In this document: positions 1 to 64,000 of the stretch, in pieces | Layout of the letters: every line of letters starts with the position of its first letter | Numbering within the stretch: the first letter of the stretch is position 1 | Virus record (IMG/VR): IMGVR_UViG_3300028864_000016 | Coordinates: 124,001 to 188,000 of that record | DNA: 64,000 nucleotides | From: a virus | Reading direction: 5' to 3' (one strand) | Program-made: the position numbers and the translations under genes | The notes under the pieces: model-generated | What the model was told of the DNA's origin: nothing | Database searches by the model: none | The model's input: the letters and a program-made list of their open reading frames with translations, nothing else

Positions 1-38
1 TCTTTTTGAGTAATTGATTTTAAATTTGTAATATTCAT
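1..38 (-). CDS. 5' end of a gene cut by the window edge
   Basis: Only the first dozen codons of a minus-strand gene are present; it runs off the left edge. There are two in-frame ATGs, at 44 and 38. The SD AAAGGAG is only about 3 bases from the first and about 9 from the second, so the second is preferred. The product cannot be identified. Confidence 0.55.
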   Translation of the reverse strand, partial: MNITNLKSITQK

Positions 39-123
39 ATTCATTCTCTCCTTTAATATTTTTATATTATTTTAATTTATTGCATCATTTTAAAAGTATG
101 ATTTTAACTGAGTATTGGGAAAT

Positions 124-154
124 CGAGGCTAGTGATAGCCTCATTCTTAAATCT
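124..154 (-). repeat. stop-proximal repeat element, copy 1
   Basis: This is one of about nine related elements that follow stop codons. In transcription order it reads AAGAATGAGGCTATCACTAG and then CCTC. Here the two halves form a perfect 7-bp stem (GAGGCTA/TAGCCTC) around the loop TCAC. It starts about 20 bases after the dUTPase stop codon. The role is unknown. Confidence 0.6.
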
Positions 155-174
155 AGTTTTTTGGTATTTTCTGA

Positions 175-666
175 TTATTTTGTTCCAGAACTTCCAAATC
201 CCTTTTCATTTCTTTCACTTTCATCTAGTTCATCTACAACAATTACTTCATCAGTTGATATATAACCTATAACCATTTGTGCTAACTTTGTTTTAGCAGG
301 GATGTCAACTTCATAATCTTCTTGATTATAGACTATGATTCCTATATCTCCTCTATAATTGGAATCTAAAGTTCCTAATTGTACTCTTAAATATGGTGAG
401 CATTCTGTATAAGTAGGTGGCATTTCAGTAGGAGGATACATAGTACCAAAACATCCACTACATCCTTTTAATGTAATCCCACTTCTAGGTCTTATAGTTG
501 CTTCTTGATTAGTTTCTAATTGTACTGATATTCCTGTAGGTATTACAATTGTTTGATTGGGTTGTATTGTCGCTTCATTTAAGGTAAATAAATCAAAACC
601 AGCATCGCCTACTTTACCTTTGCATGGAATTATTGCATTTTCATTTAATTTTTTAAATTTTATCAT
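175..666 (-). CDS. dut: dUTP diphosphatase
   Basis: Hydrolyses dUTP to dUMP and pyrophosphate, keeping uracil out of new DNA and supplying dUMP for dTTP. The five motifs of trimeric dUTPases are visible in order: GDAGFDL near the N terminus, RPRSG, the substrate-binding stretch containing DSNYRGDIG, AKTKLAQ, and the C-terminal arm RNEKGFGSSG. At about 163 residues the length is slightly above usual because of an insertion with cysteines (KGCSGCFG) after motif II. The ATG six codons into the longest frame is chosen because GAAGGAG lies about 9 bases upstream; the longer frame would begin at TTG inside that SD. It sits close to nrdD/nrdG, consistent with a nucleotide-supply cluster. Confidence 0.95.
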   Translation of the reverse strand: MIKFKKLNENAIIPCKGKVGDAGFDLFTLNEATIQPNQTIVIPTGISVQLETNQEATIRPRSGITLKGCSGCFGTMYPPTEMPPTYTECSPYLRVQLGTLDSNYRGDIGIIVYNQEDYEVDIPAKTKLAQMVIGYISTDEVIVVDELDESERNEKGFGSSGTK

Positions 667-763
667 TATATATCTCTCCTTCAAATTCTTATTATTTTAT
701 ATTTTTAATTTATTTCGTTTTAGCAACTGCACTTGTGAATAAGTGTGTCGGTCAAGTTGATAA

Positions 764-943
764 TTATCTTAAATCATCTAAAGCATTTTCAATAACGTAT
801 AATTTATCATCAATAGTATTTGATAAGTCTTGTATTTGTTCTATTAATTTTTGTGATTCTTCTAAATCAACATAGTCACCATTTAGAATATTTGACAAGC
901 TATTTATCTTATCATCTAATTCGCTAATTAATTTTGTTCTCAT
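764..943 (-). CDS. small acidic helical protein, unknown function
   Basis: A 59-codon frame starts with ATG and has a good SD (AAAGGAGATATTAAA) just upstream. The translation is charged and rich in Leu/Ile at helical spacing (for example ELDDKINSLSNIL and LIEQIQDL), so a short coiled coil is likely. No cysteines, signal peptide or membrane segment are seen. It fills the gap between dut and the next small gene. The function is not recognised. Confidence 0.7.
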   Translation of the reverse strand: MRTKLISELDDKINSLSNILNGDYVDLEESQKLIEQIQDLSNTIDDKLYVIENALDDLR

Positions 944-999
944 TTTAATATCTCCTTTATAATTTATTTAACAGTTGATAAATTGTAGTATTTAACAAC

Positions 1000-1218
1000 T
1001 TATCTCACATCAAATTCAATCATCATTTCATGTATAATAGCTAATCTATGTGATGTACTTTCCCAATCATCAGTTATACAAAAATGATATTTGATTGCAT
1101 TTAATTGTTCTTTTATTAATTCTTTTTGTTCTTTAGACAAGTTCAAATTTTCTCTAAACTCTTTAATAGAACAACCTTTATATTTACTTTTTAATTCTTT
1201 TAACTCATCTGTATCCAA
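1000..1218 (-). CDS. hypothetical protein (72 aa)
   Basis: Starts at TTG, 7 bases after a very strong SD (AAAGGAGG). The sequence is lysine/glutamate rich and probably all-helical (DELKELKSKYKG, LSKEQKELIKEQL). It lies between dut and the channel gene and is not recognised. Confidence 0.65.
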   Translation of the reverse strand: MDTDELKELKSKYKGCSIKEFRENLNLSKEQKELIKEQLNAIKYHFCITDDWESTSHRLAIIHEMMIEFDVR

Positions 1219-1260
1219 TAAACTACCTCCTTTAACTTGGTATAAAATATCTGTTTTAAT

Positions 1261-1297
1261 AACTCTGTAAGTGTCTTATATCCTTATTCTTAAATTA
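1261..1297 (-). repeat. stop-proximal repeat element, copy 2
   Basis: Related to the other stop-proximal elements: in transcription order TTAAGAATAAGGATATAAGACAC..TTACAGAG. It starts 1 base after the stop codon of the FNT channel gene. It is the most divergent copy. Confidence 0.45.
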
Positions 1298-1939
1298 CTA
1301 TTTCTTGATATAATATAGCAATAATCCACCTAATACATTAGATATTGTTACTATCACTAATGATATAATTACATTTATAATATTTAAATTCATTCCACTA
1401 CAAAATCCTAAAGTATAATAAGTCATATCTGCAATACTGTGATTAAATCCACATATTACAAACACAGTGATAAAGAATCCACTTATTAAATGATTACTAT
1501 ACATTTTGTAATTAGCTACTGCACAACATACAAGAAAATTACATACAATACCACCAATGATTAATTGTATTGGATTAAGTGCTAATTTAGTATTTACTAT
1601 TTGTTCTACATTTGGATGTAATACTTGAAATAATGCTATAGTCGTTATTACTGATCCTATTAAATTTCCAATCCAAGTTTTAGTTAATGTTTTAATATAT
1701 TCTTTAATTGATATATTACTTTTTGAAAAATATTGTTGTGTATATGTATCTGTTTTTAAACTTAATACTTGTCCAGTAAATAAATCGAATCCAAAAATCA
1801 TAACTAAACTTAAACCTAAATAGAACATAATACTTGCTATAAATGGACTATTTGTCTTTTGTAATGTTATTAAGTAAGCAAATGTACCTAATGATATAGA
1901 AACACCTGCCATTATAGAATTTTTATACTTACTTATCAT
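1298..1939 (-). CDS. formate/nitrite transporter (FNT/FocA) family channel
   Basis: A 213-residue, six-helix membrane protein of the FNT family (formate, nitrite or hydrosulfide channels). Family landmarks are visible: LFTGQ at about 53-57, GNLIGS at about 91-96, the conserved gating/protonation histidine in GFNHSIADM (His167, like FocA GFEHSIANM), and NVLGG at about 201-205. The length is a little short of bacterial FocA (about 280), mainly at the termini. The start lies inside the end of nrdG (11-base overlap), so it is translationally coupled to the class III reductase activase. Formate is the reductant of NrdD-type reductases, so formate entry is the natural guess for substrate. That is inferred from context; nitrite or another small anion is possible. 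Confidence 0.88.
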   Translation of the reverse strand: MISKYKNSIMAGVSISLGTFAYLITLQKTNSPFIASIMFYLGLSLVMIFGFDLFTGQVLSLKTDTYTQQYFSKSNISIKEYIKTLTKTWIGNLIGSVITTIALFQVLHPNVEQIVNTKLALNPIQLIIGGIVCNFLVCCAVANYKMYSNHLISGFFITVFVICGFNHSIADMTYYTLGFCSGMNLNIINVIISLVIVTISNVLGGLLLYYIKK

Positions 1940-2426
1940 ATATAACTACTTCACCTTTCTTTAATGATTTTTGAACATCAATTATTCTTTGATTATAACT
2001 ACCTCGATATTTTAATTTTAAATCTTTTTGTTCTAACTCAAATTGACCATCTACTAGAACATCTATATATTTTAATATTTCTAATTTATCATCTTTAATT
2101 ATCAGATTCTCAAATAAACATCCTGTCCATGTCCAAATAGTAACAGTTGTTTCCGATTTAATTCTTTTTACTAAATTTAATATCACTCTACTATCTTGAT
2201 GCATGATTTCTCCACCTAATAAATTAGCATGCTTAATTTGTTTATGTTGTAAGTATCCTATAAACTTGTCTTCTATTTGTTTAGTCCAATCATACCCATA
2301 ATTAAAATCTTGAGCAATTTCATTAAAACAACCATTGCACTTAAAATTACAACCTGAAACAAATAACGTACTTCCTATTTGAGGAGAATTAGCAACATCA
2401 AATTTTTTTATCTCTGCATATTTCAA
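1929..2426 (-). CDS. nrdG: anaerobic ribonucleoside-triphosphate reductase activating protein
   Basis: Radical-SAM activase that generates the glycyl radical on NrdD. The CxxxCxxC cluster motif is CNFKCNGC (Cys26, Cys30, Cys33), in the usual N-terminal place, followed by a Gly-rich region (NLLGGEIM) expected for SAM binding. The length of 165 residues is normal. It lies 42 bases downstream of nrdD, separated by a short hairpin, and overlaps the FNT channel start. The C-terminal KGEVVIYDK is typical of NrdG. Confidence 0.96.
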   Translation of the reverse strand: MKYAEIKKFDVANSPQIGSTLFVSGCNFKCNGCFNEIAQDFNYGYDWTKQIEDKFIGYLQHKQIKHANLLGGEIMHQDSRVILNLVKRIKSETTVTIWTWTGCLFENLIIKDDKLEILKYIDVLVDGQFELEQKDLKLKYRGSYNQRIIDVQKSLKKGEVVIYDK

Positions 2427-2445
2427 AATCTAAACCTCCTTTGAA

Positions 2446-2463
2446 GGGAGAAATACATCTCCC
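2446..2463 (-). terminator. short hairpin between nrdD and nrdG
   Basis: GGGAGA/TCTCCC form a 6-bp stem with a 6-base loop in the nrdD-nrdG gap. The downstream tract has only two T's, so it may be an attenuator or an RNA-processing/stability hairpin and not a full terminator. nrdG follows immediately with its own SD. Confidence 0.35.
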
Positions 2464-2468
2464 CAATA

Positions 2469-4589
2469 TTATAGATGAATAACTCTTTCTTTAATTTCTT
2501 GTGTACGTCCTTTTGACCATAAGTTAGTACCTATATATCCACACGTTCTTCGCATTACTTGAAGTTCTGTTTCATCATCATTACCACAATTAGGACAATA
2601 CCATTTAAAGTTTTCATCATTTTTCATTTCACCTTTATATCCACATTTATAGCAAACATCTGGTTTGGTATTTATTTCAGCGTATTGAACATTATGATAC
2701 ATGAAATTAATTATTTGCTCAATTGCTTCTATATTTTTTGTCATATCTGGAACTTCTATATAGCTTATACATCCTCCAGAACTTATTGCATGAAACTGAG
2801 ATTCAAATTTTAACTTAGCAAATGCGTCTATTTCTTCTTTTACATTTACATGATAACTATTTGTATAATATAATTTATCAGTTATATTATTAATCTCTCC
2901 AAACTTTTGTTTATCTAACCTGCAAAATCTATAAACTGTATTTTCCGCTGGACTTCCATACAATCCAAAACCTATTCCAGTTTCTTTCTTCCAATCGTCA
3001 CATGCCTTTCTCATTCTTAGCATAATTTCTCTTGCTAGTTTTTCACCTTCTTCAGTAGTATGACTTACTCCTAGCATTGCATAAACCATTTCATATAAAC
3101 CTATATATCCTAATGATATAGTTGAATAACCATTATGTAATAACTTGTCTATCTTTTCACCTTTGTCCAATCTTGCTAATGCCCCATGTTGCCATAATAT
3201 AGGTGCTACATCTGATAAAGTTCCTTCTAATAACTCATGTCTAACCATTAATGCTTCCTTACATAATTGTAATCTCTCATCAAATATTCTCCACATTAAA
3301 TCAATATCTTTATGTGCTAATATTCCTATCCTTGATAAATTTAATGAAATAACGCCTTGATTAAATCTGCCATACCATTTGTAATTGCCATTTTCATCTT
3401 TCCATGGACTTAAATGCGATCTACAACCCATTGGTGGGAATGTATTTCCTTCATAATTTTGTCTTAATATTTTAGCTGATTGATAATCTGGAACTAATCT
3501 TTTAGCGTTACATTTTGCACAAAGCTTAGTTATATAATCATATTTACCACCTTCTAGACAATTATGAGTATCAAGTAAATAAACTAATTTAGGAAAAGCT
3601 TCACCTATTTCTTGCCCTTTATAGTTTTTCATACCTTCTAATCTTTGTTTAATCATTTCTTCACAAATCATAGCTTGTTCTTCTTCAAATTCAGAGCCTT
3701 CTTCAATTTCTAGATATATTGTAGCAAAAGGCGATTGCCCATTAGTTCCTGAGATTGTAGATAGTTGATATCTAATTGTTTGAACTCCACTTTTTAGTTC
3801 TTTTAATTTTATATCTTTTGCTAATATAATAGCAGTTTCTTCATTGAAATTCATATTTTTATAATGTTCCAATGCTTTATCATAAGCAACTCTTAAATAA
3901 GGGGCTAAATGTCTAATGGTTATGCTTTGCCCTCCATATTGACTGCTGGATACTTGTGCCATAATTTGAGTTGCTACAGTACATGCAGTTTCAAAAGATT
4001 TAGGGGTTTCAACTAATTTTTCATTGATAACTGTTCCATTAGTAAACATATCTTCTAAATTAATTAGGTCACAATTATGCATAGATTGCAATGTATAGTC
4101 CATATCATGCCAATGAATATCTCCACTTACATGAGCTTGAACTATTCTAGTTGGAATAAGTTTTCTTTTAGATAGATCCTTAGATACTTCTCCAGCTATT
4201 AAATCTCTTTGCGTTGAAACAACATATCCATTTTTATTTGAATTTTCTCTCATGACATCTTCATTTGTTGTATCTAATAATTTCAAAATACTTTCATCCG
4301 TTGTATTTATTTCTCTTTTGTATTCTTGTATAACTCTATATCCTTCATAAGATTTAGCAGTTTGAACATGTCCTAATTTAATTAATGTGTCATAAATATA
4401 ATCTTCAATCATATGTACTGTTGGAATTTTATCATCCATAGAAAATACTTTTTTACATTCATATGCTATTTTATCTGCAATAGATTCTTCTACTATTCCA
4501 CTGCCATATTTCATTGCTTTCAAAATAGCATTTCTAATCCTTTGTGTATCAAAGTCTACCTTTGTTCCGTCACGCTTTATAATTTGCAT
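2469..4589 (-). CDS. nrdD: anaerobic (class III) ribonucleoside-triphosphate reductase
   Basis: Reduces ribonucleoside triphosphates to dNTPs without oxygen. Counting from the ATG after SD GAAAGAGAG (a GTG three codons upstream is less likely): an ATP-cone at about 1-95; active-site Cys173 in MHNCDLINL; Cys389 in MGCRS and Asn410 in RFNQGV, exactly 21 residues apart as in the T4/E. coli type, in which the Asn binds formate; four zinc cysteines (646, 649, 665, 668); and the glycyl-radical loop RTCGYIG with Gly684 near the C terminus. So this is the formate-using type. With nrdG and the FNT channel downstream it forms an anaerobic dNTP module. Confidence 0.97.
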   Translation of the reverse strand: MQIIKRDGTKVDFDTQRIRNAILKAMKYGSGIVEESIADKIAYECKKVFSMDDKIPTVHMIEDYIYDTLIKLGHVQTAKSYEGYRVIQEYKREINTTDESILKLLDTTNEDVMRENSNKNGYVVSTQRDLIAGEVSKDLSKRKLIPTRIVQAHVSGDIHWHDMDYTLQSMHNCDLINLEDMFTNGTVINEKLVETPKSFETACTVATQIMAQVSSSQYGGQSITIRHLAPYLRVAYDKALEHYKNMNFNEETAIILAKDIKLKELKSGVQTIRYQLSTISGTNGQSPFATIYLEIEEGSEFEEEQAMICEEMIKQRLEGMKNYKGQEIGEAFPKLVYLLDTHNCLEGGKYDYITKLCAKCNAKRLVPDYQSAKILRQNYEGNTFPPMGCRSHLSPWKDENGNYKWYGRFNQGVISLNLSRIGILAHKDIDLMWRIFDERLQLCKEALMVRHELLEGTLSDVAPILWQHGALARLDKGEKIDKLLHNGYSTISLGYIGLYEMVYAMLGVSHTTEEGEKLAREIMLRMRKACDDWKKETGIGFGLYGSPAENTVYRFCRLDKQKFGEINNITDKLYYTNSYHVNVKEEIDAFAKLKFESQFHAISSGGCISYIEVPDMTKNIEAIEQIINFMYHNVQYAEINTKPDVCYKCGYKGEMKNDENFKWYCPNCGNDDETELQVMRRTCGYIGTNLWSKGRTQEIKERVIHL

Positions 4590-4651
4590 TAAATCCACTC
4601 TCTTTCACTTTATATATTTTGTTATATATACTATTTTCATAGTTATAATCT

Positions 4652-4843
4652 TTAAGTAAATAACCAAATTGCATTTTTACATTTATCACAAACAATACCT
4701 ACAACATCATGTTGTTCCCAAAACTCAAACCCTTCTATAGTTACATATTGTCCCTCATCATCAGTAATTCTAGTAGATTGCCCTGTTTCTTTATCTGTAG
4801 TGTTAAATTCTTCTTCATTTCCACAATCACATATTAATTTCAT
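4652..4843 (-). CDS. small zinc-ribbon-like protein
   Basis: 63 residues with a CDC pair near the N terminus (LICDCGNEEE) and CDKC near the C terminus, a likely four-cysteine zinc site. The start codon overlaps the upstream gene stop (TAATG). The function is unknown. It is one of many small zinc ribbons in the window. Confidence 0.7.
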   Translation of the reverse strand: MKLICDCGNEEEFNTTDKETGQSTRITDDEGQYVTIEGFEFWEQHDVVGIVCDKCKNAIWLFT

Positions 4844-5118
4844 TACAGCATCTCCATTTCTCTAATTTCATAACGATGTAATATATCCCACTCAATATTA
4901 ACCCAAATATCAAATTGCCATGCTTCATCATGTTTATATTTTTCGAAGTTTCTTACTCTGCATTTATCTATAGAAAATCTATTATCATGTTTATTGCATT
5001 CTATTAAATCATCAATACATAGTTGTTTACACTTATCTAAATCTGAACTTACTGCAAAAGTTTCAAATCCTCCACAATCTTCACACCCAGTATCTCTTTG
5101 ACATAAATACACTTTCAT
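4843..5118 (-). CDS. hypothetical cysteine-rich protein
   Basis: The start is set at the internal ATG (MKVYLCQRD) because AAAGGAG lies 8 bases upstream; a longer in-frame extension covers that SD and is unlikely to be translated. The N-terminal segment CQRDTGCEDCGG and later cysteines suggest metal binding. Translationally coupled to the next zinc-ribbon gene. Not recognised. Confidence 0.65.
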   Translation of the reverse strand: MKVYLCQRDTGCEDCGGFETFAVSSDLDKCKQLCIDDLIECNKHDNRFSIDKCRVRNFEKYKHDEAWQFDIWVNIEWDILHRYEIREMEML

Positions 5119-5195
5119 TTCAATCTCTCCTTTCTTACTCATTAAATATATTTTGTCATTTCCCAATAAAATCAGCATTTTACGACATTATTCAA

Positions 5196-5230
5196 CCTCT
5201 GTAAGCTAGTAATAGCCCCATTATTGAAAA
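5196..5230 (-). repeat. stop-proximal repeat element, copy 3
   Basis: AATAATGGGGCTATTACTAG followed by CTTACAG in transcription order, about 14 bases after the stop of the 130-residue gene. It can fold as GGGCTA/TAGCTT (with G-U pairs) around the loop TTAC, the same place as in copy 1. Confidence 0.6.
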
Positions 5231-5244
5231 TCAATTTTTTAATT

Positions 5245-5637
5245 TTATAGTAAAATCCATTCTTTGCTATCAATCATAGGTAAAGATAAACATGTGATAT
5301 TAGGCTCACTATATAAATCAAAATATAATTCTTCACCTTCAACCCAATATGTACAATCTTTAAGTTTAGCTTTGTTGCCTTTACTCATATGCTCACGTGC
5401 AGTTACCCAATCAACATATAAGTCATCGTTTTTTAGTTCAATACAATAATTATAAACATCTTGAAGCCATTGTATTAATTGTGGTAAATTATTAAATGTT
5501 ATAGATTCTCTTATAAAAACATTGGGATCAGCTATGTATACTATTGGCTGATTTATTTTTATTACATCTAAAAGTCTTTCTATTCCACAATCTAATTCAA
5601 TACCTTGTATTGGTGAATTTTCAGAAATATTATTCAC
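5245..5637 (-). CDS. hypothetical protein (130 aa)
   Basis: GTG start 8 bases after AAAGGAG. A soluble mixed alpha/beta protein with several Trp/Tyr, and no recognised domain. The TTAATTTATT box (5662-5671) lies just upstream of the SD. Confidence 0.7.
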   Translation of the reverse strand: MNNISENSPIQGIELDCGIERLLDVIKINQPIVYIADPNVFIRESITFNNLPQLIQWLQDVYNYCIELKNDDLYVDWVTAREHMSKGNKAKLKDCTYWVEGEELYFDLYSEPNITCLSLPMIDSKEWILL

Positions 5638-5661
5638 TTTAATGCACTCCTTTATATTTTA

Positions 5662-5671
5662 TTAATTTATT
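5662..5671 (-). repeat. TTAATTTRTT box family (dozens of copies; one given here)
   Basis: A 10-base box with the transcribed-strand sequence AAYAAATTAA, usually followed by YAGAAA/TATAAA. Some copies: 5662, 10617, 10674, 11166, 11862, 14738, 15048, 17983, 29694, 31152, 31218, 31853, 31929, 34126, 39396, 39459, 46737, 48973, 56051, 56748, 58629, 58690, 63382 and 63446 (first plus-strand base). All lie between genes in the same orientation. Either they flank sigma-A promoters or they lie just upstream of an SD. Role unknown; see findings. Confidence 0.8.
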
Positions 5672-5699
5672 TAAGTCTACATAAATCTATTCTTTTAAA

Positions 5700-5843
5700 T
5701 TATAATTCACTTAAATTATACATTGGAACTAAAACTTCTTTATTATTTATGTATACGTACATTGCTTGATATCCTTCTCTAGAAACTCTAACTACTTGAC
5801 CAGATGGGTTGTGCCTAACGAATTGTGTTTGTCCATTTATCAT
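5700..5843 (-). CDS. small protein of 47 aa
   Basis: ATG start with SD AAAGGGAG. The peptide (MINGQTQFVRHNPSGQVV...) looks beta-rich with a Tyr-rich segment (YQAMYVYINN), resembling a small SH3-like or RNA-binding fold. That resemblance is a guess. Not recognised. Confidence 0.6.
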   Translation of the reverse strand: MINGQTQFVRHNPSGQVVRVSREGYQAMYVYINNKEVLVPMYNLSEL

Positions 5844-5941
5844 AACTTATTCACTCCCTTTCTATATTGTTATTTTATACCAAATAATTTCAAAAGTCAA
5901 TTCTTATTTTTATTAATTTATTTAATTTTATATTGTTTCTT

Positions 5942-7456
5942 TTATATGACATTTTTTAAATTTTCATTATGCAATCCTTTTAATTTATTTGCTATATCAT
6001 ATTTTATATATTCTTCTGGGGTTAAGTATTCTATGTATTTGAAATGATGTCCTTTATGATAATTTCTTTCTTCTCGACAAACTCTAGATATTCCCCCATT
6101 ATTCATTATCACTCCAAAATCTTTTAAGCTTTTATTTGCACATTCAGTAGCAGATATGTATACTTGTTTTGTTTCCAAACAAATTACAGCTTTTGAATTG
6201 ATTAATTTATTGATTTCTGTAGCTTTTTTATATTTGTTAATATTAGCTTTTTCAGAGTCATAATTACACCAATTAAGCCTGTTACCCATTTTTAAGTATT
6301 TTTGTGCAGTAGAACCACTAATATTCATAGTTTTTCCTAAATCTGTAGCGAATTCAAAATTATATGTATTCCATATGTCGCAAGCTTCTTTAACTCTGTT
6401 AGAACAAGCAAATTCGTGGCATTTTAACCAATCAATAGCATTTAAATTTATTTGACTAGCTAAATTACTTTTTAATATATTATTTTTTATCCAATCTAAA
6501 TTACTTAATCTACAGTCTATAATAATATAGTTTTCTTCCTTGATATCATTTTGCAAAGCTAATTCTTTCTTAAATCTATCATTTTCTTGTTCATCTTCTA
6601 ACGTTCTACCGTTTTTCATTGTATAAAAAGATTTTTCATAATGTTGCTCTCCATTTGCTTCTATGATATATTTCTCATTATTATATTTAAAATAAAAATC
6701 ATATCTTTTAGAGTTTGACCATTTTGCCTTATATTCTGGTTTAAAAGTAAGATTTAATTGTTGCAATAAACTAAAAATAAATTTATTTGGATATGATAAT
6801 CCATCATTGCAACACCCTAATTTTTTACTATAAAAATGGTCTATTTTTCTTAATTTTTCACATCCACAATATATACATTTAAATAATATTTTTGAATGTG
6901 ACTGTGATTTGTATTTATATGCGTCTTCTTTATTAGACAACCATTGAATCATCCAAGGATCTGTTGTTGCAATATCATTTATACCTTTCATTATTGCACT
7001 ATGACCAAAACAGACAGCACAATTTTGTCCAGCTTTAAAATTACTTTCAAGCCTAATGCCAATATAGCCACATATAGGACATTTATATTCATAGGCTCTT
7101 ACATTTGTACCATTGCTAAGTTTTTGTCTTGTACACTTTATAATTTTAACTCCATTAACAGTCTCATTTAGCTTATAAAAATATTCATTAGTTCTTAATT
7201 TTAAAATATGAGAAAGTCCACATTTCTGAAAATCACCAGTTCTTATGAAATATTTTTCATCATTATAATATAGTTCTAATTGTTGTTTTTTAGAATTATA
7301 ATCAAATATAGTTATATATCCCTCTATATCATCATAAATGAATTTAACTTTATACCCTTTAGAATTCTTCCAATCTGTTACTTGCTTTTTTGAATTTGCT
7401 CCAATTCCTTGTTTGCATGGCAATTCTTCTAAAAATACTTTCCTAATAGTTATCAC
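5942..7456 (-). CDS. free-standing homing endonuclease, VSR-like with zinc ribbons and NUMOD1
   Basis: A 504-residue mosaic protein. N terminus of unknown fold; two CxxC...CxxC treble clefts (about 126-149 and 194-216) of the type seen in phage zinc-ribbon proteins; a VSR/EDxHD-type nuclease core with Asp253 (RYDFYF), Glu266 and His272 (IIEANGEQHYE); a C-terminal helical region; and a NUMOD1-like DNA-binding repeat (VICLETKQVYIS.. to ..GHHFKY). Such proteins cut specific DNA sites to spread themselves. It overlaps the next gene by 14 bases and does not interrupt an obvious reading frame. The start is uncertain: the GTG touches the SD GGAG, while an ATT lies 8 bases after it. Confidence 0.8.
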   Translation of the reverse strand: MITIRKVFLEELPCKQGIGANSKKQVTDWKNSKGYKVKFIYDDIEGYITIFDYNSKKQQLELYYNDEKYFIRTGDFQKCGLSHILKLRTNEYFYKLNETVNGVKIIKCTRQKLSNGTNVRAYEYKCPICGYIGIRLESNFKAGQNCAVCFGHSAIMKGINDIATTDPWMIQWLSNKEDAYKYKSQSHSKILFKCIYCGCEKLRKIDHFYSKKLGCCNDGLSYPNKFIFSLLQQLNLTFKPEYKAKWSNSKRYDFYFKYNNEKYIIEANGEQHYEKSFYTMKNGRTLEDEQENDRFKKELALQNDIKEENYIIIDCRLSNLDWIKNNILKSNLASQINLNAIDWLKCHEFACSNRVKEACDIWNTYNFEFATDLGKTMNISGSTAQKYLKMGNRLNWCNYDSEKANINKYKKATEINKLINSKAVICLETKQVYISATECANKSLKDFGVIMNNGGISRVCREERNYHKGHHFKYIEYLTPEEYIKYDIANKLKGLHNENLKNVI

Positions 7457-8051
7457 TCCTTTTGATTAATAATTTTCCAACAACCTTTCTAACACCTAAT
7501 TTATTTATACGTTTTTCATATTGATAATCTGTCTCATAACTTAATCTTTGAATAAATACATCTACTTTTATGTTTCCATTTGATAATGTTTTTATATAAT
7601 TTGGATTTCCTCTGTCTGTTGCAATATATTCTATCCCGTTAATAATTAATTTGCTTCCAAATGGGATATCTTTTGGAACAGCAACCTGTCCTTCTTTTAC
7701 AGGTATTCCACTAGCAGTAATAAACTTATTGTTTCCACACTCATTATAAGTTGCTCCATAATAAGATATTATAAAAGTTTTCTCTTCCCATTCAGGTTCA
7801 TTTTTCTGTTGTTCTTTTAGTAATATTTTAGCTTTTTCATCTTTCTTTTTACCAAGTTCAATTCTATCTTTTTCAAATTGTTCTTGAATCGGATTAATTC
7901 CTAATCCAAATCTATCTTTATGTACCATTATATCTACATTAGCTTCTTCTTTAATATTATTCGCTAATGGTGTCATAGTGGCTGTTGGTATCGTAAATAG
8001 TAAACTACTTGATAATAATACCATAGACAGACACATTGTCCTATTTCGCAT
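7443..8051 (-). CDS. secreted 3D-domain (double-psi beta-barrel) protein
   Basis: An N-terminal signal peptide is clear (basic start, hydrophobic stretch MVLLSSSLLFTI, small residues near 23-30). After a charged linker comes a 3D domain at about 95-170: TASGIPVKEGQVAVPKD (Asp128), IATDRGNP (Asp146) and IKVDVF (Asp164), the three aspartates that name the family. These domains occur in peptidoglycan-active proteins such as lytic transglycosylases and Stc proteins. In a phage the likely place of action is the cell surface, for example wall remodelling or exclusion of other phages. The role is inferred. Confidence 0.87.
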   Translation of the reverse strand: MRNRTMCLSMVLLSSSLLFTIPTATMTPLANNIKEEANVDIMVHKDRFGLGINPIQEQFEKDRIELGKKKDEKAKILLKEQQKNEPEWEEKTFIISYYGATYNECGNNKFITASGIPVKEGQVAVPKDIPFGSKLIINGIEYIATDRGNPNYIKTLSNGNIKVDVFIQRLSYETDYQYEKRINKLGVRKVVGKLLIKRSDNY

Positions 8052-8086
8052 CTAATCAACTCACTTTCTCTTCTATATATGTTTTT

Positions 8087-8965
8087 TTATATACTCATTA
8101 ATTCTGTAAATTCTATAACTTTTCCAGTTTCATTTGCTATTTCAACTATATTGGTAGCAAGTTCTTGAACTGCTGAATTTGTTTGTTCCATGCATGCACT
8201 CATTGAAACACATCCATCATTTATACCTTCTATACGAGATATTCTAAGTACATTGCTTTCTTTTAATTTTTTACTATTTTCTTTCCCCGTTTCAGTTTTT
8301 TCAAGAATAACGTTAGCCATAACTTGTAATTCTTTTATAATTTGACTTATCATTATACTAGAATCTTTAGTTTCTTGTGCGAGTTTTTTAACTTCATTTG
8401 CAACAACTCCAAATCCTTTACCTGCTTCACCTGCTCTTGCAGATTCAATATTGGCATTTAATGATAATAAATTGGTTTGATTAGCTATGTCTTTAATCAC
8501 ATCTGTTATTTTATCAATGTCTTTCATTTTAACATGTAATTCATTTGCATTATTATTGATATCAGCTATAGCATCGTGAAATATTGCCATAACTCCACTA
8601 TTGTCTTTAGCACTTTCATAAGCAAGATTAACTTCTGAAGAAATATTAACTATATTCGCTGTTACTTCTTCTACCGTTGCACTTATTTCCTCCACTGAAC
8701 CTGCTTGACCTGTTATATTATTACTAATTATAGACATCTCTTTTAATAATTTTTCATTTGATTCGGATGTTGACTTCTTATATTCTTCGAATGTTTTATC
8801 TTTTTCAATTAATGTTATATGTAGTTCTTCATTTTGTAATTCCAGTTCTTTGATTTTACTATCTTTCTTTAATTCAAGTTCTTCTAGTTTATCATTCGTT
8901 TCCTTTTCTAAAGTTATTCTTAGTTCATTTAACCCTTTTTCATTTTTAAATAATTTTTTCATCAT
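8087..8965 (-). CDS. soluble methyl-accepting chemotaxis signalling protein
   Basis: About 292 residues from the ATG after SD GAGGGAG. The N-terminal third is a charged coiled coil ([17 protein letters not shown]). The remainder is an MCP signalling domain with the highly conserved hairpin tip [20 protein letters not shown] followed by [18 protein letters not shown] at about 160-195, the region that binds CheW and CheA. There is no signal peptide, membrane helix or sensor domain, so it would act in the cytoplasm and join or disturb host chemoreceptor arrays. The adaptation-site regions look short. It lies alone behind a box-rich intergenic region. A host-captured gene used to change motility during infection is the most likely explanation. 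Confidence 0.92.
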
Positions 8966-9100
8966 ATTAATACACTCCCTCATTAATTTATTACTTGTTG
9001 GCTTTCAATACTTTGTCAACGCTAAATTGTCAGGAACTTGTATTATGTTTAGTTTTATGTCATTAATACTTTTATCACCTCTGTTTATATTAATTTATTA
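8966..9100. promoter_or_regulatory. intergenic region with boxes and a weak promoter
   Basis: This 135-base gap upstream of the chemotaxis gene has TTAATTTATT boxes at both ends. A minus-strand CTGACA, 17 bases, TATTGA pair is the best promoter candidate but is weak at -10. An alternative TTGACA nearby has no good -10 at 17 bases. Confidence 0.3.
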
Positions 9101-9394
9101 TTAATCTTTTATATACCCACAATCACAACCATATTTATATACAGTTTCATATACTTCTCTACCTTGCATTTCTCCTCTTGGCTCGTCCCGCTTATCAATT
9201 ACAATTAATTCATCTCCACATTTGGGACATCTACTTAACTTTTCTGCAAATTCTTCTATTTCTCTTGTTAGTTCAACTATAAATTTTTTGGGATTATTAT
9301 TAACATCGTCTATTAATTCTTTTATCATCTGAATTGTTTCTCCTACTTCATAACAATCTCTATTTATTATTTGTATTAATTCATATTTATCCAT
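9101..9394 (-). CDS. small zinc-ribbon protein
   Basis: Start set at MDKYELIQ, after the SD-like GAGGAGTGGGAG. The N-terminal half is helical. The C-terminal half carries CPKCGDELIV..CDCGY, a four-cysteine ribbon. It lies directly downstream of another zinc-ribbon gene. Function unknown. Confidence 0.68.
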   Translation of the reverse strand: MDKYELIQIINRDCYEVGETIQMIKELIDDVNNNPKKFIVELTREIEEFAEKLSRCPKCGDELIVIDKRDEPRGEMQGREVYETVYKYGCDCGYIKD

Positions 9395-9416
9395 AATATC
9401 CACTCCCACTCCTCTC

Positions 9417-9662
9417 TTATTCATCTTTAATTTCGATTTCTTTATTTCTATCAAACACATAGTGAGTATGTTCGTTTATTGTTATTTTACTTTGAAAATA
9501 AAATTTATTATTACAATTACCATTCATACATCTAGCTACAAACTCAGTATATTTAGTTCCATCTATTTCTACTAATTTATAATCATCTGTTAATTGATAT
9601 TTAGATTCTTTACATTCAGGGCAATATAATCTATTGTCCTTCAAAATTGCTTTTAATATCAT
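9417..9662 (-). CDS. small zinc-ribbon protein
   Basis: 81 residues with CPEC near residue 14 and CMNGNC near 45, resembling ogr/delta-like or transcript-associated zinc ribbons. The following NKFYFQSKITINEHTHYVF is beta-rich. Function unknown; it lies in the sigma-factor operon. Confidence 0.7.
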   Translation of the reverse strand: MILKAILKDNRLYCPECKESKYQLTDDYKLVEIDGTKYTEFVARCMNGNCNNKFYFQSKITINEHTHYVFDRNKEIEIKDE

Positions 9663-9677
9663 CTTAATCCGCTTCCT

Positions 9678-10004
9678 TTATTCATATTCTTTATATGTAT
9701 TAATAAATAAGGTATTTAAATTATGTATTTCATCTTCATCTATAGATATATTATTATTTATATATCCTAATTTGTTTTTGTCTATTACTTGATAAACTAT
9801 AATACTATTATTATTCACAGCGGTTTCATCATATACTTCATCTGAAATAATAGATTTAAATATTAATTTGTTATTTTGTTTTTCTAATACGCAATATCTT
9901 AATTTACTAGAATTAGTTCCTTTTTCTAATATACAATAGATACTATCTTTTGAAGCGGTTATTTCTTGGATACTCATCTGCTTTCCATGATATATCACAT
10001 GCAT
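9678..10004 (-). CDS. hypothetical protein (108 aa)
   Basis: Overlaps the end of the sigma-factor gene by 10 bases, with SD GAGGT inside it, so it is translationally coupled. The sequence is beta-rich (MHVIYHGKQMSIQEI, YCVLEKQNNKLIFKS). Coupling to a sigma factor would fit a regulator of it, but nothing in the sequence shows this. Confidence 0.65.
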   Translation of the reverse strand: MHVIYHGKQMSIQEITASKDSIYCILEKGTNSSKLRYCVLEKQNNKLIFKSIISDEVYDETAVNNNSIIVYQVIDKNKLGYINNNISIDEDEIHNLNTLFINTYKEYE

Positions 10005-10594
10005 AATGATACCTCATCTTTTAGTTCTATTTGTAACTTCTTTTTAATTTGTTTTATTCTATAGCGAATGCATTCTCTAGTTTTATCATACATCCTTCCT
10101 ATTTCAGCGTAATTTAATCCTTTCATAAAGTGTAAATTAATCATATCTTGTTCTTGACTAGAAAAAGTTTTTAACACTTCTGATATTTTTTGATTAGTAA
10201 TATTTAATAATGCAGATTCTTCACAATTACAATTATCATCTTTAATTGTTTCAATCATTTGTAAGTCATCAGATTCATCAACTATACTATATATACTGCA
10301 AGTTTCAATATCTCCACCACGTTTTTGTCGTTTATCTCTTTTATATGTATCAAATATAATGTCTTTAATTACTTTTTTCGCATAAGGTACGAATGACATA
10401 TTCTGTGAAATGTCGTAATAATTATAAGCTTTAATTAACCCAATATATGCTATTTGAATCAAATCATCTTTTTCATAATGTGAACACCATTTAATTACAT
10501 CTTTTGTATGTGTCATTTTATCAAATTCTTTTACTACTTCATCTAATGTCATTTCTTTATTTATACCGTTTTTACATCTTATTAATTTTTTCAT
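9995..10594 (-). CDS. sigma-70 family RNA polymerase sigma factor
   Basis: 199 residues. Region 2 at about 40-95 (KDDLIQIAYIGLIKAYNYYD, then FVPYAKKVIKDIIFDTYK) and region 4 at about 138-190 (FSSQEQDMINLHFMKGLNYA, with a helix-turn-helix ending RYRIKQIKKKL). Regions 1.1 and 3 are absent, as in SigF/G- or ECF-like and phage sigma factors. It would redirect host RNA polymerase to phage promoters. Its own promoter (10633-10661) is a good sigma-A type, so it is probably made early by host polymerase. Confidence 0.92.
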   Translation of the reverse strand: MKKLIRCKNGINKEMTLDEVVKEFDKMTHTKDVIKWCSHYEKDDLIQIAYIGLIKAYNYYDISQNMSFVPYAKKVIKDIIFDTYKRDKRQKRGGDIETCSIYSIVDESDDLQMIETIKDDNCNCEESALLNITNQKISEVLKTFSSQEQDMINLHFMKGLNYAEIGRMYDKTRECIRYRIKQIKKKLQIELKDEVSLCM

Positions 10595-10632
10595 TATTTA
10601 CTCTCCTTTTTTTATTTTAATTTGTTAATGTA

Positions 10633-10661
10633 ATAGTACTATATAATGGATATGTTGTCAA
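10633..10661 (-). promoter_or_regulatory. sigma-A-type promoter of the sigma-factor gene, flanked by two boxes
   Basis: Minus strand: TTGACA (10656-10661), 17-base spacer, TACTAT (10633-10638). A TTAATTTATT box at 10674-10683 lies upstream of -35 and TTAATTTGTT at 10617-10626 lies downstream of -10, in the 5' leader before the SD. Confidence 0.85.
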
Positions 10662-10683
10662 TGTTTATTTATATTAATTTATT

Positions 10684-10950
10684 TTATTCTTCGTTATAAT
10701 CATATCTAACTTTATCAATTTCATAAACATCTTTATATTCAAATCTATATAAGTTATCATTCTGTATTAATTCTTCAAAATCAATAATTTCAATTCCATC
10801 TTGGTCAACTTTTTCTTTTAAAATCTCAAGAATTACATCTTCTAATAACTCTTTGTCCTCAATAATGCCTTCTTTAATTGTTATAATTGTATCTCCATTT
10901 AATTGAATATCTCCAATCCAGTATATAAACCTTACTATGTAATCAATCAT
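10684..10950 (-). CDS. hypothetical acidic protein (88 aa)
   Basis: Strongly acidic (KEGIIEDKELLEDVILEI), probably helical and cytoplasmic. The start overlaps the upstream membrane gene stop (TAATG). Not recognised. Confidence 0.65.
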   Translation of the reverse strand: MIDYIVRFIYWIGDIQLNGDTIITIKEGIIEDKELLEDVILEILKEKVDQDGIEIIDFEELIQNDNLYRFEYKDVYEIDKVRYDYNEE

Positions 10951-11144
10951 TATTTATCATCTCCTTCTTTTGAATTACTTTTTATGTTTTCATAAATTGA
11001 TATACTTAAGAATAAAGCAACTATACTATCTATTCCGTTTGGATTTGCATTTCCATATGAGATCAACTCTGCAAATTGCCAACATATTGCTATTATCACA
11101 TATAAAAATATAAGACTTATTAAATAATCTAATCTTTTCCTCAT
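10950..11144 (-). CDS. small membrane protein (64 aa)
   Basis: Basic N terminus MRKRLDY followed by a hydrophobic helix (LISLIFLYVIIAICW) and a second weaker one (SIVALFLSISIY); the C terminus is charged. SD AAGGAGAG. Coupled to the next gene. Function unknown. Confidence 0.65.
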   Translation of the reverse strand: MRKRLDYLISLIFLYVIIAICWQFAELISYGNANPNGIDSIVALFLSISIYENIKSNSKEGDDK

Positions 11145-11243
11145 TATTATCTCTCCTTATATCTATTAATTTATTAAAACCTTATAAAATTTCTCCTTTA
11201 TTTAGATTTTGGATAATTTAAATTCATTTCACATTCAACTCCC

Positions 11244-11837
11244 TTATTTTAAATCTATATTTACATCTTTTATAATACTGTCTTTTGGTATATGGAATAT
11301 ATAATCTGTTTCTTTATCATTAATTTCACCCATAGAACCTTTAAATAAAAATTTGCCTATATTATTTAATTCGTAAGTATTTTTTTCGTGAGTAACTTCC
11401 ATTATGTTTTGATTATCTTCATAAAATCCTATGTGGTTCATATTCATATCTTTGGATTGAATTCTTATAATATTATTACCATCTTTATAAGCATATCTAA
11501 TGTTATATGTATCAGATTTTTCACTATTTACACTACCAAAGAATAAAAAGTAATTTCCATTAAGTTGTTCCTTTAATCCAGTATAATCATTCAAAGCTAC
11601 TAATTCAGTTTTAGTTGTATAGGTTTCTTTGGTTGAATAGTTGCAAACAATATATGTTACAATACATAATATTAAAGATATTACAAACAATCCTACTGCC
11701 ATCATTATAATGGTAATTATTGTTTCAGCTACATCGTTTATTTCTAAAAGGCTTCTTAAAGTCTTATTAAATATTAAAAGTAATCCTATTAATATTCCAA
11801 TTCCAATTGCTATAGTCCAAAAGTTATTTATTATCAT
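11244..11837 (-). CDS. membrane-anchored protein of unknown function
   Basis: Two transmembrane helices in the first 65 residues (WTIAIGIGILIGLLLIF and IITIIMMAVGLFVISLIL), then a soluble domain of about 130 residues, rich in beta strands. The topology suggests a domain facing outside the membrane. No family recognised. Confidence 0.68.
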   Translation of the reverse strand: MIINNFWTIAIGIGILIGLLLIFNKTLRSLLEINDVAETIITIIMMAVGLFVISLILCIVTYIVCNYSTKETYTTKTELVALNDYTGLKEQLNGNYFLFFGSVNSEKSDTYNIRYAYKDGNNIIRIQSKDMNMNHIGFYEDNQNIMEVTHEKNTYELNNIGKFLFKGSMGEINDKETDYIFHIPKDSIIKDVNIDLK

Positions 11838-11884
11838 TTTTAATCATTCCTTTCATTTCTATTAATTTATTAATATTATGTTAA

Positions 11885-11927
11885 AATGCGAATTTGAAAA
11901 GGTTATTATCCTATAATTATTCGCATT
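11885..11927 (-). repeat. 9-bp inverted repeat in an intergenic gap
   Basis: AATGCGAAT (11885-11893) and ATTCGCATT (11919-11927) are perfect complements 25 bases apart, followed on the minus strand by TTTTAA. It may be a weak terminator for the upstream gene or an operator, as a box (11862-11871) lies next to it. Confidence 0.4.
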
Positions 11928-11967
11928 AGTAATATATAATCCCGTAAATTTTAACAATTTTAAAAGA

Positions 11968-12180
11968 TTACGAATTACATTGTTCGTGTTTTGTTATTCT
12001 AAAACATTCAAAATTATTACAAGCCATACCATCACAAGCATCGACTTCTGAATTATCTATATCACAAAGACCTTCTCCTGCAAATTTACCTTCTATGTTT
12101 TCATATTCATCTCTATAGTGCAAACAAAAATCACAAATTGAACCAATATCTTTACATTCCTGTGAACAAAATTTAGCCAT
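11968..12180 (-). CDS. small cysteine-rich protein (70 aa)
   Basis: Ten cysteines in 70 residues (CSQEC, CDFC, CDID, CDGMACNNFEC, C-terminal C), so it probably binds zinc or an Fe-S cluster. The DACDGMACNNFECF pattern recurs in small Firmicute phage proteins. Function unknown. Confidence 0.7.
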   Translation of the reverse strand: MAKFCSQECKDIGSICDFCLHYRDEYENIEGKFAGEGLCDIDNSEVDACDGMACNNFECFRITKHEQCNS

Positions 12181-12195
12181 TTAATTTATACCTTC

Positions 12196-12906
12196 CTATA
12201 ATTCTATTTTCAAAATTTCATAGCTTGTTCCAATTAAATTTAGTCCATTGATTAGATTGCTGAGAAATTCTCCATTTGAATAATCTTCTTTTTCAAAGTC
12301 ATCAACTATTTGAACACCATTTGCAAAAGTCTTAATATTATTCTTATGCTTTTCATATGTAAATATATCATTCTTTTTAACTCCATGTTCCATATTTGTT
12401 TCTTTAAATACTATTTCTATTTTCACAACTTCATTCCTCCTAAATAATTCTAACGCTTTTTCTAATTCATTTTTGGTAAATCCATAATAGTCATTACATT
12501 GAACTAATCTATATTCCAAGTCTTCCACATCATTATCATCATCTAAAATTACATAATTTATATCCATATTAGAAAACATATATAGCCACATTTCTATTTC
12601 TTCACCTCTAGTTTTTCTATCTAATATAGGTGTACATGAGAAGAATCTATTTTCCAACCCATATAATTTTAAATTGTTACAAATATCTTTTATGCCATTA
12701 TCAGTATTTCTCCATGATGAACTTATAACTATGTATGCATTAGTTTTGTCTATTAATTCTTTTAAATTTTTCATACAAATTGGATCAAAATTAAATTGAG
12801 CATTCCAGCTATCACATTCAAAACATTTAACTTGATAATCTTGAAATCTCCATGTATTAAGAACTCCATCAATATCTAAAAATATTATATTTGTTTTATT
12901 TTGCAT
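12196..12906 (-). CDS. HAD-superfamily hydrolase, nucleic-acid-repair type
   Basis: 236 residues. The HAD motifs are present: IFLDIDGVLNT (Asp11 nucleophile, Asp13), VISSSWRN (motif II Ser) and VILDDDNDV (motif IV acids). The SSSWR signature is that of the HAD domain found in 'Swiss army knife' RNA-repair proteins and phage polynucleotide phosphatases. The last 70 residues form an extra, probably beta-rich domain. A 3'- or 5'-phosphatase acting on nucleotides or nucleic-acid ends is the likely role, inferred from family. Confidence 0.85.
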   Translation of the reverse strand: MQNKTNIIFLDIDGVLNTWRFQDYQVKCFECDSWNAQFNFDPICMKNLKELIDKTNAYIVISSSWRNTDNGIKDICNNLKLYGLENRFFSCTPILDRKTRGEEIEMWLYMFSNMDINYVILDDDNDVEDLEYRLVQCNDYYGFTKNELEKALELFRRNEVVKIEIVFKETNMEHGVKKNDIFTYEKHKNNIKTFANGVQIVDDFEKEDYSNGEFLSNLINGLNLIGTSYEILKIEL

Positions 12907-12914
12907 AGTATCAC

Positions 12915-13100
12915 CTACTTTCCTAGAATTATATTTAATTCTTCTTGAGTTAGTTTATCTTCACTTATATCATATGTGACATTTTCTTTTCCATATTGTT
13001 TTTGATAATTTATATAATTACTACCAAAGCCGATCTCACTCTGATTAGCCATCTTAAATTGTCCATTTACATAAATTTTATATACTTTATTATCTCTCAT
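12915..13100 (-). CDS. hypothetical protein (61 aa)
   Basis: Start at the ATG 8 bases after AGAGG; a GTG three codons earlier overlaps the SD. Beta-rich N terminus (KVYKIYVNGQF), helical C terminus (LTQEELNIIL). Overlaps the upstream gene end by 11 bases. Not recognised. Confidence 0.6.
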   Translation of the reverse strand: MRDNKVYKIYVNGQFKMANQSEIGFGSNYINYQKQYGKENVTYDISEDKLTQEELNIILGK

Positions 13101-13260
13101 TCTTTTCACCTCTTAATTTTTCAATTATCTTATTATTAAATTCTTCATTTTGCATTTTTATAGTTGATACATTACTATTTTCATTATGTAATAATTCTTG
13201 TGGAATGCCACATTTTTCTATTATTAAATTATTGACTTCATTAAACATATTTTCAAACAT
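13090..13260 (-). CDS. small hypothetical protein, start uncertain
   Basis: The open frame extends upstream to 13353, but that extension runs through a stop-proximal repeat and a box, so it is probably not coding. The first internal ATG (MFENMFNEV) is used here, giving 56 residues. No good SD precedes it; AGAAGG farther upstream would suit a non-ATG start. Helical, charged. Not recognised. Confidence 0.5.
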   Translation of the reverse strand: MFENMFNEVNNLIIEKCGIPQELLHNENSNVSTIKMQNEEFNNKIIEKLRGEKNER

Positions 13261-13351
13261 AGTATTAAAATTAATATTTGTAAATATTATAAAAACCTTC
13301 TTTCTATTAATTTGTTCAAAACCTATTAAAACAAGCTGTTTAACAACTCTC

Positions 13352-13390
13352 ACGACTTCTACAATTACCTAGAATAGCCATTCTTAATTT
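13352..13390 (-). repeat. stop-proximal repeat element, copy 4
   Basis: Transcription order: TTAAGAATGGCTATTCTAGG followed by TAATTGTAGAAGTCG. It starts inside the TAA stop of the YopX-like gene. It shares TGTAGAAGTC with the copy at 31261. Confidence 0.6.
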
Positions 13391-13827
13391 TGTAAAAGTT
13401 CTGGATTCTGATAAATATTACCTAAAACTTTAAAATCTTGTCCTAATTCCCCAACTAAATCAGATAAACTTAAATAAAAACTATTTTCGTAATCATCTAT
13501 AAATATAGCAAATTCACATGTATAATAAATAACTGGTACTTTTATTGCTTCTACTTTTCCATTACCTATATTAAGGTTGAATTCTAATATATAACCTTCG
13601 TAAACTTCTTGTTCATTCTTATCATCTAACCCTGTATATTCTAAAAGTTCAACTTCTCCTTCAAAGAACTGAACTTCGTCAGTTAATTCAATTCCATCTA
13701 TGTATTTCCCATTAGGTATTATTACAGTAACTACTAATGGATTAAAATTAATTGACTTGACTTTAAATATACCAGTTCCATGTATAGGATTATTTATATA
13801 AGCTTTATATTTATATTCTCTACTCAT
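13384..13827 (-). CDS. YopX-family protein
   Basis: 147 residues with the YopX layout: N-terminal REYKYKAY, central LLEYTGLDDKNEQEVYEGYI and C-terminal VLGNIYQNPELL. YopX proteins are common in Firmicute phages; their biochemical role is not known. The start overlaps the upstream gene stop by one base. Confidence 0.88.
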   Translation of the reverse strand: MSREYKYKAYINNPIHGTGIFKVKSINFNPLVVTVIIPNGKYIDGIELTDEVQFFEGEVELLEYTGLDDKNEQEVYEGYILEFNLNIGNGKVEAIKVPVIYYTCEFAIFIDDYENSFYLSLSDLVGELGQDFKVLGNIYQNPELLQN

Positions 13828-14330
13828 TATTCCTCAAACTCCTTTTTCATTTTTATATATTCAGCATATCTTTTTTCTTTCAATTTCCTTTCTTCATCTT
13901 TGACTTTCCATTTTTCAATATCTAATAATTTTTTTACATAGTTTTTATCTACCATATTATTATCTAATAATTCTTTTCTGAAATAACTATCATTAACTAA
14001 TTTTTTATCCATTTGTTCTTTGGTTAATGCAGTTACGCTAACATCATCATCGAAATATGCGTTCAATATTAAAGCATTTCCTTCTTCTGTTGCTATAATT
14101 GAATTTTCTAAATCACAACCATGACCTATATTACAACATTTAATAGTTTGTCCTATTAATTCATCACCATATTTGACTAAGTTAAAATCTTTATATGTAG
14201 TTTGAATGAATCCAAATTTTTCTTTAAGTAAATCATATATCTCTTTATCTATGTATTCTTTAATTTGTGGTAGTATATTTTGGTCTTGATATATTAATGC
14301 AAATTGTCCATTATCTAATGTTATAACCAT
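13827..14330 (-). CDS. hypothetical protein (167 aa)
   Basis: The N-terminal two thirds are mixed alpha/beta. The C terminus is a basic/acidic coiled coil (KWKVKDEERKLKEKRYAEYI). Coupled to the YopX gene downstream. No family recognised. Confidence 0.65.
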   Translation of the reverse strand: MVITLDNGQFALIYQDQNILPQIKEYIDKEIYDLLKEKFGFIQTTYKDFNLVKYGDELIGQTIKCCNIGHGCDLENSIIATEEGNALILNAYFDDDVSVTALTKEQMDKKLVNDSYFRKELLDNNMVDKNYVKKLLDIEKWKVKDEERKLKEKRYAEYIKMKKEFEE

Positions 14331-14711
14331 TTAATCATCACTCTCCTCTGATTTATTCCAGCTAATAGCTATTCCCATCATGCCTTTTTCAATCTTAAAT
14401 CCCTCTTTTTCTAGTTTGCTTTGATTATCTCGTATGCAATCATATAATTTAATATCTATTATATTATTTAGATAAAATGAAGTTTTCCCCAATCCAGCTT
14501 CTTCATTAATTTTATCTAATATTAATTGTGGTATTCCACAAGTTTTTTGATACATCTGTTCTGCTAAATTCATTTTTGTTATCTCAAAACATTTGTCTAT
14601 TTTATATTCCTTATATCCTTCTTCTAACATTTTAAGTTCAAATTCTTCTACTTCTGTTTTGTAATGCTTTTTTCTTAATGCAAAGAGTCTATCTAAATAT
14701 ACATCATTCAT
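14331..14711 (-). CDS. hypothetical protein (126 aa)
   Basis: Helical protein with many Lys/Glu (LRKKHYKTEVEEFELKMLEE). It ends with ISWNKSEESDD, an acidic tail. It abuts the next gene with no gap. Not recognised. Confidence 0.65.
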   Translation of the reverse strand: MNDVYLDRLFALRKKHYKTEVEEFELKMLEEGYKEYKIDKCFEITKMNLAEQMYQKTCGIPQLILDKINEEAGLGKTSFYLNNIIDIKLYDCIRDNQSKLEKEGFKIEKGMMGIAISWNKSEESDD

Positions 14712-14778
14712 TATTTGTAATTCCTTTCTTTATTATATTAATTTATTATAATGCTTTAAAATCCAAGTTTTAAATACA

Positions 14779-14982
14779 CTATAGTTTTTTAATTCCTAAT
14801 TCATTATCTTCTCTTATAAATTCAGCTTTACCACCTAATAATACTGCTCCTATATCTTGTTTGTTCGCTAACAAATTACTTATAGTATTTTCTATTCTGT
14901 TAATAACTACATTCTTTTCTTCATCATTAGTAAATCCAAAATTTAAACTTAAATTAAAGCCTATTATCTTATTATCCTCCAT
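14779..14982 (-). CDS. hypothetical protein (67 aa)
   Basis: First gene after the promoter at 15009-15037, with SD GAAAGGAAG. Contains NLSLNFGFTNDEEKNVVINR, possibly a strand followed by a helix. Function unknown. Confidence 0.65.
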   Translation of the reverse strand: MEDNKIIGFNLSLNFGFTNDEEKNVVINRIENTISNLLANKQDIGAVLLGGKAEFIREDNELGIKKL

Positions 14983-15008
14983 TTATAATCACTTCCTTTC
15001 ATAAACAT

Positions 15009-15037
15009 ATCTTACCATAGATTTCTAATTAATTCAA
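15009..15037 (-). promoter_or_regulatory. sigma-A-type promoter with box upstream
   Basis: Minus strand TTGAAT (15032-15037), 17 bases, TAAGAT (15009-15014). Box TTAATTTATT at 15048-15057 sits 10 bases upstream of -35. It drives the 14982 gene and those beyond. Confidence 0.78.
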
Positions 15038-15089
15038 TATGTTTCTATTAATTTATTAATTATCATAAGTTATCGCCTTTAAACGAGTG

Positions 15090-16352
15090 CTATTCCTCAA
15101 CTCCTAACTCTTTTCTTAATAAATTTCTAAATTTTTCAAATAAATCCCAAAATCTAATAACATCTTCAGTATACTTTGTTGTAGTACTAAAACTTTCATA
15201 AGGACACTCTATATTATTATCATAACAAACGTCATAAAATTCTCTACAAAGATATTCTTCAGATATATCATCCTCAAATTCTGCTAATGCATCCCATAGA
15301 TTTCTAGCTCGTTTTTTAGTTAAACTACCATCTCTTCTCCATTCTAAAATAGTTTCATTCCAATCTTTTATTGTAGCTTCAAAATCTATTATTTCATCTT
15401 TGTCCTTTGTAAGCTTATTTAAGATATATCCTTTGTTAAATCTCAATATATTATTCTTATGATTATCTGACCTGTCCCAATAATGCTGATAACAACCATA
15501 TTCAGTAACAGCTTTAAATAATCCAGTTCTACAATTAATTATAAATAAGTTATCTCCAATTCTATATTCTTGGTTATGATATTCTTTTCTTTTAGGATTC
15601 ATATATAACTTTTTCTTTTTGATTTTCTTTAATTGTTTTTTATCTTTGTCATTTAAATCAAATAAACTAAAACTAGCTTCATTATTATAATCAGAATCAT
15701 TTAATATTACCCACCACATATTATTAATATTGTGATAAACTTTACCTCTTTGCAAATAACCATCTCTTGTTCTAAAGTATTTAATTTCTCCATTATGTAT
15801 AATCTTATTGTCTCTATCTTTGTTATTATAACTTTCACAAGTAGTTCCATCTAAATCTGATAATTTAAAATTCATATCTTTAATGTCAGGATACCAATGT
15901 GCTTCAACAAATCTTGCCTTAATTTTATCTTTTGGTGTTATATAATTGTCTTTTGTTTCATCTTTAAAACCTAATTCTATTAATTTATTTTGTAACATCT
16001 TAATATACTTAATAAATTCTAACTTAGTTATATATGGCATCTTATCTAATCTATCAAAATCATATTGTCCTCTTTCAGTATCATAGAAAAATTTAATTTC
16101 AAATCCAGCAGGATATCTATGAGATTTAAAAGCTAGTTTATTCCTAACTCCTTCAAAATGATCTTTAGCAATACTTGAATATCTTTCTAATACTTCTTTA
16201 TCTGATCCTGTTGCAAATCCATATTCTTTCAATGTATCTAATAATATTCCTAATACTTTATAATGACTTTCATCGTTCCTTGAATCACTTCTATTGTAAA
16301 AGTATAAACTTGTGTTATAATCGCTTAATTTAAAACTATGTTTATTATTCAT
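15090..16352 (-). CDS. hypothetical protein (420 aa)
   Basis: A large soluble protein, rich in Tyr, Asp and Asn, with a lysine run in the middle (KKQLKKIKKKKLY). The C-terminal third is helical. No cysteine cluster, P-loop or nuclease signature was recognised. It overlaps the next upstream gene by 4 bases (ATGA), so the two are co-translated. Function unknown. Confidence 0.7.
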   Translation of the reverse strand: MNNKHSFKLSDYNTSLYFYNRSDSRNDESHYKVLGILLDTLKEYGFATGSDKEVLERYSSIAKDHFEGVRNKLAFKSHRYPAGFEIKFFYDTERGQYDFDRLDKMPYITKLEFIKYIKMLQNKLIELGFKDETKDNYITPKDKIKARFVEAHWYPDIKDMNFKLSDLDGTTCESYNNKDRDNKIIHNGEIKYFRTRDGYLQRGKVYHNINNMWWVILNDSDYNNEASFSLFDLNDKDKKQLKKIKKKKLYMNPKRKEYHNQEYRIGDNLFIINCRTGLFKAVTEYGCYQHYWDRSDNHKNNILRFNKGYILNKLTKDKDEIIDFEATIKDWNETILEWRRDGSLTKKRARNLWDALAEFEDDISEEYLCREFYDVCYDNNIECPYESFSTTTKYTEDVIRFWDLFEKFRNLLRKELGVEE

Positions 16353-16888
16353 ATTATTTTCCCTCCATTATAAATATTAACATTATCATTCCACGTAAAT
16401 ACATCTATAATTTTACTCTCACCATTACTAAATTTAACTCTCATTTGATTGAATTTAAAATCATAACCTTCATAAATTTCAATAGGTAAACCATACATTG
16501 TATTAGGATAATCTTTAAATTTAGTATTATCAATAGTAGGTATTTTCTCCAATAATACTTTTAAGGCAAATGTACCTATTTCTATTTTATTGGCTACTGG
16601 TGGTAATTGATTTAACTTTTCTGCCAATTTATCTAAATCATCTAATGTTATTGGTTTTGACATTGAAGTACAACTAGCAAACTTATCTTTTCCTGTAAGA
16701 ATTGCTTTTGATAATATATCTTTTATTTGTGATTCAGTTAATTCTTCAGATTCAGTATTAAAATAATAGTTAGGTTTATAACCTTTAAAGAAAGAATTAG
16801 TATATTCTTCATCATCGTCTAAAATATATTTATAAGCTTCTATTCTATCTTCTTTAGTTAATGCAATCTTATTTAAATCTTTATTCAT
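16349..16888 (-). CDS. hypothetical protein (179 aa)
   Basis: Helical N terminus (TKEDRIEAYKYILDDDEEYT) and a beta-rich C terminus (LPIEIYEGYDFKFNQMRVKF). Coupled to the 420-residue gene downstream. Not recognised. Confidence 0.65.
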   Translation of the reverse strand: MNKDLNKIALTKEDRIEAYKYILDDDEEYTNSFFKGYKPNYYFNTESEELTESQIKDILSKAILTGKDKFASCTSMSKPITLDDLDKLAEKLNQLPPVANKIEIGTFALKVLLEKIPTIDNTKFKDYPNTMYGLPIEIYEGYDFKFNQMRVKFSNGESKIIDVFTWNDNVNIYNGGKII

Positions 16889-16890
16889 TA

Positions 16891-17196
16891 TTATTTATCC
16901 TCCAACTTATGCCCACAGAATGGACAGTATTCAATTTTTATACCTTCACTTATTGGTGCTATAATTAATTCATTGTTATCTAATGTTATCATTTTTCTAA
17001 AGTAAGTTACGTCCAAATAATTATTCCATTTCATACTAATAGAAAATTCATTATTCTCATCAGCACAACCATAACAACCTTCACAATTACGATTATAATC
17101 TTTACTTCTTATCATGTCACATAAGTTATCCTCTGCATATGTAGTTCTAAATTGCAACTTCTTTTCTGTTTCCATTATTTCACAAAATTCACACAT
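16891..17196 (-). CDS. zinc-binding protein with two CxxC pairs
   Basis: Start set at MCEFCEIM, 11 bases after AAAGGAG; ten extra upstream codons overlap the neighbouring gene. CEFC at the N terminus and CPFCGHKL at the C terminus form the typical split ribbon of small phage proteins, with a further CEGCYGC in the middle. Function unknown. Confidence 0.7.
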   Translation of the reverse strand: MCEFCEIMETEKKLQFRTTYAEDNLCDMIRSKDYNRNCEGCYGCADENNEFSISMKWNNYLDVTYFRKMITLDNNELIIAPISEGIKIEYCPFCGHKLEDK

Positions 17197-17216
17197 TATT
17201 TTACCAACTCCTTTAT

Positions 17217-17468
17217 TTATTTGCATTTTCTAAGTAAATTTAAATGACATAAATTCTTATAAGAATTATCATAACCAATTTTATTTTCTAAAGTTTCGGT
17301 TAATATTGATGTGCAACTATCTTCTTTCATTAATTCGCTCATGTATTTATTGATTATTTGATCAAGTAGATATTCGCCACAATTCTTATCTTCTTTCTTT
17401 TTAGACCTCAGCCATTCACAAGATAACTTTATCAAATCATTGTCTTCTTCTGAAATAGTAAAACCCAT
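17217..17468 (-). CDS. hypothetical protein (83 aa)
   Basis: Helical, with three spread-out cysteines. Starts 2 bases after the upstream gene. Not recognised. Confidence 0.6.
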   Translation of the reverse strand: MGFTISEEDNDLIKLSCEWLRSKKKEDKNCGEYLLDQIINKYMSELMKEDSCTSILTETLENKIGYDNSYKNLCHLNLLRKCK

Positions 17469-17470
17469 AT

Positions 17471-17656
17471 TTATTCATCTCCTTCTATCAAATCTAATTC
17501 ATTATGATTAACTAACTCAAACCATCCACTACTATCAGCTATCATAACATCCCCACTAGGTGAAGTATTTTTGACTTGTGGAAAGTAATTTTTAATAGTT
17601 ACCATTTCGTCATCATATTTTACTTTTAATCCAATTTTAATATCTGACTTTTTCAT
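17471..17656 (-). CDS. small hypothetical protein, SH3-like (61 aa)
   Basis: Beta-rich (KSDIKIGLKVKYDDEMVTIK, then the PSGDVMIADSSGWFE segment), resembling short SH3-like phage proteins; a similar plan is seen at 45442. Function unknown. Confidence 0.62.
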   Translation of the reverse strand: MKKSDIKIGLKVKYDDEMVTIKNYFPQVKNTSPSGDVMIADSSGWFELVNHNELDLIEGDE

Positions 17657-17683
17657 ATAATCATCTCCTTTTCAAATTGTCAT

Positions 17684-17947
17684 TTATGCTTTATAAAGTT
17701 TTAATCTTTGTGTCTGAGTCATTTTTAATAAATTATTAGCACATTTTAAAAATAATTCTTTATCTTCTTCTAATTTATATATTTCTCCAATACAATATTC
17801 GATATTGCTATTTTTCAAGTTCCCATTATCTAAAACAATATGTAATATTCCACCCACAGGATATTTCGCATATATTTTACGTTTTAATTGCAATGTTTCT
17901 TCATATAGCTGATGTTTTTCTTTTTGTTCTAAAATGTAATCTTCCAT
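17684..17947 (-). CDS. hypothetical protein (87 aa)
   Basis: Helical ends around a beta-rich middle (YPVGGILHIVLDNGNL). SD AAAAGGAG. The box at 17983-17992 is upstream. Not recognised. Confidence 0.62.
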   Translation of the reverse strand: MEDYILEQKEKHQLYEETLQLKRKIYAKYPVGGILHIVLDNGNLKNSNIEYCIGEIYKLEEDKELFLKCANNLLKMTQTQRLKLYKA

Positions 17948-18025
17948 GTTAATTCGCTCCTTTTAATTTATATTTAATTCTATTAATTTGTTAACTTCCA
18001 ATAAATTCATGTTTTTAAGTGGTTA

Positions 18026-18406
18026 TTATTTTAACTCTTTAATAATATTATTATATAACTTTCTTTCCTTTTCACTCATATATGATTGAGCTATGTTAAA
18101 TAATTCTTTTATTAATGTATTTTTATCTTTTAAGTTTTCTTTCTTTTGCTTTAAACATTCTTGCATGAAATCATTAGCTTCTTTGCTATTTAAAAAATAA
18201 TTATTCTCATCAACATTACACTCTACTTTATCTATTTGATTTTTCCATAAACCATCTAATTGTTTTATGGAAAATACGTATGAATTTCTAGTCTTTATAT
18301 ATCGTGGTTTACTATTTATTTTATATTTTAGGTGCCAGTGATAATCACAAACTTCATGTATAAAATCTCCAATTTGTAATTGTTCTATTTCTGATTTATT
18401 CATCAT
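18026..18406 (-). CDS. hypothetical protein (126 aa)
   Basis: N-terminal half beta-rich with aromatic residues (DFIHEVCDYHWHLKYKI). C-terminal half a lysine/glutamate helix (LKQKKENLKDKNTLIKELF). It lies just downstream of a strong terminator, so it probably has its own promoter or is read through. Not recognised. Confidence 0.65.
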   Translation of the reverse strand: MMNKSEIEQLQIGDFIHEVCDYHWHLKYKINSKPRYIKTRNSYVFSIKQLDGLWKNQIDKVECNVDENNYFLNSKEANDFMQECLKQKKENLKDKNTLIKELFNIAQSYMSEKERKLYNNIIKELK

Positions 18407-18426
18407 AATTCTTTTCCTCCTTTAAA

Positions 18427-18477
18427 TAAAAATTAGATACAAGATTTACTAACTTAAGTTAATTTATCCTGTATCTA
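18427..18477 (-). terminator. strong intrinsic terminator after the replication operon
   Basis: TAGATACA/TGTATCTA outer stem plus inner pairs centred on AACTTAAGTT, then ATTTTTAT on the minus strand. It lies just after the ERCC4 nuclease stop codon and so marks the end of the replication transcript. Confidence 0.82.
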
Positions 18478-18487
18478 TATACTACTC

Positions 18488-19030
18488 TTATTCTGTTTTA
18501 AAGTCAACTATTTCTTTTAATTTGTTTCTAAGATAATAATAGAAAGTGTTATAAATATATTTTCCACTATGTTCTTTATCTGTAAAAAAGAATGGACAAT
18601 TATATTGTTCTTGAAACGAATGTAATGAACCAACAAAGGATTCTTTAGGAAAATCAGTTTTATATTTGCCATCACATATATTTGAGTAATTACTATCTTC
18701 TATTAATAACCTCAATACACCATTACTACGTTCGAACTCCCTTTTAAATCTTTCTCTTCCCTGTGTAAAATTACCACTAATTTCTTCAGCATTAGCTTTT
18801 CTTTCAATAGATATTTCGTCATTGAAGTATATGTTATCTAATATGCCTAAAGATTCATTTTTAAGTATCATAAATGAATAATCGCCATAATCCAATTTAT
18901 ATTCCATATAACCTATTTTATTTGATTTTAACCACATCTTAATATGAGAGTTAACACGTTCACGTGTATCTATTAATATAACAATACTATTTATAATTTG
19001 TTTTATTTGTTTATCAGTGTATTTTTCCAT
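18488..19030 (-). CDS. ERCC4-type structure-specific nuclease
   Basis: About 180 residues from the ATG 6 bases after GGAGG. XPF/ERCC4 nuclease motifs: ILIDTRER near the start, DYGDYSF, then ISIERKANAEEISGNF carrying the ERKxxxD/E active-site pattern, followed by REFERSNGVLRLLIED. Family members cut branched DNA such as flaps or Holliday-like junctions. As the last gene of the replication operon it probably resolves replication or recombination intermediates. It is overlapped at its 5' end by the homing endonuclease gene. Confidence 0.87.
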   Translation of the reverse strand: MEKYTDKQIKQIINSIVILIDTRERVNSHIKMWLKSNKIGYMEYKLDYGDYSFMILKNESLGILDNIYFNDEISIERKANAEEISGNFTQGRERFKREFERSNGVLRLLIEDSNYSNICDGKYKTDFPKESFVGSLHSFQEQYNCPFFFTDKEHSGKYIYNTFYYYLRNKLKEIVDFKTE

Positions 19031-19713
19031 ATATAACCTCCAGCACTTTTGCATTGTTTTCGTATATTTCTAGCAATATTCCCTCTATGTACACCCGTAT
19101 CTCTTTCTGCATCCATTATACTATTAAAGTCATTTACTAGATTGTATTCAAAATCATATTGATATACTTTTATTCTTTTATGCTTATTTTCTTCTTCTAA
19201 GTTATCTTCTTTTAATACTATACTAATATTTTCACGATTATATATTGTACTTTTTCTGTTGGTTTTTATATCTTTATCTATCTCGTATAGTTCTGGATTT
19301 TGTTTTAGTTTATCATAATTGGGTAAAGATTTAATATATTTTATATAATTAGAAAATATCAATAAATAATCTTCTACTGTATAACCTTTCTCTCCATAAC
19401 TTTTATATTGAACATGATTTTTATTATAACACCTTCCAATCATATTTATCCATCTCCAATATAGTAAATGCTTAGTTCCGTTATCTATATCCATAATAGC
19501 TATTCCATATATACTCTTTTTAGTATATATATCTATTATATTAGTTTGATTATGTATACTTCTAGTAGTAATTCTTCTTGTATATCCACTTTCAAATTTT
19601 ATAATTCTTCCACGGACATCATCTTCTACATATCCAATTATCTCAAATGTTTTTCCATCTTTGTTAATATACTTTTCTCCAATAGTCTTATTTATTTTAC
19701 TTCCCTTTTTCAT
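19003..19713 (-). CDS. HNH-like free-standing homing endonuclease with NUMOD1
   Basis: 236 residues. The central part WRWINMIGRCYNKNHVQYKS, followed by SYGEKGYTVED and ELYEIDKDI..YNRENISIV, matches the phage HNH/AP2-associated endonuclease family. The C terminus is a NUMOD1 DNA-binding module (KVYQYDFEYNLVNDFNSI to SAGGYIWK). It sits between the polymerase and ERCC4 nuclease genes and overlaps the latter by 28 bases. Insertion beside conserved replication genes is typical for such elements. Confidence 0.85.
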   Translation of the reverse strand: MKKGSKINKTIGEKYINKDGKTFEIIGYVEDDVRGRIIKFESGYTRRITTRSIHNQTNIIDIYTKKSIYGIAIMDIDNGTKHLLYWRWINMIGRCYNKNHVQYKSYGEKGYTVEDYLLIFSNYIKYIKSLPNYDKLKQNPELYEIDKDIKTNRKSTIYNRENISIVLKEDNLEEENKHKRIKVYQYDFEYNLVNDFNSIMDAERDTGVHRGNIARNIRKQCKSAGGYIWKNTLINK

Positions 19714-19736
19714 TTAAATCTCCTTTATATACTCTA

Positions 19737-22700
19737 TTAAAGTTCATCTAATACTTCCTCCATGTTTGGTATAACCGAATAATTAGTTATATGCCACTCG
19801 ATTTTATTTTCATCAACTTCAAATAATGGTTTTACATTACCCTTTTTATCAGTCTTTTCTCCAACTTTTTTCCACCCAAACTTCTTTTCCATAGAATGAA
19901 TATAAATTACATCATTAACATTTAATTCACCATCATTATTCCACAACTTCTTATTAATTTTACATTTACATGTAGCCCCATTATTTAAGCAGTATGTATT
20001 TACTATAGGAGTATATTTAGTATTAATATCTGTAATTAAAGCATATCTTTTTTCGATTTTTCCATTTTTATAATCTATATAACCTAAGATTTCATTTTGA
20101 AAAGCAAGTTTTTCTTTAAAACTGATATCTGTATTAGGTATATTGACTACTTGATCTACTAATAACTTATAAGTATCCACTTCTTTAAATACTTTCTCCG
20201 TTTCTTTATTTGCATACTTTCTAATTAAATTTATATTTTCATCGCTTAATTTGCTTTTACTAAACTGTTTTTTACTATATAACTTATTATATAAATTAAC
20301 TATAGTTAATAACTTTTGTGATTTGCCAAAACAATCAAAATAATCTAATTTAATAAGTATTTCTAATTGACGTGAGTTACAAGATGTATTTTCTTTAATA
20401 TCTAATAATAAATCTAAAAAACTATTATATTTATTATTTTGAGATAATTCATATACTTCATCTGCCACCTTATTATTAAGATTTTTAATTGAGCCTACTC
20501 CTTTATATATACTATTTGTTTCCTTTGACATAAAATAACTAGCTTTTGCATAACCAAACTTAGGTGATGATATACTTATTCCCTTACTATTAGCATATTT
20601 AATTATACTAATAGTCTTCTCTTCTTTATCTTTGTTAATATTTAATGCTGTAGTTATAAATTCTAATGGATGATAATATCTTAGGTATCCAGCGATATAT
20701 CCAATATATGTATATGGTACAGCATGATTTTCACTAAAAAGATAATCCGATGCATCAGTTATTACCTGTATAAAGCTTACAATTAATTTCTTAGATTCTT
20801 CTTCATCTACATTATATTTTTCTTTCATAGTTTTAACGAAACCACTTGTAATTTTAGGAATAAACTTTTCTGTACCTGTTTTTTTTGCAAATCCACGCCT
20901 TACAATATCAGCCTCACCCATTGTATACCCACAAAATTCATGTAAGAAATTCATAATTTGCTCCTGATAAACCAAGTACCCCATTGTTGGGGCTAGAAAT
21001 TTGTTCAATGCTTCATGTCCATTATCTCTAAATTCACCATTAGATAATGCATTACGATAACTTGCACCAGCTGGTCTAATAGCACCATTTCCCATTGAAA
21101 CTAAATCCACATATCTAAAATTTGGATTAACTTGTTTAATTTTATTTAATGTTTTTTCACTTAATAGTGTTTTTATAAAAGCACCTGCACTATCTGATTC
21201 CCATTGAAATATCAAAGTATTATCTTTAGCCATTGATTGCCACACATCTTCTTCATCTGGTGTGTTTTCAGGAGTTAATCTTTCTATATTAGATAATTCG
21301 CAAGTTTCATTTATTATTTGAACATTATCTAACCCTAATAAATCTAACTTAACAAAATTTTGTGTATCTATTGATTTCATGCTTATCATTGATACAGGAT
21401 GTGAACAAGTTGATATACTACATAATCCCATAGAACTATCTAAAGGTATAGGGCTACAAATTTGCCCACATGGGTGTGTTCCTATAGAAACTATAGTTCC
21501 ATTGATTATATCAACATATTCAAACACTATTGGATATTCTTTTCTCATTTTAATTTCATCAGTTTCTATATTTTCACATATATAATTTGAAATTTTTAAA
21601 TAATCGTCCATGTACTCATGAACTTTTTTACTAGTACTATCTGTTAAAGTTCCATAACCTTCTACATCAATATCCATTTCTTTTTTTAATTCTTTAGGTA
21701 AATCTTTTTTATATAAAGCTCTACATACATCTCTAATACTACCCTTTAGAGCAACTGTGTTAAATGTTATTATATCAGCACAATATAAATCTTCTTTGCT
21801 ATATATATAATTTTTAACTAATTCTCTATGGTTTGGAGACCAGTCAGTATCAATATCTGCTAAACTTACTCTTTCAGTATTCATAAATCTTTCAAAATTC
21901 ATTTTATGTTTAATCGAATCTATTTCTGTTATCCCAATTAGATAAGCTATTTCACTTCCAGAACACGAACCTCTTGAATATCCAGCGAAAATGTTATTAC
22001 TCCTAGCCCATGTTTTAATATTTTCATCTAATAGCAAAAAGTCTACTGCTCCATTATGTATGTATGTTTCTAATTCATGTTCTATTCTTGGAATATATTC
22101 TGTTTTGTAGTTAGATAATTTATTTACTCCCTTTTCAACTATTCCCTCATTGATTTTTTGTTTTAATACATCTAAAGAATTATCATATAATTTAGGATAC
22201 TTGTATGACTTATCAACTTTAAATTCTTTAACTCTATCATACAATCTATTAGTATTTTCTAAGGCTTCATAAATTTCTTCTTCTGATAATATATTTTGCT
22301 TTTTGAATAATTCAACCAATTCATTGTATGATTTTAATGTTAAATCCCAACCATCTTCATTATCAAAAAAAATACCTTTTGATTTTTGTAATATTTCTCT
22401 ACCTTTTGCGTGTTTGTCATTTAATGCATGAGTATCAGTAGCTACAAGTAATGGAATATTATATTTTTTATGTAATTCACAAAGATATTTATTATAAGAA
22501 ATTTGGTCTTTTACTAAGTGGTGCTGAATCTCTAAATAACATCTGTTTGAGTTGTCAATTAAAAATTCAATAAATTTATCTTTTAATTCATCATTTCCTT
22601 TGCTTAATATTCCACCCAAACATGCTGTACTAATTAATATTTTACTACTTGTACTTATTAACTCTTCAAAGGTTATTCTTGGAGTATAATAAAAATGTCC

Positions 22701-23051
22701 ATCTTCTCTATTAAAAGCTTTTGAAACTAAGCTATTTAATTCTTCAAATGATTCATAATCAGTAGCATATAAACAAACATGATAATTATCTCTTATTTTT
22801 TCATCTAGAGATTCTGTAACATATGTTTCTATAGAATGAACATATTTAAAACCATTATCTTCACATTCACATTTCTTTTTATACCATTCAAACGTTGAAC
22901 CATGTTCTGTAAAACAAATTCCTTGTATTCCTAATGATTTATCACTTTTAATTTGTTTTATGTAATCTGAATATTTTGTTACTGAATCTATGTTTGTTAC
23001 ACCATTACTATACATTGTGTGACAGTGTGTTAATGTATATGTATTACTCAT
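19737..23051 (-). CDS. dnaE: DNA polymerase III alpha subunit (DnaE-type)
   Basis: The phage replicative polymerase, family C, about 1,104 residues. N-terminal PHP domain with its metal ligands largely kept (HCH near 12-14, TEHG, ACLGG, IQHH, ATDTHAL), so it may be catalytically active. Then the polymerase core: GYSRGSCSGS at about 360-369, catalytic SLADIDTDW at about 399-407, ITFNTVALKGSIRDVCRAL, and LDLLGLD carrying the third acid. The C terminus has helix-hairpin-helix and OB-like regions. The ATG after SD GAGG is chosen. It is clearly DnaE-like and has no inserted DnaQ exonuclease, so it is not PolC. Few phages carry family C polymerases. Confidence 0.95.
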   Translation of the reverse strand: MSNTYTLTHCHTMYSNGVTNIDSVTKYSDYIKQIKSDKSLGIQGICFTEHGSTFEWYKKKCECEDNGFKYVHSIETYVTESLDEKIRDNYHVCLYATDYESFEELNSLVSKAFNREDGHFYYTPRITFEELISTSSKILISTACLGGILSKGNDELKDKFIEFLIDNSNRCYLEIQHHLVKDQISYNKYLCELHKKYNIPLLVATDTHALNDKHAKGREILQKSKGIFFDNEDGWDLTLKSYNELVELFKKQNILSEEEIYEALENTNRLYDRVKEFKVDKSYKYPKLYDNSLDVLKQKINEGIVEKGVNKLSNYKTEYIPRIEHELETYIHNGAVDFLLLDENIKTWARSNNIFAGYSRGSCSGSEIAYLIGITEIDSIKHKMNFERFMNTERVSLADIDTDWSPNHRELVKNYIYSKEDLYCADIITFNTVALKGSIRDVCRALYKKDLPKELKKEMDIDVEGYGTLTDSTSKKVHEYMDDYLKISNYICENIETDEIKMRKEYPIVFEYVDIINGTIVSIGTHPCGQICSPIPLDSSMGLCSISTCSHPVSMISMKSIDTQNFVKLDLLGLDNVQIINETCELSNIERLTPENTPDEEDVWQSMAKDNTLIFQWESDSAGAFIKTLLSEKTLNKIKQVNPNFRYVDLVSMGNGAIRPAGASYRNALSNGEFRDNGHEALNKFLAPTMGYLVYQEQIMNFLHEFCGYTMGEADIVRRGFAKKTGTEKFIPKITSGFVKTMKEKYNVDEEESKKLIVSFIQVITDASDYLFSENHAVPYTYIGYIAGYLRYYHPLEFITTALNINKDKEEKTISIIKYANSKGISISSPKFGYAKASYFMSKETNSIYKGVGSIKNLNNKVADEVYELSQNNKYNSFLDLLLDIKENTSCNSRQLEILIKLDYFDCFGKSQKLLTIVNLYNKLYSKKQFSKSKLSDENINLIRKYANKETEKVFKEVDTYKLLVDQVVNIPNTDISFKEKLAFQNEILGYIDYKNGKIEKRYALITDINTKYTPIVNTYCLNNGATCKCKINKKLWNNDGELNVNDVIYIHSMEKKFGWKKVGEKTDKKGNVKPLFEVDENKIEWHITNYSVIPNMEEVLDEL

Positions 23052-23070
23052 TTTATTCACCTCTTATTAT

Positions 23071-24696
23071 TTATTTTATTATCTCAAAATCAACAATTTC
23101 AATCTGACCTGTATTATTATATGTATCCATAGTGCATTTGCCTATGATATTTGCTTTTAATGACTCATTTAACAATTGTTCTTTTAATGCATTTGTTGGG
23201 AACTTTTTATTGAATTTAATTCCATTTACAAAAAACACTATTCTTGTTCTTTTAATATCACTTTCAACTATGTTTAATTCTACATTTTCAAAAGCTATTA
23301 AAGGGGCATCTATCTTATTTCCAAACTCATTTTCTAATAATGCTAACTCATTTACTATGTATTCATCTATTTCTGATTCATCTAATATAAAATCTACTAG
23401 ATACTCTTTACTATCTACAACTTCTTTATCTTTATATAAAACATTTAAATATTCTTTTAATTTGTTTAAATTATCTTTTTTTAATTGATAACCACCCGCT
23501 TGAGCATGACCTTGTGAGAATATAACTAAATTACTATTAAGAATATCTAATCTTGTATCAGTTGAAATACTATCTATTCCTCTAAAACTTCCTCCAATAA
23601 TATCCTTTTCTCCATCAACATTTCTATATAACAATGTAGGGAGTTTGTATTTATCTTCAATTTTTTGTGCTACTAATCCAGTATGTGATTGATTTAATGT
23701 CTTTCCTACATCTAATATAATACACTTATCTTCTTCAGCAATATTAATTTTAGGTTCTATCTTTTTCAAAGCTGATTTAACTGCATTGTCCTGTTTAGCT
23801 TTAACATTTTTACACATCTTCGCTACTTCTAAACAAAAATCATAATCGTCTGATACAAAAGCTTGATACATTTTCATTTTCTCTTCTTGTGTTCCACTTC
23901 TAATTGTTCCATTTAATTTAGGAGCTATTACCCATCCGATTTTATCGATATTATATTTACCTTCTAAGTCATATTCATTTACTTCCATTAATGCTTTGAT
24001 AAATAGGTTATTTATTTCTTTAGTACCTTCATATACGAAATATCTAGTTTCTAACTCATGCAAGTCCATCATATCAGCAACATTACCTAATGCAACTAAA
24101 TCTTTATATTTACTTGACTTATCTTCAAATAGATAATCATCTAAAGCTTTTATAAATTTATAAGCAACTCCAGCCCCAGCTAGATTCTTATTTGCCACAT
24201 TTTTAGATAATTGATTATTTATTACTATTGCATCTTTACTATATCCACCATCTGAGTGATGATGATCTATAATAAGTACATCTATTCCTCTGTATTTCAA
24301 TTCCTTATGTTGTTTGTAATCATTGCTCGATGCGTCCGTTAATACTACAAGATTAACATTGTCTTCAATAATAATATCTTCTGATAAACCATGTTGTTTG
24401 TTCGTATGTATTTTTAATTCTATATCAGCATTAGGAAATGATTCTTTTATTCTGTTGAAAAATATAGCAAAGCTTGTCATTCCATCAACATCACAATCCC
24501 CTATTGTTACTATTTTGCTATTATTATTTAAATGTTTTAATAGTAACTCAATTCCTTCTTGCATATTATCATAATTATTATAATCTTCTATAACTAACTT
24601 ATCTAAATTAAATAAGTCCTTAGTTATACCCCTATTTTCTAAAACTGTTTCTACAGGTGTAAAAGTGTAATTATTACCTATTAATTTATATTTCAT
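23071..24696 (-). CDS. recJ: RecJ-like DHH-family single-strand exonuclease
   Basis: About 541 residues. DHH motifs: TIGDCDVDGMTS (I), VLTDASSND (II) and VLIIDHHHSDG (III), then the DHHA1 part with GGSFRG and QGHAQAGGYQL. The C-terminal OB-like tail is present. RecJ degrades 5'-ended single strands in repair and recombination; here it sits between primase and polymerase and could remove primers. The ATG 9 bases after GAGG is preferred over one five codons earlier. It follows the primase stop by 4 bases. Confidence 0.92.
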   Translation of the reverse strand: MKYKLIGNNYTFTPVETVLENRGITKDLFNLDKLVIEDYNNYDNMQEGIELLLKHLNNNSKIVTIGDCDVDGMTSFAIFFNRIKESFPNADIELKIHTNKQHGLSEDIIIEDNVNLVVLTDASSNDYKQHKELKYRGIDVLIIDHHHSDGGYSKDAIVINNQLSKNVANKNLAGAGVAYKFIKALDDYLFEDKSSKYKDLVALGNVADMMDLHELETRYFVYEGTKEINNLFIKALMEVNEYDLEGKYNIDKIGWVIAPKLNGTIRSGTQEEKMKMYQAFVSDDYDFCLEVAKMCKNVKAKQDNAVKSALKKIEPKINIAEEDKCIILDVGKTLNQSHTGLVAQKIEDKYKLPTLLYRNVDGEKDIIGGSFRGIDSISTDTRLDILNSNLVIFSQGHAQAGGYQLKKDNLNKLKEYLNVLYKDKEVVDSKEYLVDFILDESEIDEYIVNELALLENEFGNKIDAPLIAFENVELNIVESDIKRTRIVFFVNGIKFNKKFPTNALKEQLLNESLKANIIGKCTMDTYNNTGQIEIVDFEIIK

Positions 24697-24700
24697 ATAA

Positions 24701-25741
24701 TCATCCCTCATATTTAAATTTACAATTATTATATAATTGCATAAAAACTTCTTTTCCTTTATCGCTTGGGCTTTGTTTTTTCTCTAATAAATCCAAGTTA
24801 TCATATATATAATAAACATTGCATAACCCTTTAAATTTCTTACATTCTATAAATATTTCTTCTAAAGTAATATCCTTATCAAAAGTTAGCACTATGTCTT
24901 TTCCTAATTTAAGTAATTTATTTAATTGTATTGGGCTAATACTATGTTTGCTAACTGCTAAACAATTATTAATTTCCATACTGTCTAATTGCATAACAAA
25001 CTTTTCAGCTTCTCCAACGAAAACTTCATCAGCAGATAATATATCAAAGTAATTCTCATACAATCCATATAAATAATACTCGCCATGATATGGATAATAG
25101 TAATAGTATTTTGGTATACCTCTAATTTTGAAATTTTCTTCTAATGTTCTACCTTTAAATGTTAACAGTTTTCCATCATCGTTTCTAATAGGGAAAACAA
25201 CTCTATTATCTAATATATCATAAGATACTCCAAACTTATTTTGAGTTAATTCGTTTATTCCATCATCTGAAAATAATTTACATTCATTTCTTATAAATCT
25301 TTCAATAAAGGTTTCGTTTAATATTGATTCTTCATAGTATAAATTTGATTGTTTTTTACTTATACTTCTTTTAAATTGTTTTAAGAAGTCATAACTAGAA
25401 CTTCTTTCTTGTTTTGTATCTATCCCATCGTATTTTAAGTTGCATATTTTACATACATAACTTATTGCTTGATTAAATTTACATCCTTGTAGGTACTCTA
25501 TTAGTGAAAATATATCTTTATATTCCTGTTTATTGTATTCATTATTTGTATGTATTACAGAAGATAATGATTTATTTAATTTAACTTGAAGGCTTGTAGG
25601 ATTATCACCATCTGGAGGTCTAGTTGATTGAACTCTTTTGTTAGGAATTGTTTTTATTCTATTACATCCTAAATCTTCAAGTATTTTTTCTATTTGAGTT
25701 GGATTATCTCTTAAAAATTCTTTAATTTCGTCCTTATTCAA
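24701..25741 (-). CDS. DnaG-like DNA primase without zinc ligands
   Basis: 346 residues, TTG start 9 bases after AAAGGAG. Primase core RVVFPIRNDDGKLLTFKGRT matches the DnaG RNA-polymerase domain. TOPRIM segment VFVGEAEKFVMQLDSMEI and VLTFDKD carry the acidic metal ligands. The N terminus aligns with the CHC2 zinc finger (STRPPDGDNPTSLQV in place of CPFHxExxPSFxV) but the four Cys/His ligands are gone. It lies next to DnaB and RecJ. It lacks the C-terminal helicase-binding domain seen in host DnaG. A primer-making role is inferred. Confidence 0.87.
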   Translation of the reverse strand: MNKDEIKEFLRDNPTQIEKILEDLGCNRIKTIPNKRVQSTRPPDGDNPTSLQVKLNKSLSSVIHTNNEYNKQEYKDIFSLIEYLQGCKFNQAISYVCKICNLKYDGIDTKQERSSSYDFLKQFKRSISKKQSNLYYEESILNETFIERFIRNECKLFSDDGINELTQNKFGVSYDILDNRVVFPIRNDDGKLLTFKGRTLEENFKIRGIPKYYYYYPYHGEYYLYGLYENYFDILSADEVFVGEAEKFVMQLDSMEINNCLAVSKHSISPIQLNKLLKLGKDIVLTFDKDITLEEIFIECKKFKGLCNVYYIYDNLDLLEKKQSPSDKGKEVFMQLYNNCKFKYEG

Positions 25742-25757
25742 TCAACTTTACTCCTTT

Positions 25758-27140
25758 CTAATATGGTACTGAATCTCCCGAAAACGGAATTTTAGCTTGT
25801 TCTACTCTACATTGATCCCCATATAACATTAAATTTAAATATTGGTCATCCTCCATAATAGCTCCATTTCTACTAAATCCAACTCTTAATTTTAGATTTC
25901 CAGCATCTTTACCGTCGGCAACAAATTCTTCTTTTGTTTTTCTCATTACATATGATAGAGTAGAACAGTTTCTTTCAATCTTAGAACTATCTGCAACTTT
26001 CATTCCTGTTCTATCTGATTGACAAGCACCTAATACTGCTAAATCTAAAGAACCTGCAATATCATTTTTAAGCCAATCTGTAAGCCTACCTAGTTTTTGA
26101 TATTCTTTATCTCCATCAGAACCATCATTAGCTTTTACATAGTCATATACTAAAAATTCAATACCATGTTTTAGTTTTAAACTTTTAATATTCATAAACA
26201 TCTCTGCTATTTCTGTAACTGGCTTATATATATGTGTATATGGCAATGTCTTAATAAATGCTAATTTTTCTTTAACCAATTGTTCTTCTTTTAATGATAA
26301 TTCTCCTGTCTTAACCCTTCTATTTTCTATGCCTGTTAAATACGAAACTAATCTTATCATATGATTTTCGGTAGACATTTCTCTGTCTATGTATAAAGAT
26401 GGAACACCATTAATTGCTAAATTCCATGCCTCATTTGATAATATTTGAGACTTTGCTGTTTTAGCAGGTGCTGATATCATATTCAATTCTGTTTTTTCAT
26501 ATGTTGCATAATTATTAAGTGCTTCAAATTTACTTGGAAATCCAAAGAATCCACTTCCTCTTTTAGAAACAATATTCTCCCATATCTTATCTACCTGTTC
26601 CCCTAGTGTTAATACTTCTTTATTACATATATATATTTGAGAAAAATCTGCAACTTCTTGTTGTAATTTAAAATTAGTAACATTAATATCTTCTTTACTT
26701 TCTATAATATCATTTGATAACATATGTAATTTAATATAACTATCTCTTTTAAAGGATGCAGTTATTACCTTGTTAGTTAACATTTCATATTCTTCAATTG
26801 TAGAACGAGCAATCATTTTTAAATCTTCTAAATAATCTGGTATGCTATGTATATTACTTTTTTCTTCAAAAGACTGTTTATGATATTTACTATTTTCTAT
26901 CTCATTTAATAATAAAAACGTATCTATTTCTATTATACCTTTTGCATATAAAGTGCTTATTATATAGTAAATGCAACCTAATTCTCTATTATAAAACATA
27001 TCTGGTTTAATATAGTCGGATTTTAATATATATTCGGGGTGAACTAATATTGAACCTATTAACCCAGTCTCAGCAATAGTATCTTTAGGTAGTTCTATTT
27101 TATGCTTTTCTTCAAAGTTTTTTACGTCTTTTGCTTTCAA
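25758..27140 (-). CDS. dnaB: replicative DNA helicase, DnaB family
   Basis: 460 residues, TTG start. The N-terminal DnaB domain (ETGLIGSILVHPEYI, DMFYNRELGCIYYII) is followed by a RecA-fold motor. The P-loop is SAPAKTAKS (223-231), where the usual Gly before Lys is Ala. The rest of the motor is intact: YIDREMS (H1a Glu), FLVYDYVKAN (Walker B), LGACQSDRTG and a C-terminal arginine-finger region. It unwinds DNA ahead of the polymerase. The tail FSGDSVPY is acidic/aromatic. Primase lies directly downstream. Confidence 0.92.
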   Translation of the reverse strand: MKAKDVKNFEEKHKIELPKDTIAETGLIGSILVHPEYILKSDYIKPDMFYNRELGCIYYIISTLYAKGIIEIDTFLLLNEIENSKYHKQSFEEKSNIHSIPDYLEDLKMIARSTIEEYEMLTNKVITASFKRDSYIKLHMLSNDIIESKEDINVTNFKLQQEVADFSQIYICNKEVLTLGEQVDKIWENIVSKRGSGFFGFPSKFEALNNYATYEKTELNMISAPAKTAKSQILSNEAWNLAINGVPSLYIDREMSTENHMIRLVSYLTGIENRRVKTGELSLKEEQLVKEKLAFIKTLPYTHIYKPVTEIAEMFMNIKSLKLKHGIEFLVYDYVKANDGSDGDKEYQKLGRLTDWLKNDIAGSLDLAVLGACQSDRTGMKVADSSKIERNCSTLSYVMRKTKEEFVADGKDAGNLKLRVGFSRNGAIMEDDQYLNLMLYGDQCRVEQAKIPFSGDSVPY

Positions 27141-27154
27141 TTCCTATTCACCAC

Positions 27155-27601
27155 CTATATTAAATCTGTCCATTTTTTTGTTGTAGGTTTATAACTAAAT
27201 TTAATTTCATTTATATTTAATTTATCATCTAAATCTTTTTTTACTTCTTTATACTTTATTGATATCTCTTTATTTTTAAATTCTGTTTTTAGTCTTCCTT
27301 CATTACAATAACTTGCTAATCCAAAAGGATTATTTATAGACTTATTATTTTTATGTATATAATTTAATACAAATAAAACATATCTTGCTGGATTATTCTT
27401 TTCATGAATTAATTGTTTAATTACTTTTCTTAGAATTTGCAAAGTGCAAGATGGCATATTGTTTAAATAATATTCTTCTATTTGTTGTTTTATTGTTTTT
27501 TCTTCTAAACAATCTTTATGATAATAACAATTTCCTTCTTTTACCGCTTCTTCTTTTGATACTTCATTATCATGTTTACAATAACTATATCTGCATTTCA
27601 A
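27155..27601 (-). CDS. zinc-finger protein between helicase and ATPase genes
   Basis: 148 residues. N-terminal zinc site CRYSYCKH...CYYHKDC, then two helical segments (LQILRKVIKQLIHEK). Its place directly upstream of dnaB would suit a helicase loader or partner, but no loader signature (AAA+) is visible. Similar zinc proteins occur beside replication genes in Firmicute phages. Confidence 0.7.
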   Translation of the reverse strand: MKCRYSYCKHDNEVSKEEAVKEGNCYYHKDCLEEKTIKQQIEEYYLNNMPSCTLQILRKVIKQLIHEKNNPARYVLFVLNYIHKNNKSINNPFGLASYCNEGRLKTEFKNKEISIKYKEVKKDLDDKLNINEIKFSYKPTTKKWTDLI

Positions 27602-27624
27602 TTTTAAAATCCTCCTTTACAAGG

Positions 27625-27647
27625 AAAGCCCACATTAAGTGAGCTTT
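27625..27647 (-). terminator. hairpin between ATPase and zinc-finger genes
   Basis: AAAGCTCAC/GTGGGCTTT, 9 pairs with one G-U, loop of 5. Only three T's follow, and the next SD comes at once, so it is probably an attenuator or processing site. Confidence 0.4.
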
Positions 27648-27655
27648 TAAATTTA

Positions 27656-28660
27656 TTATAGTGATTCAAGTGCCAATAATACTTCCTCAGCTACTTTTTT
27701 ACTTGTTATACTATTAGGATTTGGATCATCTCCATTTTTACTCTTTACAGTAGTTGATACTTCTTGTCTCTTTCCACTATTAGCTAATTCTTTGCATTTT
27801 TCTAATATTTCTGATTTTAATTCATCTAATGTTTTTTCAGGAATTTTTGATTCTTCTTGAATTACTTCTTTTTCTTTGATGTCATCAACTTTAGCTTTTT
27901 CAATTTTTTTGCTAGGTTTAGGTTTAACATCTTCATTTAGCCCTTCGTTAGCCCATCTAATAATTCTCTTTCCATGGTCTTCTGTTAATTTAACAGCATT
28001 ATCATTTTCGAATATATGAGTATTATCCTTCATAGGTTCGGCAGTATTTGTTTTTTGGTCTATCATAAATGTTGCAGTAAATTCGTATTCAAAACCTTCC
28101 CTTTGTTTTGCTCCAACACCTACTTTTTCTACTTTTGTATTCTTTCCACCTTTACCACTATCTTCTTGAGTCATTACATATTGGTCTTTCCCTCTCATTG
28201 TGCAAATCATATGTACTTCACTTGTAGCTATTTTTTGAATAAACTTTTCATGTCTAGGAGTTACTTTACCCCAATCTTGATACTTACCACCTAACTTAGA
28301 TTGTATCTCAAGACATCCTCCTTTACCTTCCCATTCTGCTGATGATGAATCTACAATTACTATATCGTAACCTTCATCCATAGCATAATCAATTGCATCA
28401 ATAAACAATTCAGGTTCATAATTAGGTTCAAGGTCAATTATGTCATAATTAAATTCATTAGCGTAATATCTTCCTCTTTTACCTTCTGTATTAAGCAATA
28501 TTATTCTTGCTTTTTTACCTGTTCTTATTTCAATTTCTTCTGCCATACCAGTTGCTAATCTTAAAGAACTATAAGTTTTTCCTCCACCTGATGGTGCCAT
28601 TAAAGCTATCTTTGCATATATATTTTCTCTCTTTGCTTGGTTTATAACGAATTTTGCCAT
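27656..28660 (-). CDS. RecA-fold ATPase, Sak4/AAA_24-like
   Basis: 334 residues. P-loop APSGGGKTYSSLRLA near residues 22-36; Walker B VIVDSSSAEWEG; HMICTMRGKDQY strand with a sensor. This arrangement is that of phage AAA_24/Sak4 ATPases, which act with single-strand-binding proteins in recombination and annealing. The C-terminal 80 residues are charged and low in complexity. Its partner is probably the SSB-like gene upstream. Full ATPase activity is expected; the biological role is inferred. Confidence 0.86.
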   Translation of the reverse strand: MAKFVINQAKRENIYAKIALMAPSGGGKTYSSLRLATGMAEEIEIRTGKKARIILLNTEGKRGRYYANEFNYDIIDLEPNYEPELFIDAIDYAMDEGYDIVIVDSSSAEWEGKGGCLEIQSKLGGKYQDWGKVTPRHEKFIQKIATSEVHMICTMRGKDQYVMTQEDSGKGGKNTKVEKVGVGAKQREGFEYEFTATFMIDQKTNTAEPMKDNTHIFENDNAVKLTEDHGKRIIRWANEGLNEDVKPKPSKKIEKAKVDDIKEKEVIQEESKIPEKTLDELKSEILEKCKELANSGKRQEVSTTVKSKNGDDPNPNSITSKKVAEEVLLALESL

Positions 28661-28694
28661 TATTAATCAATCTCCTTTAAATTTAAATTATTTT

Positions 28695-28745
28695 ATTGTA
28701 CATCCCAAATTAGGGATTTTATCTTTTGTGTAATATTTATGTTAA
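28695..28745 (-). promoter_or_regulatory. palindromic operator candidate with -10 for the ATPase gene
   Basis: A near-perfect 16-base palindrome, ATCCC-WAATTW-GGGAT (28702-28717), lies directly upstream of TACAAT (28695-28700). No TTGACA-like -35 is present at 17 bases. A box is at the far end. The palindrome would sit in the spacer, so a repressor bound there would block the promoter. Confidence 0.45.
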
Positions 28746-28751
28746 TTTATT

Positions 28752-29576
28752 TTAATAAGGCATATCTTCTTCAACTATATCTTTTTTATCACTAACATCT
28801 GTATTCTTTTTAAATTCAGCTAAGGCTAAAGCTTCAGTAATATCATTTCTGTCATATTTTTCTCTAGTTGTTTTTGCTGGGTCTACATCTACTATTTCAA
28901 TAAATTCATCATATCCAGTAATATTTTTACCACCACTTTTAATTACTTTTCCTTTAAGTGTTTTTCTTTCAGTTACTTCACCTTTATCTTCATATATAGG
29001 ATTTCTAACAACTCTCATTGTTATTTTCATCAAATCTCCTAATTTAACATTTTCTATAAAATAATCTTTAACATCTGCATCGTTTAGTTTTGCTTCTAAT
29101 TCAACCATAGCACCTTTATAATTAGCCACTCCAAGTTTAACTGTTGAACCTTCAGGTTTTTCACTTACGACTACACTTTGAACTAATTCATTAACTTCTG
29201 TAAATTCAGGTGAATCAAAATCAATTACATCACTTTTTTTATAAATATCTCCTATAAGGTAATCTATTTTCTTTCTATATGTATTTACATCTACTCTACA
29301 ATTAATATAAACACTTTCACCATCTTTAAAATTTGCTTTTATTTTATCAAGTGCATCTTGTTCATTTAATTCTTCTACTTCTCCATTTGGATCAATTTTT
29401 ACTTTTGTATTTAATGTTGAGTTTTTCCAATCACCAACTTGTACAAATAACGAATTGTCTTTGGCTGTTTGTAGTCCAAATGATAAGCTTCTTTTTGAAT
29501 CATTTGTGTAAGGTTCTTTGTTGCTTAATCCCCAAATTTTTCCTTCTAATCTTAAATATCCTTTAGTTTGTTCCAT
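28752..29576 (-). CDS. SSB-like single-strand DNA-binding protein
   Basis: 274 residues, beta-rich in the first two thirds (OB-fold-like; LRLEGKIWGLSNKE). It ends with DIVEEDMPY, an acidic tip with an aromatic/proline end like the DDDIPF tail that bacterial SSBs use to recruit partners. It heads the replication operon, next to the Sak4-like ATPase. No sequence-level match to classical SSB is visible, so the call rests on the tail, the size and the neighbours. Confidence 0.65.
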   Translation of the reverse strand: MEQTKGYLRLEGKIWGLSNKEPYTNDSKRSLSFGLQTAKDNSLFVQVGDWKNSTLNTKVKIDPNGEVEELNEQDALDKIKANFKDGESVYINCRVDVNTYRKKIDYLIGDIYKKSDVIDFDSPEFTEVNELVQSVVVSEKPEGSTVKLGVANYKGAMVELEAKLNDADVKDYFIENVKLGDLMKITMRVVRNPIYEDKGEVTERKTLKGKVIKSGGKNITGYDEFIEIVDVDPAKTTREKYDRNDITEALALAEFKKNTDVSDKKDIVEEDMPY

Positions 29577-29739
29577 AATATTTCTCTCCTTCTGCGTTGG
29601 TCGCTACCCTTTATATTTTTGTTAATTTATTCATAATACGCATTTTAACTTCTCGAGTTAAACTTAATGCAATTTTATACTTTTTATTTTCTATTAATTT
29701 GTTAAAGTCCACATAAAATTATTCTTTTAATTAAATTTG

Positions 29740-29804
29740 TGTATATTATGCAAAAATAATTGTATATTCAAACTGTTTTATTCACTAATATTGCATAATA
29801 TACA
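29740..29804 (-). promoter_or_regulatory. promoter embedded in a 14-bp inverted repeat, head of the replication operon
   Basis: TGTATATTATGCAA (29740-29753) and TTGCATAATATACA (29791-29804) are perfect complements 37 bases apart. A minus-strand promoter, TTGAAT (29766-29771), 17 bases, TAATAT (29743-29748), is built in: one arm covers the -10 and the other lies upstream of -35. The rest of this 276-base gap holds a second hairpin near 29638-29672 (centred on TTTAACT/AGTTAAA) and boxes. It may be an operator, a long RNA hairpin, or part of a replication origin. Confidence 0.6.
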
Positions 29805-29852
29805 TGGTTAATTATTTATAAAAGCATCTAATAACTTTTTCTTAAATTCATA

Positions 29853-30008
29853 TTAAACTCTTGACCTATTAATATAATCATCTGCATTCGTTTCTACTGG
29901 AAATACTGATTGTACACCTTTTAGTAATTTAATTGCATTAATGATTTTTTCAGTGTACTCTTCACTAACATCTTTTTCAAAAACTACTGTTAATCCTTTT
30001 GAATCCAT
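29853..30008 (-). CDS. small protein of 51 aa
   Basis: ATG start with SD GAGGTGAG. Sequence MDSKGLTVVFEKDVSEEYTE, then a helix and FPVETNADDYIN. The strand-helix-strand pattern (VVF, IINAIKLLKGV, SVFPV) suggests a small ferredoxin-like fold. Function unknown. Confidence 0.65.
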   Translation of the reverse strand: MDSKGLTVVFEKDVSEEYTEKIINAIKLLKGVQSVFPVETNADDYINRSRV

Positions 30009-30028
30009 TATCTCACCTCATTTATGTA

Positions 30029-30232
30029 TTAATCCCAATAACTAATTTCTGTTTTTATTACTTCAATTAAATCATCAATGGTTTCAATCTTTTCATCATA
30101 ATCAGCAAAAGCAAAGAACTCATCTACTAATAACGGATTTGATTCATTTTCATTTAATAATTTAATTAGTTGTAATAATTCTATTATCTTTGGTTGTTTT
30201 ACATCTGCTTGTTCAAATTTTGGCAATTTCAT
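30029..30232 (-). CDS. hypothetical acidic protein (67 aa)
   Basis: Helical and acidic (IIELLQLIKLLNENES, IDDLIEVIKTEISYWD). SD GGTGG. Not recognised. Confidence 0.62.
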   Translation of the reverse strand: MKLPKFEQADVKQPKIIELLQLIKLLNENESNPLLVDEFFAFADYDEKIETIDDLIEVIKTEISYWD

Positions 30233-30260
30233 TGTAATTCACCACCTTTACTAATTATAT

Positions 30261-30437
30261 TTAATTTTCACATTGTTCTGAAAATAATTTCATATTCCAT
30301 TTATCATTTATTGGCATATAAACTGTTTTAGGCTCTTCTGTTATTTTCATATTCTTTTTTATAAGATTGCTTTCTCCTGTGTTCTTATCAACAAGATATA
30401 AATCAAAACTACTTGTATCTATATTATTTCTAATCAT
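30261..30437 (-). CDS. small protein of 58 aa
   Basis: ATG start with SD AGAGG. Mixed sequence (MIRNNIDTSSFDLYLVDKNT ending WNMKLFSEQCEN). It fills the space between neighbours with normal spacing. Function unknown. Confidence 0.6.
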   Translation of the reverse strand: MIRNNIDTSSFDLYLVDKNTGESNLIKKNMKITEEPKTVYMPINDKWNMKLFSEQCEN

Positions 30438-30455
30438 TTTACTAACCTCTAATAT

Positions 30456-30734
30456 TTAAATTTCAATAGCTTTAAATTCATCATTATATAATCTAAATAT
30501 GAATTCCATCCATTTACAATCTTTAGTATCTTTATCTTTGTTATATACTTCCTTTAGTGATTCAATTGATAATTTCCTATCATCCGATGACATAAATTTC
30601 ATTGCTAGAACAAATCCGCTTGCAAAACCTATACGATTATAATTTGCTAAATCTTTTTGATATGCCGACTCTTGATTAATTTCATTAAATATTTTACTAC
30701 TTTCTTTTTGTTTATAAAAATCTTCGATATCCAT
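30456..30734 (-). CDS. hypothetical protein (92 aa)
   Basis: Starts MDIEDFYKQKESSKIFNEIN; the central segment IGFASGFVLAMKFM is moderately hydrophobic, probably a buried helix. SD GGAGTG. Similar short helical proteins are widespread in Firmicute phages. Not recognised. Confidence 0.62.
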   Translation of the reverse strand: MDIEDFYKQKESSKIFNEINQESAYQKDLANYNRIGFASGFVLAMKFMSSDDRKLSIESLKEVYNKDKDTKDCKWMEFIFRLYNDEFKAIEI

Positions 30735-30782
30735 TTCTTACACTCCTTTATTTTATTAATTTATTGCTAAACATTTATAATT

Positions 30783-31013
30783 TTATAATTGTTCTATTTC
30801 TTTATCAATATCTTTTATCCATCTTTCTAGAAATACTACTTGTCCTTTTGCTTTTGACTCTATATTATCATCAAATGCTCCTGCTAATAACAACATAGTC
30901 TTATCTTCTGTTTGCTTCTTGCATTGTTTCAACATCTTTTCAACATAAGCTTTTCTAACTGATAATTCATCTTCTTTTGATAATTTAGCCATATTAAGTT
31001 GTTCACTTTCCAT
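30783..31013 (-). CDS. hypothetical helical protein (76 aa)
   Basis: Charged all-helical protein. It is the first gene after the long structured leader region at 31014-31438, so any RNA control there would act on it and the genes beyond. Not recognised. Confidence 0.65.
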   Translation of the reverse strand: MESEQLNMAKLSKEDELSVRKAYVEKMLKQCKKQTEDKTMLLLAGAFDDNIESKAKGQVVFLERWIKDIDKEIEQL

Positions 31014-31047
31014 TTATTTTACCTCACTTTATTTAATTAAGCATTTA

Positions 31048-31147
31048 ATATGCTTTATTGGATAGGCTAAACATCGTCAGCTCTACTTTCTAAAAGATTT
31101 ATAACTTTGGGACTTTTCGAGTAGGTTATCTATCCAATAAAACATAT
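31048..31147 (-). ncRNA. strong RNA stem in the leader of the 30783 gene
   Basis: Bases 31048-31065 and 31130-31147 pair over 18 bases with a single G-U. They enclose 64 bases with smaller stems (ATAAC/GTTAT; CTTT/AAAG) and the segments CTCGAAAAG and GAGCTGACGATG. It lies between the promoter at 31176 and the first gene. No known riboswitch or ribozyme family was recognised. It may be a cis-regulatory leader or a processed small RNA. Confidence 0.6.
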
Positions 31148-31175
31148 TCTGTTAATTTGTTGTTACTACTTTCTT

Positions 31176-31204
31176 AGTTTACCATGTTTTTCTTATCTTG
31201 TAAA
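31176..31204 (-). promoter_or_regulatory. sigma-A-type promoter of the structured leader
   Basis: TTTACA (31199-31204), 17 bases, TAAACT (31176-31181) on the minus strand. Boxes at 31218-31227 and 31152-31161 flank it. Confidence 0.78.
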
Positions 31205-31260
31205 TACCTTATTTCTATTAATTTATTGAGTTAACATAAAACATACTTTTTAACAGGTTT

Positions 31261-31300
31261 TCTGACTTCTACAACCTAGTGTTTGATCCATTCTTGAAAT
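31261..31300 (-). repeat. stop-proximal-type repeat element, copy 5 (not next to a gene)
   Basis: Transcription order TTTCAAGAATGGATCAAACA, then CTAGGTTGTAGAAGTCAG and AAAACCTG. AGGTT/AACCT can pair. Unlike the other copies it lies inside the non-coding region, about 140 bases beyond the nearest stop. It contains a 13-codon frame (M..CRS..C), probably by chance. Confidence 0.5.
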
Positions 31301-31360
31301 CTGTTAACTTGATAATTATTAGTATTTTCATTAATTTATTATAATTTATCTTTTTTATGT

Positions 31361-31390
31361 AAGTGGTAAGTTTGTTACTTCTTACCACTT
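31361..31390 (-). ncRNA. 5'-terminal hairpin of the upstream transcript
   Basis: AAGTGGTAAG/CTTACCACTT, a perfect 10-bp stem with a 10-base loop. The promoter at 31395-31423 would start transcription at about 31388, so this hairpin would be at the very 5' end of that RNA, a known way to protect RNA from decay. No gene follows for about 350 bases, which suggests a non-coding RNA. Confidence 0.6.
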
Positions 31391-31394
31391 CTTT

Positions 31395-31423
31395 ATTGTA
31401 CTACCTAGAATTTACTTTGTCAA
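31395..31423 (-). promoter_or_regulatory. consensus sigma-A promoter in a gene-free region
   Basis: TTGACA (31418-31423), 17 bases, TACAAT (31395-31400), one of the best promoters in the window. A GTTAATTTATT box lies just upstream. It transcribes away from the lipoprotein gene into the 425-base non-coding region. Confidence 0.85.
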
Positions 31424-31438
31424 CATATTTATGTTAAT

Positions 31439-31831
31439 TTATTTCTTATTAGTTTTATAAAAATCTTCATAAGATGCAATATCTATTTCTTTATGATATT
31501 CAATATATTTGCTTGTGTCGGTATTATTATTTATTCTTATAATTTTAGCATCTCCAACAACTATAATGCCATTGTTATTCTGATCTACAAATCTTAATCC
31601 ATCTGATTGACTTTCAGATTCTACATAAACATTCTTTAATATCCAACAATCCATAATAGTTCCACCAGATTCATTAAGTATTACATAGTCAGCCTTATTA
31701 GTAGTAAAGTAACCACCTTTTAATGCATTTCTATTCTCCCAACTAGCAAAACAACCAGTTAAGCTAAAACACATTACTCCTGTAACCATAATTAAACCTA
31801 TTTTCTTTTTAATATTTTTCATGTTATTCAC
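31439..31831 (-). CDS. small lipoprotein
   Basis: Lipobox SLTGC with the lipidated cysteine at residue 27 after a basic, hydrophobic signal. The mature part (about 103 residues) is beta-rich and would sit on the outer face of the cell membrane. Phage lipoproteins often block entry of competing phages; no family was recognised, so that role is only a possibility. Promoter at 31878-31906. Confidence 0.8.
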   Translation of the reverse strand: MNNMKNIKKKIGLIMVTGVMCFSLTGCFASWENRNALKGGYFTTNKADYVILNESGGTIMDCWILKNVYVESESQSDGLRFVDQNNNGIIVVGDAKIIRINNNTDTSKYIEYHKEIDIASYEDFYKTNKK

Positions 31832-31877
31832 TCCTTGTTTTATGTATTTATATTAATTTGTTTCTTGGTACATTCTT

Positions 31878-31906
31878 ATATTAACACATACATTTTCCAA
31901 TTGCAA
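31878..31906 (-). promoter_or_regulatory. sigma-A-type promoter of the lipoprotein gene, two boxes
   Basis: TTGCAA (31901-31906), 17 bases, TAATAT (31878-31883). Boxes at 31929-31938 (upstream) and 31853-31862 (leader). Confidence 0.8.
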
Positions 31907-31937
31907 TACTTTTTTATAAGTAATTCTGTTAATTTAT

Positions 31938-33038
31938 TTAATCATCAAATATAAATCTACTAAACAATACTCCAATACTACATATAATAGTAAAAACAAT
32001 CATAACTCCTGTTGCAAAGCCACTAGTTTCAATATTAATATAGTTAAAATCTGCAAATTGTTTTCTTTCAAACTTTTGCTCTATCAAATTACCAGTATCA
32101 TTTATAGTTGTAGCAAAATTATTAATATCACATTTATCTAACATATAATCTCTTACCTCTGATTTTAATATTTCCACTTCTGACCAACTAAAAGGATAAC
32201 ACCAAGTTACCTTATCATCTCTAATTCCAAAAGTAATTACAAAATCATTCTTATTGCCACCTTGCCAATAATCTTGTAATGCAAAGCCATAGTCCTCAGA
32301 CACATCACCTAAATTTACAAATATAATATTTACTTGCTTATAAGATTTAACTTTGTCTTTATTATTAGGATTATTTGTATCATTTAGTTTTGAATTGACT
32401 TCATTTAATAAATCAATTGATTGTTGTTTGTTCGGAATGTCTCCAATAACTCTATTAATGTTATATTCACTATTAACTTCTTTAGGATAGTTTGGCAAAT
32501 TAGGATAGTCTTTTATATTTATTTCTTTATGTTTATAAATACTATAACTAGCCTGTACTTTATTTTCATATGTATGAATTGAAGCAGTTGGCTTATTAAT
32601 TGGATAATATTCATTTAGTTCTTGTGTTGAATTAACAAAACTATCATTTAACTGCCTTCCATTTGGAATTTGTGATACACTAAATTCTCCATTATCGCTA
32701 GTTTTAATATAGTTTTCTGCATCATGATGCTCCCAATACCCTTCATGATGAATTGTTTTTGTATGGGATTTACCTTTACTATCAGTTTCAGTAACAGTTT
32801 CGTCCCAAGGTTTATGATATTCATCCCATTCTTCTGTATGCTTATTTGATGTTATTTGTCCAGACCATGCTTCTGAACAATCAGTTTGTGACTTGTAATC
32901 AATAAAGGCGACTAACGAATTAATCACTAATATAGCAAGAATTGATAAAGGTATTACAAACCATTTTATATCTAATAAAAATTTACTTATAAGTGCAATT
33001 ATCCCTACAACAACTGCACATATTATAATAGTAGTCAT
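31938..33038 (-). CDS. membrane protein with a large external domain
   Basis: 366 residues. Two N-terminal helices (IIICAVVVGIIALISKFLL and FVIPLSILAILVINSLVAFI), a soluble domain of about 270 residues with His/Trp-rich segments (WDEYHKPWDETV, HHEGYWEHHDAENY), and a C-terminal helix (GVMIVFTIICSIGVLFS). Not a known family to me. It lies 1 base from the LemA-like gene, so the two probably form one envelope complex. Confidence 0.75.
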   Translation of the reverse strand: MTTIIICAVVVGIIALISKFLLDIKWFVIPLSILAILVINSLVAFIDYKSQTDCSEAWSGQITSNKHTEEWDEYHKPWDETVTETDSKGKSHTKTIHHEGYWEHHDAENYIKTSDNGEFSVSQIPNGRQLNDSFVNSTQELNEYYPINKPTASIHTYENKVQASYSIYKHKEINIKDYPNLPNYPKEVNSEYNINRVIGDIPNKQQSIDLLNEVNSKLNDTNNPNNKDKVKSYKQVNIIFVNLGDVSEDYGFALQDYWQGGNKNDFVITFGIRDDKVTWCYPFSWSEVEILKSEVRDYMLDKCDINNFATTINDTGNLIEQKFERKQFADFNYINIETSGFATGVMIVFTIICSIGVLFSRFIFDD

Positions 33039-33596
33039 CTATTTATTCTCCTTTCCTGTGAGGTTAATTTCTTCATCCTTTCCATTTTTAAAAGCTTTAT
33101 CTGTTTTATCTGAAGTAACTACATAATCTTTTGCATCTATATCTTTTCTTCCTGTTATCATAGTCATAACTGGCTTCTGTTGAATATATGTATTATATTC
33201 TCTTATTATATCTGCAATTTGTTTTTGGTTATTATCAAATGTCTTCCTATTAGCTGAAATTTCTCTTTGAATTCCTGTATATACTTTAGTATCTAATTGA
33301 GGATTTTGTTCTTTAATTGCTTTAAACAATAAATTTTGGTCTTGATTTCTTCCCTCAATTAATCCAGTATAAACATCTTTAAATTGTTGTGCTTGTATAT
33401 CTGTTACTTGTGTCATTTCTTTTAATGATTTCCACATTGAATCATAATTACTTTGATTTGATACATATTGAGCCTTTATTCTTTCCTCCAATGATACTGC
33501 TGTATTTCTATGACTCCATAATACTCCTCCTGAAATTAATGCAATTAAAAAAATTGTTCCCAATGTCATTCCAAAACCTATTAATACTTTTTTCAC
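33039..33596 (-). CDS. LemA-like membrane-anchored protein
   Basis: 185 residues. One N-terminal helix (LIGFGMTLGTIFLIALISGG), then a long helical bundle; KAQYVSNQSNYDSMWKSLKE and IIREYNTYIQQKP match the LemA plan (long helices, YN.yi..kP). The C-terminal tail is polar. LemA proteins occur in bacterial envelopes and in several large phages, with no agreed function. Coupled to the membrane protein downstream. Confidence 0.78.
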   Translation of the reverse strand: MKKVLIGFGMTLGTIFLIALISGGVLWSHRNTAVSLEERIKAQYVSNQSNYDSMWKSLKEMTQVTDIQAQQFKDVYTGLIEGRNQDQNLLFKAIKEQNPQLDTKVYTGIQREISANRKTFDNNQKQIADIIREYNTYIQQKPVMTMITGRKDIDAKDYVVTSDKTDKAFKNGKDEEINLTGKENK

Positions 33597-33629
33597 TTTA
33601 ATATTCCTTCTTTCAATTTATATTTTAAG

Positions 33630-33854
33630 TTATAATATATATCCCACATTAACTTGAATTTTACTATTTGTGTTTATCTGTTTAAAATACTCTCTAGTTA
33701 ATTCTTGTTTAATATAATCTTTTGTGCTTAATGATGATTTTATTTTAATATGTATTGGCAGATTGTTTTCTATACATATTGCATCAATAAGTGTATCACC
33801 ATTAATTCTCTTTTCCATTGCCATTCCTGTAATTTTAAATTGTAATTCATTCAT
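33630..33854 (-). CDS. hypothetical protein (74 aa)
   Basis: Beta-rich start (MNELQFKITGMAM) and a basic, helical end. SD AAAGGAG. Not recognised. Confidence 0.62.
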   Translation of the reverse strand: MNELQFKITGMAMEKRINGDTLIDAICIENNLPIHIKIKSSLSTKDYIKQELTREYFKQINTNSKIQVNVGYIL

Positions 33855-33897
33855 AATATTAATTCTCCTTTTATATTTATTTATATTAATTTATTTG

Positions 33898-34089
33898 TTA
33901 TTCAACTTTAAATTGTTTATTACAGTCATCATATGTAAATTTAATTACTTTTCTAACAATATTATTTTTATCATTTAAATCTACACAATATACATTAACA
34001 ATATCATAATCAACAACAACATATCTCACTTTAAAGTCTGTTTTCGGTTTGTATAATATAATTCCTTTTCTCATTGACATATAATCCAT
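33898..34089 (-). CDS. hypothetical protein (63 aa)
   Basis: Very beta-rich (ILYKPKTDFKVRYVVVDYDI), probably a small barrel. SD AGGAGAG. Box at 34126-34135 upstream. Not recognised. Confidence 0.62.
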   Translation of the reverse strand: MDYMSMRKGIILYKPKTDFKVRYVVVDYDIVNVYCVDLNDKNNIVRKVIKFTYDDCNKQFKVE

Positions 34090-34170
34090 AGTACAATCTC
34101 TCCTTTTTTATTATTTATCTTTACATTAATTTGTTTAACTTCCAATAAAAGACATCTTTTAAAGGCTTAT

Positions 34171-34210
34171 GTACAGGTTACAGACTAGCTATATACCCAT
34201 TCCTAAATTT
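34171..34210 (-). repeat. stop-proximal repeat element, copy 6
   Basis: Transcription order TTTAGGAATGGGTATATAGC, then TAGTCTGTAACCTGTAC. Begins 8 bases after the methyltransferase stop. Followed by AAAAGA/TCTTTT and a box at 34126. Confidence 0.6.
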
Positions 34211-34217
34211 AATTTTT

Positions 34218-35948
34218 TTACTTTACTATGTATTTCTTAAATAATTCTTTAAATATGTAATATAAACAATTAACTACAATACTGTTCCCTGCTTCTTTGT
34301 ATAACGCTGAATCTGAAATTCCTAATTCTTTTGCTCTATCAAAACATTCATCTCTAAATCCCATCAGTCTCCAACATTCTTTGGGAGTAAGTTTTCTTAT
34401 TCTGATATTATCACCTTTTTCAATAATTCCAGTTCTTTGTGAGTGATTATCTGGAAAATTTCCATATCTAGTATCTAAGCATGTACACATTCCATCTTCT
34501 CTTTCTTTTAAAACTCCTCTGTTATTAACAAAAGGAATTTTATTTATTTCTTTTATTAAAATTTGTTTCGGTTGTTTATAATCTGTAGCCGTTAAAGAAC
34601 CCATAATGCCTTTATCTCCATATACTAAATCTCTTTCACCAAATCTAGTACAATTATCTCCTTTTGTTGTTCCTATTTGGTTTAATTCATTTCTGTCAAT
34701 ATCTTCTTTTCCGTTTAATTTAAATCTATCTTGAATTTCTTGTGATAAATAATATTTTTCGTCCACTTCATCTTCTAGAAAATCTTTTAATCTCAATCCA
34801 CTATCAAATCCTTCAGGAAAATTAAATAACCCATCATCTATATCATGTCTAACACAGATAACAAATATTCTTTCTCTGTTTTGTGCTATACCATAATCTT
34901 TCGCATTTAAACAAGTAGGTTGTCCATTATCTTTTTTAGGATAATAACATTTATAACCATAAGATTCTATTTCGCTTACTATATCATTAAAGTCATCTAT
35001 AAATTTCTTTTGAATTAATGCTTTAACATTTTCTATCATTATGTACTTCGGTTTTTTGGCTTTAATAACTTCGATGCCATATTTAACTAAACCACTTCTT
35101 GTCGGTGTCCCATCTTCATTAGTTAATCCTTTTTGTTGTCCAGCTCCAGATATATCAGTACAAGGAAATGAAAAATTAAACAAATCAAAATCTATCATAT
35201 TATCATAATCTAATTGACTTACATCTCCTAGGTTATTTAAAAGTATTGTGGCTTTATAAACTTTATATAATTTATCCTTCTTTAATCTAGGGATACTAGA
35301 TTTTTGTTTTATAAAATCCCAACCTACATTTCTACTCATTAACAGTTTTCTCATTTCATCTTCTGAAGGATATTCAAAATCTAAAGTATTAGTTTTATTT
35401 ATATGTATTCCTGCATAAGAAATTATTGCATCTATATCAATTTCAGACATTCCTACTATTTCCGTGGGTACTCCAAGTTCTTTTAAAGATTGATGTAGTG
35501 ATCCAATCCCAGCAAAACTATCAAAAAGCTTAATCTTATCCATTTTAAAATTATATTTTGTAAAATTATTTGTAAATTCTTTCATTGTTATATTACCACC
35601 TTCATTATTTATTTGTATTTTGGGTTCTGTTCCTCCACCACTACCTATTCCATGTAATGTAGGGCTTAATCCTTGGTCTGAATAAACTCTTCTTCTTGAT
35701 TCAAAACCCTTGCCATCTATCATACCTACTTGTATTAATTCATTCATTTCTATTATCACTCCTTGATTAAAACTACAAGTTAAAGTTTGTGCAATTTGAT
35801 GTCCAATTCTACCACGCCTAGTTTTACTATTAGGTTGTTCAAAATTAATTGCATCTCCATCAACTCCAATTGCATAACCTTGTTTTGTAGCTTCTCTTAC
35901 TCTAATATGGTCTTTATGTATTTCTATGAAGTTATCTATTGATATCAC
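34218..35948 (-). CDS. C5-cytosine DNA methyltransferase with extra N-terminal recognition modules
   Basis: 576 residues, GTG start with SD AAAAGGAAG. Catalytic part: LFDSFAGIGS (142-150, motif I), NFSFPCTDIS with Cys263 (motif IV), MIENVKAL (VI), QNRERIFVI (VIII), RKLTPKECWRLMG (IX) and EAGNSIVV (X). It transfers methyl groups to cytosine C5. Unusually, about 135 residues precede motif I, and they resemble target-recognition segments normally found between motifs VIII and IX (REATKQGYAIGVDGD, NSKTRRGRIG; RRRVYSDQGLSPTLHGIGSG). Several similar TRD segments are also present in the normal place. No partner restriction enzyme is nearby, so it is an anti-restriction methylase, possibly with several specificities. 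Confidence 0.92.
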   Translation of the reverse strand: MISIDNFIEIHKDHIRVREATKQGYAIGVDGDAINFEQPNSKTRRGRIGHQIAQTLTCSFNQGVIIEMNELIQVGMIDGKGFESRRRVYSDQGLSPTLHGIGSGGGTEPKIQINNEGGNITMKEFTNNFTKYNFKMDKIKLFDSFAGIGSLHQSLKELGVPTEIVGMSEIDIDAIISYAGIHINKTNTLDFEYPSEDEMRKLLMSRNVGWDFIKQKSSIPRLKKDKLYKVYKATILLNNLGDVSQLDYDNMIDFDLFNFSFPCTDISGAGQQKGLTNEDGTPTRSGLVKYGIEVIKAKKPKYIMIENVKALIQKKFIDDFNDIVSEIESYGYKCYYPKKDNGQPTCLNAKDYGIAQNRERIFVICVRHDIDDGLFNFPEGFDSGLRLKDFLEDEVDEKYYLSQEIQDRFKLNGKEDIDRNELNQIGTTKGDNCTRFGERDLVYGDKGIMGSLTATDYKQPKQILIKEINKIPFVNNRGVLKEREDGMCTCLDTRYGNFPDNHSQRTGIIEKGDNIRIRKLTPKECWRLMGFRDECFDRAKELGISDSALYKEAGNSIVVNCLYYIFKELFKKYIVK

Positions 35949-35974
35949 TTCCTTTTCATTTTATATAATTTATT

Positions 35975-36006
35975 AAAAAGCAGATAAAACTAATATTTTA
36001 ACTGCT
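35975..36006 (-). terminator. intrinsic terminator upstream of the C5 methyltransferase
   Basis: AGCAG..CTGCT outer stem around AAAATATTAGTTTT, then TTTTT on the minus strand. It separates the DUF5662 gene from the methyltransferase. It forms the 3' end of stop-proximal element copy 7. Confidence 0.7.
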
Positions 36007-36010
36007 TGTA

Positions 36011-36052
36011 CAAGTCTGTAAACCCAGTCATAGAGCCATTCTTAAATTTTAC
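36011..36052 (-). repeat. stop-proximal repeat element, copy 7
   Basis: Transcription order TTTAAGAATGGCTCTATGAC, then TGGGTTTACAGACTTG. It starts within the stop codon region of the DUF5662 gene and is followed at once by a terminator. Confidence 0.6.
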
Positions 36053-36801
36053 TTTTTAGCATTTTTCACTAAATCATAGATATCTAGTCCATACTTTTTA
36101 CATGCTGGCTTCAATAAATCATTAATATTGTCTTTAACAGTTCCTTTTGATATTTCTCCATTTTTATTAAAGAAATCTTCAGCACTTTTAATTAATTCAT
36201 CTATAGTCATCCAATATTCTTCATTACATTCACAAATTGGTGCATTATATAACTTAATTAAATCAAGTGCAATTTCTAATCTACGTCTTGTTTCTCTAGT
36301 TATATCCCACTTATAATAATTCTGTAAGTAATATTCTTGTGCAATCCCTCCAAACTTTCTACTCATAGCTTTTAAATCACAAACCATAAATCTTATGTAT
36401 TTCATAGGCATATTTTGTCTAGCCCAATGTTCAGGATGGTGTTTATTATTTTTATAATGATGTTCCCATGCTTTATCAAACTTTCTCTTTATTTCTAAAT
36501 AAGAATTACTTAAACATGATTTACCATTGTTTAGAGCTTCATAATCCCAATTCTTTTCTAATTCAGCACAACTCATTCCGTAACAACAATTGCCATAAAA
36601 ATATTTAGCATAAGGAATAAATTCACAAGATAAGAATTTACTTAAATCATGTGTAAAAGCATGTATAAATAACTCTCTAGCTATTTTTCTATTGTTATTT
36701 CTCCAATAAGGTTCATTCCAATATTGTTTTGCTAAATTCATACATTCAATAAATACATTTTTCTTATGTTCTAGTACGTATTTTAAATATTTATAATACA
36801 T
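36049..36801 (-). CDS. DUF5662-family protein, HD-like
   Basis: About 250 residues from the ATG after GGAGGAG. Conserved features: YLKYVLEHKKNVF at the start, HAFTHDLSKFLSCEFIPYAK and WEHHYKNNKHHPEHW. The His/Asp spacing (HDLSKF, HH..HHPEHW) is like HD-type metal-dependent phosphohydrolases. DUF5662 proteins are common in phages; the activity is unproven. It overlaps the small gene upstream. Confidence 0.82.
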   Translation of the reverse strand: MYYKYLKYVLEHKKNVFIECMNLAKQYWNEPYWRNNNRKIARELFIHAFTHDLSKFLSCEFIPYAKYFYGNCCYGMSCAELEKNWDYEALNNGKSCLSNSYLEIKRKFDKAWEHHYKNNKHHPEHWARQNMPMKYIRFMVCDLKAMSRKFGGIAQEYYLQNYYKWDITRETRRRLEIALDLIKLYNAPICECNEEYWMTIDELIKSAEDFFNKNGEISKGTVKDNINDLLKPACKKYGLDIYDLVKNAKK

Positions 36802-36802
36802 T

Positions 36803-36982
36803 TTATTTCTCCTCCAATTCATACATTTTATTTAAAATAGTTTGATAATGACAAGAACTTTCTAATGTAACTTTATTACTATTCATTGTTGATTGAATAA
36901 ACTCTTTTAAAGTAACCCATTTTGAATTTTTATTAGTAAAATTTGATATATCTATTTTACTTGGATCATTTGTTATATTCAC
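36803..36982 (-). CDS. small protein of 59 aa
   Basis: GTG start about 11 bases after AAGGA. Translation begins NITNDPSKIDISNFTNKNSK and ends LNKMYELEEK. Its 3' end carries the SD of the DUF5662 gene, whose start lies 1 base past this stop codon, so the two are coupled. Not recognised. Confidence 0.6.
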   Translation of the reverse strand: MNITNDPSKIDISNFTNKNSKWVTLKEFIQSTMNSNKVTLESSCHYQTILNKMYELEEK

Positions 36983-37012
36983 AATTGCTCACATCCTTTT
37001 TAGTGTTTTATA

Positions 37013-37261
37013 TTACTTTTGCAATTTAATAATTTCTAGCACTTTAGTTTTTGCGTCTATTTCAGAAAGTTGTGTATTATAATTAAATTGTTCGTCTTTC
37101 AAAACAAACAACATTTCAGCCCAGCTAAGTCCTCCACGGCTTGCTAACCTTTCTAATGTTTGTCCACAATGATTTATAATTGCCTGTTTTTCATGTGGTT
37201 TTATTATATCTAATTCAATATATTCTTTTGAATTTGTACCAAGTATCGGGAATTTATTCAC
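37013..37261 (-). CDS. hypothetical protein (82 aa)
   Basis: Helical, with HCGQTLERLASRGGLSWAEM in the middle. No domain recognised. Confidence 0.63.
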   Translation of the reverse strand: MNKFPILGTNSKEYIELDIIKPHEKQAIINHCGQTLERLASRGGLSWAEMLFVLKDEQFNYNTQLSEIDAKTKVLEIIKLQK

Positions 37262-37292
37262 CTTTTATTTCACTCCTTCTAAAATATTCCTT

Positions 37293-37559
37293 TTATAAAA
37301 ACTCTCCAGTAACCACATTAAATCCTATTTCTTTAGTTATGTTATAATTCGTTTTTAAACAATAGTCATCAAGACTTAGTTCCTCATCATCTAATGTCCA
37401 TTCCAATGTTCTAATTAACATTATACATGGAGCTAGAAAAAGACCTTTTTCTTCTTTACTGAATTCTGCATCATTTTTCAAACCTCCTACCAATTCTTTC
37501 ATACTTTTTAAATAATCACTTTTATATTTTTCAATTATTTCTTGAGATTTCATTTGCAA
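37293..37559 (-). CDS. hypothetical protein (88 aa)
   Basis: Helical start (SQEIIEKYKSDYLKSMKELV) and a short beta-like end. SD AGGAGG. Not recognised. Confidence 0.63.
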   Translation of the reverse strand: MQMKSQEIIEKYKSDYLKSMKELVGGLKNDAEFSKEEKGLFLAPCIMLIRTLEWTLDDEELSLDDYCLKTNYNITKEIGFNVVTGEFL

Positions 37560-37606
37560 TTCCTCCTATTTATTTTAATTTGTTAACTTACCATAAAAAC
37601 ATTATT

Positions 37607-37924
37607 CTATCGTGTTTTTAGTCTCATATTTAGACCAACTTTTTGTAATACATCTTGAACCTTATTTGAATTAAGCATTTGAGTCTTTTCTAATGATTCA
37701 CAGAAATCTTCAAATGTAGCCAACTTATCTAATGGATTCATTTCTGTTATATATTTTGGTTTAAATATATGTAATCCCTTATCTGATTTAACGATTATTT
37801 GTTGTTGTGTAAAATTTATAATTATGCCTTTCTTAATATAATAAGTATCTCTTGCGTCATTTTCATATGTAATTTTATAACTTTGTCCCTCTTTTATTCC
37901 ATATTCTTTATCTAAAAAATTCAT
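37607..37924 (-). CDS. hypothetical protein (105 aa)
   Basis: Beta-rich N-terminal half (YKITYENDARDTYYIKKGII) and a helical C-terminal half. SD AAAGGAG. Downstream AAAAACA/TGTTTTT can pair just after the stop. Not recognised. Confidence 0.63.
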   Translation of the reverse strand: MNFLDKEYGIKEGQSYKITYENDARDTYYIKKGIIINFTQQQIIVKSDKGLHIFKPKYITEMNPLDKLATFEDFCESLEKTQMLNSNKVQDVLQKVGLNMRLKTR

Positions 37925-37990
37925 TTTGTCATTCTCCTTTATTATTTAATATTCTTTATAATTTGTTTAACTTCGATCAAATTCAAGACT

Positions 37991-38443
37991 TTAAAGTAAT
38001 TTATCCACTTCACATACTGGATTTTTCATATCTAAATCACTAATAGAATATACATATCCATTAAACGCTAAATGCTTATAATTAATACTATCTGCAACCA
38101 ATCTGCATTCTGAATAATCTCTTCCTAGAATTTTGCAACTATCAAAAACATCTCTCCAATGAATATTAACTAATTTCTTATTTTTATCTTCTATATAATC
38201 AATAAATCCCCCATATGCAATATCTAAAATATCTATACTACTATCAACTTTAGTTCCATCTTCTAATACTGCGAAAGTTCTATTCATTTGAGGATTACAA
38301 TAATAATATTTTATTTGTAACCATTTTGTATTTTCATTACCTATTCCTCCGCTTGTTAATCTATAATTATGAGGATATTTTTGTATAATCTTTTTTCTAT
38401 CTTTTAAAGCTTGTATTATTTCTTCGTAAGTCTTATATTCCAT
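37991..38443 (-). CDS. hypothetical protein (150 aa)
   Basis: Mixed alpha/beta. WLQIKYYYCNPQ and FAVLEDGTKVDSSIDI suggest a beta-sheet domain. No cysteine motif of note. Not recognised. Confidence 0.65.
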   Translation of the reverse strand: MEYKTYEEIIQALKDRKKIIQKYPHNYRLTSGGIGNENTKWLQIKYYYCNPQMNRTFAVLEDGTKVDSSIDILDIAYGGFIDYIEDKNKKLVNIHWRDVFDSCKILGRDYSECRLVADSINYKHLAFNGYVYSISDLDMKNPVCEVDKLL

Positions 38444-38504
38444 ATTAATTCACTCCTTAATTTATTTTAATTTCTGCATAAAATTTCCATTTTAAGACAA
38501 TTTT

Positions 38505-39047
38505 CTATAATAAATTTGCTAAAATTTTAATTATATTTTTTAATTCTTTTATCTGATTATTTAATTTTGAATTTATTGCATTATCTATATCATTTTCTTC
38601 TTGCATTCTCATAATTTCTTTTTCTCTATTGGTCAATATATTATTTAGATCATCTTCTTTCTTAGCTTGTTCCATTGATTTATATTCTAATTCTGATATG
38701 TATGATTTTTGTTTATCTATATCATTTTCTAGTTTTTGTCTAAAATTACCTAATGATATATTTGCTAGTTTATATTCTTTATTTTCTTCTTCTAATGTAT
38801 CAATGTTATTTTTAGCATTAGTAAACCATTCATCTAATTGTCTTTTATCATCTTTTAATATCTCATTTTCTTTTTCAAGCCTAAAACATTCTAATTCATA
38901 ATCTGTTCCAGCAGGATATTGATTACCACATATTTTACTATCTGTACATTTTCCTTTTTTATTTTTAGGACATTTTTCGCTTTCTTGGTAACAGGTTTTA
39001 TTTTCCTTATCTATTGCATATTGTAATTGTTCTTCTGCATAATTCAT
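38505..39047 (-). CDS. coiled-coil protein with N-terminal cysteine cluster
   Basis: 180 residues. Cysteines at about 19, 26, 33 and 40 (CYQESEKC, CTDSKIC) suggest a small metal site, followed by a long coiled coil from residue 55 to the end (LEKENEILKDDKRQLDEWF, then LEEENKEYKLA). Could be an oligomerising scaffold. Not recognised. Confidence 0.7.
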   Translation of the reverse strand: MNYAEEQLQYAIDKENKTCYQESEKCPKNKKGKCTDSKICGNQYPAGTDYELECFRLEKENEILKDDKRQLDEWFTNAKNNIDTLEEENKEYKLANISLGNFRQKLENDIDKQKSYISELEYKSMEQAKKEDDLNNILTNREKEIMRMQEENDIDNAINSKLNNQIKELKNIIKILANLL

Positions 39048-39085
39048 AAATTTTACCTCTCTTTTTATTAATTTATTAAAATATA

Positions 39086-39364
39086 TTATTCAAATTCCCA
39101 TCCATTTAAAATACAATTTTCCAACCCTTTTAATATGTATATAGCCCTATGTACTAATACCTCTTTAGCAAAAGCTTGACTCATAGGAATATCCCCTAAG
39201 TTGTTTTCTTGCTCATATTTTTGCTTCTCCCACATGATGTTTCTTCCATAATCTCTCGTATGTATTCTATTGATAATTTGCCATATGTATCCTTGGTCTT
39301 GTTTATATTTATCACAGAACTCTTCTATTCTCTCTTGAAGAAATTCTCCACTACACATTGTCAT
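39086..39364 (-). CDS. hypothetical protein (92 aa)
   Basis: First gene after the promoter at 39418. Helical, with WQIINRIHTRDYGRNIMWEK. SD GGAGGTG. Not recognised. Confidence 0.65.
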   Translation of the reverse strand: MTMCSGEFLQERIEEFCDKYKQDQGYIWQIINRIHTRDYGRNIMWEKQKYEQENNLGDIPMSQAFAKEVLVHRAIYILKGLENCILNGWEFE

Positions 39365-39417
39365 ATCAACACCTCCATTTTTATTATTATTTATCTTAAT
39401 TTATTACCTTTAAGATT

Positions 39418-39446
39418 ATCTTACTACTTGTGCTAATTACTGTCAA
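39418..39446 (-). promoter_or_regulatory. sigma-A-type promoter flanked by two boxes
   Basis: TTGACA (39441-39446), 17 bases, TAAGAT (39418-39423) on the minus strand. Boxes TTAATTTGTT at 39459-39468 and TTAATTTATT at 39396-39405. Confidence 0.85.
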
Positions 39447-39471
39447 CACTTATTTCCATTAATTTGTTTGT

Positions 39472-39684
39472 TTATATTTCATCCATATTATAGTCCTCTC
39501 TAATATAATCTATTAAATCATTAATAGTTTCCTTAATATGTTCATCATCTCTTAAAATAGGATGAATTTTAGCCATACATGAACCTTTTGCTCCTTCTGA
39601 TTTATATTTCTTATAGTTAAAATCTACCCACAACAAGGGCATTTTTGTTAGGTTTTTAGTTAATAATCTTTGTAATAGTTTCAT
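39472..39684 (-). CDS. hypothetical protein (70 aa)
   Basis: Basic N-terminal half (MKLLQRLLTKNLTKMPLLW) and acidic C-terminal half. It ends next to the 39459 box. Not recognised. Confidence 0.6.
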   Translation of the reverse strand: MKLLQRLLTKNLTKMPLLWVDFNYKKYKSEGAKGSCMAKIHPILRDDEHIKETINDLIDYIREDYNMDEI

Positions 39685-39740
39685 TTATTTTTCACTCCAA
39701 TCTTTTAAAATTAAATTTTTATCTACTTGTCTATAAAATA

Positions 39741-39956
39741 TTATTCGTTTAAAATTTTATTAATATATGGACTTTTGGTATGTTTAGTTCCATCTATTTT
39801 ATCAGCCACACATGAAAAAGCTTCAAATATTCCATCCCTATATCCCTGTACATATAACTTTTTATCATTTTCTAAAATTAATAGTTTGTCACAAACTTTT
39901 TCAAATTCATTTTCAAATTTGTGTAACAGTTCTTTTAATGATTCATTCTCATTCAT
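39741..39956 (-). CDS. hypothetical protein (71 aa)
   Basis: Helical start (ESLKELLHKFENEFEKVCDK) and GYRDGIFEAFSCVADKI. Overlaps the end of an orphan reading frame upstream. Not recognised. Confidence 0.6.
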   Translation of the reverse strand: MNENESLKELLHKFENEFEKVCDKLLILENDKKLYVQGYRDGIFEAFSCVADKIDGTKHTKSPYINKILNE

Positions 39957-40097
39957 TTTTTATTTCATCCTTTCTTAATTCATTTTCAGTTAAACCTAAA
40001 GTTTTATATGCTTGTACTATTTCTAATTTAGGGCAGTATGCCCTATAACTTAAACATCCTTTTTCAATGGATAAATACTTGATAAAATAGACATATC
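39949..40097 (-). other. orphan open frame after a slippery A7 run, no usual start codon
   Basis: A frame of about 49 codons (for example CLSYRAYCPKLEIVQAYKTL, then GLTENELRKDE) has normal-looking protein but no ATG/GTG/TTG start. It lies in the -1 frame of the 126-residue gene at 40050-40430, which has A AAA AAA in frame (40098-40104). A -1 slip there would append this segment. Alternatives: a frameshifted pseudogene or a non-standard start. A 6-bp hairpin (AGGGCA/TGCCCT) lies within it. Confidence 0.4.
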
Positions 40098-40430
40098 TTT
40101 TTTTAATGCTTCAATAATAAAGTCATCACATTCTATAATACTTTTGAGAGATTCTTGATTCTCCAATTTTGACATATTTCTTTTATGTTTTTGTAAATCA
40201 GCTATTTTATGTTTTATACACACTGTACCATTATCTATTGCATTAAATAAATCTACATATATTCCATAAGGAATATAGACCAATGCTCCATTCGATTCAA
40301 ATGATTCAACAGTTAAACCACCATTTTTATACTTATTCATATCTTGAATACCAATATTAGGTCTTTTATCAATGGGTATAGATTTCATATCTATTAAATC
40401 TTCTTCATAATTTTCTTCACTATTCAACAC
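40050..40430 (-). CDS. hypothetical protein (126 aa)
   Basis: Acidic N terminus, then GLTVESFESNGALVYIPYGI and a helical C terminus. Starts at the stop of the upstream gene. Its 3' part contains the slippery run noted for the orphan frame. Not recognised. Confidence 0.63.
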   Translation of the reverse strand: MLNSEENYEEDLIDMKSIPIDKRPNIGIQDMNKYKNGGLTVESFESNGALVYIPYGIYVDLFNAIDNGTVCIKHKIADLQKHKRNMSKLENQESLKSIIECDDFIIEALKKDMSILSSIYPLKKDV

Positions 40431-40648
40431 TATATCACCTTCTCAATCTTATATTCACCTAAATATTTAAATCCTTTTCTTGCCATTAATGCATATTCGC
40501 CCTCTTTATCTGCTGATAAATCAAGTTCATATACAGATGAAATATAAGGTTCTATAGCTTTTGTTATAGCTTTTAAGTCAATAGTATCCGTCTTTATTTC
40601 AAATGATTCATTATTGATTCCAATATTTTTAAAACTTATCTTATACAT
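40430..40648 (-). CDS. hypothetical protein (72 aa)
   Basis: Beta-rich start (YKISFKNIGINNESFEIKTD), then helix. SD AAAGGGG. A 7-bp repeat pair brackets its ribosome-binding site. Not recognised. Confidence 0.62.
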   Translation of the reverse strand: MYKISFKNIGINNESFEIKTDTIDLKAITKAIEPYISSVYELDLSADKEGEYALMARKGFKYLGEYKIEKVI

Positions 40649-40651
40649 CTA

Positions 40652-40688
40652 GTAACACCCCTTTAAATATATTATTTAATAGTGTTAC
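40652..40688 (-). promoter_or_regulatory. inverted repeat masking the ribosome-binding site
   Basis: GTAACAC (40682-40688 read on minus) and GTGTTAC (40652-40658) pair. The second arm overlaps the 3' part of the SD AAAGGGGTG, so the folded RNA would hide it. Loop of 23 bases. A translational operator is possible. Confidence 0.4.
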
Positions 40689-40737
40689 CATAACATGAAA
40701 GATATATACTTATGACCAAATAAAAGTAATAATTTGT

Positions 40738-41007
40738 TTAAATATTGAACACACCAAAATAACAACCATCTAAAATTTTTGAAGTTTTATATGTAATAGA
40801 ACCATCCAACTCATAAATAACCTTTTCTATAGTTTCTTCACTTCCATCTATATTTACACAACTACCTTCTTTAAATTCTAAACTCCCTACTTCATGTTCA
40901 TAGAATTTCTCCCATTTATCTATTTTTAACATTGGAATAGGAATTCTAGAAATTTTGCTTGCCTCCTCATTAATAGAAGTATATTTTCCTAAAAACACTG
41001 CTTTCAT
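40738..41007 (-). CDS. hypothetical protein (89 aa)
   Basis: Beta-rich throughout (MKAVFLGKYTSINE, SVNIDGSEE-like centre, SITYKTSKILDG). SD AAAGGGG. Not recognised. Confidence 0.62.
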   Translation of the reverse strand: MKAVFLGKYTSINEEASKISRIPIPMLKIDKWEKFYEHEVGSLEFKEGSCVNIDGSEETIEKVIYELDGSITYKTSKILDGCYFGVFNI

Positions 41008-41066
41008 AATATTAATCCCCTTTCATTATTTATTAACTCTTTGTAAAAGAAGTAATTGATTGACTT

Positions 41067-41345
41067 TTACATTTCCCAACTACCATATGCCCAGTATCCT
41101 AATTTTTGACCACAACACTTGCACTTAACACCATATTCAATACAATAATGTTCTTCATGATATTGTCCATAGTCTTCTAATTCTTTAGAATTACACTTGT
41201 GACATTTTAGTGGTGATCCATCGTTATCAATATAACCTTTCTTTATATCTCTCCATATGTAGTATCTATGTCTTATATCACTAGTTTTGTATTTAATTCT
41301 TTTAAATATATTAGGCTTTAATAATTTATCCCAATCACTTTTCAT
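41067..41345 (-). CDS. zinc-ribbon protein (92 aa)
   Basis: N-terminal basic helix region (FKRIKYKTSDIRHRYYIW), then CHKCNSKELEDYGQYH and CKCCGQKLGYW, a clear four-cysteine ribbon. Overlaps the upstream gene by 11 bases. Could bind nucleic acid. Function unknown. Confidence 0.7.
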   Translation of the reverse strand: MKSDWDKLLKPNIFKRIKYKTSDIRHRYYIWRDIKKGYIDNDGSPLKCHKCNSKELEDYGQYHEEHYCIEYGVKCKCCGQKLGYWAYGSWEM

Positions 41346-41658
41346 ATAAACTCTTTCCTTCCCATAAATTTAATTCTTGAACATGATATCTAAGCCTTTT
41401 TAAATACTGCTCTACCATACTTCCGTCCATATCATCTAAAGTACAAATATACCTATTAACACTATTATGAAATTCTTCTTTATCTTCTTTGACAAGTTGC
41501 TTTAATTCTTCAATTCTATCTGTATTTATTTCTGATTTCTCACTAACTTCAATATACTTTTCTCCATCTTCTTCAGTAACTTTTAATTCAAAACCATTGC
41601 CACTATAGGAATAAGTATCTGTTAATTCTGCTAATTGACTTAATTTAACTTTAAACAT
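41335..41658 (-). CDS. hypothetical protein (107 aa)
   Basis: Beta-rich first 40 residues, then charged helices (RIEELKQLVKEDKEEFHN). Coupled at both ends to neighbours. Not recognised. Confidence 0.63.
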   Translation of the reverse strand: MFKVKLSQLAELTDTYSYSGNGFELKVTEEDGEKYIEVSEKSEINTDRIEELKQLVKEDKEEFHNSVNRYICTLDDMDGSMVEQYLKRLRYHVQELNLWEGKSLYEK

Positions 41659-41873
41659 TATTTATTAACCTTCCTTCCCATCATTTCTAACTTACATTCA
41701 TCTTTTAAATATCTATTGCAACTTAATATCAATTCCACACTTTCATTTTTCCATTTTGAATGCTTACATGTAATATGATTATCTAAAGGACATGGATTAT
41801 TCCCAAATACAATGGTTACTGGCTTATTCTTTGGTTCTTTGAATATATAAATTGTATCATTATTTAATTCCAT
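41658..41873 (-). CDS. hypothetical protein with cysteines (71 aa)
   Basis: Four cysteines (CPLDNHITC, CNRYLKDEC) with a His, a probable metal site. SD GAGG. Not recognised. Confidence 0.62.
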   Translation of the reverse strand: MELNNDTIYIFKEPKNKPVTIVFGNNPCPLDNHITCKHSKWKNESVELILSCNRYLKDECKLEMMGRKVNK

Positions 41874-41925
41874 TATTACACCTCTTTAATTTATTATTAC
41901 AGTAAAATGACAATTCTATGGTCTT

Positions 41926-42366
41926 TTAATCTCTATATTCAATTTTCAAATTCTTTAATTCTATATGTTCACCACATTCTAATTCTTCTATAGTATCGTC
42001 ACCATACTGATTGTTTATAAACAAAGACCTATTACAATCACAAGAATAGTTTCCTTGCTCAAACATCCAGTGTGCCATTTCTTCTTCATATTCATAGCCA
42101 AAGTCATAATCTATAATGTATTCTTTTCCTTTATATTCAAAAGTACAAATTGCAACAGTTCTTTTATGACTCATGATACCATGTTTTTTATTTCTAGCTA
42201 GTCCCAAATGACTATACTTGTTTAATTTCTTTTCAAAACACTTTAATTCTTTTTCAGTATCAAAATAGTAATAACCTTCCTTAATTCCCAAATCCTTTTC
42301 AATTGAAGGTTCTACATCATTATTCCATGCCCCACCCCATATTTGTATCATATATTCTTCTTTCAT
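41926..42366 (-). CDS. hypothetical protein (146 aa)
   Basis: Starts YMIQIWGGAWNNDVEPSIEK and has FEYKGKEYIIDYDFGYEYEE in the middle. A mixed alpha/beta domain rich in Trp/Tyr. Similar proteins occur in other large Clostridium/Bacillus phages as far as the composition suggests, but no family is named. Confidence 0.65.
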   Translation of the reverse strand: MKEEYMIQIWGGAWNNDVEPSIEKDLGIKEGYYYFDTEKELKCFEKKLNKYSHLGLARNKKHGIMSHKRTVAICTFEYKGKEYIIDYDFGYEYEEEMAHWMFEQGNYSCDCNRSLFINNQYGDDTIEELECGEHIELKNLKIEYRD

Positions 42367-42379
42367 TTCTTCATCCTCC

Positions 42380-42529
42380 TTAATATCTAATATAACCTAC
42401 TACACCAGTTTCAATATTTCTAACTTTATAATCATCACAATCTTTACTTATGTATTCATATTTACTGCTATCTATTCTTTGTGACTGCAAGAATAGTTTA
42501 AATTGTTCTGACATTATTAATTTCTTCAT
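42380..42529 (-). CDS. small protein of 49 aa
   Basis: ATG start with SD GAGGTGAG. MKKLIMSEQFKLFLQSQRID followed by a beta-like end (YKVRNIETGVVGYIRY). The stop codon overlaps the SD of the next gene. Not recognised. Confidence 0.62.
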   Translation of the reverse strand: MKKLIMSEQFKLFLQSQRIDSSKYEYISKDCDDYKVRNIETGVVGYIRY

Positions 42530-42550
42530 AATTTCTCACCTCGATTATTT

Positions 42551-42979
42551 TTAATTTATTTCTATTCCTAATTCTTTAAAGTTTTTCTTAATTTTCCTTC
42601 TTACTACAAACCCTTTACTTCCATATGAAATTAAAACTATTCCTATAATAATTAAAAATACAAAAAACCAAGAAAACTCAATTTTTACTTCTTTAAAAAT
42701 TATTATATATGACATAAGCAACCATGGAAATTCTGTAAATACTCCGAAGATAAAAAATATCTGCCATCCATCATAGAAGTTATATTCTCTTTTTAAAATA
42801 TATTTATTATTTTCACTTGTAGAAAGGATATCATAGTTGATATTGTATTTTTCAGATTGTTTATTTATTAAATTAATATATTCAATTTGTAGTTTTGTAT
42901 TTATTTTGTCATCTATTCTGTCTTTAAGTTCTATATTTCTTATATCCTGTTCTTCTAGTAGATAATTATCTATTTTCAT
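42551..42979 (-). CDS. membrane protein with two helices (142 aa)
   Basis: Cytoplasmic helical N terminus, then two transmembrane helices (IFFIFGVFTEFPWLLMSYII and WFFVFLIIIGIVLISYGS), with a short basic tail. Function unknown. Confidence 0.68.
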   Translation of the reverse strand: MKIDNYLLEEQDIRNIELKDRIDDKINTKLQIEYINLINKQSEKYNINYDILSTSENNKYILKREYNFYDGWQIFFIFGVFTEFPWLLMSYIIIFKEVKIEFSWFFVFLIIIGIVLISYGSKGFVVRRKIKKNFKELGIEIN

Positions 42980-43033
42980 TATATGCTATACCTCCACTCC
43001 ATCTAAAATCTTCATTTTACCTTGTTTAATTTA

Positions 43034-43222
43034 TTATTCTATGATATCATTCGTCTTTTCAATTTTATTCTTAAATCCATTTTTATTCCAATAGTATATT
43101 ATTATACCTTCTTTGCCAATACCATAATCTTTATAGGTAACAATTTTATCTAATTGAACATCGTAATTATTTTCTTGTCCTTTTAATTCTTTTATTAAAT
43201 CTTCTAAACCACTTAAATTCAT
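43034..43222 (-). CDS. hypothetical protein (62 aa)
   Basis: Short acidic helix (LEDLIKELKGQENNYD) then beta-rich (KEGIIIYYWNKNGF). SD AGGAGG-like. Not recognised. Confidence 0.6.
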   Translation of the reverse strand: MNLSGLEDLIKELKGQENNYDVQLDKIVTYKDYGIGKEGIIIYYWNKNGFKNKIEKTNDIIE

Positions 43223-43232
43223 TTTTATCCTC

Positions 43233-43478
43233 CTAAATTAATTCTTTAACTTTTTCTTTAAATTCAGTTATTTCAATAATGTTAAAATGTTTATCAACTG
43301 CTGTTCCATCTTCATTATATATCTCTATATCCCAATTTGTAGTCACAGTAATGATTCGTCCATTATACTTCTCTAATTCTTTAAAACACCACATTACATC
43401 ATAATACTGAGTTATATCCTCGAGTAAATCATATTCTTCCCATTTAAAAATTTTAATACCAAATAATTTTTCTTCCAT
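43233..43478 (-). CDS. hypothetical protein (81 aa)
   Basis: Mixed; GRIITVTTNWDIEIYNEDGT looks like a beta hairpin. Starts 2 bases after the upstream gene. Not recognised. Confidence 0.6.
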   Translation of the reverse strand: MEEKLFGIKIFKWEEYDLLEDITQYYDVMWCFKELEKYNGRIITVTTNWDIEIYNEDGTAVDKHFNIIEITEFKEKVKELI

Positions 43479-43480
43479 AA

Positions 43481-43744
43481 TTATTCCTCCTCATTTTCTG
43501 CATATTGTTCATATTCAAAACTAGTTTCTATTGACATACTCTCGAATCCATAATTTTTTATTAAATAATCTCCAATATCATAAGTATCCTTGCCTAGCAC
43601 TTCTCTAGCTTCTTCACACATTTTTTCAAACTCTTTATATGTGTATTTCTTATTACTTACTACATAAGTAAAGCCATAATTATAATCGCTTGCGTCCTTA
43701 TCATACCAATAGTTTTTAACTTCATAAATGTATTTATCTTTCAT
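43481..43744 (-). CDS. hypothetical protein (87 aa)
   Basis: ATG start after GGAGGA; a TTG five codons upstream overlaps that SD. Aromatic-rich (YIYEVKNYWYDKDASDYNYG). Not recognised. Confidence 0.62.
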   Translation of the reverse strand: MKDKYIYEVKNYWYDKDASDYNYGFTYVVSNKKYTYKEFEKMCEEAREVLGKDTYDIGDYLIKNYGFESMSIETSFEYEQYAENEEE

Positions 43745-43759
43745 AACTTTTTCCTCCAA

Positions 43760-43887
43760 TTAATTATATTCCTCACAACTATCATCATCTTGAACTATTA
43801 TACCATCTTTTACACGCAATGAAGTTTATCTTCTTCGTCTACATGAGAGTTAGCACAGTCAAAACAGGTACATTCTTTATTTTTCAT
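43760..43887 (-). pseudogene. frameshifted small zinc-binding protein gene
   Basis: An ATG with good SD (AGGAGG) opens a frame MKNKECTCFDCANSHVDEED, then KLHCV, and then stops. A second frame, shifted by 2 bases, continues with KDGIIVQDDDSCEEYN and a stop. Deleting one GT of the GTGT at 43812-43815 joins the two into one 41-residue CxC/CxxC zinc protein with the usual DDDSCEEY ending. So a 2-base duplication has broken this gene, or the base calls there are wrong. Confidence 0.65.
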
Positions 43888-43973
43888 ATTTTTTTATACC
43901 TCCTAAAGTCCCTATTAATGCCATTCCTGTTTTGTAATATTGCTTTAAAATGGCTCATTTAAAGCCTTTGTGT

Positions 43974-44219
43974 CTATTCTCTTTGCGGAAAATCTATTAC
44001 TTTTCCTTCTTTCTTAATTCCATTTACCTCATCATTAAATTCGTCTTCCATTCTTTCATCCATTTGTGATTCAGCTTGTTCACTGATATGATTATCTTCT
44101 AGCCATTGATTTAATTCTTCATGGATATAGAATCCTTCAATAATGTCATCAGTATTAGCTATTCTTTCCATGAAATCAGAGTATTCTTTGTATTGTAATT
44201 CAGTATATACTTTCTTCAT
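43974..44219 (-). CDS. hypothetical acidic protein (81 aa)
   Basis: Helical and acidic (YKEYSDFMERIANTDDIIEG), ending KKEGKVIDFPQRE. SD AGGAGGG. Not recognised. Confidence 0.62.
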   Translation of the reverse strand: MKKVYTELQYKEYSDFMERIANTDDIIEGFYIHEELNQWLEDNHISEQAESQMDERMEDEFNDEVNGIKKEGKVIDFPQRE

Positions 44220-44231
44220 TATAAAACCCTC

Positions 44232-44714
44232 CTATAATAACTCTTTAATAAACATATTATAATCACAACTATTAATTTCTAAACCTAATTTACTTATATA
44301 ATAATACAATTCTTTTTCTTTCTCAATAAATATATTCTTTAATGCAGGAACATAATTAGCTTTTTCTAATGCAAAATATAATTGTTGACTATCTAATTCA
44401 GCAAAAATATAATATTGTATATTGTATAACTTTGATAATCCTCTAAGTTCTTCAACTTTATATTTTGACAATGCAGTAACATCAATTATTTCATTTTTCT
44501 TATTAAGAATAACACAATGTCTAACTAAATAATGGTCTTTACCTCCAGTATAACAATATCCTATTTGATATTTTCCCTTTTGATAATCTTCTAATAATAT
44601 TTTAGCTAATATGTTTATACAGTTATTATAACATTTTCCTTTTTCAATTAAATCTTTTGATTTTAAATATAACTCATATGTCTTATCAACATTTAATTTA
44701 AAATTTTTTATCAT
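44232..44714 (-). CDS. hypothetical protein with conserved-looking Cys/His/Asp (160 aa)
   Basis: Start at the ATG after AAAGGAG. Contains CYNNCINILAK, then GYCYTGGKDHYLVRHCVILN and EIIDVTAL. The Cys, His, Asp order along a papain/transglutaminase-like plan is suggestive, but the family cannot be named. The C terminus is helical. Confidence 0.62.
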   Translation of the reverse strand: MIKNFKLNVDKTYELYLKSKDLIEKGKCYNNCINILAKILLEDYQKGKYQIGYCYTGGKDHYLVRHCVILNKKNEIIDVTALSKYKVEELRGLSKLYNIQYYIFAELDSQQLYFALEKANYVPALKNIFIEKEKELYYYISKLGLEINSCDYNMFIKELL

Positions 44715-44752
44715 TAGTTTTCTCCTTTCATGTTCCAAGTAAAATTATTGAT

Positions 44753-44887
44753 TTATAAGAATATTGCTATTACTAGCATAAATACTACAAATAAAATTCC
44801 TAATGTCATTGTAACATTAAAAGATGTTTCTTGTATTTTAAGTTCATTTTGAAGTAACATTATGTCTAATTTTCTCAGTTTATTCAA
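44753..44887 (-). CDS. small single-pass membrane protein (44 aa)
   Basis: TTG start with SD GAGGTGAG. A polar helix (NKLRKLDIMLLQNELKIQE) is followed by one C-terminal transmembrane helix (LGILFVVFMLVIAIFL). Function unknown. Confidence 0.6.
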   Translation of the reverse strand: MNKLRKLDIMLLQNELKIQETSFNVTMTLGILFVVFMLVIAIFL

Positions 44888-44945
44888 ATTATCTCACCTC
44901 ACTTCAAACAAAAGATAGATATTATTTAAACTTGCAAGGAAGAAA

Positions 44946-45206
44946 TTAATCTTCCTCTTTATTATCACACTCTTCACAAATACTATTAAAAGCTGAAGCT
45001 TCTTCTAAACTAATAACTTTTCCACAATCAGTGCAAATTGCATCTTCAGTCAAATCTATAGAATCAATTATTAGACAAGCATATACTTCATCCATAGTTT
45101 CATTATAATGATCTGCAACTTCTTCAACATCAGATTCATTTAGTTCCTCATTTTCTCTTAGTTCTAGTAATCTTTTAATATCTTCATCCCATATTCCTAT
45201 TATCAT
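44946..45206 (-). CDS. small zinc-ribbon protein (86 aa)
   Basis: Acidic helical N terminus with WDEDIKRLLELRENEELN, then CTDCGKVISLEEASAFNSIC and EEC at the C terminus. Function unknown. Confidence 0.68.
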   Translation of the reverse strand: MIIGIWDEDIKRLLELRENEELNESDVEEVADHYNETMDEVYACLIIDSIDLTEDAICTDCGKVISLEEASAFNSICEECDNKEED

Positions 45207-45218
45207 TTTAGTTTCCTC

Positions 45219-45428
45219 CTATTCAAATATAATTTCTTTTATCTTTTTATTTCCAATATGAGTAATCATTTCTACTGTATGAGTTTCATAGAATTCATCT
45301 AATGTCATCATTTCTTTATCAAATTCTTTGCAATATTCTGAAACCACTTCTAACTCTGTTGAAGCATATACTAATGTATAATCCTCAATATAACCATTTC
45401 TATAAACTAAATATAAATTCTTTTTCAT
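45219..45428 (-). CDS. hypothetical protein (69 aa)
   Basis: Strand-helix pattern (KNLYLVYRNGYIEDYTLVYA, then a helix). SD AGGAGG. Not recognised. Confidence 0.62.
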   Translation of the reverse strand: MKKNLYLVYRNGYIEDYTLVYASTELEVVSEYCKEFDKEMMTLDEFYETHTVEMITHIGNKKIKEIIFE

Positions 45429-45441
45429 AATTTCATTCCTC

Positions 45442-45624
45442 CTAATTATTTTTTAATACACATTCATCTTTACCAAATACCCAATAAAAATTACTTATCA
45501 CTGTTCCATTAGGGCTATTCTCTTTTACTTTTCCTGTAGTTCCATAGTTGTCTAATACCTCATATTCTTCTTCACAAAATATTATAACATCACCTTTTTT
45601 AAAATCTCTCTTTTCTGAATCCAT
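45442..45624 (-). CDS. small hypothetical protein, SH3-like (60 aa)
   Basis: Beta-rich (FKKGDVIIFCEEEYEVLDNY then GTVISNFYWVFGKDEC), similar in plan to the 17471 gene. SD GGAGGTG. Function unknown. Confidence 0.62.
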   Translation of the reverse strand: MDSEKRDFKKGDVIIFCEEEYEVLDNYGTTGKVKENSPNGTVISNFYWVFGKDECVLKNN

Positions 45625-45670
45625 TATGATTTCACCTCCAAATTTACGATAAACTATAGTTTTTAAAAGC

Positions 45671-46072
45671 TTATTTATTACCTTCGTTAATAATATTCAT
45701 TATACCCTCTAATTGGTTCACCGTAAATCTACCATTATTACAACTATAACGTTCAAAATACGTATTTCTAATGTTTCTATATAATCCCTCAGCTTTTTCT
45801 TCTTCAATTATTTCTTCTTTATTTAAATAAAGCTGATAATTATAACTACAATCTGTTTTATCTCTATAATTATCTTCTTTGCTAAATTGGTATTCATAGA
45901 TTTCATTCCATTTTACAGTTATATACTTTCTACCAATTTTTGTAACTTCTCCATCGTAGCACCATTCGTTAATATTTTTTAAACTCATATCTTTATTTTT
46001 TGAATAGTAACTTCCATCTATAATTTTGACTATAACCTTTTGATCTACTTTTAAATCTAATTTTCTTGCCAT
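45671..46072 (-). CDS. hypothetical protein (133 aa)
   Basis: Beta-rich N-terminal half (LDLKVDQKVIVKIIDGSYYS, KYITVKWNEIYEYQF) that may be SH3/OB-like; helical C-terminal part. Overlaps the DUF262 gene by 16 bases, so it is its co-translated partner. Not recognised. Confidence 0.65.
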   Translation of the reverse strand: MARKLDLKVDQKVIVKIIDGSYYSKNKDMSLKNINEWCYDGEVTKIGRKYITVKWNEIYEYQFSKEDNYRDKTDCSYNYQLYLNKEEIIEEEKAEGLYRNIRNTYFERYSCNNGRFTVNQLEGIMNIINEGNK

Positions 46073-46623
46073 TTATTCACCCCATTATACTCTTCAAGCA
46101 TCTTTCTAACTTTAGTAATTTCTTCTTGACTATGAACTGTTCCGCCAGTATTATAATCTAGATACCATTGCAATACTTCTTTCTTAGTTTTTAGATTGTT
46201 AACATTAAATCTTATTGTTTCTCTTCTTAGAGTAGGTAATATGTCCTCAAACTCATTCCGTAAGTATCCAAATACTCTAAGTTCATTAGCTAAGAATTTT
46301 CTGATAGTAGTTAGTCTTTGTAATCCATCAACGCAAACCATAGGCATTTCATATTTACCATTTATATAATCTTCGCATGTACCATCAATAAAATAAGGAC
46401 AGTTGAAATATATTGTTCTTGCAGTCTTACCACCTCTTAGAAAGAACTCCATATATGCTATTTGTTGTTCTTCGCTCCACACACAACCTCTTTGAAAGTC
46501 TGGATTTAATTCTAAGCCATAATCTTCAAAATAATCCTTTAACGCTGACTCTAAATAGTTTAAAGATATACTAACTTCATATTCTCCATCTGGTGTAAAT
46601 TTAGGGATATCATTGATTTTCAT
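46057..46623 (-). CDS. DUF262-domain protein
   Basis: 188 residues. ParB/GmrSD-like N-terminal motifs: NPDFQRGCVWSEEQQIAYME, VDGLQRLTTI (DGQQR-type signature, here DGLQR) and WYLDYNTGGTVHSQEEI. DUF262 domains are found in GmrS-type modification-dependent restriction enzymes and alone in phages; some bind or cleave NTPs. This is a stand-alone version without the DUF1524 HNH nuclease half. Promoter at 46697-46725. In a phage it may counter or mimic host defence; that is inference. Confidence 0.87.
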   Translation of the reverse strand: MKINDIPKFTPDGEYEVSISLNYLESALKDYFEDYGLELNPDFQRGCVWSEEQQIAYMEFFLRGGKTARTIYFNCPYFIDGTCEDYINGKYEMPMVCVDGLQRLTTIRKFLANELRVFGYLRNEFEDILPTLRRETIRFNVNNLKTKKEVLQWYLDYNTGGTVHSQEEITKVRKMLEEYNGVNKWQEN

Positions 46624-46696
46624 TTAATTCCACTCCATTTCATTATTAATATTATACTAAACATCTATGTATCTGTCATTCCTTAACCCTAAATTA

Positions 46697-46725
46697 AGTA
46701 TAAATCTTCCAGTCTAATAAGTCAA
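46697..46725 (-). promoter_or_regulatory. sigma-A-type promoter of the DUF262 operon, box upstream
   Basis: TTGACT (46720-46725), 17 bases, TATACT (46697-46702). Box TTAATTTATT at 46737-46746. It lies just beyond the tnpB-side terminator, so the DUF262 operon is insulated from the element. Confidence 0.83.
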
Positions 46726-46754
46726 TACTATTTCTATTAATTTATTTAAATAAT

Positions 46755-46793
46755 ATAAAAAGTTTCTAACAAATTTATTCTCTGCTAGAAACC
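46755..46793 (-). terminator. terminator or end hairpin of the TnpB element
   Basis: GTTTCTAGCA/TGTTAGAAAC stem followed by TTTTTATA on the minus strand. It could be the 3' end of the tnpB/omega-RNA transcript, the right-end hairpin of an IS605-type element, or both. Confidence 0.6.
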
Positions 46794-46957
46794 GTTACCT
46801 ATGATTTATATAACTTCCTAAATCATTGTTTAATTCCTTATTCAACGTGTCCTATTTTGCATTATCACTAATACTACTTTAGTTTGATATGACACTCCAA
46901 AGGCTTAACTTCGGGCATAACGAACCCTACACCTCAGCATTATCGTTTTAGTGTGAT
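46794..46957 (-). ncRNA. putative omega RNA downstream of tnpB
   Basis: TnpB nucleases use a guide RNA from the 3' end of their own gene and the adjoining right end. The 164 non-coding bases after the tnpB stop, including GAGGTGTAGGGTTCGTTATG and CCCGAAGTTAAGCCTTTGGA, are far more GC-rich and structured than the surroundings, as omega RNAs are. The exact guide and element end were not determined. Confidence 0.5.
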
Positions 46958-48100
46958 TTATGCTGAATATCTACTTAGATTTATACTTGCATTATAATCT
47001 CTATCTATAACACAACCACATTCCTCACAGATATAAACTCTATCAGATAGCTTTAGTTCCTTTTTTATATGACCACACCCACTACAAGTCTTTGATGATG
47101 GATACCATTTATCAGCTTCAACAAATTCAATCCCATTAAACTCGCATTTATACTGCATTTGTCTTTTAAATTCATATAAACATTGTTCTGCAATAGCTTT
47201 TGATAAATGTTTATTTTTCATCATACCTTTAATGTCAAGTGTTTCCATAACAACTCTTGATGGTTTGGTTTTCACTATCATATTTGTTGCTTGGTGTAAA
47301 TGATTATTTCTTATATTTGTTAATTTTCTATAGACTAATTTTATTTGTTTTTCCAACTTAATCATATTATTAGTCTTATTTAATTGGTAACAATTTTCAC
47401 TCTCTTTCTTAATTTTATTATTTTCATATTTTCGATTAACTTGTTTTTGTAATCTTTTTAATTTCTTTTCTGTTTTCTTAACTTTTTTAGTTTTATTAAT
47501 ATTTTTGAATGTCATTCCATTGGAGCATATTGCTAAATCTTTGATTCCAAGGTCTATTCCTATTGATAAATCTTTATTCAATCCAACCTTAGTTTCATTG
47601 TGTTCAAACCCAAATGTTAGATACCAATATTTTCCGTCAAAATAACACCTTGGATTATTATATTTGGGCAAATTGGGAATGTTATAATTAGTTTTATACT
47701 TAACTTTTCCTATTTTTTCTAAATTTACTTTGTTATCTTGAAATTTTATAGCATCATATCTAACATAAAATGATTGTTTTGAGTTTTTCTTAGTTTTAAA
47801 TTTAGGATAATTAGATAATCCTTTGAAAAAATTTTTATATGCCGTATTTAAATCTTCAAATGCTTGTGATGTGACTTGAGCACTCACTTCTTTTATCCAT
47901 TGATAATTTATATCTTTCTTTAAAACATTATTAAATTCTTTTCTGATTATAGTTTTTGATGGATTTTGTCCTTGTTTGTAAGCATCTTCCCATTTTGCTC
48001 TTCCCCAGTTATAAGTAAATCTTGCTATACCACATGATTTAAACATTAATGTTTCTTGTTCTTTTGTTGGTTTTAATCTTACTTTTATTGACTTTATCAT
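46958..48100 (-). CDS. tnpB: TnpB, RNA-guided nuclease of an IS200/IS605-type element
   Basis: 380 residues, apparently intact. N-terminal helix-turn-helix region; RuvC-like residues Asp183 (GIDLGIKDLA), Glu286 (METLDI) and Asp368 (DRDYNAS); zinc finger CSGC (339-342) and CEEC (358-361). All catalytic residues are present, so it is a nuclease and not a nuclease-dead TldR repressor. No tnpA transposase is next to it, so it is a non-autonomous or tnpB-only element. Promoter at 48125-48153, shared -35 with the divergent ribbon-helix-helix gene. Confidence 0.95.
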   Translation of the reverse strand: MIKSIKVRLKPTKEQETLMFKSCGIARFTYNWGRAKWEDAYKQGQNPSKTIIRKEFNNVLKKDINYQWIKEVSAQVTSQAFEDLNTAYKNFFKGLSNYPKFKTKKNSKQSFYVRYDAIKFQDNKVNLEKIGKVKYKTNYNIPNLPKYNNPRCYFDGKYWYLTFGFEHNETKVGLNKDLSIGIDLGIKDLAICSNGMTFKNINKTKKVKKTEKKLKRLQKQVNRKYENNKIKKESENCYQLNKTNNMIKLEKQIKLVYRKLTNIRNNHLHQATNMIVKTKPSRVVMETLDIKGMMKNKHLSKAIAEQCLYEFKRQMQYKCEFNGIEFVEADKWYPSSKTCSGCGHIKKELKLSDRVYICEECGCVIDRDYNASINLSRYSA

Positions 48101-48124
48101 ATTTTCACCTCTCTTTCTAAATTA

Positions 48125-48175
48125 ATAATATCATAGTGTTATCACCTTGTCAACATTTTAATTATATGCTATTAT
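48125..48175. promoter_or_regulatory. divergent promoters sharing one -35 region
   Basis: The minus strand has TTGACA (48148-48153), 17 bases, TATTAT (48125-48130) for tnpB. The plus strand has TTGTCA (48147-48152), 17 bases, TATTAT (48170-48175) for the ribbon-helix-helix gene. The -35 hexamers overlap almost fully, so only one polymerase can bind at a time. Confidence 0.8.
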
Positions 48176-48193
48176 ATTCTTGAGGTGATAATA

Positions 48194-48346
48194 ATGACTA
48201 TTTCTAAAGATAATACTAGAACACAATTGACTATTTCTAAAGAATTAAAACAACAATTAGAACAAATTGCTAAGGAACAAAATAGAAGTTTTAATAATTT
48301 AGTTATTACTATATTACAATCATATATAATTAACACTCAAAAATAG
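48194..48346 (+). CDS. ribbon-helix-helix (Arc/MetJ-like) DNA-binding protein
   Basis: The only confident plus-strand gene. 50 residues: an N-terminal beta strand (TRTQLTISKELKQQLEQIAK) followed by helix-turn-helix QNRSFNNLVITILQSYI, the ribbon-helix-helix plan. SD gaggtgata. Its promoter shares a -35 with tnpB, so it is placed to repress tnpB and itself. It ends at a bidirectional terminator. It might instead be an antitoxin-like regulator without a visible toxin. Confidence 0.85.
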   Translation: MTISKDNTRTQLTISKELKQQLEQIAKEQNRSFNNLVITILQSYIINTQK

Positions 48347-48366
48347 GAGTAATATATTTACTCCTA
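48344..48366. terminator. bidirectional terminator
   Basis: TAGGAGTAA/TTACTCCTA, 9-bp stem with loop TATAT, followed on the minus strand by TTTTT. It ends the plus-strand ribbon-helix-helix transcript and stops minus-strand transcription arriving from 48448. Confidence 0.82.
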
Positions 48367-48412
48367 TAATTTATTATATCCTGTTCAAATTAGAATTTTA
48401 TAGTAATATGTA

Positions 48413-48450
48413 ATGGCTACAGATAAACTATAGCCATATTCGTAATTTTA
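48413..48450 (-). repeat. stop-proximal repeat element, copy 8
   Basis: Transcription order TACGAATATGGCTATAGTTT, then ATCTGTAGCCAT, directly after the stop of the 171-residue gene. ATGGCTA/TGTAGCCAT can pair. Confidence 0.5.
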
Positions 48451-48963
48451 CTTTATAATTGGCTTTCCACATTTTTCACATTTAAGACCATAACTATATT
48501 CTTCTGGGTCAAGTTCAAGTATATAATCTTCCCCTGTATTTTCTCCAAATTTGTGAATTTCTTCTTCACTTAAAGTCATACAATCTGAACAAATAATTTC
48601 TAATCTGCCTTTTTCTTGTTCATCTACTTCATATTTTTTATAAGCTTTCCATTTCTTTTCTTTTAATATCTTTTGGTTTTCTAATGGTATGTTTATAAAA
48701 TTCAAATAATTTTTATATAGTATAGAATCTTCGCCATAGTATTCTTCATATATTTTCACTATCTCATCTTGTGTTTTACCATCATAGTATTTGTGTATTC
48801 CTTCAGTAGTATTTAGTTCTTTATTTTCTTTTTCAGTATAACCACCAACACTTAAATCTCCTATGTTTTCAATGTCATATTCTATACATTTATTAAGCAT
48901 CAATTTAAAATAACTGTCTTTTCCTTCTTTTATTTCTTTTCCTGTTAATATCATATTATACAC
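48448..48963 (-). CDS. hypothetical protein with C-terminal zinc ribbon (171 aa)
   Basis: Helical N-terminal two thirds (TQDEIVKIYEEYYGEDS), then CSDCMTLSEEEIHKFG and KCEKCGKPIIK, a split zinc ribbon. It has its own promoter. Not recognised. Confidence 0.68.
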   Translation of the reverse strand: MYNMILTGKEIKEGKDSYFKLMLNKCIEYDIENIGDLSVGGYTEKENKELNTTEGIHKYYDGKTQDEIVKIYEEYYGEDSILYKNYLNFINIPLENQKILKEKKWKAYKKYEVDEQEKGRLEIICSDCMTLSEEEIHKFGENTGEDYILELDPEEYSYGLKCEKCGKPIIK

Positions 48964-48994
48964 TTCCTTTTATTAATTTGTTTTTATATGTATA

Positions 48995-49023
48995 ATTATA
49001 TATGTATTACTTTAAATAGTCAA
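48995..49023 (-). promoter_or_regulatory. consensus sigma-A-type promoter
   Basis: TTGACT (49018-49023), 17 bases, TATAAT (48995-49000), minus strand. Box TTAATTTGTT at 48973-48982 in the leader; no box directly upstream. Confidence 0.83.
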
Positions 49024-49034
49024 CGGCATTTTAA

Positions 49035-49763
49035 TTATTTTAATTCATTAATCGCTATGTCATAATATTCTTGTTCCTTTTCAAACCCTATGTAGTTTCT
49101 ATTTAATTCTTTACATGCAATAGCGGTAGTTCCACCGCCTATAAACGGATCAAGAATAATATCACACTCGTTTGAATTTAATTCTATTAATCCTTTTATG
49201 TATTCAATGGGTTTTTGAGTTGGATGTCTTTTATCTTTCCCTCTAGGTGGATTAAATTTTCTGTTCTTTGAATAATAATCTTTTTTATTTGGACATGTAT
49301 CTATGTCTAATAAATTTAATGCAGTTCCATTATCATATATTCTAACTATGTATTCTAAATTTTGACTAAATCTATTTCTATTAAGTATGCTCAATGGTTT
49401 TTCCCAAGTGAGGATTGTCCACTTTTTCTTATTAGTTAATGCCCAGTTTAGATAATAAGGTATTAACGTATCATTAGTAAATATGTAACAATTTAATTTA
49501 ATCATTATTCTTTTAAACTCATTCATCATATTATTTATTTCATTTCCTCCAAAAGAACTCATATCTTTCATCATAGGGCTATCAAAGTTGTACATAGAAC
49601 TATTAGCTATTTTTGATTTTCCTTCTGTACCATGTGTCTTTCCACCACCTTTATTGTGAAGATATGGAGGGTCTGTTATTACTAATTTAATACTTTTATC
49701 TGGAATAGCCCTTAATCCATCCTCAGAAAAGCAATCTACATTTTTTATGTAATTATAATCCAT
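49035..49763 (-). CDS. DNA methyltransferase, beta class (N6-adenine or N4-cytosine)
   Basis: 242 residues. Motif IV TDPPYLHNKGGG near residue 33 and motif I DPFIGGGTTAIACKEL near 205-220 give the beta order (catalytic motif first). KDKRHPTQKP is the usual segment before motif X. It methylates an exocyclic amine. No restriction partner is nearby; it probably protects phage DNA from host restriction. Confidence 0.92.
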   Translation of the reverse strand: MDYNYIKNVDCFSEDGLRAIPDKSIKLVITDPPYLHNKGGGKTHGTEGKSKIANSSMYNFDSPMMKDMSSFGGNEINNMMNEFKRIMIKLNCYIFTNDTLIPYYLNWALTNKKKWTILTWEKPLSILNRNRFSQNLEYIVRIYDNGTALNLLDIDTCPNKKDYYSKNRKFNPPRGKDKRHPTQKPIEYIKGLIELNSNECDIILDPFIGGGTTAIACKELNRNYIGFEKEQEYYDIAINELK

Positions 49764-49766
49764 ATG

Positions 49767-49928
49767 CTAATTTTCACCTTCTCTCAAGGTAAATTCTGCT
49801 TCAGCATTACATTCCTCATTAGAACACAAATACCTTTTAACTATTCCTTTTTCATTATCTATACTAATATCTTCTAAGTCGATATCATCCATCCACATCA
49901 TTTCAAAATCACAATAAGGACATTTCAT
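49767..49928 (-). CDS. small zinc-ribbon protein (53 aa)
   Basis: ATG start with SD GGAAG; MKCPYCDFEMMWMDDIDLED and later CSNEEC give a CxxC...CxxxxC site. It ends 3 bases before the methyltransferase start, so it is in the same operon. Function unknown. Confidence 0.7.
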   Translation of the reverse strand: MKCPYCDFEMMWMDDIDLEDISIDNEKGIVKRYLCSNEECNAEAEFTLREGEN

Positions 49929-50023
49929 TTTCAATCTTCCTTTCTTCTATTAATTTATTACGTTCAGATAAATCATTTATTTTATTATCTTTTTAATTTC
50001 AAAATCAATTGCTTGTGATAATA

Positions 50024-50764
50024 TTATTCCCAATAGTAGTATAGATGAGTACTATCTGCAATTCCTCTTTTTTCTTCTTTACTACTATTTATAGTAAAAT
50101 ACCCACAATTCGTATCGTATCCATATAAAAGTTCCCCTCCATCTATAACTAAAGCTATTTGATCATCCGTTAAGTTATGAGGATTTGATAAAACTTTATA
50201 CTTTTCACTTTGCCCTCTTTTAATTTTTTCAATGCAAGTGTAAGTTTCCAATTCTTTATCTGTTATAACATAATTAAATTCTGACACTCTAGCTTTTTCA
50301 CTTATTTTATAATAAATATCTTTATTTTTCTTTAAAATTTCCTTAAAATTATCCTCTTTATAATAGTCTATATTAACTAAATAGTACTTTATATCGTCCA
50401 ATATATTAGATATATAATTTAAAGATTCTATTTTAACTCTATCTATAGATTCACATAGTTTAGATTCGTCATCATTTTCAAGATTTAAATTTATTTGAAA
50501 AACTTTTTCACTTATTTCCCTAACATCATCCTCCATTTTTATAATAATATCAATATCGCAAATAACATAATCCAGATTCTTATATGATATATTTATATTA
50601 AATTTTGTTTTCATCTTTAAAGGAAAATTCCAGAATAATTTTAATACCCATTCTTTATCAGAATTCATTTCAAATTCTTTTCTTATTTTTGTCATATCAC
50701 ATATTGTTTCATTTATAAATTCCAAGCAGATATTCATGTATTTTTTAACTAGATTTTCATTTAT
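50024..50764 (-). CDS. hypothetical protein (246 aa)
   Basis: Start set at MINENLVKKYMN, after AAAGGAGG; the longer frame covers that SD. A soluble alpha/beta protein (KTKFNINISYKNLDYVICDI) with a C-terminal acidic/Tyr-rich end. Not recognised. Confidence 0.65.
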   Translation of the reverse strand: MNENLVKKYMNICLEFINETICDMTKIRKEFEMNSDKEWVLKLFWNFPLKMKTKFNINISYKNLDYVICDIDIIIKMEDDVREISEKVFQINLNLENDDESKLCESIDRVKIESLNYISNILDDIKYYLVNIDYYKEDNFKEILKKNKDIYYKISEKARVSEFNYVITDKELETYTCIEKIKRGQSEKYKVLSNPHNLTDDQIALVIDGGELLYGYDTNCGYFTINSSKEEKRGIADSTHLYYYWE

Positions 50765-50816
50765 CATTTTATATTTTCCTCCTTTCTCTTTACCATAAAA
50801 TAACATTTTTACCTAC

Positions 50817-52013
50817 TTATTTAATACTTTCACTTATTCTTTTTTTAGCAATTTCAAAATAAGGTTCATCTTCTGTATTCATCATTTCTATATCAATCCA
50901 TTCTATATTATATCCTTCTCTATTTAATTCTTCACAACTTAGTCCATGAGTACCACTTCCAGCAGTTATATCTAATGACTTACCATCTATAGGTGTAACT
51001 AATTTAATAAGCCACTTGATTAATTTTTTAGGCTTGACTGTTATATGATTACAATAATCACCCTTTTCCTTTTTAGTTGGCTTTGCACAATATAGAAAAG
51101 GTGTATAATCATCAGAATCTATATTTAAGAAAAATCTACTTGCCCCACCTTCACTTGCTGGAATATCTTTTGGTTGTACCCTTCTCCCTCCGTTTCTCTC
51201 ATGTGAAATATCCCCACTTTTCCAATCCGTACCTGCAGGTTGACCTTTCTTAATTGCTCCACTTTTTAATAAACCGCTTTGATTATCTAATTCTTGTCCC
51301 ATACATGTATCAAATATAATATTAGCTGGAAATCTACCTTCATTATGTACACAATCTCTAGCTTGGGTTAATGGTGTACTTCCAGTTCCATATAAACTAT
51401 CTGCAGTTCCAAATCCTATTGACTTTGAATTCTCTGTAAAATTACATTTAGCTTTTACTAAATCTAAATCAGCTTGATTTTTATATTCAATTCTACAAGC
51501 ATCAATATTCATAGCTCCTACACCATATTCTTTTATATTATCTATGTATTTTCCTTGTAATGGCTTTTGAAAAACTGTTATAATTTCTTTAGCTGGTTTC
51601 AATCCACTTGTTTTCCATCCATTAAATTTCTCTGCTAGTTCAGTTTCATTAGCCTTATCAAATAATTTTCCTATATCTTGATTCTTAGGGAAGCCTGTAG
51701 AATAAACCCAATCTATTTCTTCAACTATTTTAAATCCAGCATCTTCAAACGCACATTTCATTCTATGGTTTGTTTTGTGATGCCCAAATATTAACACGTA
51801 TCCACCATGTTTAACGATTCTATGTAATCCTTCTGCTCTTTGTTTACACCATTCATAAAAATTACTATATGTATCCCATTTCTTACCCATGAATTTTAAA
51901 TCATATGGAAAATCAGATATACAATTGTCAAAATAATTATCTTCATATTGTTTCATTACTTCTAAATTATCACCATTTATTAATGTTCCGTTTCCTATTT
52001 TAATTTGTTTCAT
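50817..52013 (-). CDS. DNA methyltransferase with an SDFPY motif IV
   Basis: 398 residues. NGDNLEVMKQYEDNYFDNCI, then SDFPYDLKFMGKKWDTY (motif IV, where most enzymes have DPPY); HGGYVLIFGHHKTNH; a long insertion with phage-type TRD features; and SLDITAGSGTHGLSCEELNR (motif I). The order is beta-like and the family is that of phage site-specific amino-methyltransferases. Asp-Phe-Pro-Tyr is unusual but keeps the charge, Pro and Tyr. Probably anti-restriction. Confidence 0.87.
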   Translation of the reverse strand: MKQIKIGNGTLINGDNLEVMKQYEDNYFDNCISDFPYDLKFMGKKWDTYSNFYEWCKQRAEGLHRIVKHGGYVLIFGHHKTNHRMKCAFEDAGFKIVEEIDWVYSTGFPKNQDIGKLFDKANETELAEKFNGWKTSGLKPAKEIITVFQKPLQGKYIDNIKEYGVGAMNIDACRIEYKNQADLDLVKAKCNFTENSKSIGFGTADSLYGTGSTPLTQARDCVHNEGRFPANIIFDTCMGQELDNQSGLLKSGAIKKGQPAGTDWKSGDISHERNGGRRVQPKDIPASEGGASRFFLNIDSDDYTPFLYCAKPTKKEKGDYCNHITVKPKKLIKWLIKLVTPIDGKSLDITAGSGTHGLSCEELNREGYNIEWIDIEMMNTEDEPYFEIAKKRISESIK

Positions 52014-52036
52014 TTTACACCCCTTATTATTTTAAT

Positions 52037-52315
52037 TTATTTGTCAAATTCTTCGATACTGTTTATAGTAATACAACCATCATTTATATCTGTTTTTAGT
52101 GTTTTAGAATCAACTAAAAACCATCCATCATTAAATAATTTTTCTAACTTTTCTTCAATACTTTCAATTAAGATTAAATTTTCTATATTGCCACAAGGAC
52201 ATATCTCGATACAATATTCCCTTTTGTCTTCTAGTTCACTTTCTATAAAAGTGCAATGTTTTTCATTGTTATAATCCAATTCAGGGCATTTTGTAATACA
52301 TTTATAATTTTTCAT
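52037..52315 (-). CDS. hypothetical cysteine-containing protein (92 aa)
   Basis: N terminus KNYKCITKCPELDYNNEKHC and CIEICPCGN suggest a metal site; the C terminus has a strand-helix pattern. The C-terminal half resembles short phage proteins with a KLFNDGWFLVDSK motif. Function unknown. Confidence 0.65.
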   Translation of the reverse strand: MKNYKCITKCPELDYNNEKHCTFIESELEDKREYCIEICPCGNIENLILIESIEEKLEKLFNDGWFLVDSKTLKTDINDGCITINSIEEFDK

Positions 52316-52380
52316 GAAATATATTCTCCTTTCTTTTTAATTTATTAATATTCTTGTAAAATCCATAATTTATTGGCTTT

Positions 52381-53112
52381 TTATGTACCACTTTTATAAT
52401 CTAAATAATCTTCCCAATCATCTTCTATGTATTCTAAATGGTCTAATACTTGTAATTCTCGTTCCTTATCATAATATTTATAATTAGGATACCAATCAAA
52501 GAAATCTTTATCATGTTTACTAGAATTACAAGTTGTACAAGCTGGTATCATATTTTCAAGAATATATCCTCCACCATTAACTACAGAAATAAAATGATCT
52601 TGTGCTAACTGTCTATTATTTTCTTTAAGTTCGTCTTCTTCAGTTTTACCACAATATGCACAACAATTATTAAAACAAGATTTTATGTATCTCCATTGTT
52701 CTCCTGTTAATGTAAATGGAAGCTTGTCCATTCGTTCTCTTCTTCTAGTTTGAAGTTCTATTTTCTTATCAGGATTATCTATAAAATATGTCCTAAAATA
52801 ATCTCTATAATATTCTATATTTTCCACCCTATATTTATCATTTCTATTTTTATATCTTTCTTTATGAGCTTGATAATATTCTCTACTGTTCTTTTCAAAC
52901 AATTCTTTGTAATGTTCTTTATTGTTTTCATAATATGTTCTATTTTGTATTTTTATTTTATCTTTCTTTTCTTGGTATCTTTTAATATTATATTCTTTCA
53001 TGCATTGTTTACAAGTTCTCGATAAGCCATCTTTACAATTTTTGTCTCTATCAAAATATTCAGATGTGGCTATAACTTCTTGTTTACATTTATTACATTC
53101 TTTTGTTTTCAA
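52381..53112 (-). CDS. HNH endonuclease
   Basis: 243 residues, TTG start. N-terminal zinc site CNKCKQEV..CKQC; a long basic helical region in the middle (KKDKIKIQNRTYYENNKEHY); HNH core CAYCGK, LAQDHFISVVNGG, ENMIPACTTCNSSKHDKDF near 150-205. The helical, lysine-rich middle resembles DNA-binding linkers of free-standing homing endonucleases. It is next to a methyltransferase, but a restriction role is less likely. Confidence 0.9.
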   Translation of the reverse strand: MKTKECNKCKQEVIATSEYFDRDKNCKDGLSRTCKQCMKEYNIKRYQEKKDKIKIQNRTYYENNKEHYKELFEKNSREYYQAHKERYKNRNDKYRVENIEYYRDYFRTYFIDNPDKKIELQTRRRERMDKLPFTLTGEQWRYIKSCFNNCCAYCGKTEEDELKENNRQLAQDHFISVVNGGGYILENMIPACTTCNSSKHDKDFFDWYPNYKYYDKERELQVLDHLEYIEDDWEDYLDYKSGT

Positions 53113-53177
53113 ATAACTCTTCCCTTCTTTTTATTAATTTATCAACATACTGTTAAAATCAACCTTCTACTTGGTTT

Positions 53178-53684
53178 TTATTTAAATAATTCATCTAATC
53201 TTGATTGTTCATCTATCCACTTATTTCCTTTATTTTTGTTTATGTTATCAATAGCATTTCTAAAAATCATTATATCATTACTAATCTGTTCTAATAATTT
53301 TTTAGGTGAATTATGATTCCACCCACTTTTTAGATTTTCAAATAATCGAGAATTACAATTTTCTTTAGCATTATGATATATTACAATATCTTCAACTTTT
53401 ATATAAACAAATATATGTCTATCTGATTCTTCTTCAAACCCATATGAAATATTACCCAAATTAATATTAAATCTTTCTCTACTAATATTATAATTCAATA
53501 AAGTATAATGATACTCAAGTGTTTCATATGTTGCATATGGAAATTCTATAGTTAGTAATTCTTTAAAATTTGACTTTTCGTTTATCATTTTCCCCAATGT
53601 TGTTAATTCGCTTATTATATTTTCTGGATTTTCTGGATTTTCTAAACTTTCTGTTTTGTTACTTTTATTTTTTCTAAAAAACAT
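53178..53684 (-). CDS. hypothetical protein (168 aa)
   Basis: Basic N terminus (MFFRKNKSNKTESLENPENP) with a PEN repeat, then a mixed domain (NISYGFEEESDRHIFVYIKV). Not recognised. Confidence 0.65.
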   Translation of the reverse strand: MFFRKNKSNKTESLENPENPENIISELTTLGKMINEKSNFKELLTIEFPYATYETLEYHYTLLNYNISRERFNINLGNISYGFEEESDRHIFVYIKVEDIVIYHNAKENCNSRLFENLKSGWNHNSPKKLLEQISNDIMIFRNAIDNINKNKGNKWIDEQSRLDELFK

Positions 53685-53739
53685 TTTAACCTCTCCTTAT
53701 ATTATATTAATTTATTAAACTCTTGCTAAAATTAACTTT

Positions 53740-54126
53740 TTATCTAGACTTATCCTCTATAGATATAACCTCAACATTATATTCATTACAAAATTCTTCT
53801 ATTAAAGTATCAGAATATATACAGGTATAATCAAACATATACCATTTAGATAATTCTTGATTTTTCCAATAGTCACTCAATAAAATTAAAGTTTGTTTTT
53901 CTTTATAATTCTCAACAATAACAGTTTTAATAATTTCTTCATCTTCATCTTTGAATGTTATTTCTGTTCCAACTGGTAAAACAGATTTCACACCTTTTTC
54001 TAGTCTGCCTATAGTTTGTTTTAATTCGTCTATCTCATGCTTGATTTCTATTCCATCGTTAATATTTTGTTTATATTCTCTTTTCTTTTCTTCTAATGCT
54101 TTTTGATATCTTTCTAAATCACTCAT
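53740..54126 (-). CDS. coiled-coil protein with SH3-like tail (128 aa)
   Basis: Helical first 45 residues (LERYQKALEEKKREYKQNIN), then a beta-rich region (GTEITFKDEDEEIIKTVIVE). SD AAGGAGAG. Not recognised. Confidence 0.65.
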   Translation of the reverse strand: MSDLERYQKALEEKKREYKQNINDGIEIKHEIDELKQTIGRLEKGVKSVLPVGTEITFKDEDEEIIKTVIVENYKEKQTLILLSDYWKNQELSKWYMFDYTCIYSDTLIEEFCNEYNVEVISIEDKSR

Positions 54127-54138
54127 ATGTTCTCTCCT

Positions 54139-54372
54139 TTAACAATTAATTAATACTTTTCCAGTACCTTTACAATTTATACATTGAAAATCCTCAATGG
54201 TTGGATTACGTCCCTCATGCTGAAAATAGTCTTTAGGATAATAATCCCAGATTCCAGTACCCTCGCATTCAAAACATGGAACAAATCCATAACCTTGCTT
54301 AATATTTTGTCTAGTTACTTTAACTTTCATGGGCGTTTCTCTATACCACCCTAAATATGCTATTACTTTCAT
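54139..54372 (-). CDS. DnaJ-type zinc-finger protein (77 aa)
   Basis: CFECEGTGIWDYYPKDYF and CINCKGTGKV are two CxxCxGTG units, as in the DnaJ cysteine-rich domain, but without a J domain. Start taken at the ATG just after the upstream stop (TGATATG). Such small proteins are common in Firmicute phages; the role is unknown. Confidence 0.75.
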   Translation of the reverse strand: MKVIAYLGWYRETPMKVKVTRQNIKQGYGFVPCFECEGTGIWDYYPKDYFQHEGRNPTIEDFQCINCKGTGKVLINC

Positions 54373-54373
54373 A

Positions 54374-54556
54374 TCAATTACCACTAATATCTATGTATGA
54401 AGCATAAATTCTTCCATCATCACCCCAGTAACAACCAACTTCTTTAACTCCATCTTCCTTTTGATAATGTTCTTGTAACCATTTATAGTGTTCTATCATA
54501 CTTCCAAAACTTATTGATTTTATATCTCTCACATTACTCACCATCCAACATTTCAT
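54374..54556 (-). CDS. hypothetical protein (60 aa)
   Basis: Trp/Tyr-rich (MIEHYKWLQEHYQKEDGVKE, then CYWGDDGRIYASYID). Overlaps both neighbours. Not recognised. Confidence 0.62.
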   Translation of the reverse strand: MKCWMVSNVRDIKSISFGSMIEHYKWLQEHYQKEDGVKEVGCYWGDDGRIYASYIDISGN

Positions 54557-54803
54557 TTATTGCTATTATTTGCTTTAAAACATTACCATATAAACTCTCA
54601 TTTTTATCATTGACATAATTTTTGTCTAGTTCATTTTCTATATCTAATAATATTATTTTCCTTCTATATATTGATGTTCCAAATCCTTGACCTTTTGTTT
54701 TATATCTTTCATAGTCAGCCTTTAATACTTCATCAATTGATTTAAAACTTTGTAATCCTACTATAATTGTACTTCTTAATCCATCTCTTAATTCTTTATT
54801 CAT
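54534..54803 (-). CDS. hypothetical protein (89 aa)
   Basis: Start at the second of two ATGs (MNKELRDGLRST) because of SD AAGGAG spacing; the first is only 2 bases from it. Helical, with GLQSFKSIDEVLKADYERYK. Not recognised. Confidence 0.62.
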   Translation of the reverse strand: MNKELRDGLRSTIIVGLQSFKSIDEVLKADYERYKTKGQGFGTSIYRRKIILLDIENELDKNYVNDKNESLYGNVLKQIIAINEMLDGE

Positions 54804-54847
54804 TTTAATCATTTCTCCTTCAAATTTAATTTATTTCTTTTAATTTA

Positions 54848-54925
54848 TTATTTATTCCTTTCTGTAATATGTACTATCAAAAAGATAATTAATGGCACAC
54901 CTACAGAAAATATTATTGCTTGCAT
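54848..54925 (-). CDS. tiny membrane peptide (25 aa)
   Basis: ATG overlapping the stop of the upstream gene (TAATG). The peptide MQAIIFSVGVPLIIFLIVHI is one transmembrane helix with a charged tail (TERNK). Its small size makes it uncertain, but the coupling is the same as in other genes here. Confidence 0.5.
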   Translation of the reverse strand: MQAIIFSVGVPLIIFLIVHITERNK

Positions 54926-55125
54926 TATTCTTTCTCTAATGTCCATTTATCTTGCATATACAAAAATACTGGGCAAGGTCTATAAGTTCCATTAAGTTCT
55001 ATCATCAAATCTCCATATACTCCCTTAAAAAGTTTGAATTTATCATCACCAACTCTTTTAAATTTTCTATCTTTATTTGAAAAGTTGTTTAAAAACGCTA
55101 TTACTTGAAACATCGTACATTCCAT
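54925..55125 (-). CDS. hypothetical protein (66 aa)
   Basis: Start at the ATG after GGAGG; codons before it overlap that SD. Sequence MECTMFQVIAFLNNFSNKDR and a beta-rich end. Not recognised. Confidence 0.6.
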   Translation of the reverse strand: MECTMFQVIAFLNNFSNKDRKFKRVGDDKFKLFKGVYGDLMIELNGTYRPCPVFLYMQDKWTLEKE

Positions 55126-55148
55126 TTGTTTTATTCCTCCATACATAA

Positions 55149-55673
55149 CTATTTACATAATTTTTCATATAGGTGTTTAGTTTCAAAATAATCATATAAA
55201 TCATTACTACTTTTAAAATTAACATCTCCTTTAAATCCCTTGAATTCAGTCTTATCAAGCTTTAGCCTATTAATAATATCCTTTATCTTATCTCCACGTT
55301 TAAACATATTTATCATTCTTGTATACCAAGGCGAATTAATAAACAATATTTTAACTTTTTTATCAATTCGACTATAGTCAAAACTCTTTACCCCAACAAC
55401 ATCAATTACATAGAAATCAGATACTTCTAAGTCCTGTACTGTTGTATAATATCTGTATCCGTTATAATTAGTTTTTGCCACAGCATCATTAAATTCTTTA
55501 TCTGCAATTTTGTCTGTTACAAATTTATGCCCTATTTCATCTTTACATCTAGGTTGTCTAGTTGTTCTACTATTAACTTGTTTCATATTAAACTGTCTAC
55601 AAATTTTGTTTATTATGTAAGTTTTCCCAGAACCAGATGCACCAACTACTAACCATAATATATTTTTACTCAT
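55149..55673 (-). CDS. guanylate-kinase-like P-loop protein
   Basis: 174 residues. P-loop VVGASGSGKTYIINK at 9-23; NSRTTRQPRCKDEIGHKFV resembles the guanylate kinase GMP-binding segment (SxTTRxPR.gE..G); DFYVIDVVGVKSFD aligns with the Asp strand. A nucleoside monophosphate kinase is likely, supporting dNTP supply. The lid region seems shorter than in host Gmk. Confidence 0.85.
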   Translation of the reverse strand: MSKNILWLVVGASGSGKTYIINKICRQFNMKQVNSRTTRQPRCKDEIGHKFVTDKIADKEFNDAVAKTNYNGYRYYTTVQDLEVSDFYVIDVVGVKSFDYSRIDKKVKILFINSPWYTRMINMFKRGDKIKDIINRLKLDKTEFKGFKGDVNFKSSNDLYDYFETKHLYEKLCK

Positions 55674-55683
55674 TATCTATCAC

Positions 55684-56031
55684 CTACACAATTCCCAAAA
55701 TTTTTTCTACTAATGTTTTTCTTTCACCATCTATTTCATTTCTAACACTTCCATAATGGTTATATACATTTATTATTTTGTTCTCTTCTATATTAAACAC
55801 AAGTGTTAAATTCCCATAAGCCCTCTTTATAGTTGCAGAGTCTCTAAAGAACTCTTTCCCAACATTCCAATTTCTAATTAGTTTATGTATACATGTATCA
55901 ATACTTTCTTCACTGTTACTTTTAATCTTGCACCTATATTTACCTAATGCTCTTTCAGAAATATCTACTATTTCTATATTATTCTTTTTTATTTTTTGTT
56001 TTAATACAAACTTTTCAATTAATTTTATCAT
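55684..56031 (-). CDS. hypothetical protein (115 aa)
   Basis: Helical, basic N terminus (IKLIEKFVLKQKIKKNNIEI), then a beta-rich middle. Box at 56051-56060 upstream. Not recognised. Confidence 0.63.
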   Translation of the reverse strand: MIKLIEKFVLKQKIKKNNIEIVDISERALGKYRCKIKSNSEESIDTCIHKLIRNWNVGKEFFRDSATIKRAYGNLTLVFNIEENKIINVYNHYGSVRNEIDGERKTLVEKILGIV

Positions 56032-56084
56032 TTCTTTTTCCCTCTTTCTATTAATTTGTTACTTTATGAAAATTCAATTTTTTA

Positions 56085-56114
56085 ACTCTCTCATACTCAC
56101 GCATACTCGTTCAT
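56085..56114. repeat. three tandem 10-base units in an intergenic gap
   Basis: ACTCTCTCAT, ACTCACGCAT and ACTCGTTCAT follow directly, one helical turn each, sharing ACTC....AT. It lies in a 150-base gap between genes and may be a protein-binding site. Confidence 0.5.
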
Positions 56115-56181
56115 GCTCTTGTTTTCAAGCCTAAATTTCAATTAAAATCAGTATTTTAAAATGAAAATGATTATCAGTTAT

Positions 56182-56559
56182 TTATATTCCTCTATTACTA
56201 ATATAGTCACACCATTTAATAAAAGCTTTTATAATAGGCTCTGTATTTGTACTATCTGCCCATCCACAAAAACCAATAAACCCATCTCTATTAAAAGAAA
56301 TACATTCTCTCCCTCCAAAATAACTTCCATCAACTTTTATATATGCATGATGCAATCCCTGTTTAGTGAATTTCTTATCTTTATAACCTAATTGTTTAAC
56401 CTTCATACCCATTTCTTTTGAATACTTTGTACCATTGTTTAAATATTTTTCTAGTTCTTGATCAATAAAATATATTAGTTTTTCTAATAATTCTATATTT
56501 ATATATGCATAACTTAAACCTTTGCTTTTAAAATATTCTCTTGCTTGGTCATTATTCAC
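56182..56559 (-). CDS. hypothetical protein (125 aa)
   Basis: GTG start overlapping the stop of the 42-residue gene upstream. Sequence SKGLSYAYINIELLEKLIYF, later GLHHAYIKVDGSYFGGREC and ISFNRDGFIGFCGWADST. Looks like a folded alpha/beta enzyme-like domain of phages, not named. Confidence 0.65.
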   Translation of the reverse strand: MNNDQAREYFKSKGLSYAYINIELLEKLIYFIDQELEKYLNNGTKYSKEMGMKVKQLGYKDKKFTKQGLHHAYIKVDGSYFGGRECISFNRDGFIGFCGWADSTNTEPIIKAFIKWCDYISNRGI

Positions 56560-56684
56560 ACTCTCTTCAACTCCTTTAACATCTTATATTTTTTATTTAA
56601 TTTATTGTATACCCTGTTAATTGCTTCCTGTCTTATGTATTCTTGTCTTTCACTTTCTGGAATTTGACTTAAACATATTTTCAT
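56556..56684 (-). CDS. small helical protein (42 aa)
   Basis: ATG with SD GGAGG. Helical and basic (MKICLSQIPESERQEYIRQE, then a Lys/Arg-rich end). It ends with an overlap of the next gene start. First gene after the promoter at 56707. Confidence 0.6.
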   Translation of the reverse strand: MKICLSQIPESERQEYIRQEAINRVYNKLNKKYKMLKELKRV

Positions 56685-56706
56685 AAATCTTACCTCCTTA
56701 ATTATT

Positions 56707-56735
56707 ATCTTACAACTTTTCTTAATGCTTGTCTA
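56707..56735 (-). promoter_or_regulatory. sigma-A-type promoter with box upstream
   Basis: TAGACA (56730-56735), 17 bases, TAAGAT (56707-56712) on the minus strand. Box TTAATTTGTT at 56748-56757. Confidence 0.78.
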
Positions 56736-56763
56736 TATTTATTTCTGTTAATTTGTTTAATTA

Positions 56764-57486
56764 TTAAAATCCACTATATTCTCCTCCTTGATTTAACATT
56801 ATTTCTAACTCATTTATAACTTCTTTTAAGGTCTTGTCCTTATCTGTTTCTTTTAATTCACGTTCTAGTTGCAGTTTTAGTCTATTTATTCTAGACTTAG
56901 GCAAATAATCACTAGGATTTTCAGTTTTATCTCTTATAAAAAATAACTCATTACTTGCTTCTATTTTTCTCGACTCCATTTCTTTATATGACTTTTCTAA
57001 TTTATCAATTCTCTTTTTTAATTTATTTATGTATTTTTCATCACATGTATTATAAAATTTAGTTACTTCTCTGCTTAAAGACCTTATCATAGAATTCTTT
57101 AGAATATCCATTTCTACTTTTAATTCTTGTTTCTTAGGCTTTTTTAGTAATGTTAAACACATATTATCTCTAGATTCATAACTACCATATACCCCTATTT
57201 CTTTAGGAATTTCATCTTTAACTTCCTCAAATAATTCTTTAGGCATAACATAATAGTTGTAATGACCTACAAAATTATGACCGTGTTCACTATGAAAATC
57301 AGACTTGCTTATTTTTATTTCATAGCACCTGAATATATCTTTAAAATCCATTGTCATATAATCAACTCTTTGACGACCGAACCACCCAATAGTCACTTCA
57401 AAACATCCTAAAGTCTTTCCTATAGTTTCTTTATATATAGCTTGTTCAATCTTTTCAGTTAATTCTGTTTTAGCTATTTCAATCAC
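56764..57486 (-). CDS. MmcB-like PD-(D/E)XK nuclease-fold protein
   Basis: 240 residues. The N-terminal domain has Asp42 (RVDYM) and EIK (Glu56, Lys58) in CYEIKISKSDF, then HNFVGHYNYYVMPKEL and IPKEIGVYGS, as in MmcB/DUF-type phage DNA-repair proteins. The second half is a long coiled coil (INKLKKRIDKLEKSYKEM). A nuclease or DNA-end-binding function is likely. It ends next to the promoter at 56707. Confidence 0.82.
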   Translation of the reverse strand: MIEIAKTELTEKIEQAIYKETIGKTLGCFEVTIGWFGRQRVDYMTMDFKDIFRCYEIKISKSDFHSEHGHNFVGHYNYYVMPKELFEEVKDEIPKEIGVYGSYESRDNMCLTLLKKPKKQELKVEMDILKNSMIRSLSREVTKFYNTCDEKYINKLKKRIDKLEKSYKEMESRKIEASNELFFIRDKTENPSDYLPKSRINRLKLQLERELKETDKDKTLKEVINELEIMLNQGGEYSGF

Positions 57487-57556
57487 CTTCTTTACACTTT
57501 CTAATTAATAATAAATCCCCTTAAAGCACGTCTTTTAAAAAGTCATATTTTACCAA

Positions 57557-57895
57557 TTATATTTCTTCATTAAATACTAATTCAGTTATAGAATAACTAC
57601 CTTTAACTTTGTTCTCTTTATATATTAAAACATTCTGTTGGTATTCTCCTTCCTCTTGATATGGAGTCTCTTTAAAGTAACCTTGTCTAACCATATATCC
57701 ACTATCTTTATCCATATCTATTTCATAACCATATTTTAACCAATCTAAAGCAACTCTCTCAAATATAAATGTGTGATAATGTCCTTTTATATAACAACCC
57801 AAATAGGCATCATCTGAACTTGAAATTTTAATATTGTCATATATTTCTTTCTTTTTATCAGAATATTTGTCATAAACTTCTTCTTTAAAATTCAT
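57557..57895 (-). CDS. hypothetical protein (112 aa)
   Basis: Charged helical start (EEVYDKYSDKKKEIYDNIKI), then a beta-rich region with several Tyr. Coupled to the upstream gene. Not recognised. Confidence 0.65.
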   Translation of the reverse strand: MNFKEEVYDKYSDKKKEIYDNIKISSSDDAYLGCYIKGHYHTFIFERVALDWLKYGYEIDMDKDSGYMVRQGYFKETPYQEEGEYQQNVLIYKENKVKGSYSITELVFNEEI

Positions 57896-57896
57896 T

Positions 57897-58208
57897 TTAT
57901 TTTTCCTCCTTAGTATTAGATTTTAAATTTCTTTCATCCAATATCTTTTTTATTTTATATTCTACATTTAACCTTTCAAAATCACTTAATATAAATCCCC
58001 ATAACTTCATAAGTTCATCATTACTCATATTCTCTAAATTTTCTTGTTTTAGAAAGTCTTCTAAACTAACTGCATTATTTGAAGATTCTATTGGCTCTAT
58101 CCTTTTTAAACAATAGGAGTCCATTTCATTAACCCCTAAGTTTTTACATGTGCCAGTTTCTCTATTGCTGTCACACTTCATATTCCAACACTTTAACCAT
58201 TCTGACAT
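57897..58208 (-). CDS. hypothetical protein with N-terminal cysteines (103 aa)
   Basis: CWNMKCDSNRETGTC and a fourth cysteine (SYCLKRIEP) suggest a small zinc knuckle, followed by helices. Not recognised. Confidence 0.65.
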   Translation of the reverse strand: MSEWLKCWNMKCDSNRETGTCKNLGVNEMDSYCLKRIEPIESSNNAVSLEDFLKQENLENMSNDELMKLWGFILSDFERLNVEYKIKKILDERNLKSNTKEEK

Positions 58209-58239
58209 TCATTTTTGCCTCCTTTTAAAATATCACTTT

Positions 58240-58470
58240 TTAGTTTGACTTATTTAATTTATCTTTTAACGTTCTATTTTCATTTTCTAAACTCCATGTG
58301 ACAAGTTCTATTGAAGTTAACCATAATACTTGAGATATTAACATTATCCATATTCCTGTACCTAAATTAGTTCTTACTCCTACTAAATATGCTATTAAAA
58401 AACTTGGTATAAAACAAACAGAACCCAATATTGTACCAATTAATTGTTTTTTATCTCTAAATTTAAACAT
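58240..58470 (-). CDS. small membrane protein (76 aa)
   Basis: Two helices (LIGTILGSVCFIPSFLIAYL and GIWIMLISQVLWLTSIELVT) and a polar coiled-coil tail (LENENRTLKDKLN). SD AAAGGAG. Shares its start region with the gene upstream. Function unknown. Confidence 0.68.
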   Translation of the reverse strand: MFKFRDKKQLIGTILGSVCFIPSFLIAYLVGVRTNLGTGIWIMLISQVLWLTSIELVTWSLENENRTLKDKLNKSN

Positions 58471-58610
58471 TACTTTTCATCTCCTTTACTTTCTTTTACA
58501 ATTTCGATTACTGCATAAGTACCTTTTTTATATTCTTGTGACAATTCATCGTTATGTATTTTGATTAACTTTTTCACAAATTCATCACTTAACATACTTA
58601 CATCTGCCAT
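58470..58610 (-). CDS. small protein of 46 aa
   Basis: ATG start with SD AAGGAG. Helical (MADVSMLSDEFVKKLIKIHN) with a beta-like YAVIEIVKE end. First gene after the promoter at 58650. Not recognised. Confidence 0.65.
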   Translation of the reverse strand: MADVSMLSDEFVKKLIKIHNDELSQEYKKGTYAVIEIVKESKGDEK

Positions 58611-58649
58611 CTCCTTATGTAATTTATATTAATTTGTTTGTCTAAACTA

Positions 58650-58678
58650 ATATTAGCATAAACTACCAATCAATGCAA
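58650..58678 (-). promoter_or_regulatory. sigma-A-type promoter flanked by two boxes
   Basis: TTGCAT (58673-58678), 17 bases, TAATAT (58650-58655) on the minus strand. Boxes at 58690-58699 (upstream) and 58629-58638 (leader). Confidence 0.78.
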
Positions 58679-58710
58679 TAGTAATTCTATTAATTTATTT
58701 AAATATTTTA

Positions 58711-58741
58711 TAAAAATAAGGAAGTATTATTTTACTTCCTT
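58711..58741 (-). terminator. strong intrinsic terminator
   Basis: AAGGAAGTA/TACTTCCTT, 9-bp stem, 6-base loop, then ATTTTTAT on the minus strand. It ends the transcript of the five-finger zinc protein gene. Confidence 0.88.
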
Positions 58742-58747
58742 GCTTGA

Positions 58748-59362
58748 TTAATTTTCTTTCAACTTAATTTCTTTTGGCTTCATTATAAATTCTAAATAAT
58801 GTTTCCTACAATATCCTTTAGCATAATATTTTCTGCCACATTCATTAATATTACAATGTTTTATTTTAACATCATTAGAATACAAAGGATCTCCATGATT
58901 ATACCATTTATTATAATGACTTCTACAGTAACCATTACCATAAGATTTTTCATTGCAACTACTTACTTTACAAATTGTTGGATATTTTATTCTTCTTTCA
59001 ATAAGTGTTATCTTCCCATGGTTTAAATACTGATGATAATGTCTTATGCAATATCCTTTAGCTAAAATTATATCATTGCACCCTTCTACTTTACAGATAG
59101 AAATATTGTCATTCCCTAATTCATTCTTTAATTCTAGATTTTTAAATCTTTGTTTATTATAATGATATTTACAAAGGGTTTTAGAGTAAACATTTTTATC
59201 ACAACCATCAATAGAACATCTACTATCTTTAATAATGGGGTTTACTTCTAATTCAGGAGTTAGTCTGCCATGATTCTTTATTTGCAAATAGTGCTTTCTA
59301 CAATATTCCTTTAAACCATATCGTTCTTTATTACAATTATCTGCCTTACATTTTTCTTTCAT
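58748..59362 (-). CDS. protein made of five tandem zinc fingers
   Basis: 204 residues consisting almost only of five repeats of Cx4Cx(8)Cx2H(x6)HG type: for example CKADNCNKERYGLKEYCRKH, CKVEGCNDIILAKGYCIRHY and CKVSSCNEKSYGNGYCRSHY. Most repeats carry GYCxxHY and three end in NHG. Such units also occur as recognition modules of phage homing endonucleases, but no nuclease domain is present here. A stand-alone sequence-specific DNA (or RNA) binder is likely. Confidence 0.82.
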   Translation of the reverse strand: MKEKCKADNCNKERYGLKEYCRKHYLQIKNHGRLTPELEVNPIIKDSRCSIDGCDKNVYSKTLCKYHYNKQRFKNLELKNELGNDNISICKVEGCNDIILAKGYCIRHYHQYLNHGKITLIERRIKYPTICKVSSCNEKSYGNGYCRSHYNKWYNHGDPLYSNDVKIKHCNINECGRKYYAKGYCRKHYLEFIMKPKEIKLKEN

Positions 59363-59486
59363 AATATATTTTCACCTCACAGTAATAGTATTATCTATTA
59401 TTTAAGGTTTATACATTTTCGATTAACATGCAATAAAATATTCCCATAAATTGCAAATTTTAAAAGGTTTTTCAGAAAAGTTAAAA

Positions 59487-59516
59487 GGCTACAACTTAGT
59501 CATAACCTCATTATTG
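59487..59516 (-). repeat. stop-proximal repeat element, copy 9
   Basis: Transcription order CAATAATGAGGTTATGACTA, then AGTTGTAGCC, about 12 bases after the stop of the 97-residue gene. AAGTT/AACTT can pair downstream. Confidence 0.55.
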
Positions 59517-59528
59517 TTTTTCTTATTT

Positions 59529-59822
59529 TTATCTAACTTCTAAAACTTTCCACAAATTTTTAATAAAAGACTCTCCTACATTACCACTTTCATATAAATA
59601 TCTTACTCTATTCCTATATTCTTCTTTTCCTTCATATGGGTTATTTATTATATCCGTAGCATTAGCATAAGCGATAGATTTTCTTCTTTTCCCATGTAAA
59701 TTTAATCCAAGCATATAAGAATCAATTTCTTTTTCAAAGGCTTCATAAGTGATCAAATTTTTTAAATTTTGCTTTAATTGGTCTATAAGTTCTTTATTTT
59801 CTAAATATCTTTCTTTTAACAT
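59529..59822 (-). CDS. hypothetical protein (97 aa)
   Basis: Helical and basic (YLENKELIDQLKQNLKNLIT; later RRKSIAYANATDIINNPYEG). Abuts the upstream gene. Not recognised. Confidence 0.65.
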   Translation of the reverse strand: MLKERYLENKELIDQLKQNLKNLITYEAFEKEIDSYMLGLNLHGKRRKSIAYANATDIINNPYEGKEEYRNRVRYLYESGNVGESFIKNLWKVLEVR

Positions 59823-60686
59823 TTAAAGCCCTCTTTTATATTTCCATTGATTTTTTATTTTTTCTTGTTCATAAGCTTCTCTATTGTCTATTTCTCTCCA
59901 AGTGTCTTCATAATCATTACTACCATAAAAATTACAATCATTATATTCTTTTCTATACCAATCGATAAATGGACACATCACACCTGATTCAATGCAATCT
60001 AGTGAAAGGTCTCTAAAATTAGATACTCTTTTAAAAGCTTGATTGTTAATCATTAATATCCCATCAGTATCTTTTGACATTAAAATTTTATCATTGTCAA
60101 AAACTTTATTTAATTCAGTAATAATTTCTTTGTTATTATAATTATAATCATGTGATTCTTCTTCTAGTTCAGTTTCCACATCTAATATCAATTTAAAAAT
60201 ACCTTTTCCTATATGTTCAAATAATCTCAATCTATTATTGTTACTAAATTTTATTTTTCCACTTTCTAAATCCTCTAAATTGAAATCATCTTGGCATATA
60301 AATTCAATCCATCTATTTTCATTATTACAATGTACGTGTAAATCCTCAATATATTTTGGAGCAGAACACTCTATTATATCTTCAACTAGCCCACCATATT
60401 CATCTATTGATTTTATAAAACTATAAAAAGGAATTATTCTCATTTCTTTTGATGCTATTCGTTTTAATCTTTTATAGACTTCATATAACAATCTTATTTG
60501 ATTTATATAATTTTCAGTTTCTTCTCTTTGGATTTCAACTTCTTTTTTATACATTTTCTCAATAAGCTCATTCTTGTTAAGTTTTTTTATATCTTCTTCA
60601 GTTATATGATTTCTTAACAAATACCTAGTTATATCATAATTATCTTTTAAAATTACTGCTAGTTGTTCAAAATCTTTTATATTCAT
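59823..60686 (-). CDS. hypothetical protein (287 aa)
   Basis: Helical N terminus (KDNYDITRYLLRNHITEEDI), a middle rich in Glu/Arg, and a C-terminal part with NFRDLSLDCIESGVMCPFID and WYRKEYNDCNFYG. No catalytic motif is clear. The SD is GAGGTG. Not recognised. Confidence 0.68.
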   Translation of the reverse strand: MNIKDFEQLAVILKDNYDITRYLLRNHITEEDIKKLNKNELIEKMYKKEVEIQREETENYINQIRLLYEVYKRLKRIASKEMRIIPFYSFIKSIDEYGGLVEDIIECSAPKYIEDLHVHCNNENRWIEFICQDDFNLEDLESGKIKFSNNNRLRLFEHIGKGIFKLILDVETELEEESHDYNYNNKEIITELNKVFDNDKILMSKDTDGILMINNQAFKRVSNFRDLSLDCIESGVMCPFIDWYRKEYNDCNFYGSNDYEDTWREIDNREAYEQEKIKNQWKYKRGL

Positions 60687-60715
60687 CACTTCACCTCATT
60701 AGTTTTTATAATAAA

Positions 60716-60721
60716 ATTATA
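60716..60721 (-). promoter_or_regulatory. extended -10 promoter candidate
   Basis: TATAAT preceded by TGT (TGnTATAAT) on the minus strand, with no clear -35 and no box. It lies just upstream of the 287-residue gene. Confidence 0.45.
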
Positions 60722-60748
60722 ACACATCCTAAATACCATTTCCTTATA

Positions 60749-61153
60749 TTAATTAACATAGACACAATATTTTACGATTTTATTTAATAAATTTTTCATA
60801 TATCCCATATCACATTTTTGTTCAACATGTTCTATATTACCCTCTAAAACCTTATCTCCAACGGTTAACCTAATGTCTCTTCTTTTAATTATTATCATTA
60901 GATTAAGCAATATTTTATATAATTCTTTTTCAGTATATAATATTAATTTTTCTTCTTTATAAGAATATCTACCGACATTAATTCTTTTATCTATAGAAAT
61001 TTCATAATTTTCGTCTATATTCATAACATATGCTATCGCAATACTTTCATCTTCAATTCCTAAGATCAACTTCCCTATTTCTTCTTCTTTAACGATAATG
61101 ACATTATCTTCTGATCCAAACCATTGTTCATAAACTTCTTTATAACTTTTCAC
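60749..61153 (-). CDS. hypothetical protein (134 aa)
   Basis: Beta-rich with hydrophobic strands (DNVIIVKEEEIGKLILGI, ESIAIAYVMNI). Looks like a globular domain of the phage. It shares the GKLILGIEDESIAIAYV style with no named family. Confidence 0.65.
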   Translation of the reverse strand: MKSYKEVYEQWFGSEDNVIIVKEEEIGKLILGIEDESIAIAYVMNIDENYEISIDKRINVGRYSYKEEKLILYTEKELYKILLNLMIIIKRRDIRLTVGDKVLEGNIEHVEQKCDMGYMKNLLNKIVKYCVYVN

Positions 61154-61169
61154 CTATAACACTCCAATC

Positions 61170-61874
61170 TTATAACTTAATAGACTTAGCTCCAGTTTCA
61201 ATATTATATCCTTTATTTTCTAAATAATCATATGCATCACTAATTATTGTTTTAGATGAATTACATTTTAATGTACATATTTCTATATTAGAAAACTTAT
61301 TTCGTAAAGCATTAAAATATTTTATGGTTTCAGTGATATCCTCTTTGGTCATCATTTTTATTATAATACACTTATGAATTCCATTTACTATTTGAATTGA
61401 ATTATTATCAATATCATCCATTGATGTGACATTTAAAATAAATAATTCTGAACTAAATATTTTATCTTCTAATTTTTCTTTTTCTATAATTTCTTCAAAT
61501 AGATTTTTTCTTCTTGGAATAAATATTTCTATATTGCCATTGTCTATTTCTGTAATTCCTGCCAAATCATTTTTATTCATACTTTTTAATTCTGGACGTT
61601 GTTTAATCATTTTATTATAAATGTAATCAGGTAAAGACTCTCGTTTAAATACCTTATATTCATAACCATATTTTTTATCAAAGAAACAAATTGAATATTC
61701 TTGATTATTATCTTTATCAATTAAATAAACTCTATCGGTATTACTGTCTGATGTTTCTATAAGCCATTTATTTGAAATATTTTTTAATTTAAAATTATCT
61801 TTATTTAATAAATATTCTACCCTTTCCTTATGTCTATCAGTAACTATATTATTACTAGAAATATTAATCTCCAT
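61170..61874 (-). CDS. hypothetical protein (234 aa)
   Basis: Start set at MEINISSNNIVT, after GGAAGGG; earlier codons form a hydrophobic leader that is probably not translated. Alpha/beta protein with VYLIDKDNNQEYSICFFDKK and a C-terminal Rossmann-like pattern (IEICTLKCNSSKTIISDAYD). Promoter -10 TATAAT at 61911-61916 (TGG extended). Not recognised. Confidence 0.65.
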   Translation of the reverse strand: MEINISSNNIVTDRHKERVEYLLNKDNFKLKNISNKWLIETSDSNTDRVYLIDKDNNQEYSICFFDKKYGYEYKVFKRESLPDYIYNKMIKQRPELKSMNKNDLAGITEIDNGNIEIFIPRRKNLFEEIIEKEKLEDKIFSSELFILNVTSMDDIDNNSIQIVNGIHKCIIIKMMTKEDITETIKYFNALRNKFSNIEICTLKCNSSKTIISDAYDYLENKGYNIETGAKSIKL

Positions 61875-61975
61875 CACAAATTCACCCTTCCACATTTTTA
61901 TATATTTATTATTATACCAATTAATGTAAATAATATACAATAAGAGCTGATATAAAATCAACTCCTATAAACCAT

Positions 61976-62536
61976 TTATATTGCTTTAGTAACTTTTATA
62001 TCCATGGTCTCTTCAAAGCTTTTTACTAATAGAACTACCATAGATAGTTTCTTTTCTCCATATATTTTATCAATAACCTCTTTAAAATCATTATAAACTA
62101 ATCTATTGTTTTTACCATATCTATCTATTAATAAATCAAATATTCTATTCTTAGCTAATTCTGATAAAGATATTCTTGAAATATTATTATCTCTACAAAA
62201 TATCATAGTCTTATTATAAATCTTTTCTTTGGTTAAATTAGAATCTAAAATAGTTTCATTATTGTTGTTTAATTTATCAATAATATCTAAAAATGTTTTA
62301 TCAATAGGTAGCTGAATATTCTCAAAATCAATAATCATTTTTTCTCTATTTATATCAGTCCATTTAATTATATTTAGGTTATTTAACTTTACCCCATATC
62401 GTGATAATATAAATATTGCTTTATCTTCATTTGTGCAATCTAAGTTGTCTAGCATATTATAAAACTCATTTAAATTCTTGTAATCAACTTTTCTCACTCT
62501 TTCCATTGCTATTTTTTCAATATCTTCTTTATTCAT
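61976..62536 (-). CDS. hypothetical helical protein (186 aa)
   Basis: Start at the ATG after AAAAGGATG. Helical with FILSRYGVKLNNLNIIKWTD, which is loosely like a tyrosine-recombinase segment (LRYGLRLSEILNLKWSDI), but the Arg/His/Tyr catalytic set is not found. It is followed by a short stem (GAGTTGA/TCAGCTC) near 61950. Function unknown. Confidence 0.65.
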   Translation of the reverse strand: MNKEDIEKIAMERVRKVDYKNLNEFYNMLDNLDCTNEDKAIFILSRYGVKLNNLNIIKWTDINREKMIIDFENIQLPIDKTFLDIIDKLNNNNETILDSNLTKEKIYNKTMIFCRDNNISRISLSELAKNRIFDLLIDRYGKNNRLVYNDFKEVIDKIYGEKKLSMVVLLVKSFEETMDIKVTKAI

Positions 62537-62616
62537 TTTAATACACATCCTTTTAATTTATTTCATACTTATCATTTCCATTATTATAGAAATTATTTAT
62601 TTAGTATGTATTTTAT

Positions 62617-63357
62617 TTATAATAAATTATAATATTTTTCCTCTGCTTCCTTTCTAACTCTTATCGCATCTTCTTTATCTAAATATGTGCCTAAATAAAT
62701 AACTTTTTTATTAGCAACAATTTTTGCCATCCATTTTCCATATTTTTTATTTAAATAAACACCTTTGTATCCACTTGTGTTTGTTTTTGGAGTTTTATTA
62801 TGTTTTGAATTTTTTACTTGTGTTGTTATTATAAGATTGTCTTTTCTATAATTAAGACAGTCTCTGTCTCTATGAGCAATTATATACCCTACTGGAACTT
62901 CCATATTTATCAAGAATCTTCTCAAAGAAATGAATTTTCTATCTATAACACAACTTACTTCAGTTTTTCCTGTTTTCTTTATGGATGCGAACCATTTATA
63001 TTGTTTTATCAAATTTACATCGTCTAAATCAATTATTACTCTTGCTGTTTCAATATTATTGCTACAAATTACTATTTCTGCATAGTCATTATATATAATC
63101 ATATCATTAGTACAAGAATTATCCGTCACAGTTCTTCTAGTCGTTCTTTTATCTGATTTCTCTTTTATATATTCAGCATGTTCATTTGTTTCTATTTTAA
63201 ATCCTTCACTTTTTAAATAGGTTAGAATATCATTTATTTTATTTGAATTAGTATATTCTTTTAATTTCTTATAAACCTCTTTATTGTTTAATATATCAGT
63301 CTTACTTATTTTACTTCCTAATTTTCTTACTAAATACCATTTTAATTCCGATTTCAT
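62617..63357 (-). CDS. HNH endonuclease with AP2 domain
   Basis: About 246 residues from the ATG after GAGAGG. A helical N terminus, then an HNH core (VGYIIAHRDRDCLNYRKDNL, ITTQVKNSKHN) and an AP2 DNA-binding domain (SGYKGVYLNKKYGKWMAKIV, YLGTYLDKEDAIRV). This is a common free-standing homing endonuclease of Firmicute phages. Promoter at 63407. Confidence 0.92.
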   Translation of the reverse strand: MKSELKWYLVRKLGSKISKTDILNNKEVYKKLKEYTNSNKINDILTYLKSEGFKIETNEHAEYIKEKSDKRTTRRTVTDNSCTNDMIIYNDYAEIVICSNNIETARVIIDLDDVNLIKQYKWFASIKKTGKTEVSCVIDRKFISLRRFLINMEVPVGYIIAHRDRDCLNYRKDNLIITTQVKNSKHNKTPKTNTSGYKGVYLNKKYGKWMAKIVANKKVIYLGTYLDKEDAIRVRKEAEEKYYNLL

Positions 63358-63406
63358 ATGTATCAACCTCTCTTTATTTTCTTAATTTGTTGAACTCTAT
63401 GATATT

Positions 63407-63435
63407 AGTATAATATTTATCTTTTACTTTGTCAA
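63407..63435 (-). promoter_or_regulatory. consensus sigma-A-type promoter flanked by two boxes
   Basis: TTGACA (63430-63435), 17 bases, TATACT (63407-63412) on the minus strand. Boxes at 63446-63455 and 63382-63391. It drives the AP2/HNH gene. Confidence 0.86.
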
Positions 63436-63456
63436 CATATTTCTATTAATTTATTT

Positions 63457-63489
63457 CAAAAAAAGAAAAGAAGACTAAAATAGCCTTCT
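63457..63489 (-). terminator. strong intrinsic terminator
   Basis: AGAAGGCTA/TAGTCTTCT (one G-U) followed by TTTCTTTTTTT on the minus strand. It ends the 63494-63964 transcript just before the AP2/HNH promoter. Confidence 0.88.
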
Positions 63490-63493
63490 CACA

Positions 63494-63964
63494 TTATATT
63501 GCTAACCTTCTGTGTTTATCATCTTGTAATTCTTTCATTAAGTCTATGTCTAGTTCATTAAAAGGTATTGATTTTACTAATTTACAAGTATAATATGTTC
63601 CATAATCACCATAAGTAATTGCTATATCTTTACTATATCTACTTTTATTTGGCTTTGTTTGAAATCCTTCATATATTTCTAACTTATTAGTATCTAAGTT
63701 AATTACATAACCCCATTCACAGTATAAAGAATCATGGATAAATTCTTTCCCCTCAATCATATATCTTAAATCATTTTTATATAAATCTAGTTTTCCTTGA
63801 GATTTTCTTAACAAACAGTACCAGTCACAAATACTCTTTTCTCCAATATCACCATTATAATATTTTTGACATTCTTTTATTTGCTCTAAAGTTGGTGTGC
63901 TTTCTTCATCTACCATTATCATTTTATTAAAAATATTATTTATTTCATCTATTGTGGTAGACAT
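63494..63964 (-). CDS. hypothetical protein (156 aa)
   Basis: Mixed alpha/beta (TIDEINNIFNKMIMVDEEST, later CEWGYVINLDTNKLEIYEGF and IAITYGDYGTYYTCKLV). The latter is the style of a small phage domain with no name. SD AGGAGAG at the window edge. Not recognised. Confidence 0.67.
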   Translation of the reverse strand: MSTTIDEINNIFNKMIMVDEESTPTLEQIKECQKYYNGDIGEKSICDWYCLLRKSQGKLDLYKNDLRYMIEGKEFIHDSLYCEWGYVINLDTNKLEIYEGFQTKPNKSRYSKDIAITYGDYGTYYTCKLVKSIPFNELDIDLMKELQDDKHRRLAI

Positions 63965-64000
63965 TATAAATTTAATAATAGTCTCTCCTAATTCTCTAGG

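Follow-up and report, generated by a model that had tools for sequence, protein, structure and literature searches.

In chemoreceptors of the MCP type, the hairpin tip is the part recognised by CheA and CheW. Among described systems, Tm14 of Thermotoga, a soluble receptor that has no sensor, comes closest to the protein reported here; we take PDB entry 3g67 (also 3g6b) to be this soluble chemoreceptor of T. maritima, and 3ur1 and 4jpb to be its tip fragments in complexes with CheA and CheW. Passages of published work describe membrane-free cytoplasmic fragments of E. coli receptors as forming arrays with CheA/CheW (PMC3964821) and FrzCD as binding DNA (PMC12077210). In 5.39 million open-access papers, a scope that leaves out most subscription articles and bioRxiv preprints, phage-encoded chemotaxis proteins gave no exact-phrase match, and no title among the matches listed dealt with a sensorless chemoreceptor encoded by a phage. 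A preliminary description of the DNA had stated that phage-encoded chemoreceptor signalling domains are rarely discussed; the open literature agrees, although databases do contain phage records with MCPs. What is new about the present locus is the setting of a familiar domain, found here in a conserved phage-borne family of receptors that have no sensor.

The gene and the virus record that carries it

The window, the whole stretch of 64,000 nucleotides analysed in this study, comprises bases 124001-188000 of a 218,173-base IMG/VR virus record (IMGVR_UViG_3300028864_000016). The gene and the parts of its product are as follows.

8087..8965, minus strand: soluble phage chemoreceptor signalling protein, 292 aa (ORF; PF00015; start as in three of four relatives; AF2 hairpin)
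8756..8941, minus strand: N-terminal helical extension beyond the hairpin, residues about 9-70
8636..8692, minus strand: first adaptation region, residues 92-110, with E92/E93 and E99/E100
8420..8479, minus strand: hairpin tip, residues 163-182
8162..8188, minus strand: second adaptation region, residues 260-268, with E260/Q261 and Q267/E268

The ORF list of the window gives a 298-aa frame from the first ATG (8087-8983, minus strand). In L041, L043 and L045, three of the other four members, the frame's first ATG corresponds to the inner ATG at 8965, which is preceded in the window by GGGAG; a start at 8965, giving 292 aa, therefore appears likelier than the 298-aa form, in agreement with the boundary drawn in the preliminary description. 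L042, like the window, has an extra upstream ATG and was trimmed for comparison. Residue numbers of the phage MCP follow the 292-aa start, except for the query in the Tsr alignment (298-aa numbering). A promoter and terminator scan gave 43 promoter-like sites against 38.2 expected and 0 terminators, and both results are uninformative.

PF00015 (MCPsignal) was the single Pfam domain in the window protein (1.3e-30, 107 bits against a cut-off of 34.6) and was present in all five members of the family (102-112 bits, cut-off 34.6). PHROGs assigned the protein to phrog_8572 (1.8e-33), a 533-position phage family of unknown function. HAMP and sensor domains had no Pfam match in the window protein, no transmembrane helix was indicated by hydropathy (top 19-residue Kyte-Doolittle mean, 1.29), and neither a CZB nor a protoglobin domain was matched by the window protein at E 0.001 or by the four other members at 0.01. 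By Pfam and hydropathy, the membrane helices, HAMP and ligand domain of canonical transmembrane chemoreceptors were thus not found, and the earlier assignment as a soluble MCP-type protein with no transmembrane or sensor domain was borne out; the tip letters quoted with it are exact in the ORF translation. The AF2 model is one hairpin, consisting of helix 9-178, tip loop 179-182 and helix 183-291 (mean pLDDT 83.9, pTM 0.41), and it is from this model that the long antiparallel two-helix form is taken.

The record encodes tape-measure, tail-fibre, neck and virion proteins on one strand, together with DnaE, a DnaB-like helicase, primase, RecJ, NAD ligase and a DNA methyltransferase. No tRNA was found in it, and neither a terminase nor a major capsid protein was named among 50 of its proteins scanned with PHROGs. 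It contains a single MCP match. The surroundings, called phage-type beforehand, are therefore those of a virus record with virion and replication genes. A chromosomal origin of the region, with the gene an ordinary host receptor, was looked for and not found; a chromosomal receptor in a mis-called contig was rejected on the virion and replication genes, the lack of tRNA, the single MCP and a gene order repeated in phage contigs.

The closest match of the record's DnaE was that of Clostridioides phage pCD1602_4 (55%), and a clostridial or clostridia-like host is likely. Activity of the gene in lysogeny is possible, since a tubulin-family gene with a sub-threshold TubZ match and a gene of integrase type are also present in the record. 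The former (L004 6903-7988, minus strand) encodes a tubulin/FtsZ-family GTPase (PF00091, 53.7 bits) with a sub-threshold match to the TubZ C-terminus and a PhuZ match, suggestive of plasmid-like partition or of a phage spindle; the product of the latter (L010 17028-18185, minus strand) has a match to the MrpR N-terminal domain.

Several other genes were observed. The window carries a phage formate/nitrite transporter gene (1298-1939, minus strand; PF01226, 119 bits) near that of an anaerobic ribonucleotide reductase (2469-4598), and a HAD domain of the Swiss Army Knife RNA-repair type (12196-12906, minus strand; PF18143, 96.9 bits). Six proteins of one phage record, homing-endonuclease-like by other matches, matched phrog_4538 (window 5942-7456; L004 11656-13062; L006 13683-15521; L008 11245-12897; L010 2371-4311 and 4356-5933).

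The phage family, its conservation and its neighbourhood

Scanning IMG/VR with the single protein returned nothing beyond a copy of 100% identity in a 49-kb (twin) contig, and a helicase scan of viral contigs returned the twin contig only. Among 20 records with related DnaE, the twin contig included, 4 had an MCP over the cut-off and 3 more had sub-threshold MCP matches only, inside frames of 523-2329 aa. A scan with the alignment of members gave eight loci, corresponding to five distinct proteins including that of the window (L043 and L044 encode the same protein; L046 and L047 were counted as copies of L045 by equal scores). Relatives of the gene, for which the preliminary description had proposed a search, are thus at hand as four other distinct members in phage contigs, with identities to the window protein of 73% (L041), 61% (L042), 56% (L043) and 57% (L045), a range of about 56-74%. 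As a lone query, the window protein matched five of six phage records with scores of 285-405 bits; the family profile scored 505-516 bits on five phage records whose rows had built it. The phage-record search gave 52 matching records, none with coverage of 80%, and many of these, unannotated fecal or serovar-named records resembling bacterial DNA, were excluded.

The tip, QTNLLSLNA[NS]IESARAG[ED], was present in all five distinct members. Loss of tip residues in relatives had been named as a sign against the original assignment; it was looked for and is absent, apart from an E to D change in the acidic position in L041. Distances of the adaptation motifs were counted from this acidic residue, and the motif scan used a methylation-site consensus pattern that we take from general knowledge. 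Strict motifs were found at -88 and +80 in 5/5 members; the motif at -81 was strict in three and one residue off in the other two, and a near-match at +87 was present in 3/5. Shuffled proteins reached the observed strict-motif count in 0-2 of 2000 cases per member. For the window protein, the number of strict motifs (two) was equalled by only 2/2000 shuffles, and the motifs are therefore beyond chance.

Nei-Gojobori (NG86) dN/dS was 0.20-0.44 over the ten pairs of five members; the whole gene is under purifying selection. The tip region (columns 151-212) had the lowest pN (0.147) and 35/62 invariant columns, compared with 21/38 in the second (C-terminal) arm (213-250) and 18/67 in the N-terminal extension (columns 4-70). 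Because the invariant share of the C-terminal arm is as large as that of the tip region, conservation extends beyond the CheA/CheW end. When 15 rows including ordinary MCPs were compared, 20 columns were invariant, all of them at the tip. The N-terminal helix gave no clear coiled-coil periodicity, the peak exceeding the shuffle 95% level in 2/5 members, at period 3.60; a leucine-zipper-like N-terminal dimeriser is unsupported by this test. A FrzCD-like DNA-binding N-terminus is likewise not suggested, the net charge of residues 9-70 being -6 to +1 in the five members.

The genes that flank the MCP gene in the window are listed below.

7443..8051, minus strand: probably secreted protein with a 3D-like domain
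9101..9460, minus strand: small upstream protein with cysteine pairs
9417..9662, minus strand: small upstream protein with cysteine pairs

The MCP gene lies directly before the 3D-like gene in all five members, the downstream product having 190-202 aa. The window copy of the 3D-like protein had no Pfam match, and the L042 copy gave a weak, sub-threshold 3D match (E 5e-4). Of its homologues in C. difficile phages, one is annotated '3D containing' and one has a predicted signal peptide. Its structural model is poor (mean pLDDT 65.1); the sole PDB match under E 0.001 was a diffocin baseplate protein, and MltA and expansins matched far more weakly. On the other side, the product of 9417-9662 is 68-71% identical in two relatives and was also aligned, as DNA, in L045, so that it is recognisable in 4/5 members; no homologue is among the ORFs listed for L042. 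ORFs similar to 9101-9460, which matched no Pfam family at the cut-off, were seen by eye in L042, L043 and L045. A type II topoisomerase A gene was observed upstream of the MCP cassette in relatives (L042 610-2862, PF00521; L041, L043 and L045 by eye).

The 3D-like gene was present in 11 of 20 phage records searched, 5 of which also have the MCP; 3 of the 5 MCP-bearing records, including the window's own, were listed because of the MCP, and the 5/11 share is no estimate. A close relative, G004 (IMG/VR 2872351278_000001), has DnaE and RecJ 87% and 86% identical to those of the window. Its 115-kb contig contains no MCP and keeps the 3D-like gene, with frames of at most 60 aa in the 1.5 kb before it. 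In two C. difficile phages with the 3D gene, no MCP is annotated nearby. Identity of the MCP does not track that of the replication genes: G003 has DnaE 95%, RecJ 92% and MCP 57% identical to those of the window, G016 (L027) has RecJ 92%, DnaE 41-57% and MCP 74%, and G022 has DnaE 31% and MCP 62%. RecJ was found in three of the six records compared, many of which are fragments. Because G004 keeps the 3D-like gene without the MCP, and because the MCP does not follow the replication genes, the MCP gene looks like an exchangeable cassette between phages. The DnaE gene of G016 may itself have been exchanged, since it is 41-57% identical despite the 92% of RecJ. The DnaE match of G023 is in two pieces, one with internal stops.

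Two pattern scans of bacterial genome contigs revealed no bacterial ortholog; they rest on short peptides, one on N-terminal peptides only, and distant donors would escape them. The single match of the N-terminal scan was an ordinary Tissierella receptor (33%). With the family profile, 391 genomes of one clostridial class (that of Tissierella) gave 0 matches at 1e-35 and 133/391 at 1e-22, with up to six candidates scored per genome, so that a miss is possible; the best match (L054/L088), at 116 bits against the 505-516 of the members that built the profile, was a CZB-containing receptor. Orthologs may exist in bacterial genomes outside those drawn. Among plasmids, 4,254 records matched and 2 covered at least 80%, the top-listed ones being ordinary receptors of 29-38% identity. 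In a tree of 16 rows, the phage group fell on one side of a branch with weak support (57/95), the bacterial branches being long; distances from the window protein were 0.28-0.94 changes per column to the other members and 4.27 to the next row. The phage family is separate from the other rows, and only this separateness is drawn from the tree, which left out most rows of L054-L083 (several of which lie on the other strand of their loci) and five translated rows (P0003-P0007), the row labelled P0003 representing the final entry of its file (261 aa, as long as P0008).

Proposed function and alternative explanations

The explanation that we prefer, and to which we give about an even chance of being correct, is that this phage-encoded sensorless soluble chemoreceptor would join host CheA/CheW and impose a ligand-independent, adaptation-tuned swimming bias. 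The phage MCP would fold as a long antiparallel hairpin and act as a dimer, as MCPs do. Its conserved tip points to docking with host CheA and CheW, whether within the membrane arrays or in separate cytosolic arrays that it forms, and the output would be set by its own conformation and by modification of the adaptation sites by host CheR/CheB or CheD. CheA activity would then be uncoupled from gradients, and infected or lysogenic cells would swim with a fixed or shifted bias. Since active CheA favours smooth swimming in the Bacillus system, infected cells would run straight if the protein were of a kinase-on form. That the adaptation motifs are kept in register though no sensor is present suggests a methylation-set, conformation-set output, and retention of symmetrical methylation-site motifs argues for tuned signalling rather than only jamming. 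The preliminary idea that the protein may join or jam host arrays, or draw off CheA/CheW, is supported in part, by the phage origin of the gene, its occurrence in relatives and the conserved tip. Host motility is assumed here, and the host may not swim. The cited passages document a virus that lowers host swimming via transcription (PMC12542753) and describe Salmonella McpC, a possible precedent for a single receptor setting swimming bias (PMC7806825).

Alternatively, the protein could be a decoy that binds CheW/CheA off the membrane arrays and breaks signalling, leaving non-chemotactic cells, with the adaptation sites as inherited baggage. Such a role would be consistent with a soluble, unanchored protein with a conserved tip, and a single gene, like the one MCP match in the record, would suffice as a titrating factor. 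A decoy needs the tip only, yet the adaptation motifs stand in register on both arms in 5/5 members and selection acts on the whole gene, and we consider this explanation unlikely.

A more doubtful possibility is that the hairpin serves a role other than swimming, either in another chemosensory output (pili, development) or as a scaffold, with the N-terminal helix binding a phage protein. The invariant columns of this helix, with no bacterial carrier found by the pattern scan on it, agree with such a role, as do the C-terminal arm, as rich in invariant columns as the tip, and the fixed neighbourhood with a wall-type protein gene. The tip region, however, is the lowest in non-synonymous change and keeps the residues of ordinary MCPs, which points to CheA/CheW, and the charge of the N-terminus does not suggest DNA binding as in FrzCD. 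That the gene is a passenger, a fragment of an ordinary host receptor acquired by chance and functionless in the phage, is very improbable, as five divergent intact members with low dN/dS lie in the same place and no bacterial ortholog was found as donor in the 391 genomes at E 1e-35 or in the two pattern scans, even though the gene is dispensable in G004.

The reading of the protein as a tuned, array-joining receptor can be extended. Large clostridial-type phages might trade a chemoreceptor cassette that solely rewrites host navigation, the protein entering the arrays, being tuned by host methylation and replacing gradient sensing with a virus-set swimming programme; we put this forward tentatively, as possible but short of probable. 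If true, a protein made to enter the chemotaxis array itself would give the virus a direct and testable means of steering or freezing the infected cell, and it would reveal which receptor parts are sufficient for ligand-free signalling. Five natural variants are available for comparison, together with a close relative whose contig has no MCP gene.

Comparison with known receptors

In the PDB, the best sequence match of the family profile was 2ch7, a Thermotoga receptor (108.7-109.4 bits), followed at lower scores by the receptor fragments 3ur1 (66.8 bits) and 4jpb (66.7 bits) and by 3g67 (60.9 bits). Foldseek of the phage MCP model gave no match at E 0.001 in the PDB or the viral library, and in structural alignment an SMC coiled coil outranked 3g67 (Z 15.3 vs 15.0). 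Since the structural matches do not exceed those of unrelated long hairpins, it is the sequence that carries the MCP case.

With the canonical transmembrane MCPs, Tsr and 2ch7, the phage protein shares the tip, the hairpin and the first adaptation motifs; it differs in having no ligand domain, transmembrane helices or HAMP. In the alignment with E. coli Tsr, query residues 86-274 correspond to chain residues 291-479 without net gaps, and the first two adaptation motifs fall at Tsr 304 and 311, which we take to be known methylation sites; the phage protein presumably ends near the position of Tsr's C-terminal methylation sites. Compared with 2ch7, the arms are shorter: relative to the profile, the first arm of 2ch7 carries two seven-residue insertions and one three-residue insertion, and its second arm is longer by about seven residues. 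Such a difference might make it harder for the phage protein to mix with host receptors as long as 2ch7.

Receptors of the TlpD/CZB type, HemAT and FrzCD resemble the phage protein in being cytosolic and having the MCP hairpin. The phage protein differs from them in having no CZB domain, no protoglobin and no basic N-terminus, the last being a feature of FrzCD. Complete MCPs were found in two other phage records of more than 270 kb, both annotated as hypothetical:

L091 1151-2983: dCache-HAMP-MCP, Vibrio phage XC31
L092 1586-3112: protoglobin-MCP, Microcystis phage MaAM05

Unlike the phage family described here, these receptors are whole sensors and not sensorless.

The features of a Tm14-like sensorless soluble receptor, namely a hairpin without membrane or sensor domain and with arms of equal length, were found in the phage protein. 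The alignment ranges are equal and cover 213/213 residues of 3g67 (rmsd 9.5), with 8% identity in the structural alignment. Tm14 is bacterial and chromosomal, whereas the phage family has its own conserved N-terminal helix.

What the first reader, a model, noticed from the sequence alone, without database searches (positions are those of the whole stretch)
10617..10683. A conserved 10-base box flanks many sigma-A promoters on both sides
Directly seen: the box TTAATTTRTT (plus strand) occurs dozens of times between genes and almost always in one orientation. At 10617/10674, 31152/31218, 31853/31929, 39396/39459, 58629/58690 and 63382/63446 a promoter with exactly 17-base spacing lies between two copies, 57-76 bases apart. 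Other promoters (15009, 46697, 56707) have one copy directly upstream of -35. Many further copies lie just upstream of SDs. AT-rich composition alone would not give one orientation or this spacing. Inference: a shared operator (a phage repressor or activator, perhaps looping), an UP-element-like site for RNA polymerase, or a leader RNA element.
Basis: partly seen in the sequence, partly recalled or inferred. Interest (0 to 1): 0.82.

Follow-up and report, generated by a model that had tools for sequence, protein, structure and literature searches.

The report
Genome-wide operator array of giant phage
A ten-letter DNA word repeated about 210 times across a giant phage genome, oriented with the genes, is probably the docking site of a phage master regulator, a distant relative of the repressor that keeps Bacillus phage SPbeta dormant, and it seems to control many of the phage's genes.

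Summary
TTAATTTRTT (AAYAAATTAA on the coding strand) occurs 61 times in the window, always in gene orientation, against 8.7 expected. The window lies in a 218-kb phage record (about 27% G+C) that carries 210 copies, and the orientation flips where gene direction flips. Between genes there are 136 sense copies against 4.6 expected. Two positions recur: 10-12 bases upstream of -35 ('U'), and between -10 and the SD or directly before the SD ('D').

The best explanation is an operator array. SPbeta's SPBRE, the mapped operator of the master repressor MrpR/YopR, sits in the same two positions in the same single orientation, with a different sequence. Outside the window this phage encodes an MrpR-family protein, next to a control region with three promoters and four boxes that is conserved in three relatives. 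Element type tracks MrpR type among five Spbetavirus genomes.

Many boxes sit between co-directional structural genes with no visible promoter, like mycobacteriophage stoperators. Binding, repression and elongation arrest are inferred, not shown.

An UP element, a lone -10 promoter and looping are disfavoured. A leader-RNA role or a phage-polymerase promoter is not excluded. I rate it a new variant of a known kind.

The parts
10674..10683 (-). Box AATAAATTAA, upstream (U) copy, 12 nt before -35
10656..10661 (-). -35 TTGACA
10633..10638 (-). -10 TACTAT, 17-bp spacer
10617..10626 (-). Box AACAAATTAA, downstream (D) copy between -10 and SD
9995..10594 (-). Gene behind this promoter: sigma-70-family protein (region 2 and region 4)
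   Evidence: Pfam Sigma70_r2 6.2e-8 and Sigma70_r4 3.3e-7; PHROG sigma factor 1.1e-17
31152..31227 (-). U/D box pair (31218 and 31152) around TTTACA-17-TAAACT
31853..31938 (-). U/D box pair (31929 and 31853) around TTGCAA-17-TAATAT
39396..39468 (-). U/D box pair (39459 and 39396) around TTGACA-17-TAAGAT
58629..58699 (-). U/D box pair (58690 and 58629) around TTGCAT-17-TAATAT
63382..63455 (-). U/D box pair (63446 and 63382) around TTGACA-17-TATACT, ahead of an HNH/AP2 endonuclease gene
15048..15057 (-). U box 10 nt before -35 (TTGAAT-17-TAAGAT)
46737..46746 (-). U box 11 nt before -35 (TTGACT-17-TATACT), after a terminator-like hairpin
5913..5922 (-). U box 12 nt before TTGACT-17-TAAAAT
38457..38466 (-). 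Pre-SD box abutting GGAG directly
41886..41895 (-). Pre-SD box abutting AGAGG directly
37575..37584 (-). Typical pre-SD box, SD 7 nt downstream
62553..62562 (-). Pre-SD box ahead of the truncated MrpR-like ORF
61976..62548 (-). Truncated MrpR-family ORF (190 aa, C-terminal part only)
   Evidence: tblastn 1.35e-18 to the G002 MrpR-like protein; hmmsearch 3.2e-13

Best explanation
The box (core AAYAAATTAA, extended AAYAAATTAATARAAATA) is the asymmetric operator of a phage master regulator of the MrpR/YopR/SroF family (tyrosine-recombinase fold), encoded outside the window at record 203031-204188 (-). It is the functional counterpart, in this lineage, of SPbeta's SPBRE. Bound at the U site (just above -35) and the D site (just below -10), the protein would block sigma-A initiation. 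Bound at gene junctions without a promoter, it would act as an oriented roadblock, as stoperators do. Shown: the sites, their orientation and spacing, the regulator's family, the conserved regulator/control-region synteny, and element type tracking regulator type in five Spbetavirus genomes. Inferred: that this protein binds this box, and that the outcome is repression or elongation arrest.
For: (1) SPBRE is the ChAP-seq and EMSA-mapped operator of MrpR (PMC10516654). In SPbeta DNA it lies 7 nt above -35 (aimR), between -10 and SD (yopV, yopM), and on both sides of one promoter (yonX), in sense orientation in all seven promoter regions examined. (2) G000 203031-204188 matches Pfam MrpR_N_CB above cut-off (33.5 vs 27 bits), an HMM of ten MrpR homologues (1.3e-15) and PHROG 5830, the MrpR family. 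Its model's best PDB matches are phi3T SroF bound to DNA and SPbeta MrpR (model pLDDT 65). (3) The preceding gene matches the YopQ family PHROG 5732, as in SPbeta. (4) The regulator is followed by 2-3 sigma-A promoters interleaved with 3-4 boxes and then a PemK/MazF-like gene in G000, with the same arrangement in relatives L073, G002 and G003. (5) Spbetavirus genomes with SPbeta-type MrpR carry SPBRE; those with the 29%-identical phi3T type lack it and carry GAATAAAAATAAAA in the same U/D positions. (6) Box type does not simply follow DnaE phylogeny: L025/G013 (46% DnaE) has it, G003 (87%) has a variant, while the regulator of L073, from the same metagenome as G013, is the closest one (53%). 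(7) Substitution spectrum typical of specific protein recognition.
Against: No binding or expression data. The box sequence itself does not resemble SPBRE. G002 shares the G000 box although its syntenic MrpR-like protein is only about 25% identical, lower than G003's 33% with a variant box, so covariation is imperfect inside this group. About 210 copies is far more than SPbeta's ten ChAP-seq peaks. Many boxes lie at gene junctions without a visible promoter. G001, G004 and G005 contigs (fragments) show no MrpR_N_CB match.
Confidence: 0.66

Rival explanations
1. The box is the core of a promoter read by a phage-specific transcription apparatus: the phage sigma factor at 9995-10594 or the YonO-like single-chain RNA polymerase at record 37251-40043.
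For: Single orientation, repeated ahead of genes, lineage-specific sequence, present in the structural arm. The phage encodes both a sigma-70-like protein and a YonO-like polymerase. The YonO promoter was unknown in the 2017 paper (PMC5467207).
Against: No second motif at a fixed distance upstream or downstream of the box. In 13 cases the SD starts 0-3 nt after the box and in 22 more at 4-7 nt, so a start site 5-7 nt past a -10-like box would lose the SD. The fixed 10-12 nt spacing to sigma-A -35 is unexplained. SPbeta's YonO is reported to use one start for one late operon.
Confidence: 0.14
2. A leader-RNA element near the SD (translation enhancer, processing site or RNA-binding-protein site).
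For: 77 of 167 intergenic copies are within 45 nt of a start codon and outside the U class, always on the sense strand. Many have no promoter between the upstream stop codon and the SD.
Against: U copies lie upstream of -35, several after terminators, with spacing fixed at 10-12 nt, so they are not in the transcript of that promoter. SPBRE, with the same two positions, is a DNA operator.
Confidence: 0.11
3. The U copies are UP elements for the RNA polymerase alpha subunit and the other copies are incidental A+T-rich sequence.
For: Position about -57 to -47 and A+T-rich.
Against: Only T3->C is clearly tolerated (45 seen, 1.4 expected); the other single changes are at or near background, the largest being A10->T (10 against 3.1). 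D and pre-SD copies outnumber U copies. The sequence changes between close relatives.
Confidence: 0.04
4. Composition artefact of A+T-rich, purine-rich coding strands.
For: The coding-strand A bias (44% A) raises the background.
Against: Shuffles that keep dinucleotides and strand give 4.6 against 136. The reversed-pattern control in the whole record gives 32 and 17 against 134 and 76.
Confidence: 0.01

Closest known systems
SPBRE and the MrpR (YopR) master repressor of Bacillus phage SPbeta; SroF of phi3T
   Same: Asymmetric A+T-rich element always in transcription orientation, just above -35 or between -10 and SD, sometimes flanking one promoter. MrpR-family regulator with a YopQ-family gene before it.
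   Different: Box sequence is different. About 210 copies in 218 kb instead of about ten ChAP-seq peaks, also between structural genes. The regulator here is longer (385 aa) and very diverged, and is followed by an operator-rich control region and a PemK/MazF-like gene.
Stoperators of cluster A mycobacteriophages (L5, TipsytheTRex repressor)
   Same: Many asymmetric sites spread over the genome, in promoters and in short intergenic gaps, oriented with transcription (PMC9283540).
   Different: Unrelated repressor architecture (HTH domain plus a second DNA-binding domain, not a tyrosine-recombinase fold) and unrelated sequence. Elongation arrest is not tested here.
Promoter sets of phage-encoded RNA polymerases or sigma factors (T7, T4 late, AR9, SPbeta YonO)
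   Same: Lineage-specific word repeated ahead of genes in one orientation.
   Different: No fixed start-site geometry. The box can abut the SD, and it has fixed spacing to host-type -35 boxes.

Membership tests
SPBRE-type operator | Sense-oriented element at U and D positions of sigma-A promoters | tested here: met
SPBRE-type operator | SPBRE consensus sequence (CAAATACAAAAAATATGTATA type) | tested here: not met
   Box is AAYAAATTAA. It is a counterpart, not the same element.
SPBRE-type operator | Bound by an MrpR-family protein | not testable with these tools
   Needs ChAP-seq or EMSA
SPBRE-type operator | Cognate MrpR-family gene in the same phage | tested here: met
   An MrpR-family gene is present; that it is the cognate one is inferred
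MrpR family (protein at record 203031-204188) | MrpR N-terminal core-binding domain | tested here: met
   PF22822, 33.5 bits against cut-off 27
MrpR family (protein at record 203031-204188) | Tyrosine-recombinase fold closest to MrpR/SroF | tested here: met
   Foldseek ranks 1-7 are SroF and MrpR/YopR; moderate model, pLDDT 65
MrpR family (protein at record 203031-204188) | Loss of recombinase catalytic residues | tested here: inconclusive
   No canonical R...HxxR...Y set is apparent in alignments, but alignment is weak there
MrpR family (protein at record 203031-204188) | YopQ-family gene directly upstream | tested here: met
   PHROG 5732, E 5.7e-27; SPbeta YopQ hits the same family
Stoperator system | Asymmetric sites in short intergenic gaps, oriented with transcription | tested here: met
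Stoperator system | Orientation-dependent arrest of elongation by the bound repressor | not testable with these tools
   Needs reporter or transcription assay
Stoperator system | Cluster A type repressor homologue | not tested
   Not searched; the candidate regulator found is of another fold
UP element | Degenerate A+T tolerance | tested here: not met
Lone -10 phage promoter (T4 late type) | Start site about 5-7 nt downstream with SD beyond it | tested here: not met
   SD within 0-7 nt of box end in 35 non-U cases; start sites themselves not mapped

The most novel reading that the evidence does not exclude
A tyrosine-recombinase-fold repressor silences a whole 200-kb-class phage by binding some 200 oriented sites, not only at promoters but as elongation roadblocks at gene junctions: a stoperator system evolved independently of the mycobacteriophage one, with operator and repressor diverging together across SPbeta-related phages.
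Probability: 0.3. Interest if true: 0.8.

Novelty: new variant of a known kind. Interest (0 to 1): 0.62.

Why it matters
It extends the MrpR/SPBRE control system, known from Bacillus SPbeta phages, to a giant A+T-rich phage lineage, and it supplies the candidate regulator and its operators in one step. It suggests that these phages each carry their own single-orientation operator word tied to their own MrpR version, which would predict immunity groups from sequence. Operators between structural genes would be a second, unrelated origin of stoperator-like silencing, testable with one protein and one reporter.

Tried and rejected
SPBRE identity: rejected, the sequence differs. Composition artefact: rejected by strand-aware shuffles and reversed-pattern control. 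Looping between paired boxes: pair distances are not helically phased. UP element and lone -10 promoter: see rivals. YonO promoter test by co-occurrence: YonO is found only in G000 among the contigs held, but the others are fragments, so uninformative. Box type against DnaE phylogeny: not congruent. Paenibacillus SPbeta-like prophages: AATACATAT looked enriched in intergenic DNA, but many copies fell in coding sequence, so not used. FADO and vB_BcoS-136 words overlap the -10 region and were not counted as U/D elements. phmmer of the MrpR-like protein alone against PDB found nothing; the family signal needs a profile.

Full report
WHAT IS THERE. The window is positions 124001-188000 of a 218,173-bp virus record, with no tRNA genes in the window. 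Window genes include a DnaE-type DNA polymerase, a RecJ-like exonuclease, primase, DnaB-like helicase and anaerobic NrdD. The replication proteins are distantly related to those of SPbeta-group and other Firmicutes phages.

COUNTS AND CONTROLS. The window holds 61 exact copies, all in one orientation, against 8.73 in dinucleotide shuffles. The record holds 134 and 76 in the two orientations, against 32 and 17 for the reversed word. The orientation flips where gene direction flips: minus-strand genes at 0-26 kb and 117-218 kb, plus-strand genes between. In intergenic DNA, read in the direction of the genes, there are 136 copies against 4.6 in strand-preserving shuffles; antisense 12 against 1.6; in coding DNA 37 against 16.7. 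It is the most over-represented intergenic word, followed by SD words. Single substitutions fall to or near background, except T3->C, 45 against 1.4; the next largest, A10->T, is 10 against 3.1. This is the pattern of a specific protein contact, not of general A+T richness.

TWO POSITIONS. TTGA occurs 19 times at offsets 10-12 after the box, where about 3 are expected, and not at 8 or 13. This 'U' class carries an extension TARAAATA up to the -35. The second position is 6-20 nt after a -10 and/or shortly before an SD. 94 of 293 called genes have a box within 60 nt of their start. In the plus-strand (structural) arm, many copies sit between a stop codon and the SD of the next gene with no recognisable promoter.

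RELATIVES. Records with DnaE 95-100% (G001, G002, G004) and 46% (G013) identical carry the same box in large numbers. G003, 87% identical, has a changed one (AAYAAATTATTAAATTAAT above -35; AAYAAATTAAAT before SDs). G005, 52% identical, has AATAAAAATATAATATA in the same positions.

THE SPBETA PARALLEL. SPbeta's SPBRE is the binding site of its master repressor MrpR (YopR), by ChAP-seq and EMSA (PMC10516654). I read seven SPBRE promoter regions: the element is upstream of -35 at aimR, between -10 and SD at yopV and yopM, on both sides of the yonX promoter, and in sense orientation in all. The sequence differs from the box, the arrangement does not. Phage phi3T has an MrpR only 29.5% identical and carries GAATAAAAATAAAA instead of SPBRE, again above -35 or before an SD, in sense. 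In five Spbetavirus genomes the element type follows the MrpR type (SPbeta, Goe12, SPR against phi3T, BUCT083).

THE CANDIDATE REGULATOR. An HMM of ten MrpR homologues finds one strong hit in this phage, record 203031-204188 minus (E 1.3e-15). Pfam MrpR_N_CB scores above its cut-off. It shares PHROG 5830 with MrpR and is preceded by a PHROG 5732 gene, as SPbeta mrpR is preceded by yopQ. An AlphaFold model of moderate confidence (pLDDT 65) matches best phi3T SroF bound to DNA, SPbeta MrpR/YopR, and the SroF-antirepressor complex. Directly behind the gene come a terminator-like stretch, three sigma-A promoters interleaved with four boxes, and a PemK/MazF-like gene. The same order is found in L073 (53% identical regulator), G002, and, with the changed box, G003. 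G016, the record behind L073, carries 127 boxes. The window itself holds a truncated C-terminal MrpR-like ORF at 61976-62548.

MECHANISM. I conclude that the box is the operator of this MrpR-family regulator (confidence 0.66). U and D binding would occlude sigma-A polymerase. Binding at gene junctions would stop elongation, as in mycobacteriophage stoperators, which are also asymmetric, oriented with transcription and placed in short intergenic gaps (PMC9283540). Steps shown: sites, positions, orientation, specificity, regulator family and synteny. Steps inferred: binding, repression and arrest. Activation instead of repression is not excluded.

LIMITS. Covariation inside the giant-phage group is imperfect: G002 shares the G000 box with a 25%-identical regulator, while G003, at 33%, has a variant. 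The contigs of relatives are fragments. Gene calls are mine. About a dozen antisense intergenic copies, mostly in the left arm, are unexplained; some abut -35 boxes of promoters that fire in the gene direction.

Noticed in passing
   Followed up: partly
record 37251-40043 (+), outside the window: YonO-like single-chain RNA polymerase (tblastn 1e-25 to SPbeta YonO, with an ADFDSD motif); a YonN-like protein match lies at record 42379-42642.
   Followed up: partly
61976-62548 (-): Truncated MrpR-family ORF directly downstream of an HNH/AP2 endonuclease gene; possibly a broken second regulator copy.
   Followed up: partly
46834-46903 (-) and 46958-48100 (-): RAGATH-18 RNA (73.5 bits, gathering 44.9) beside a TnpB/IS605 OrfB gene.
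   Followed up: no
8087-8983 (-): Protein with a methyl-accepting chemotaxis signalling domain in a phage genome.
   Followed up: no
34218-35948, 49035-49763, 50817-52013 (-): Three DNA methyltransferase genes in one phage window.
   Followed up: no
record 0-26 kb (L001): Antisense boxes, some fused to or abutting -35 elements (such as TTAATTTATTGACA), mainly in the left arm.
   Followed up: partly
L064 and L076 (phi3T, BUCT083): Sense-oriented GAATAAAAATAAAA element in U and D positions in phages with the phi3T-type repressor, replacing SPBRE.
   Followed up: yes
record 202615-203030 (L008:14615-15030): Control region with three promoters and four boxes between the MrpR-like and PemK/MazF-like genes, conserved in relatives.
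   Followed up: yes
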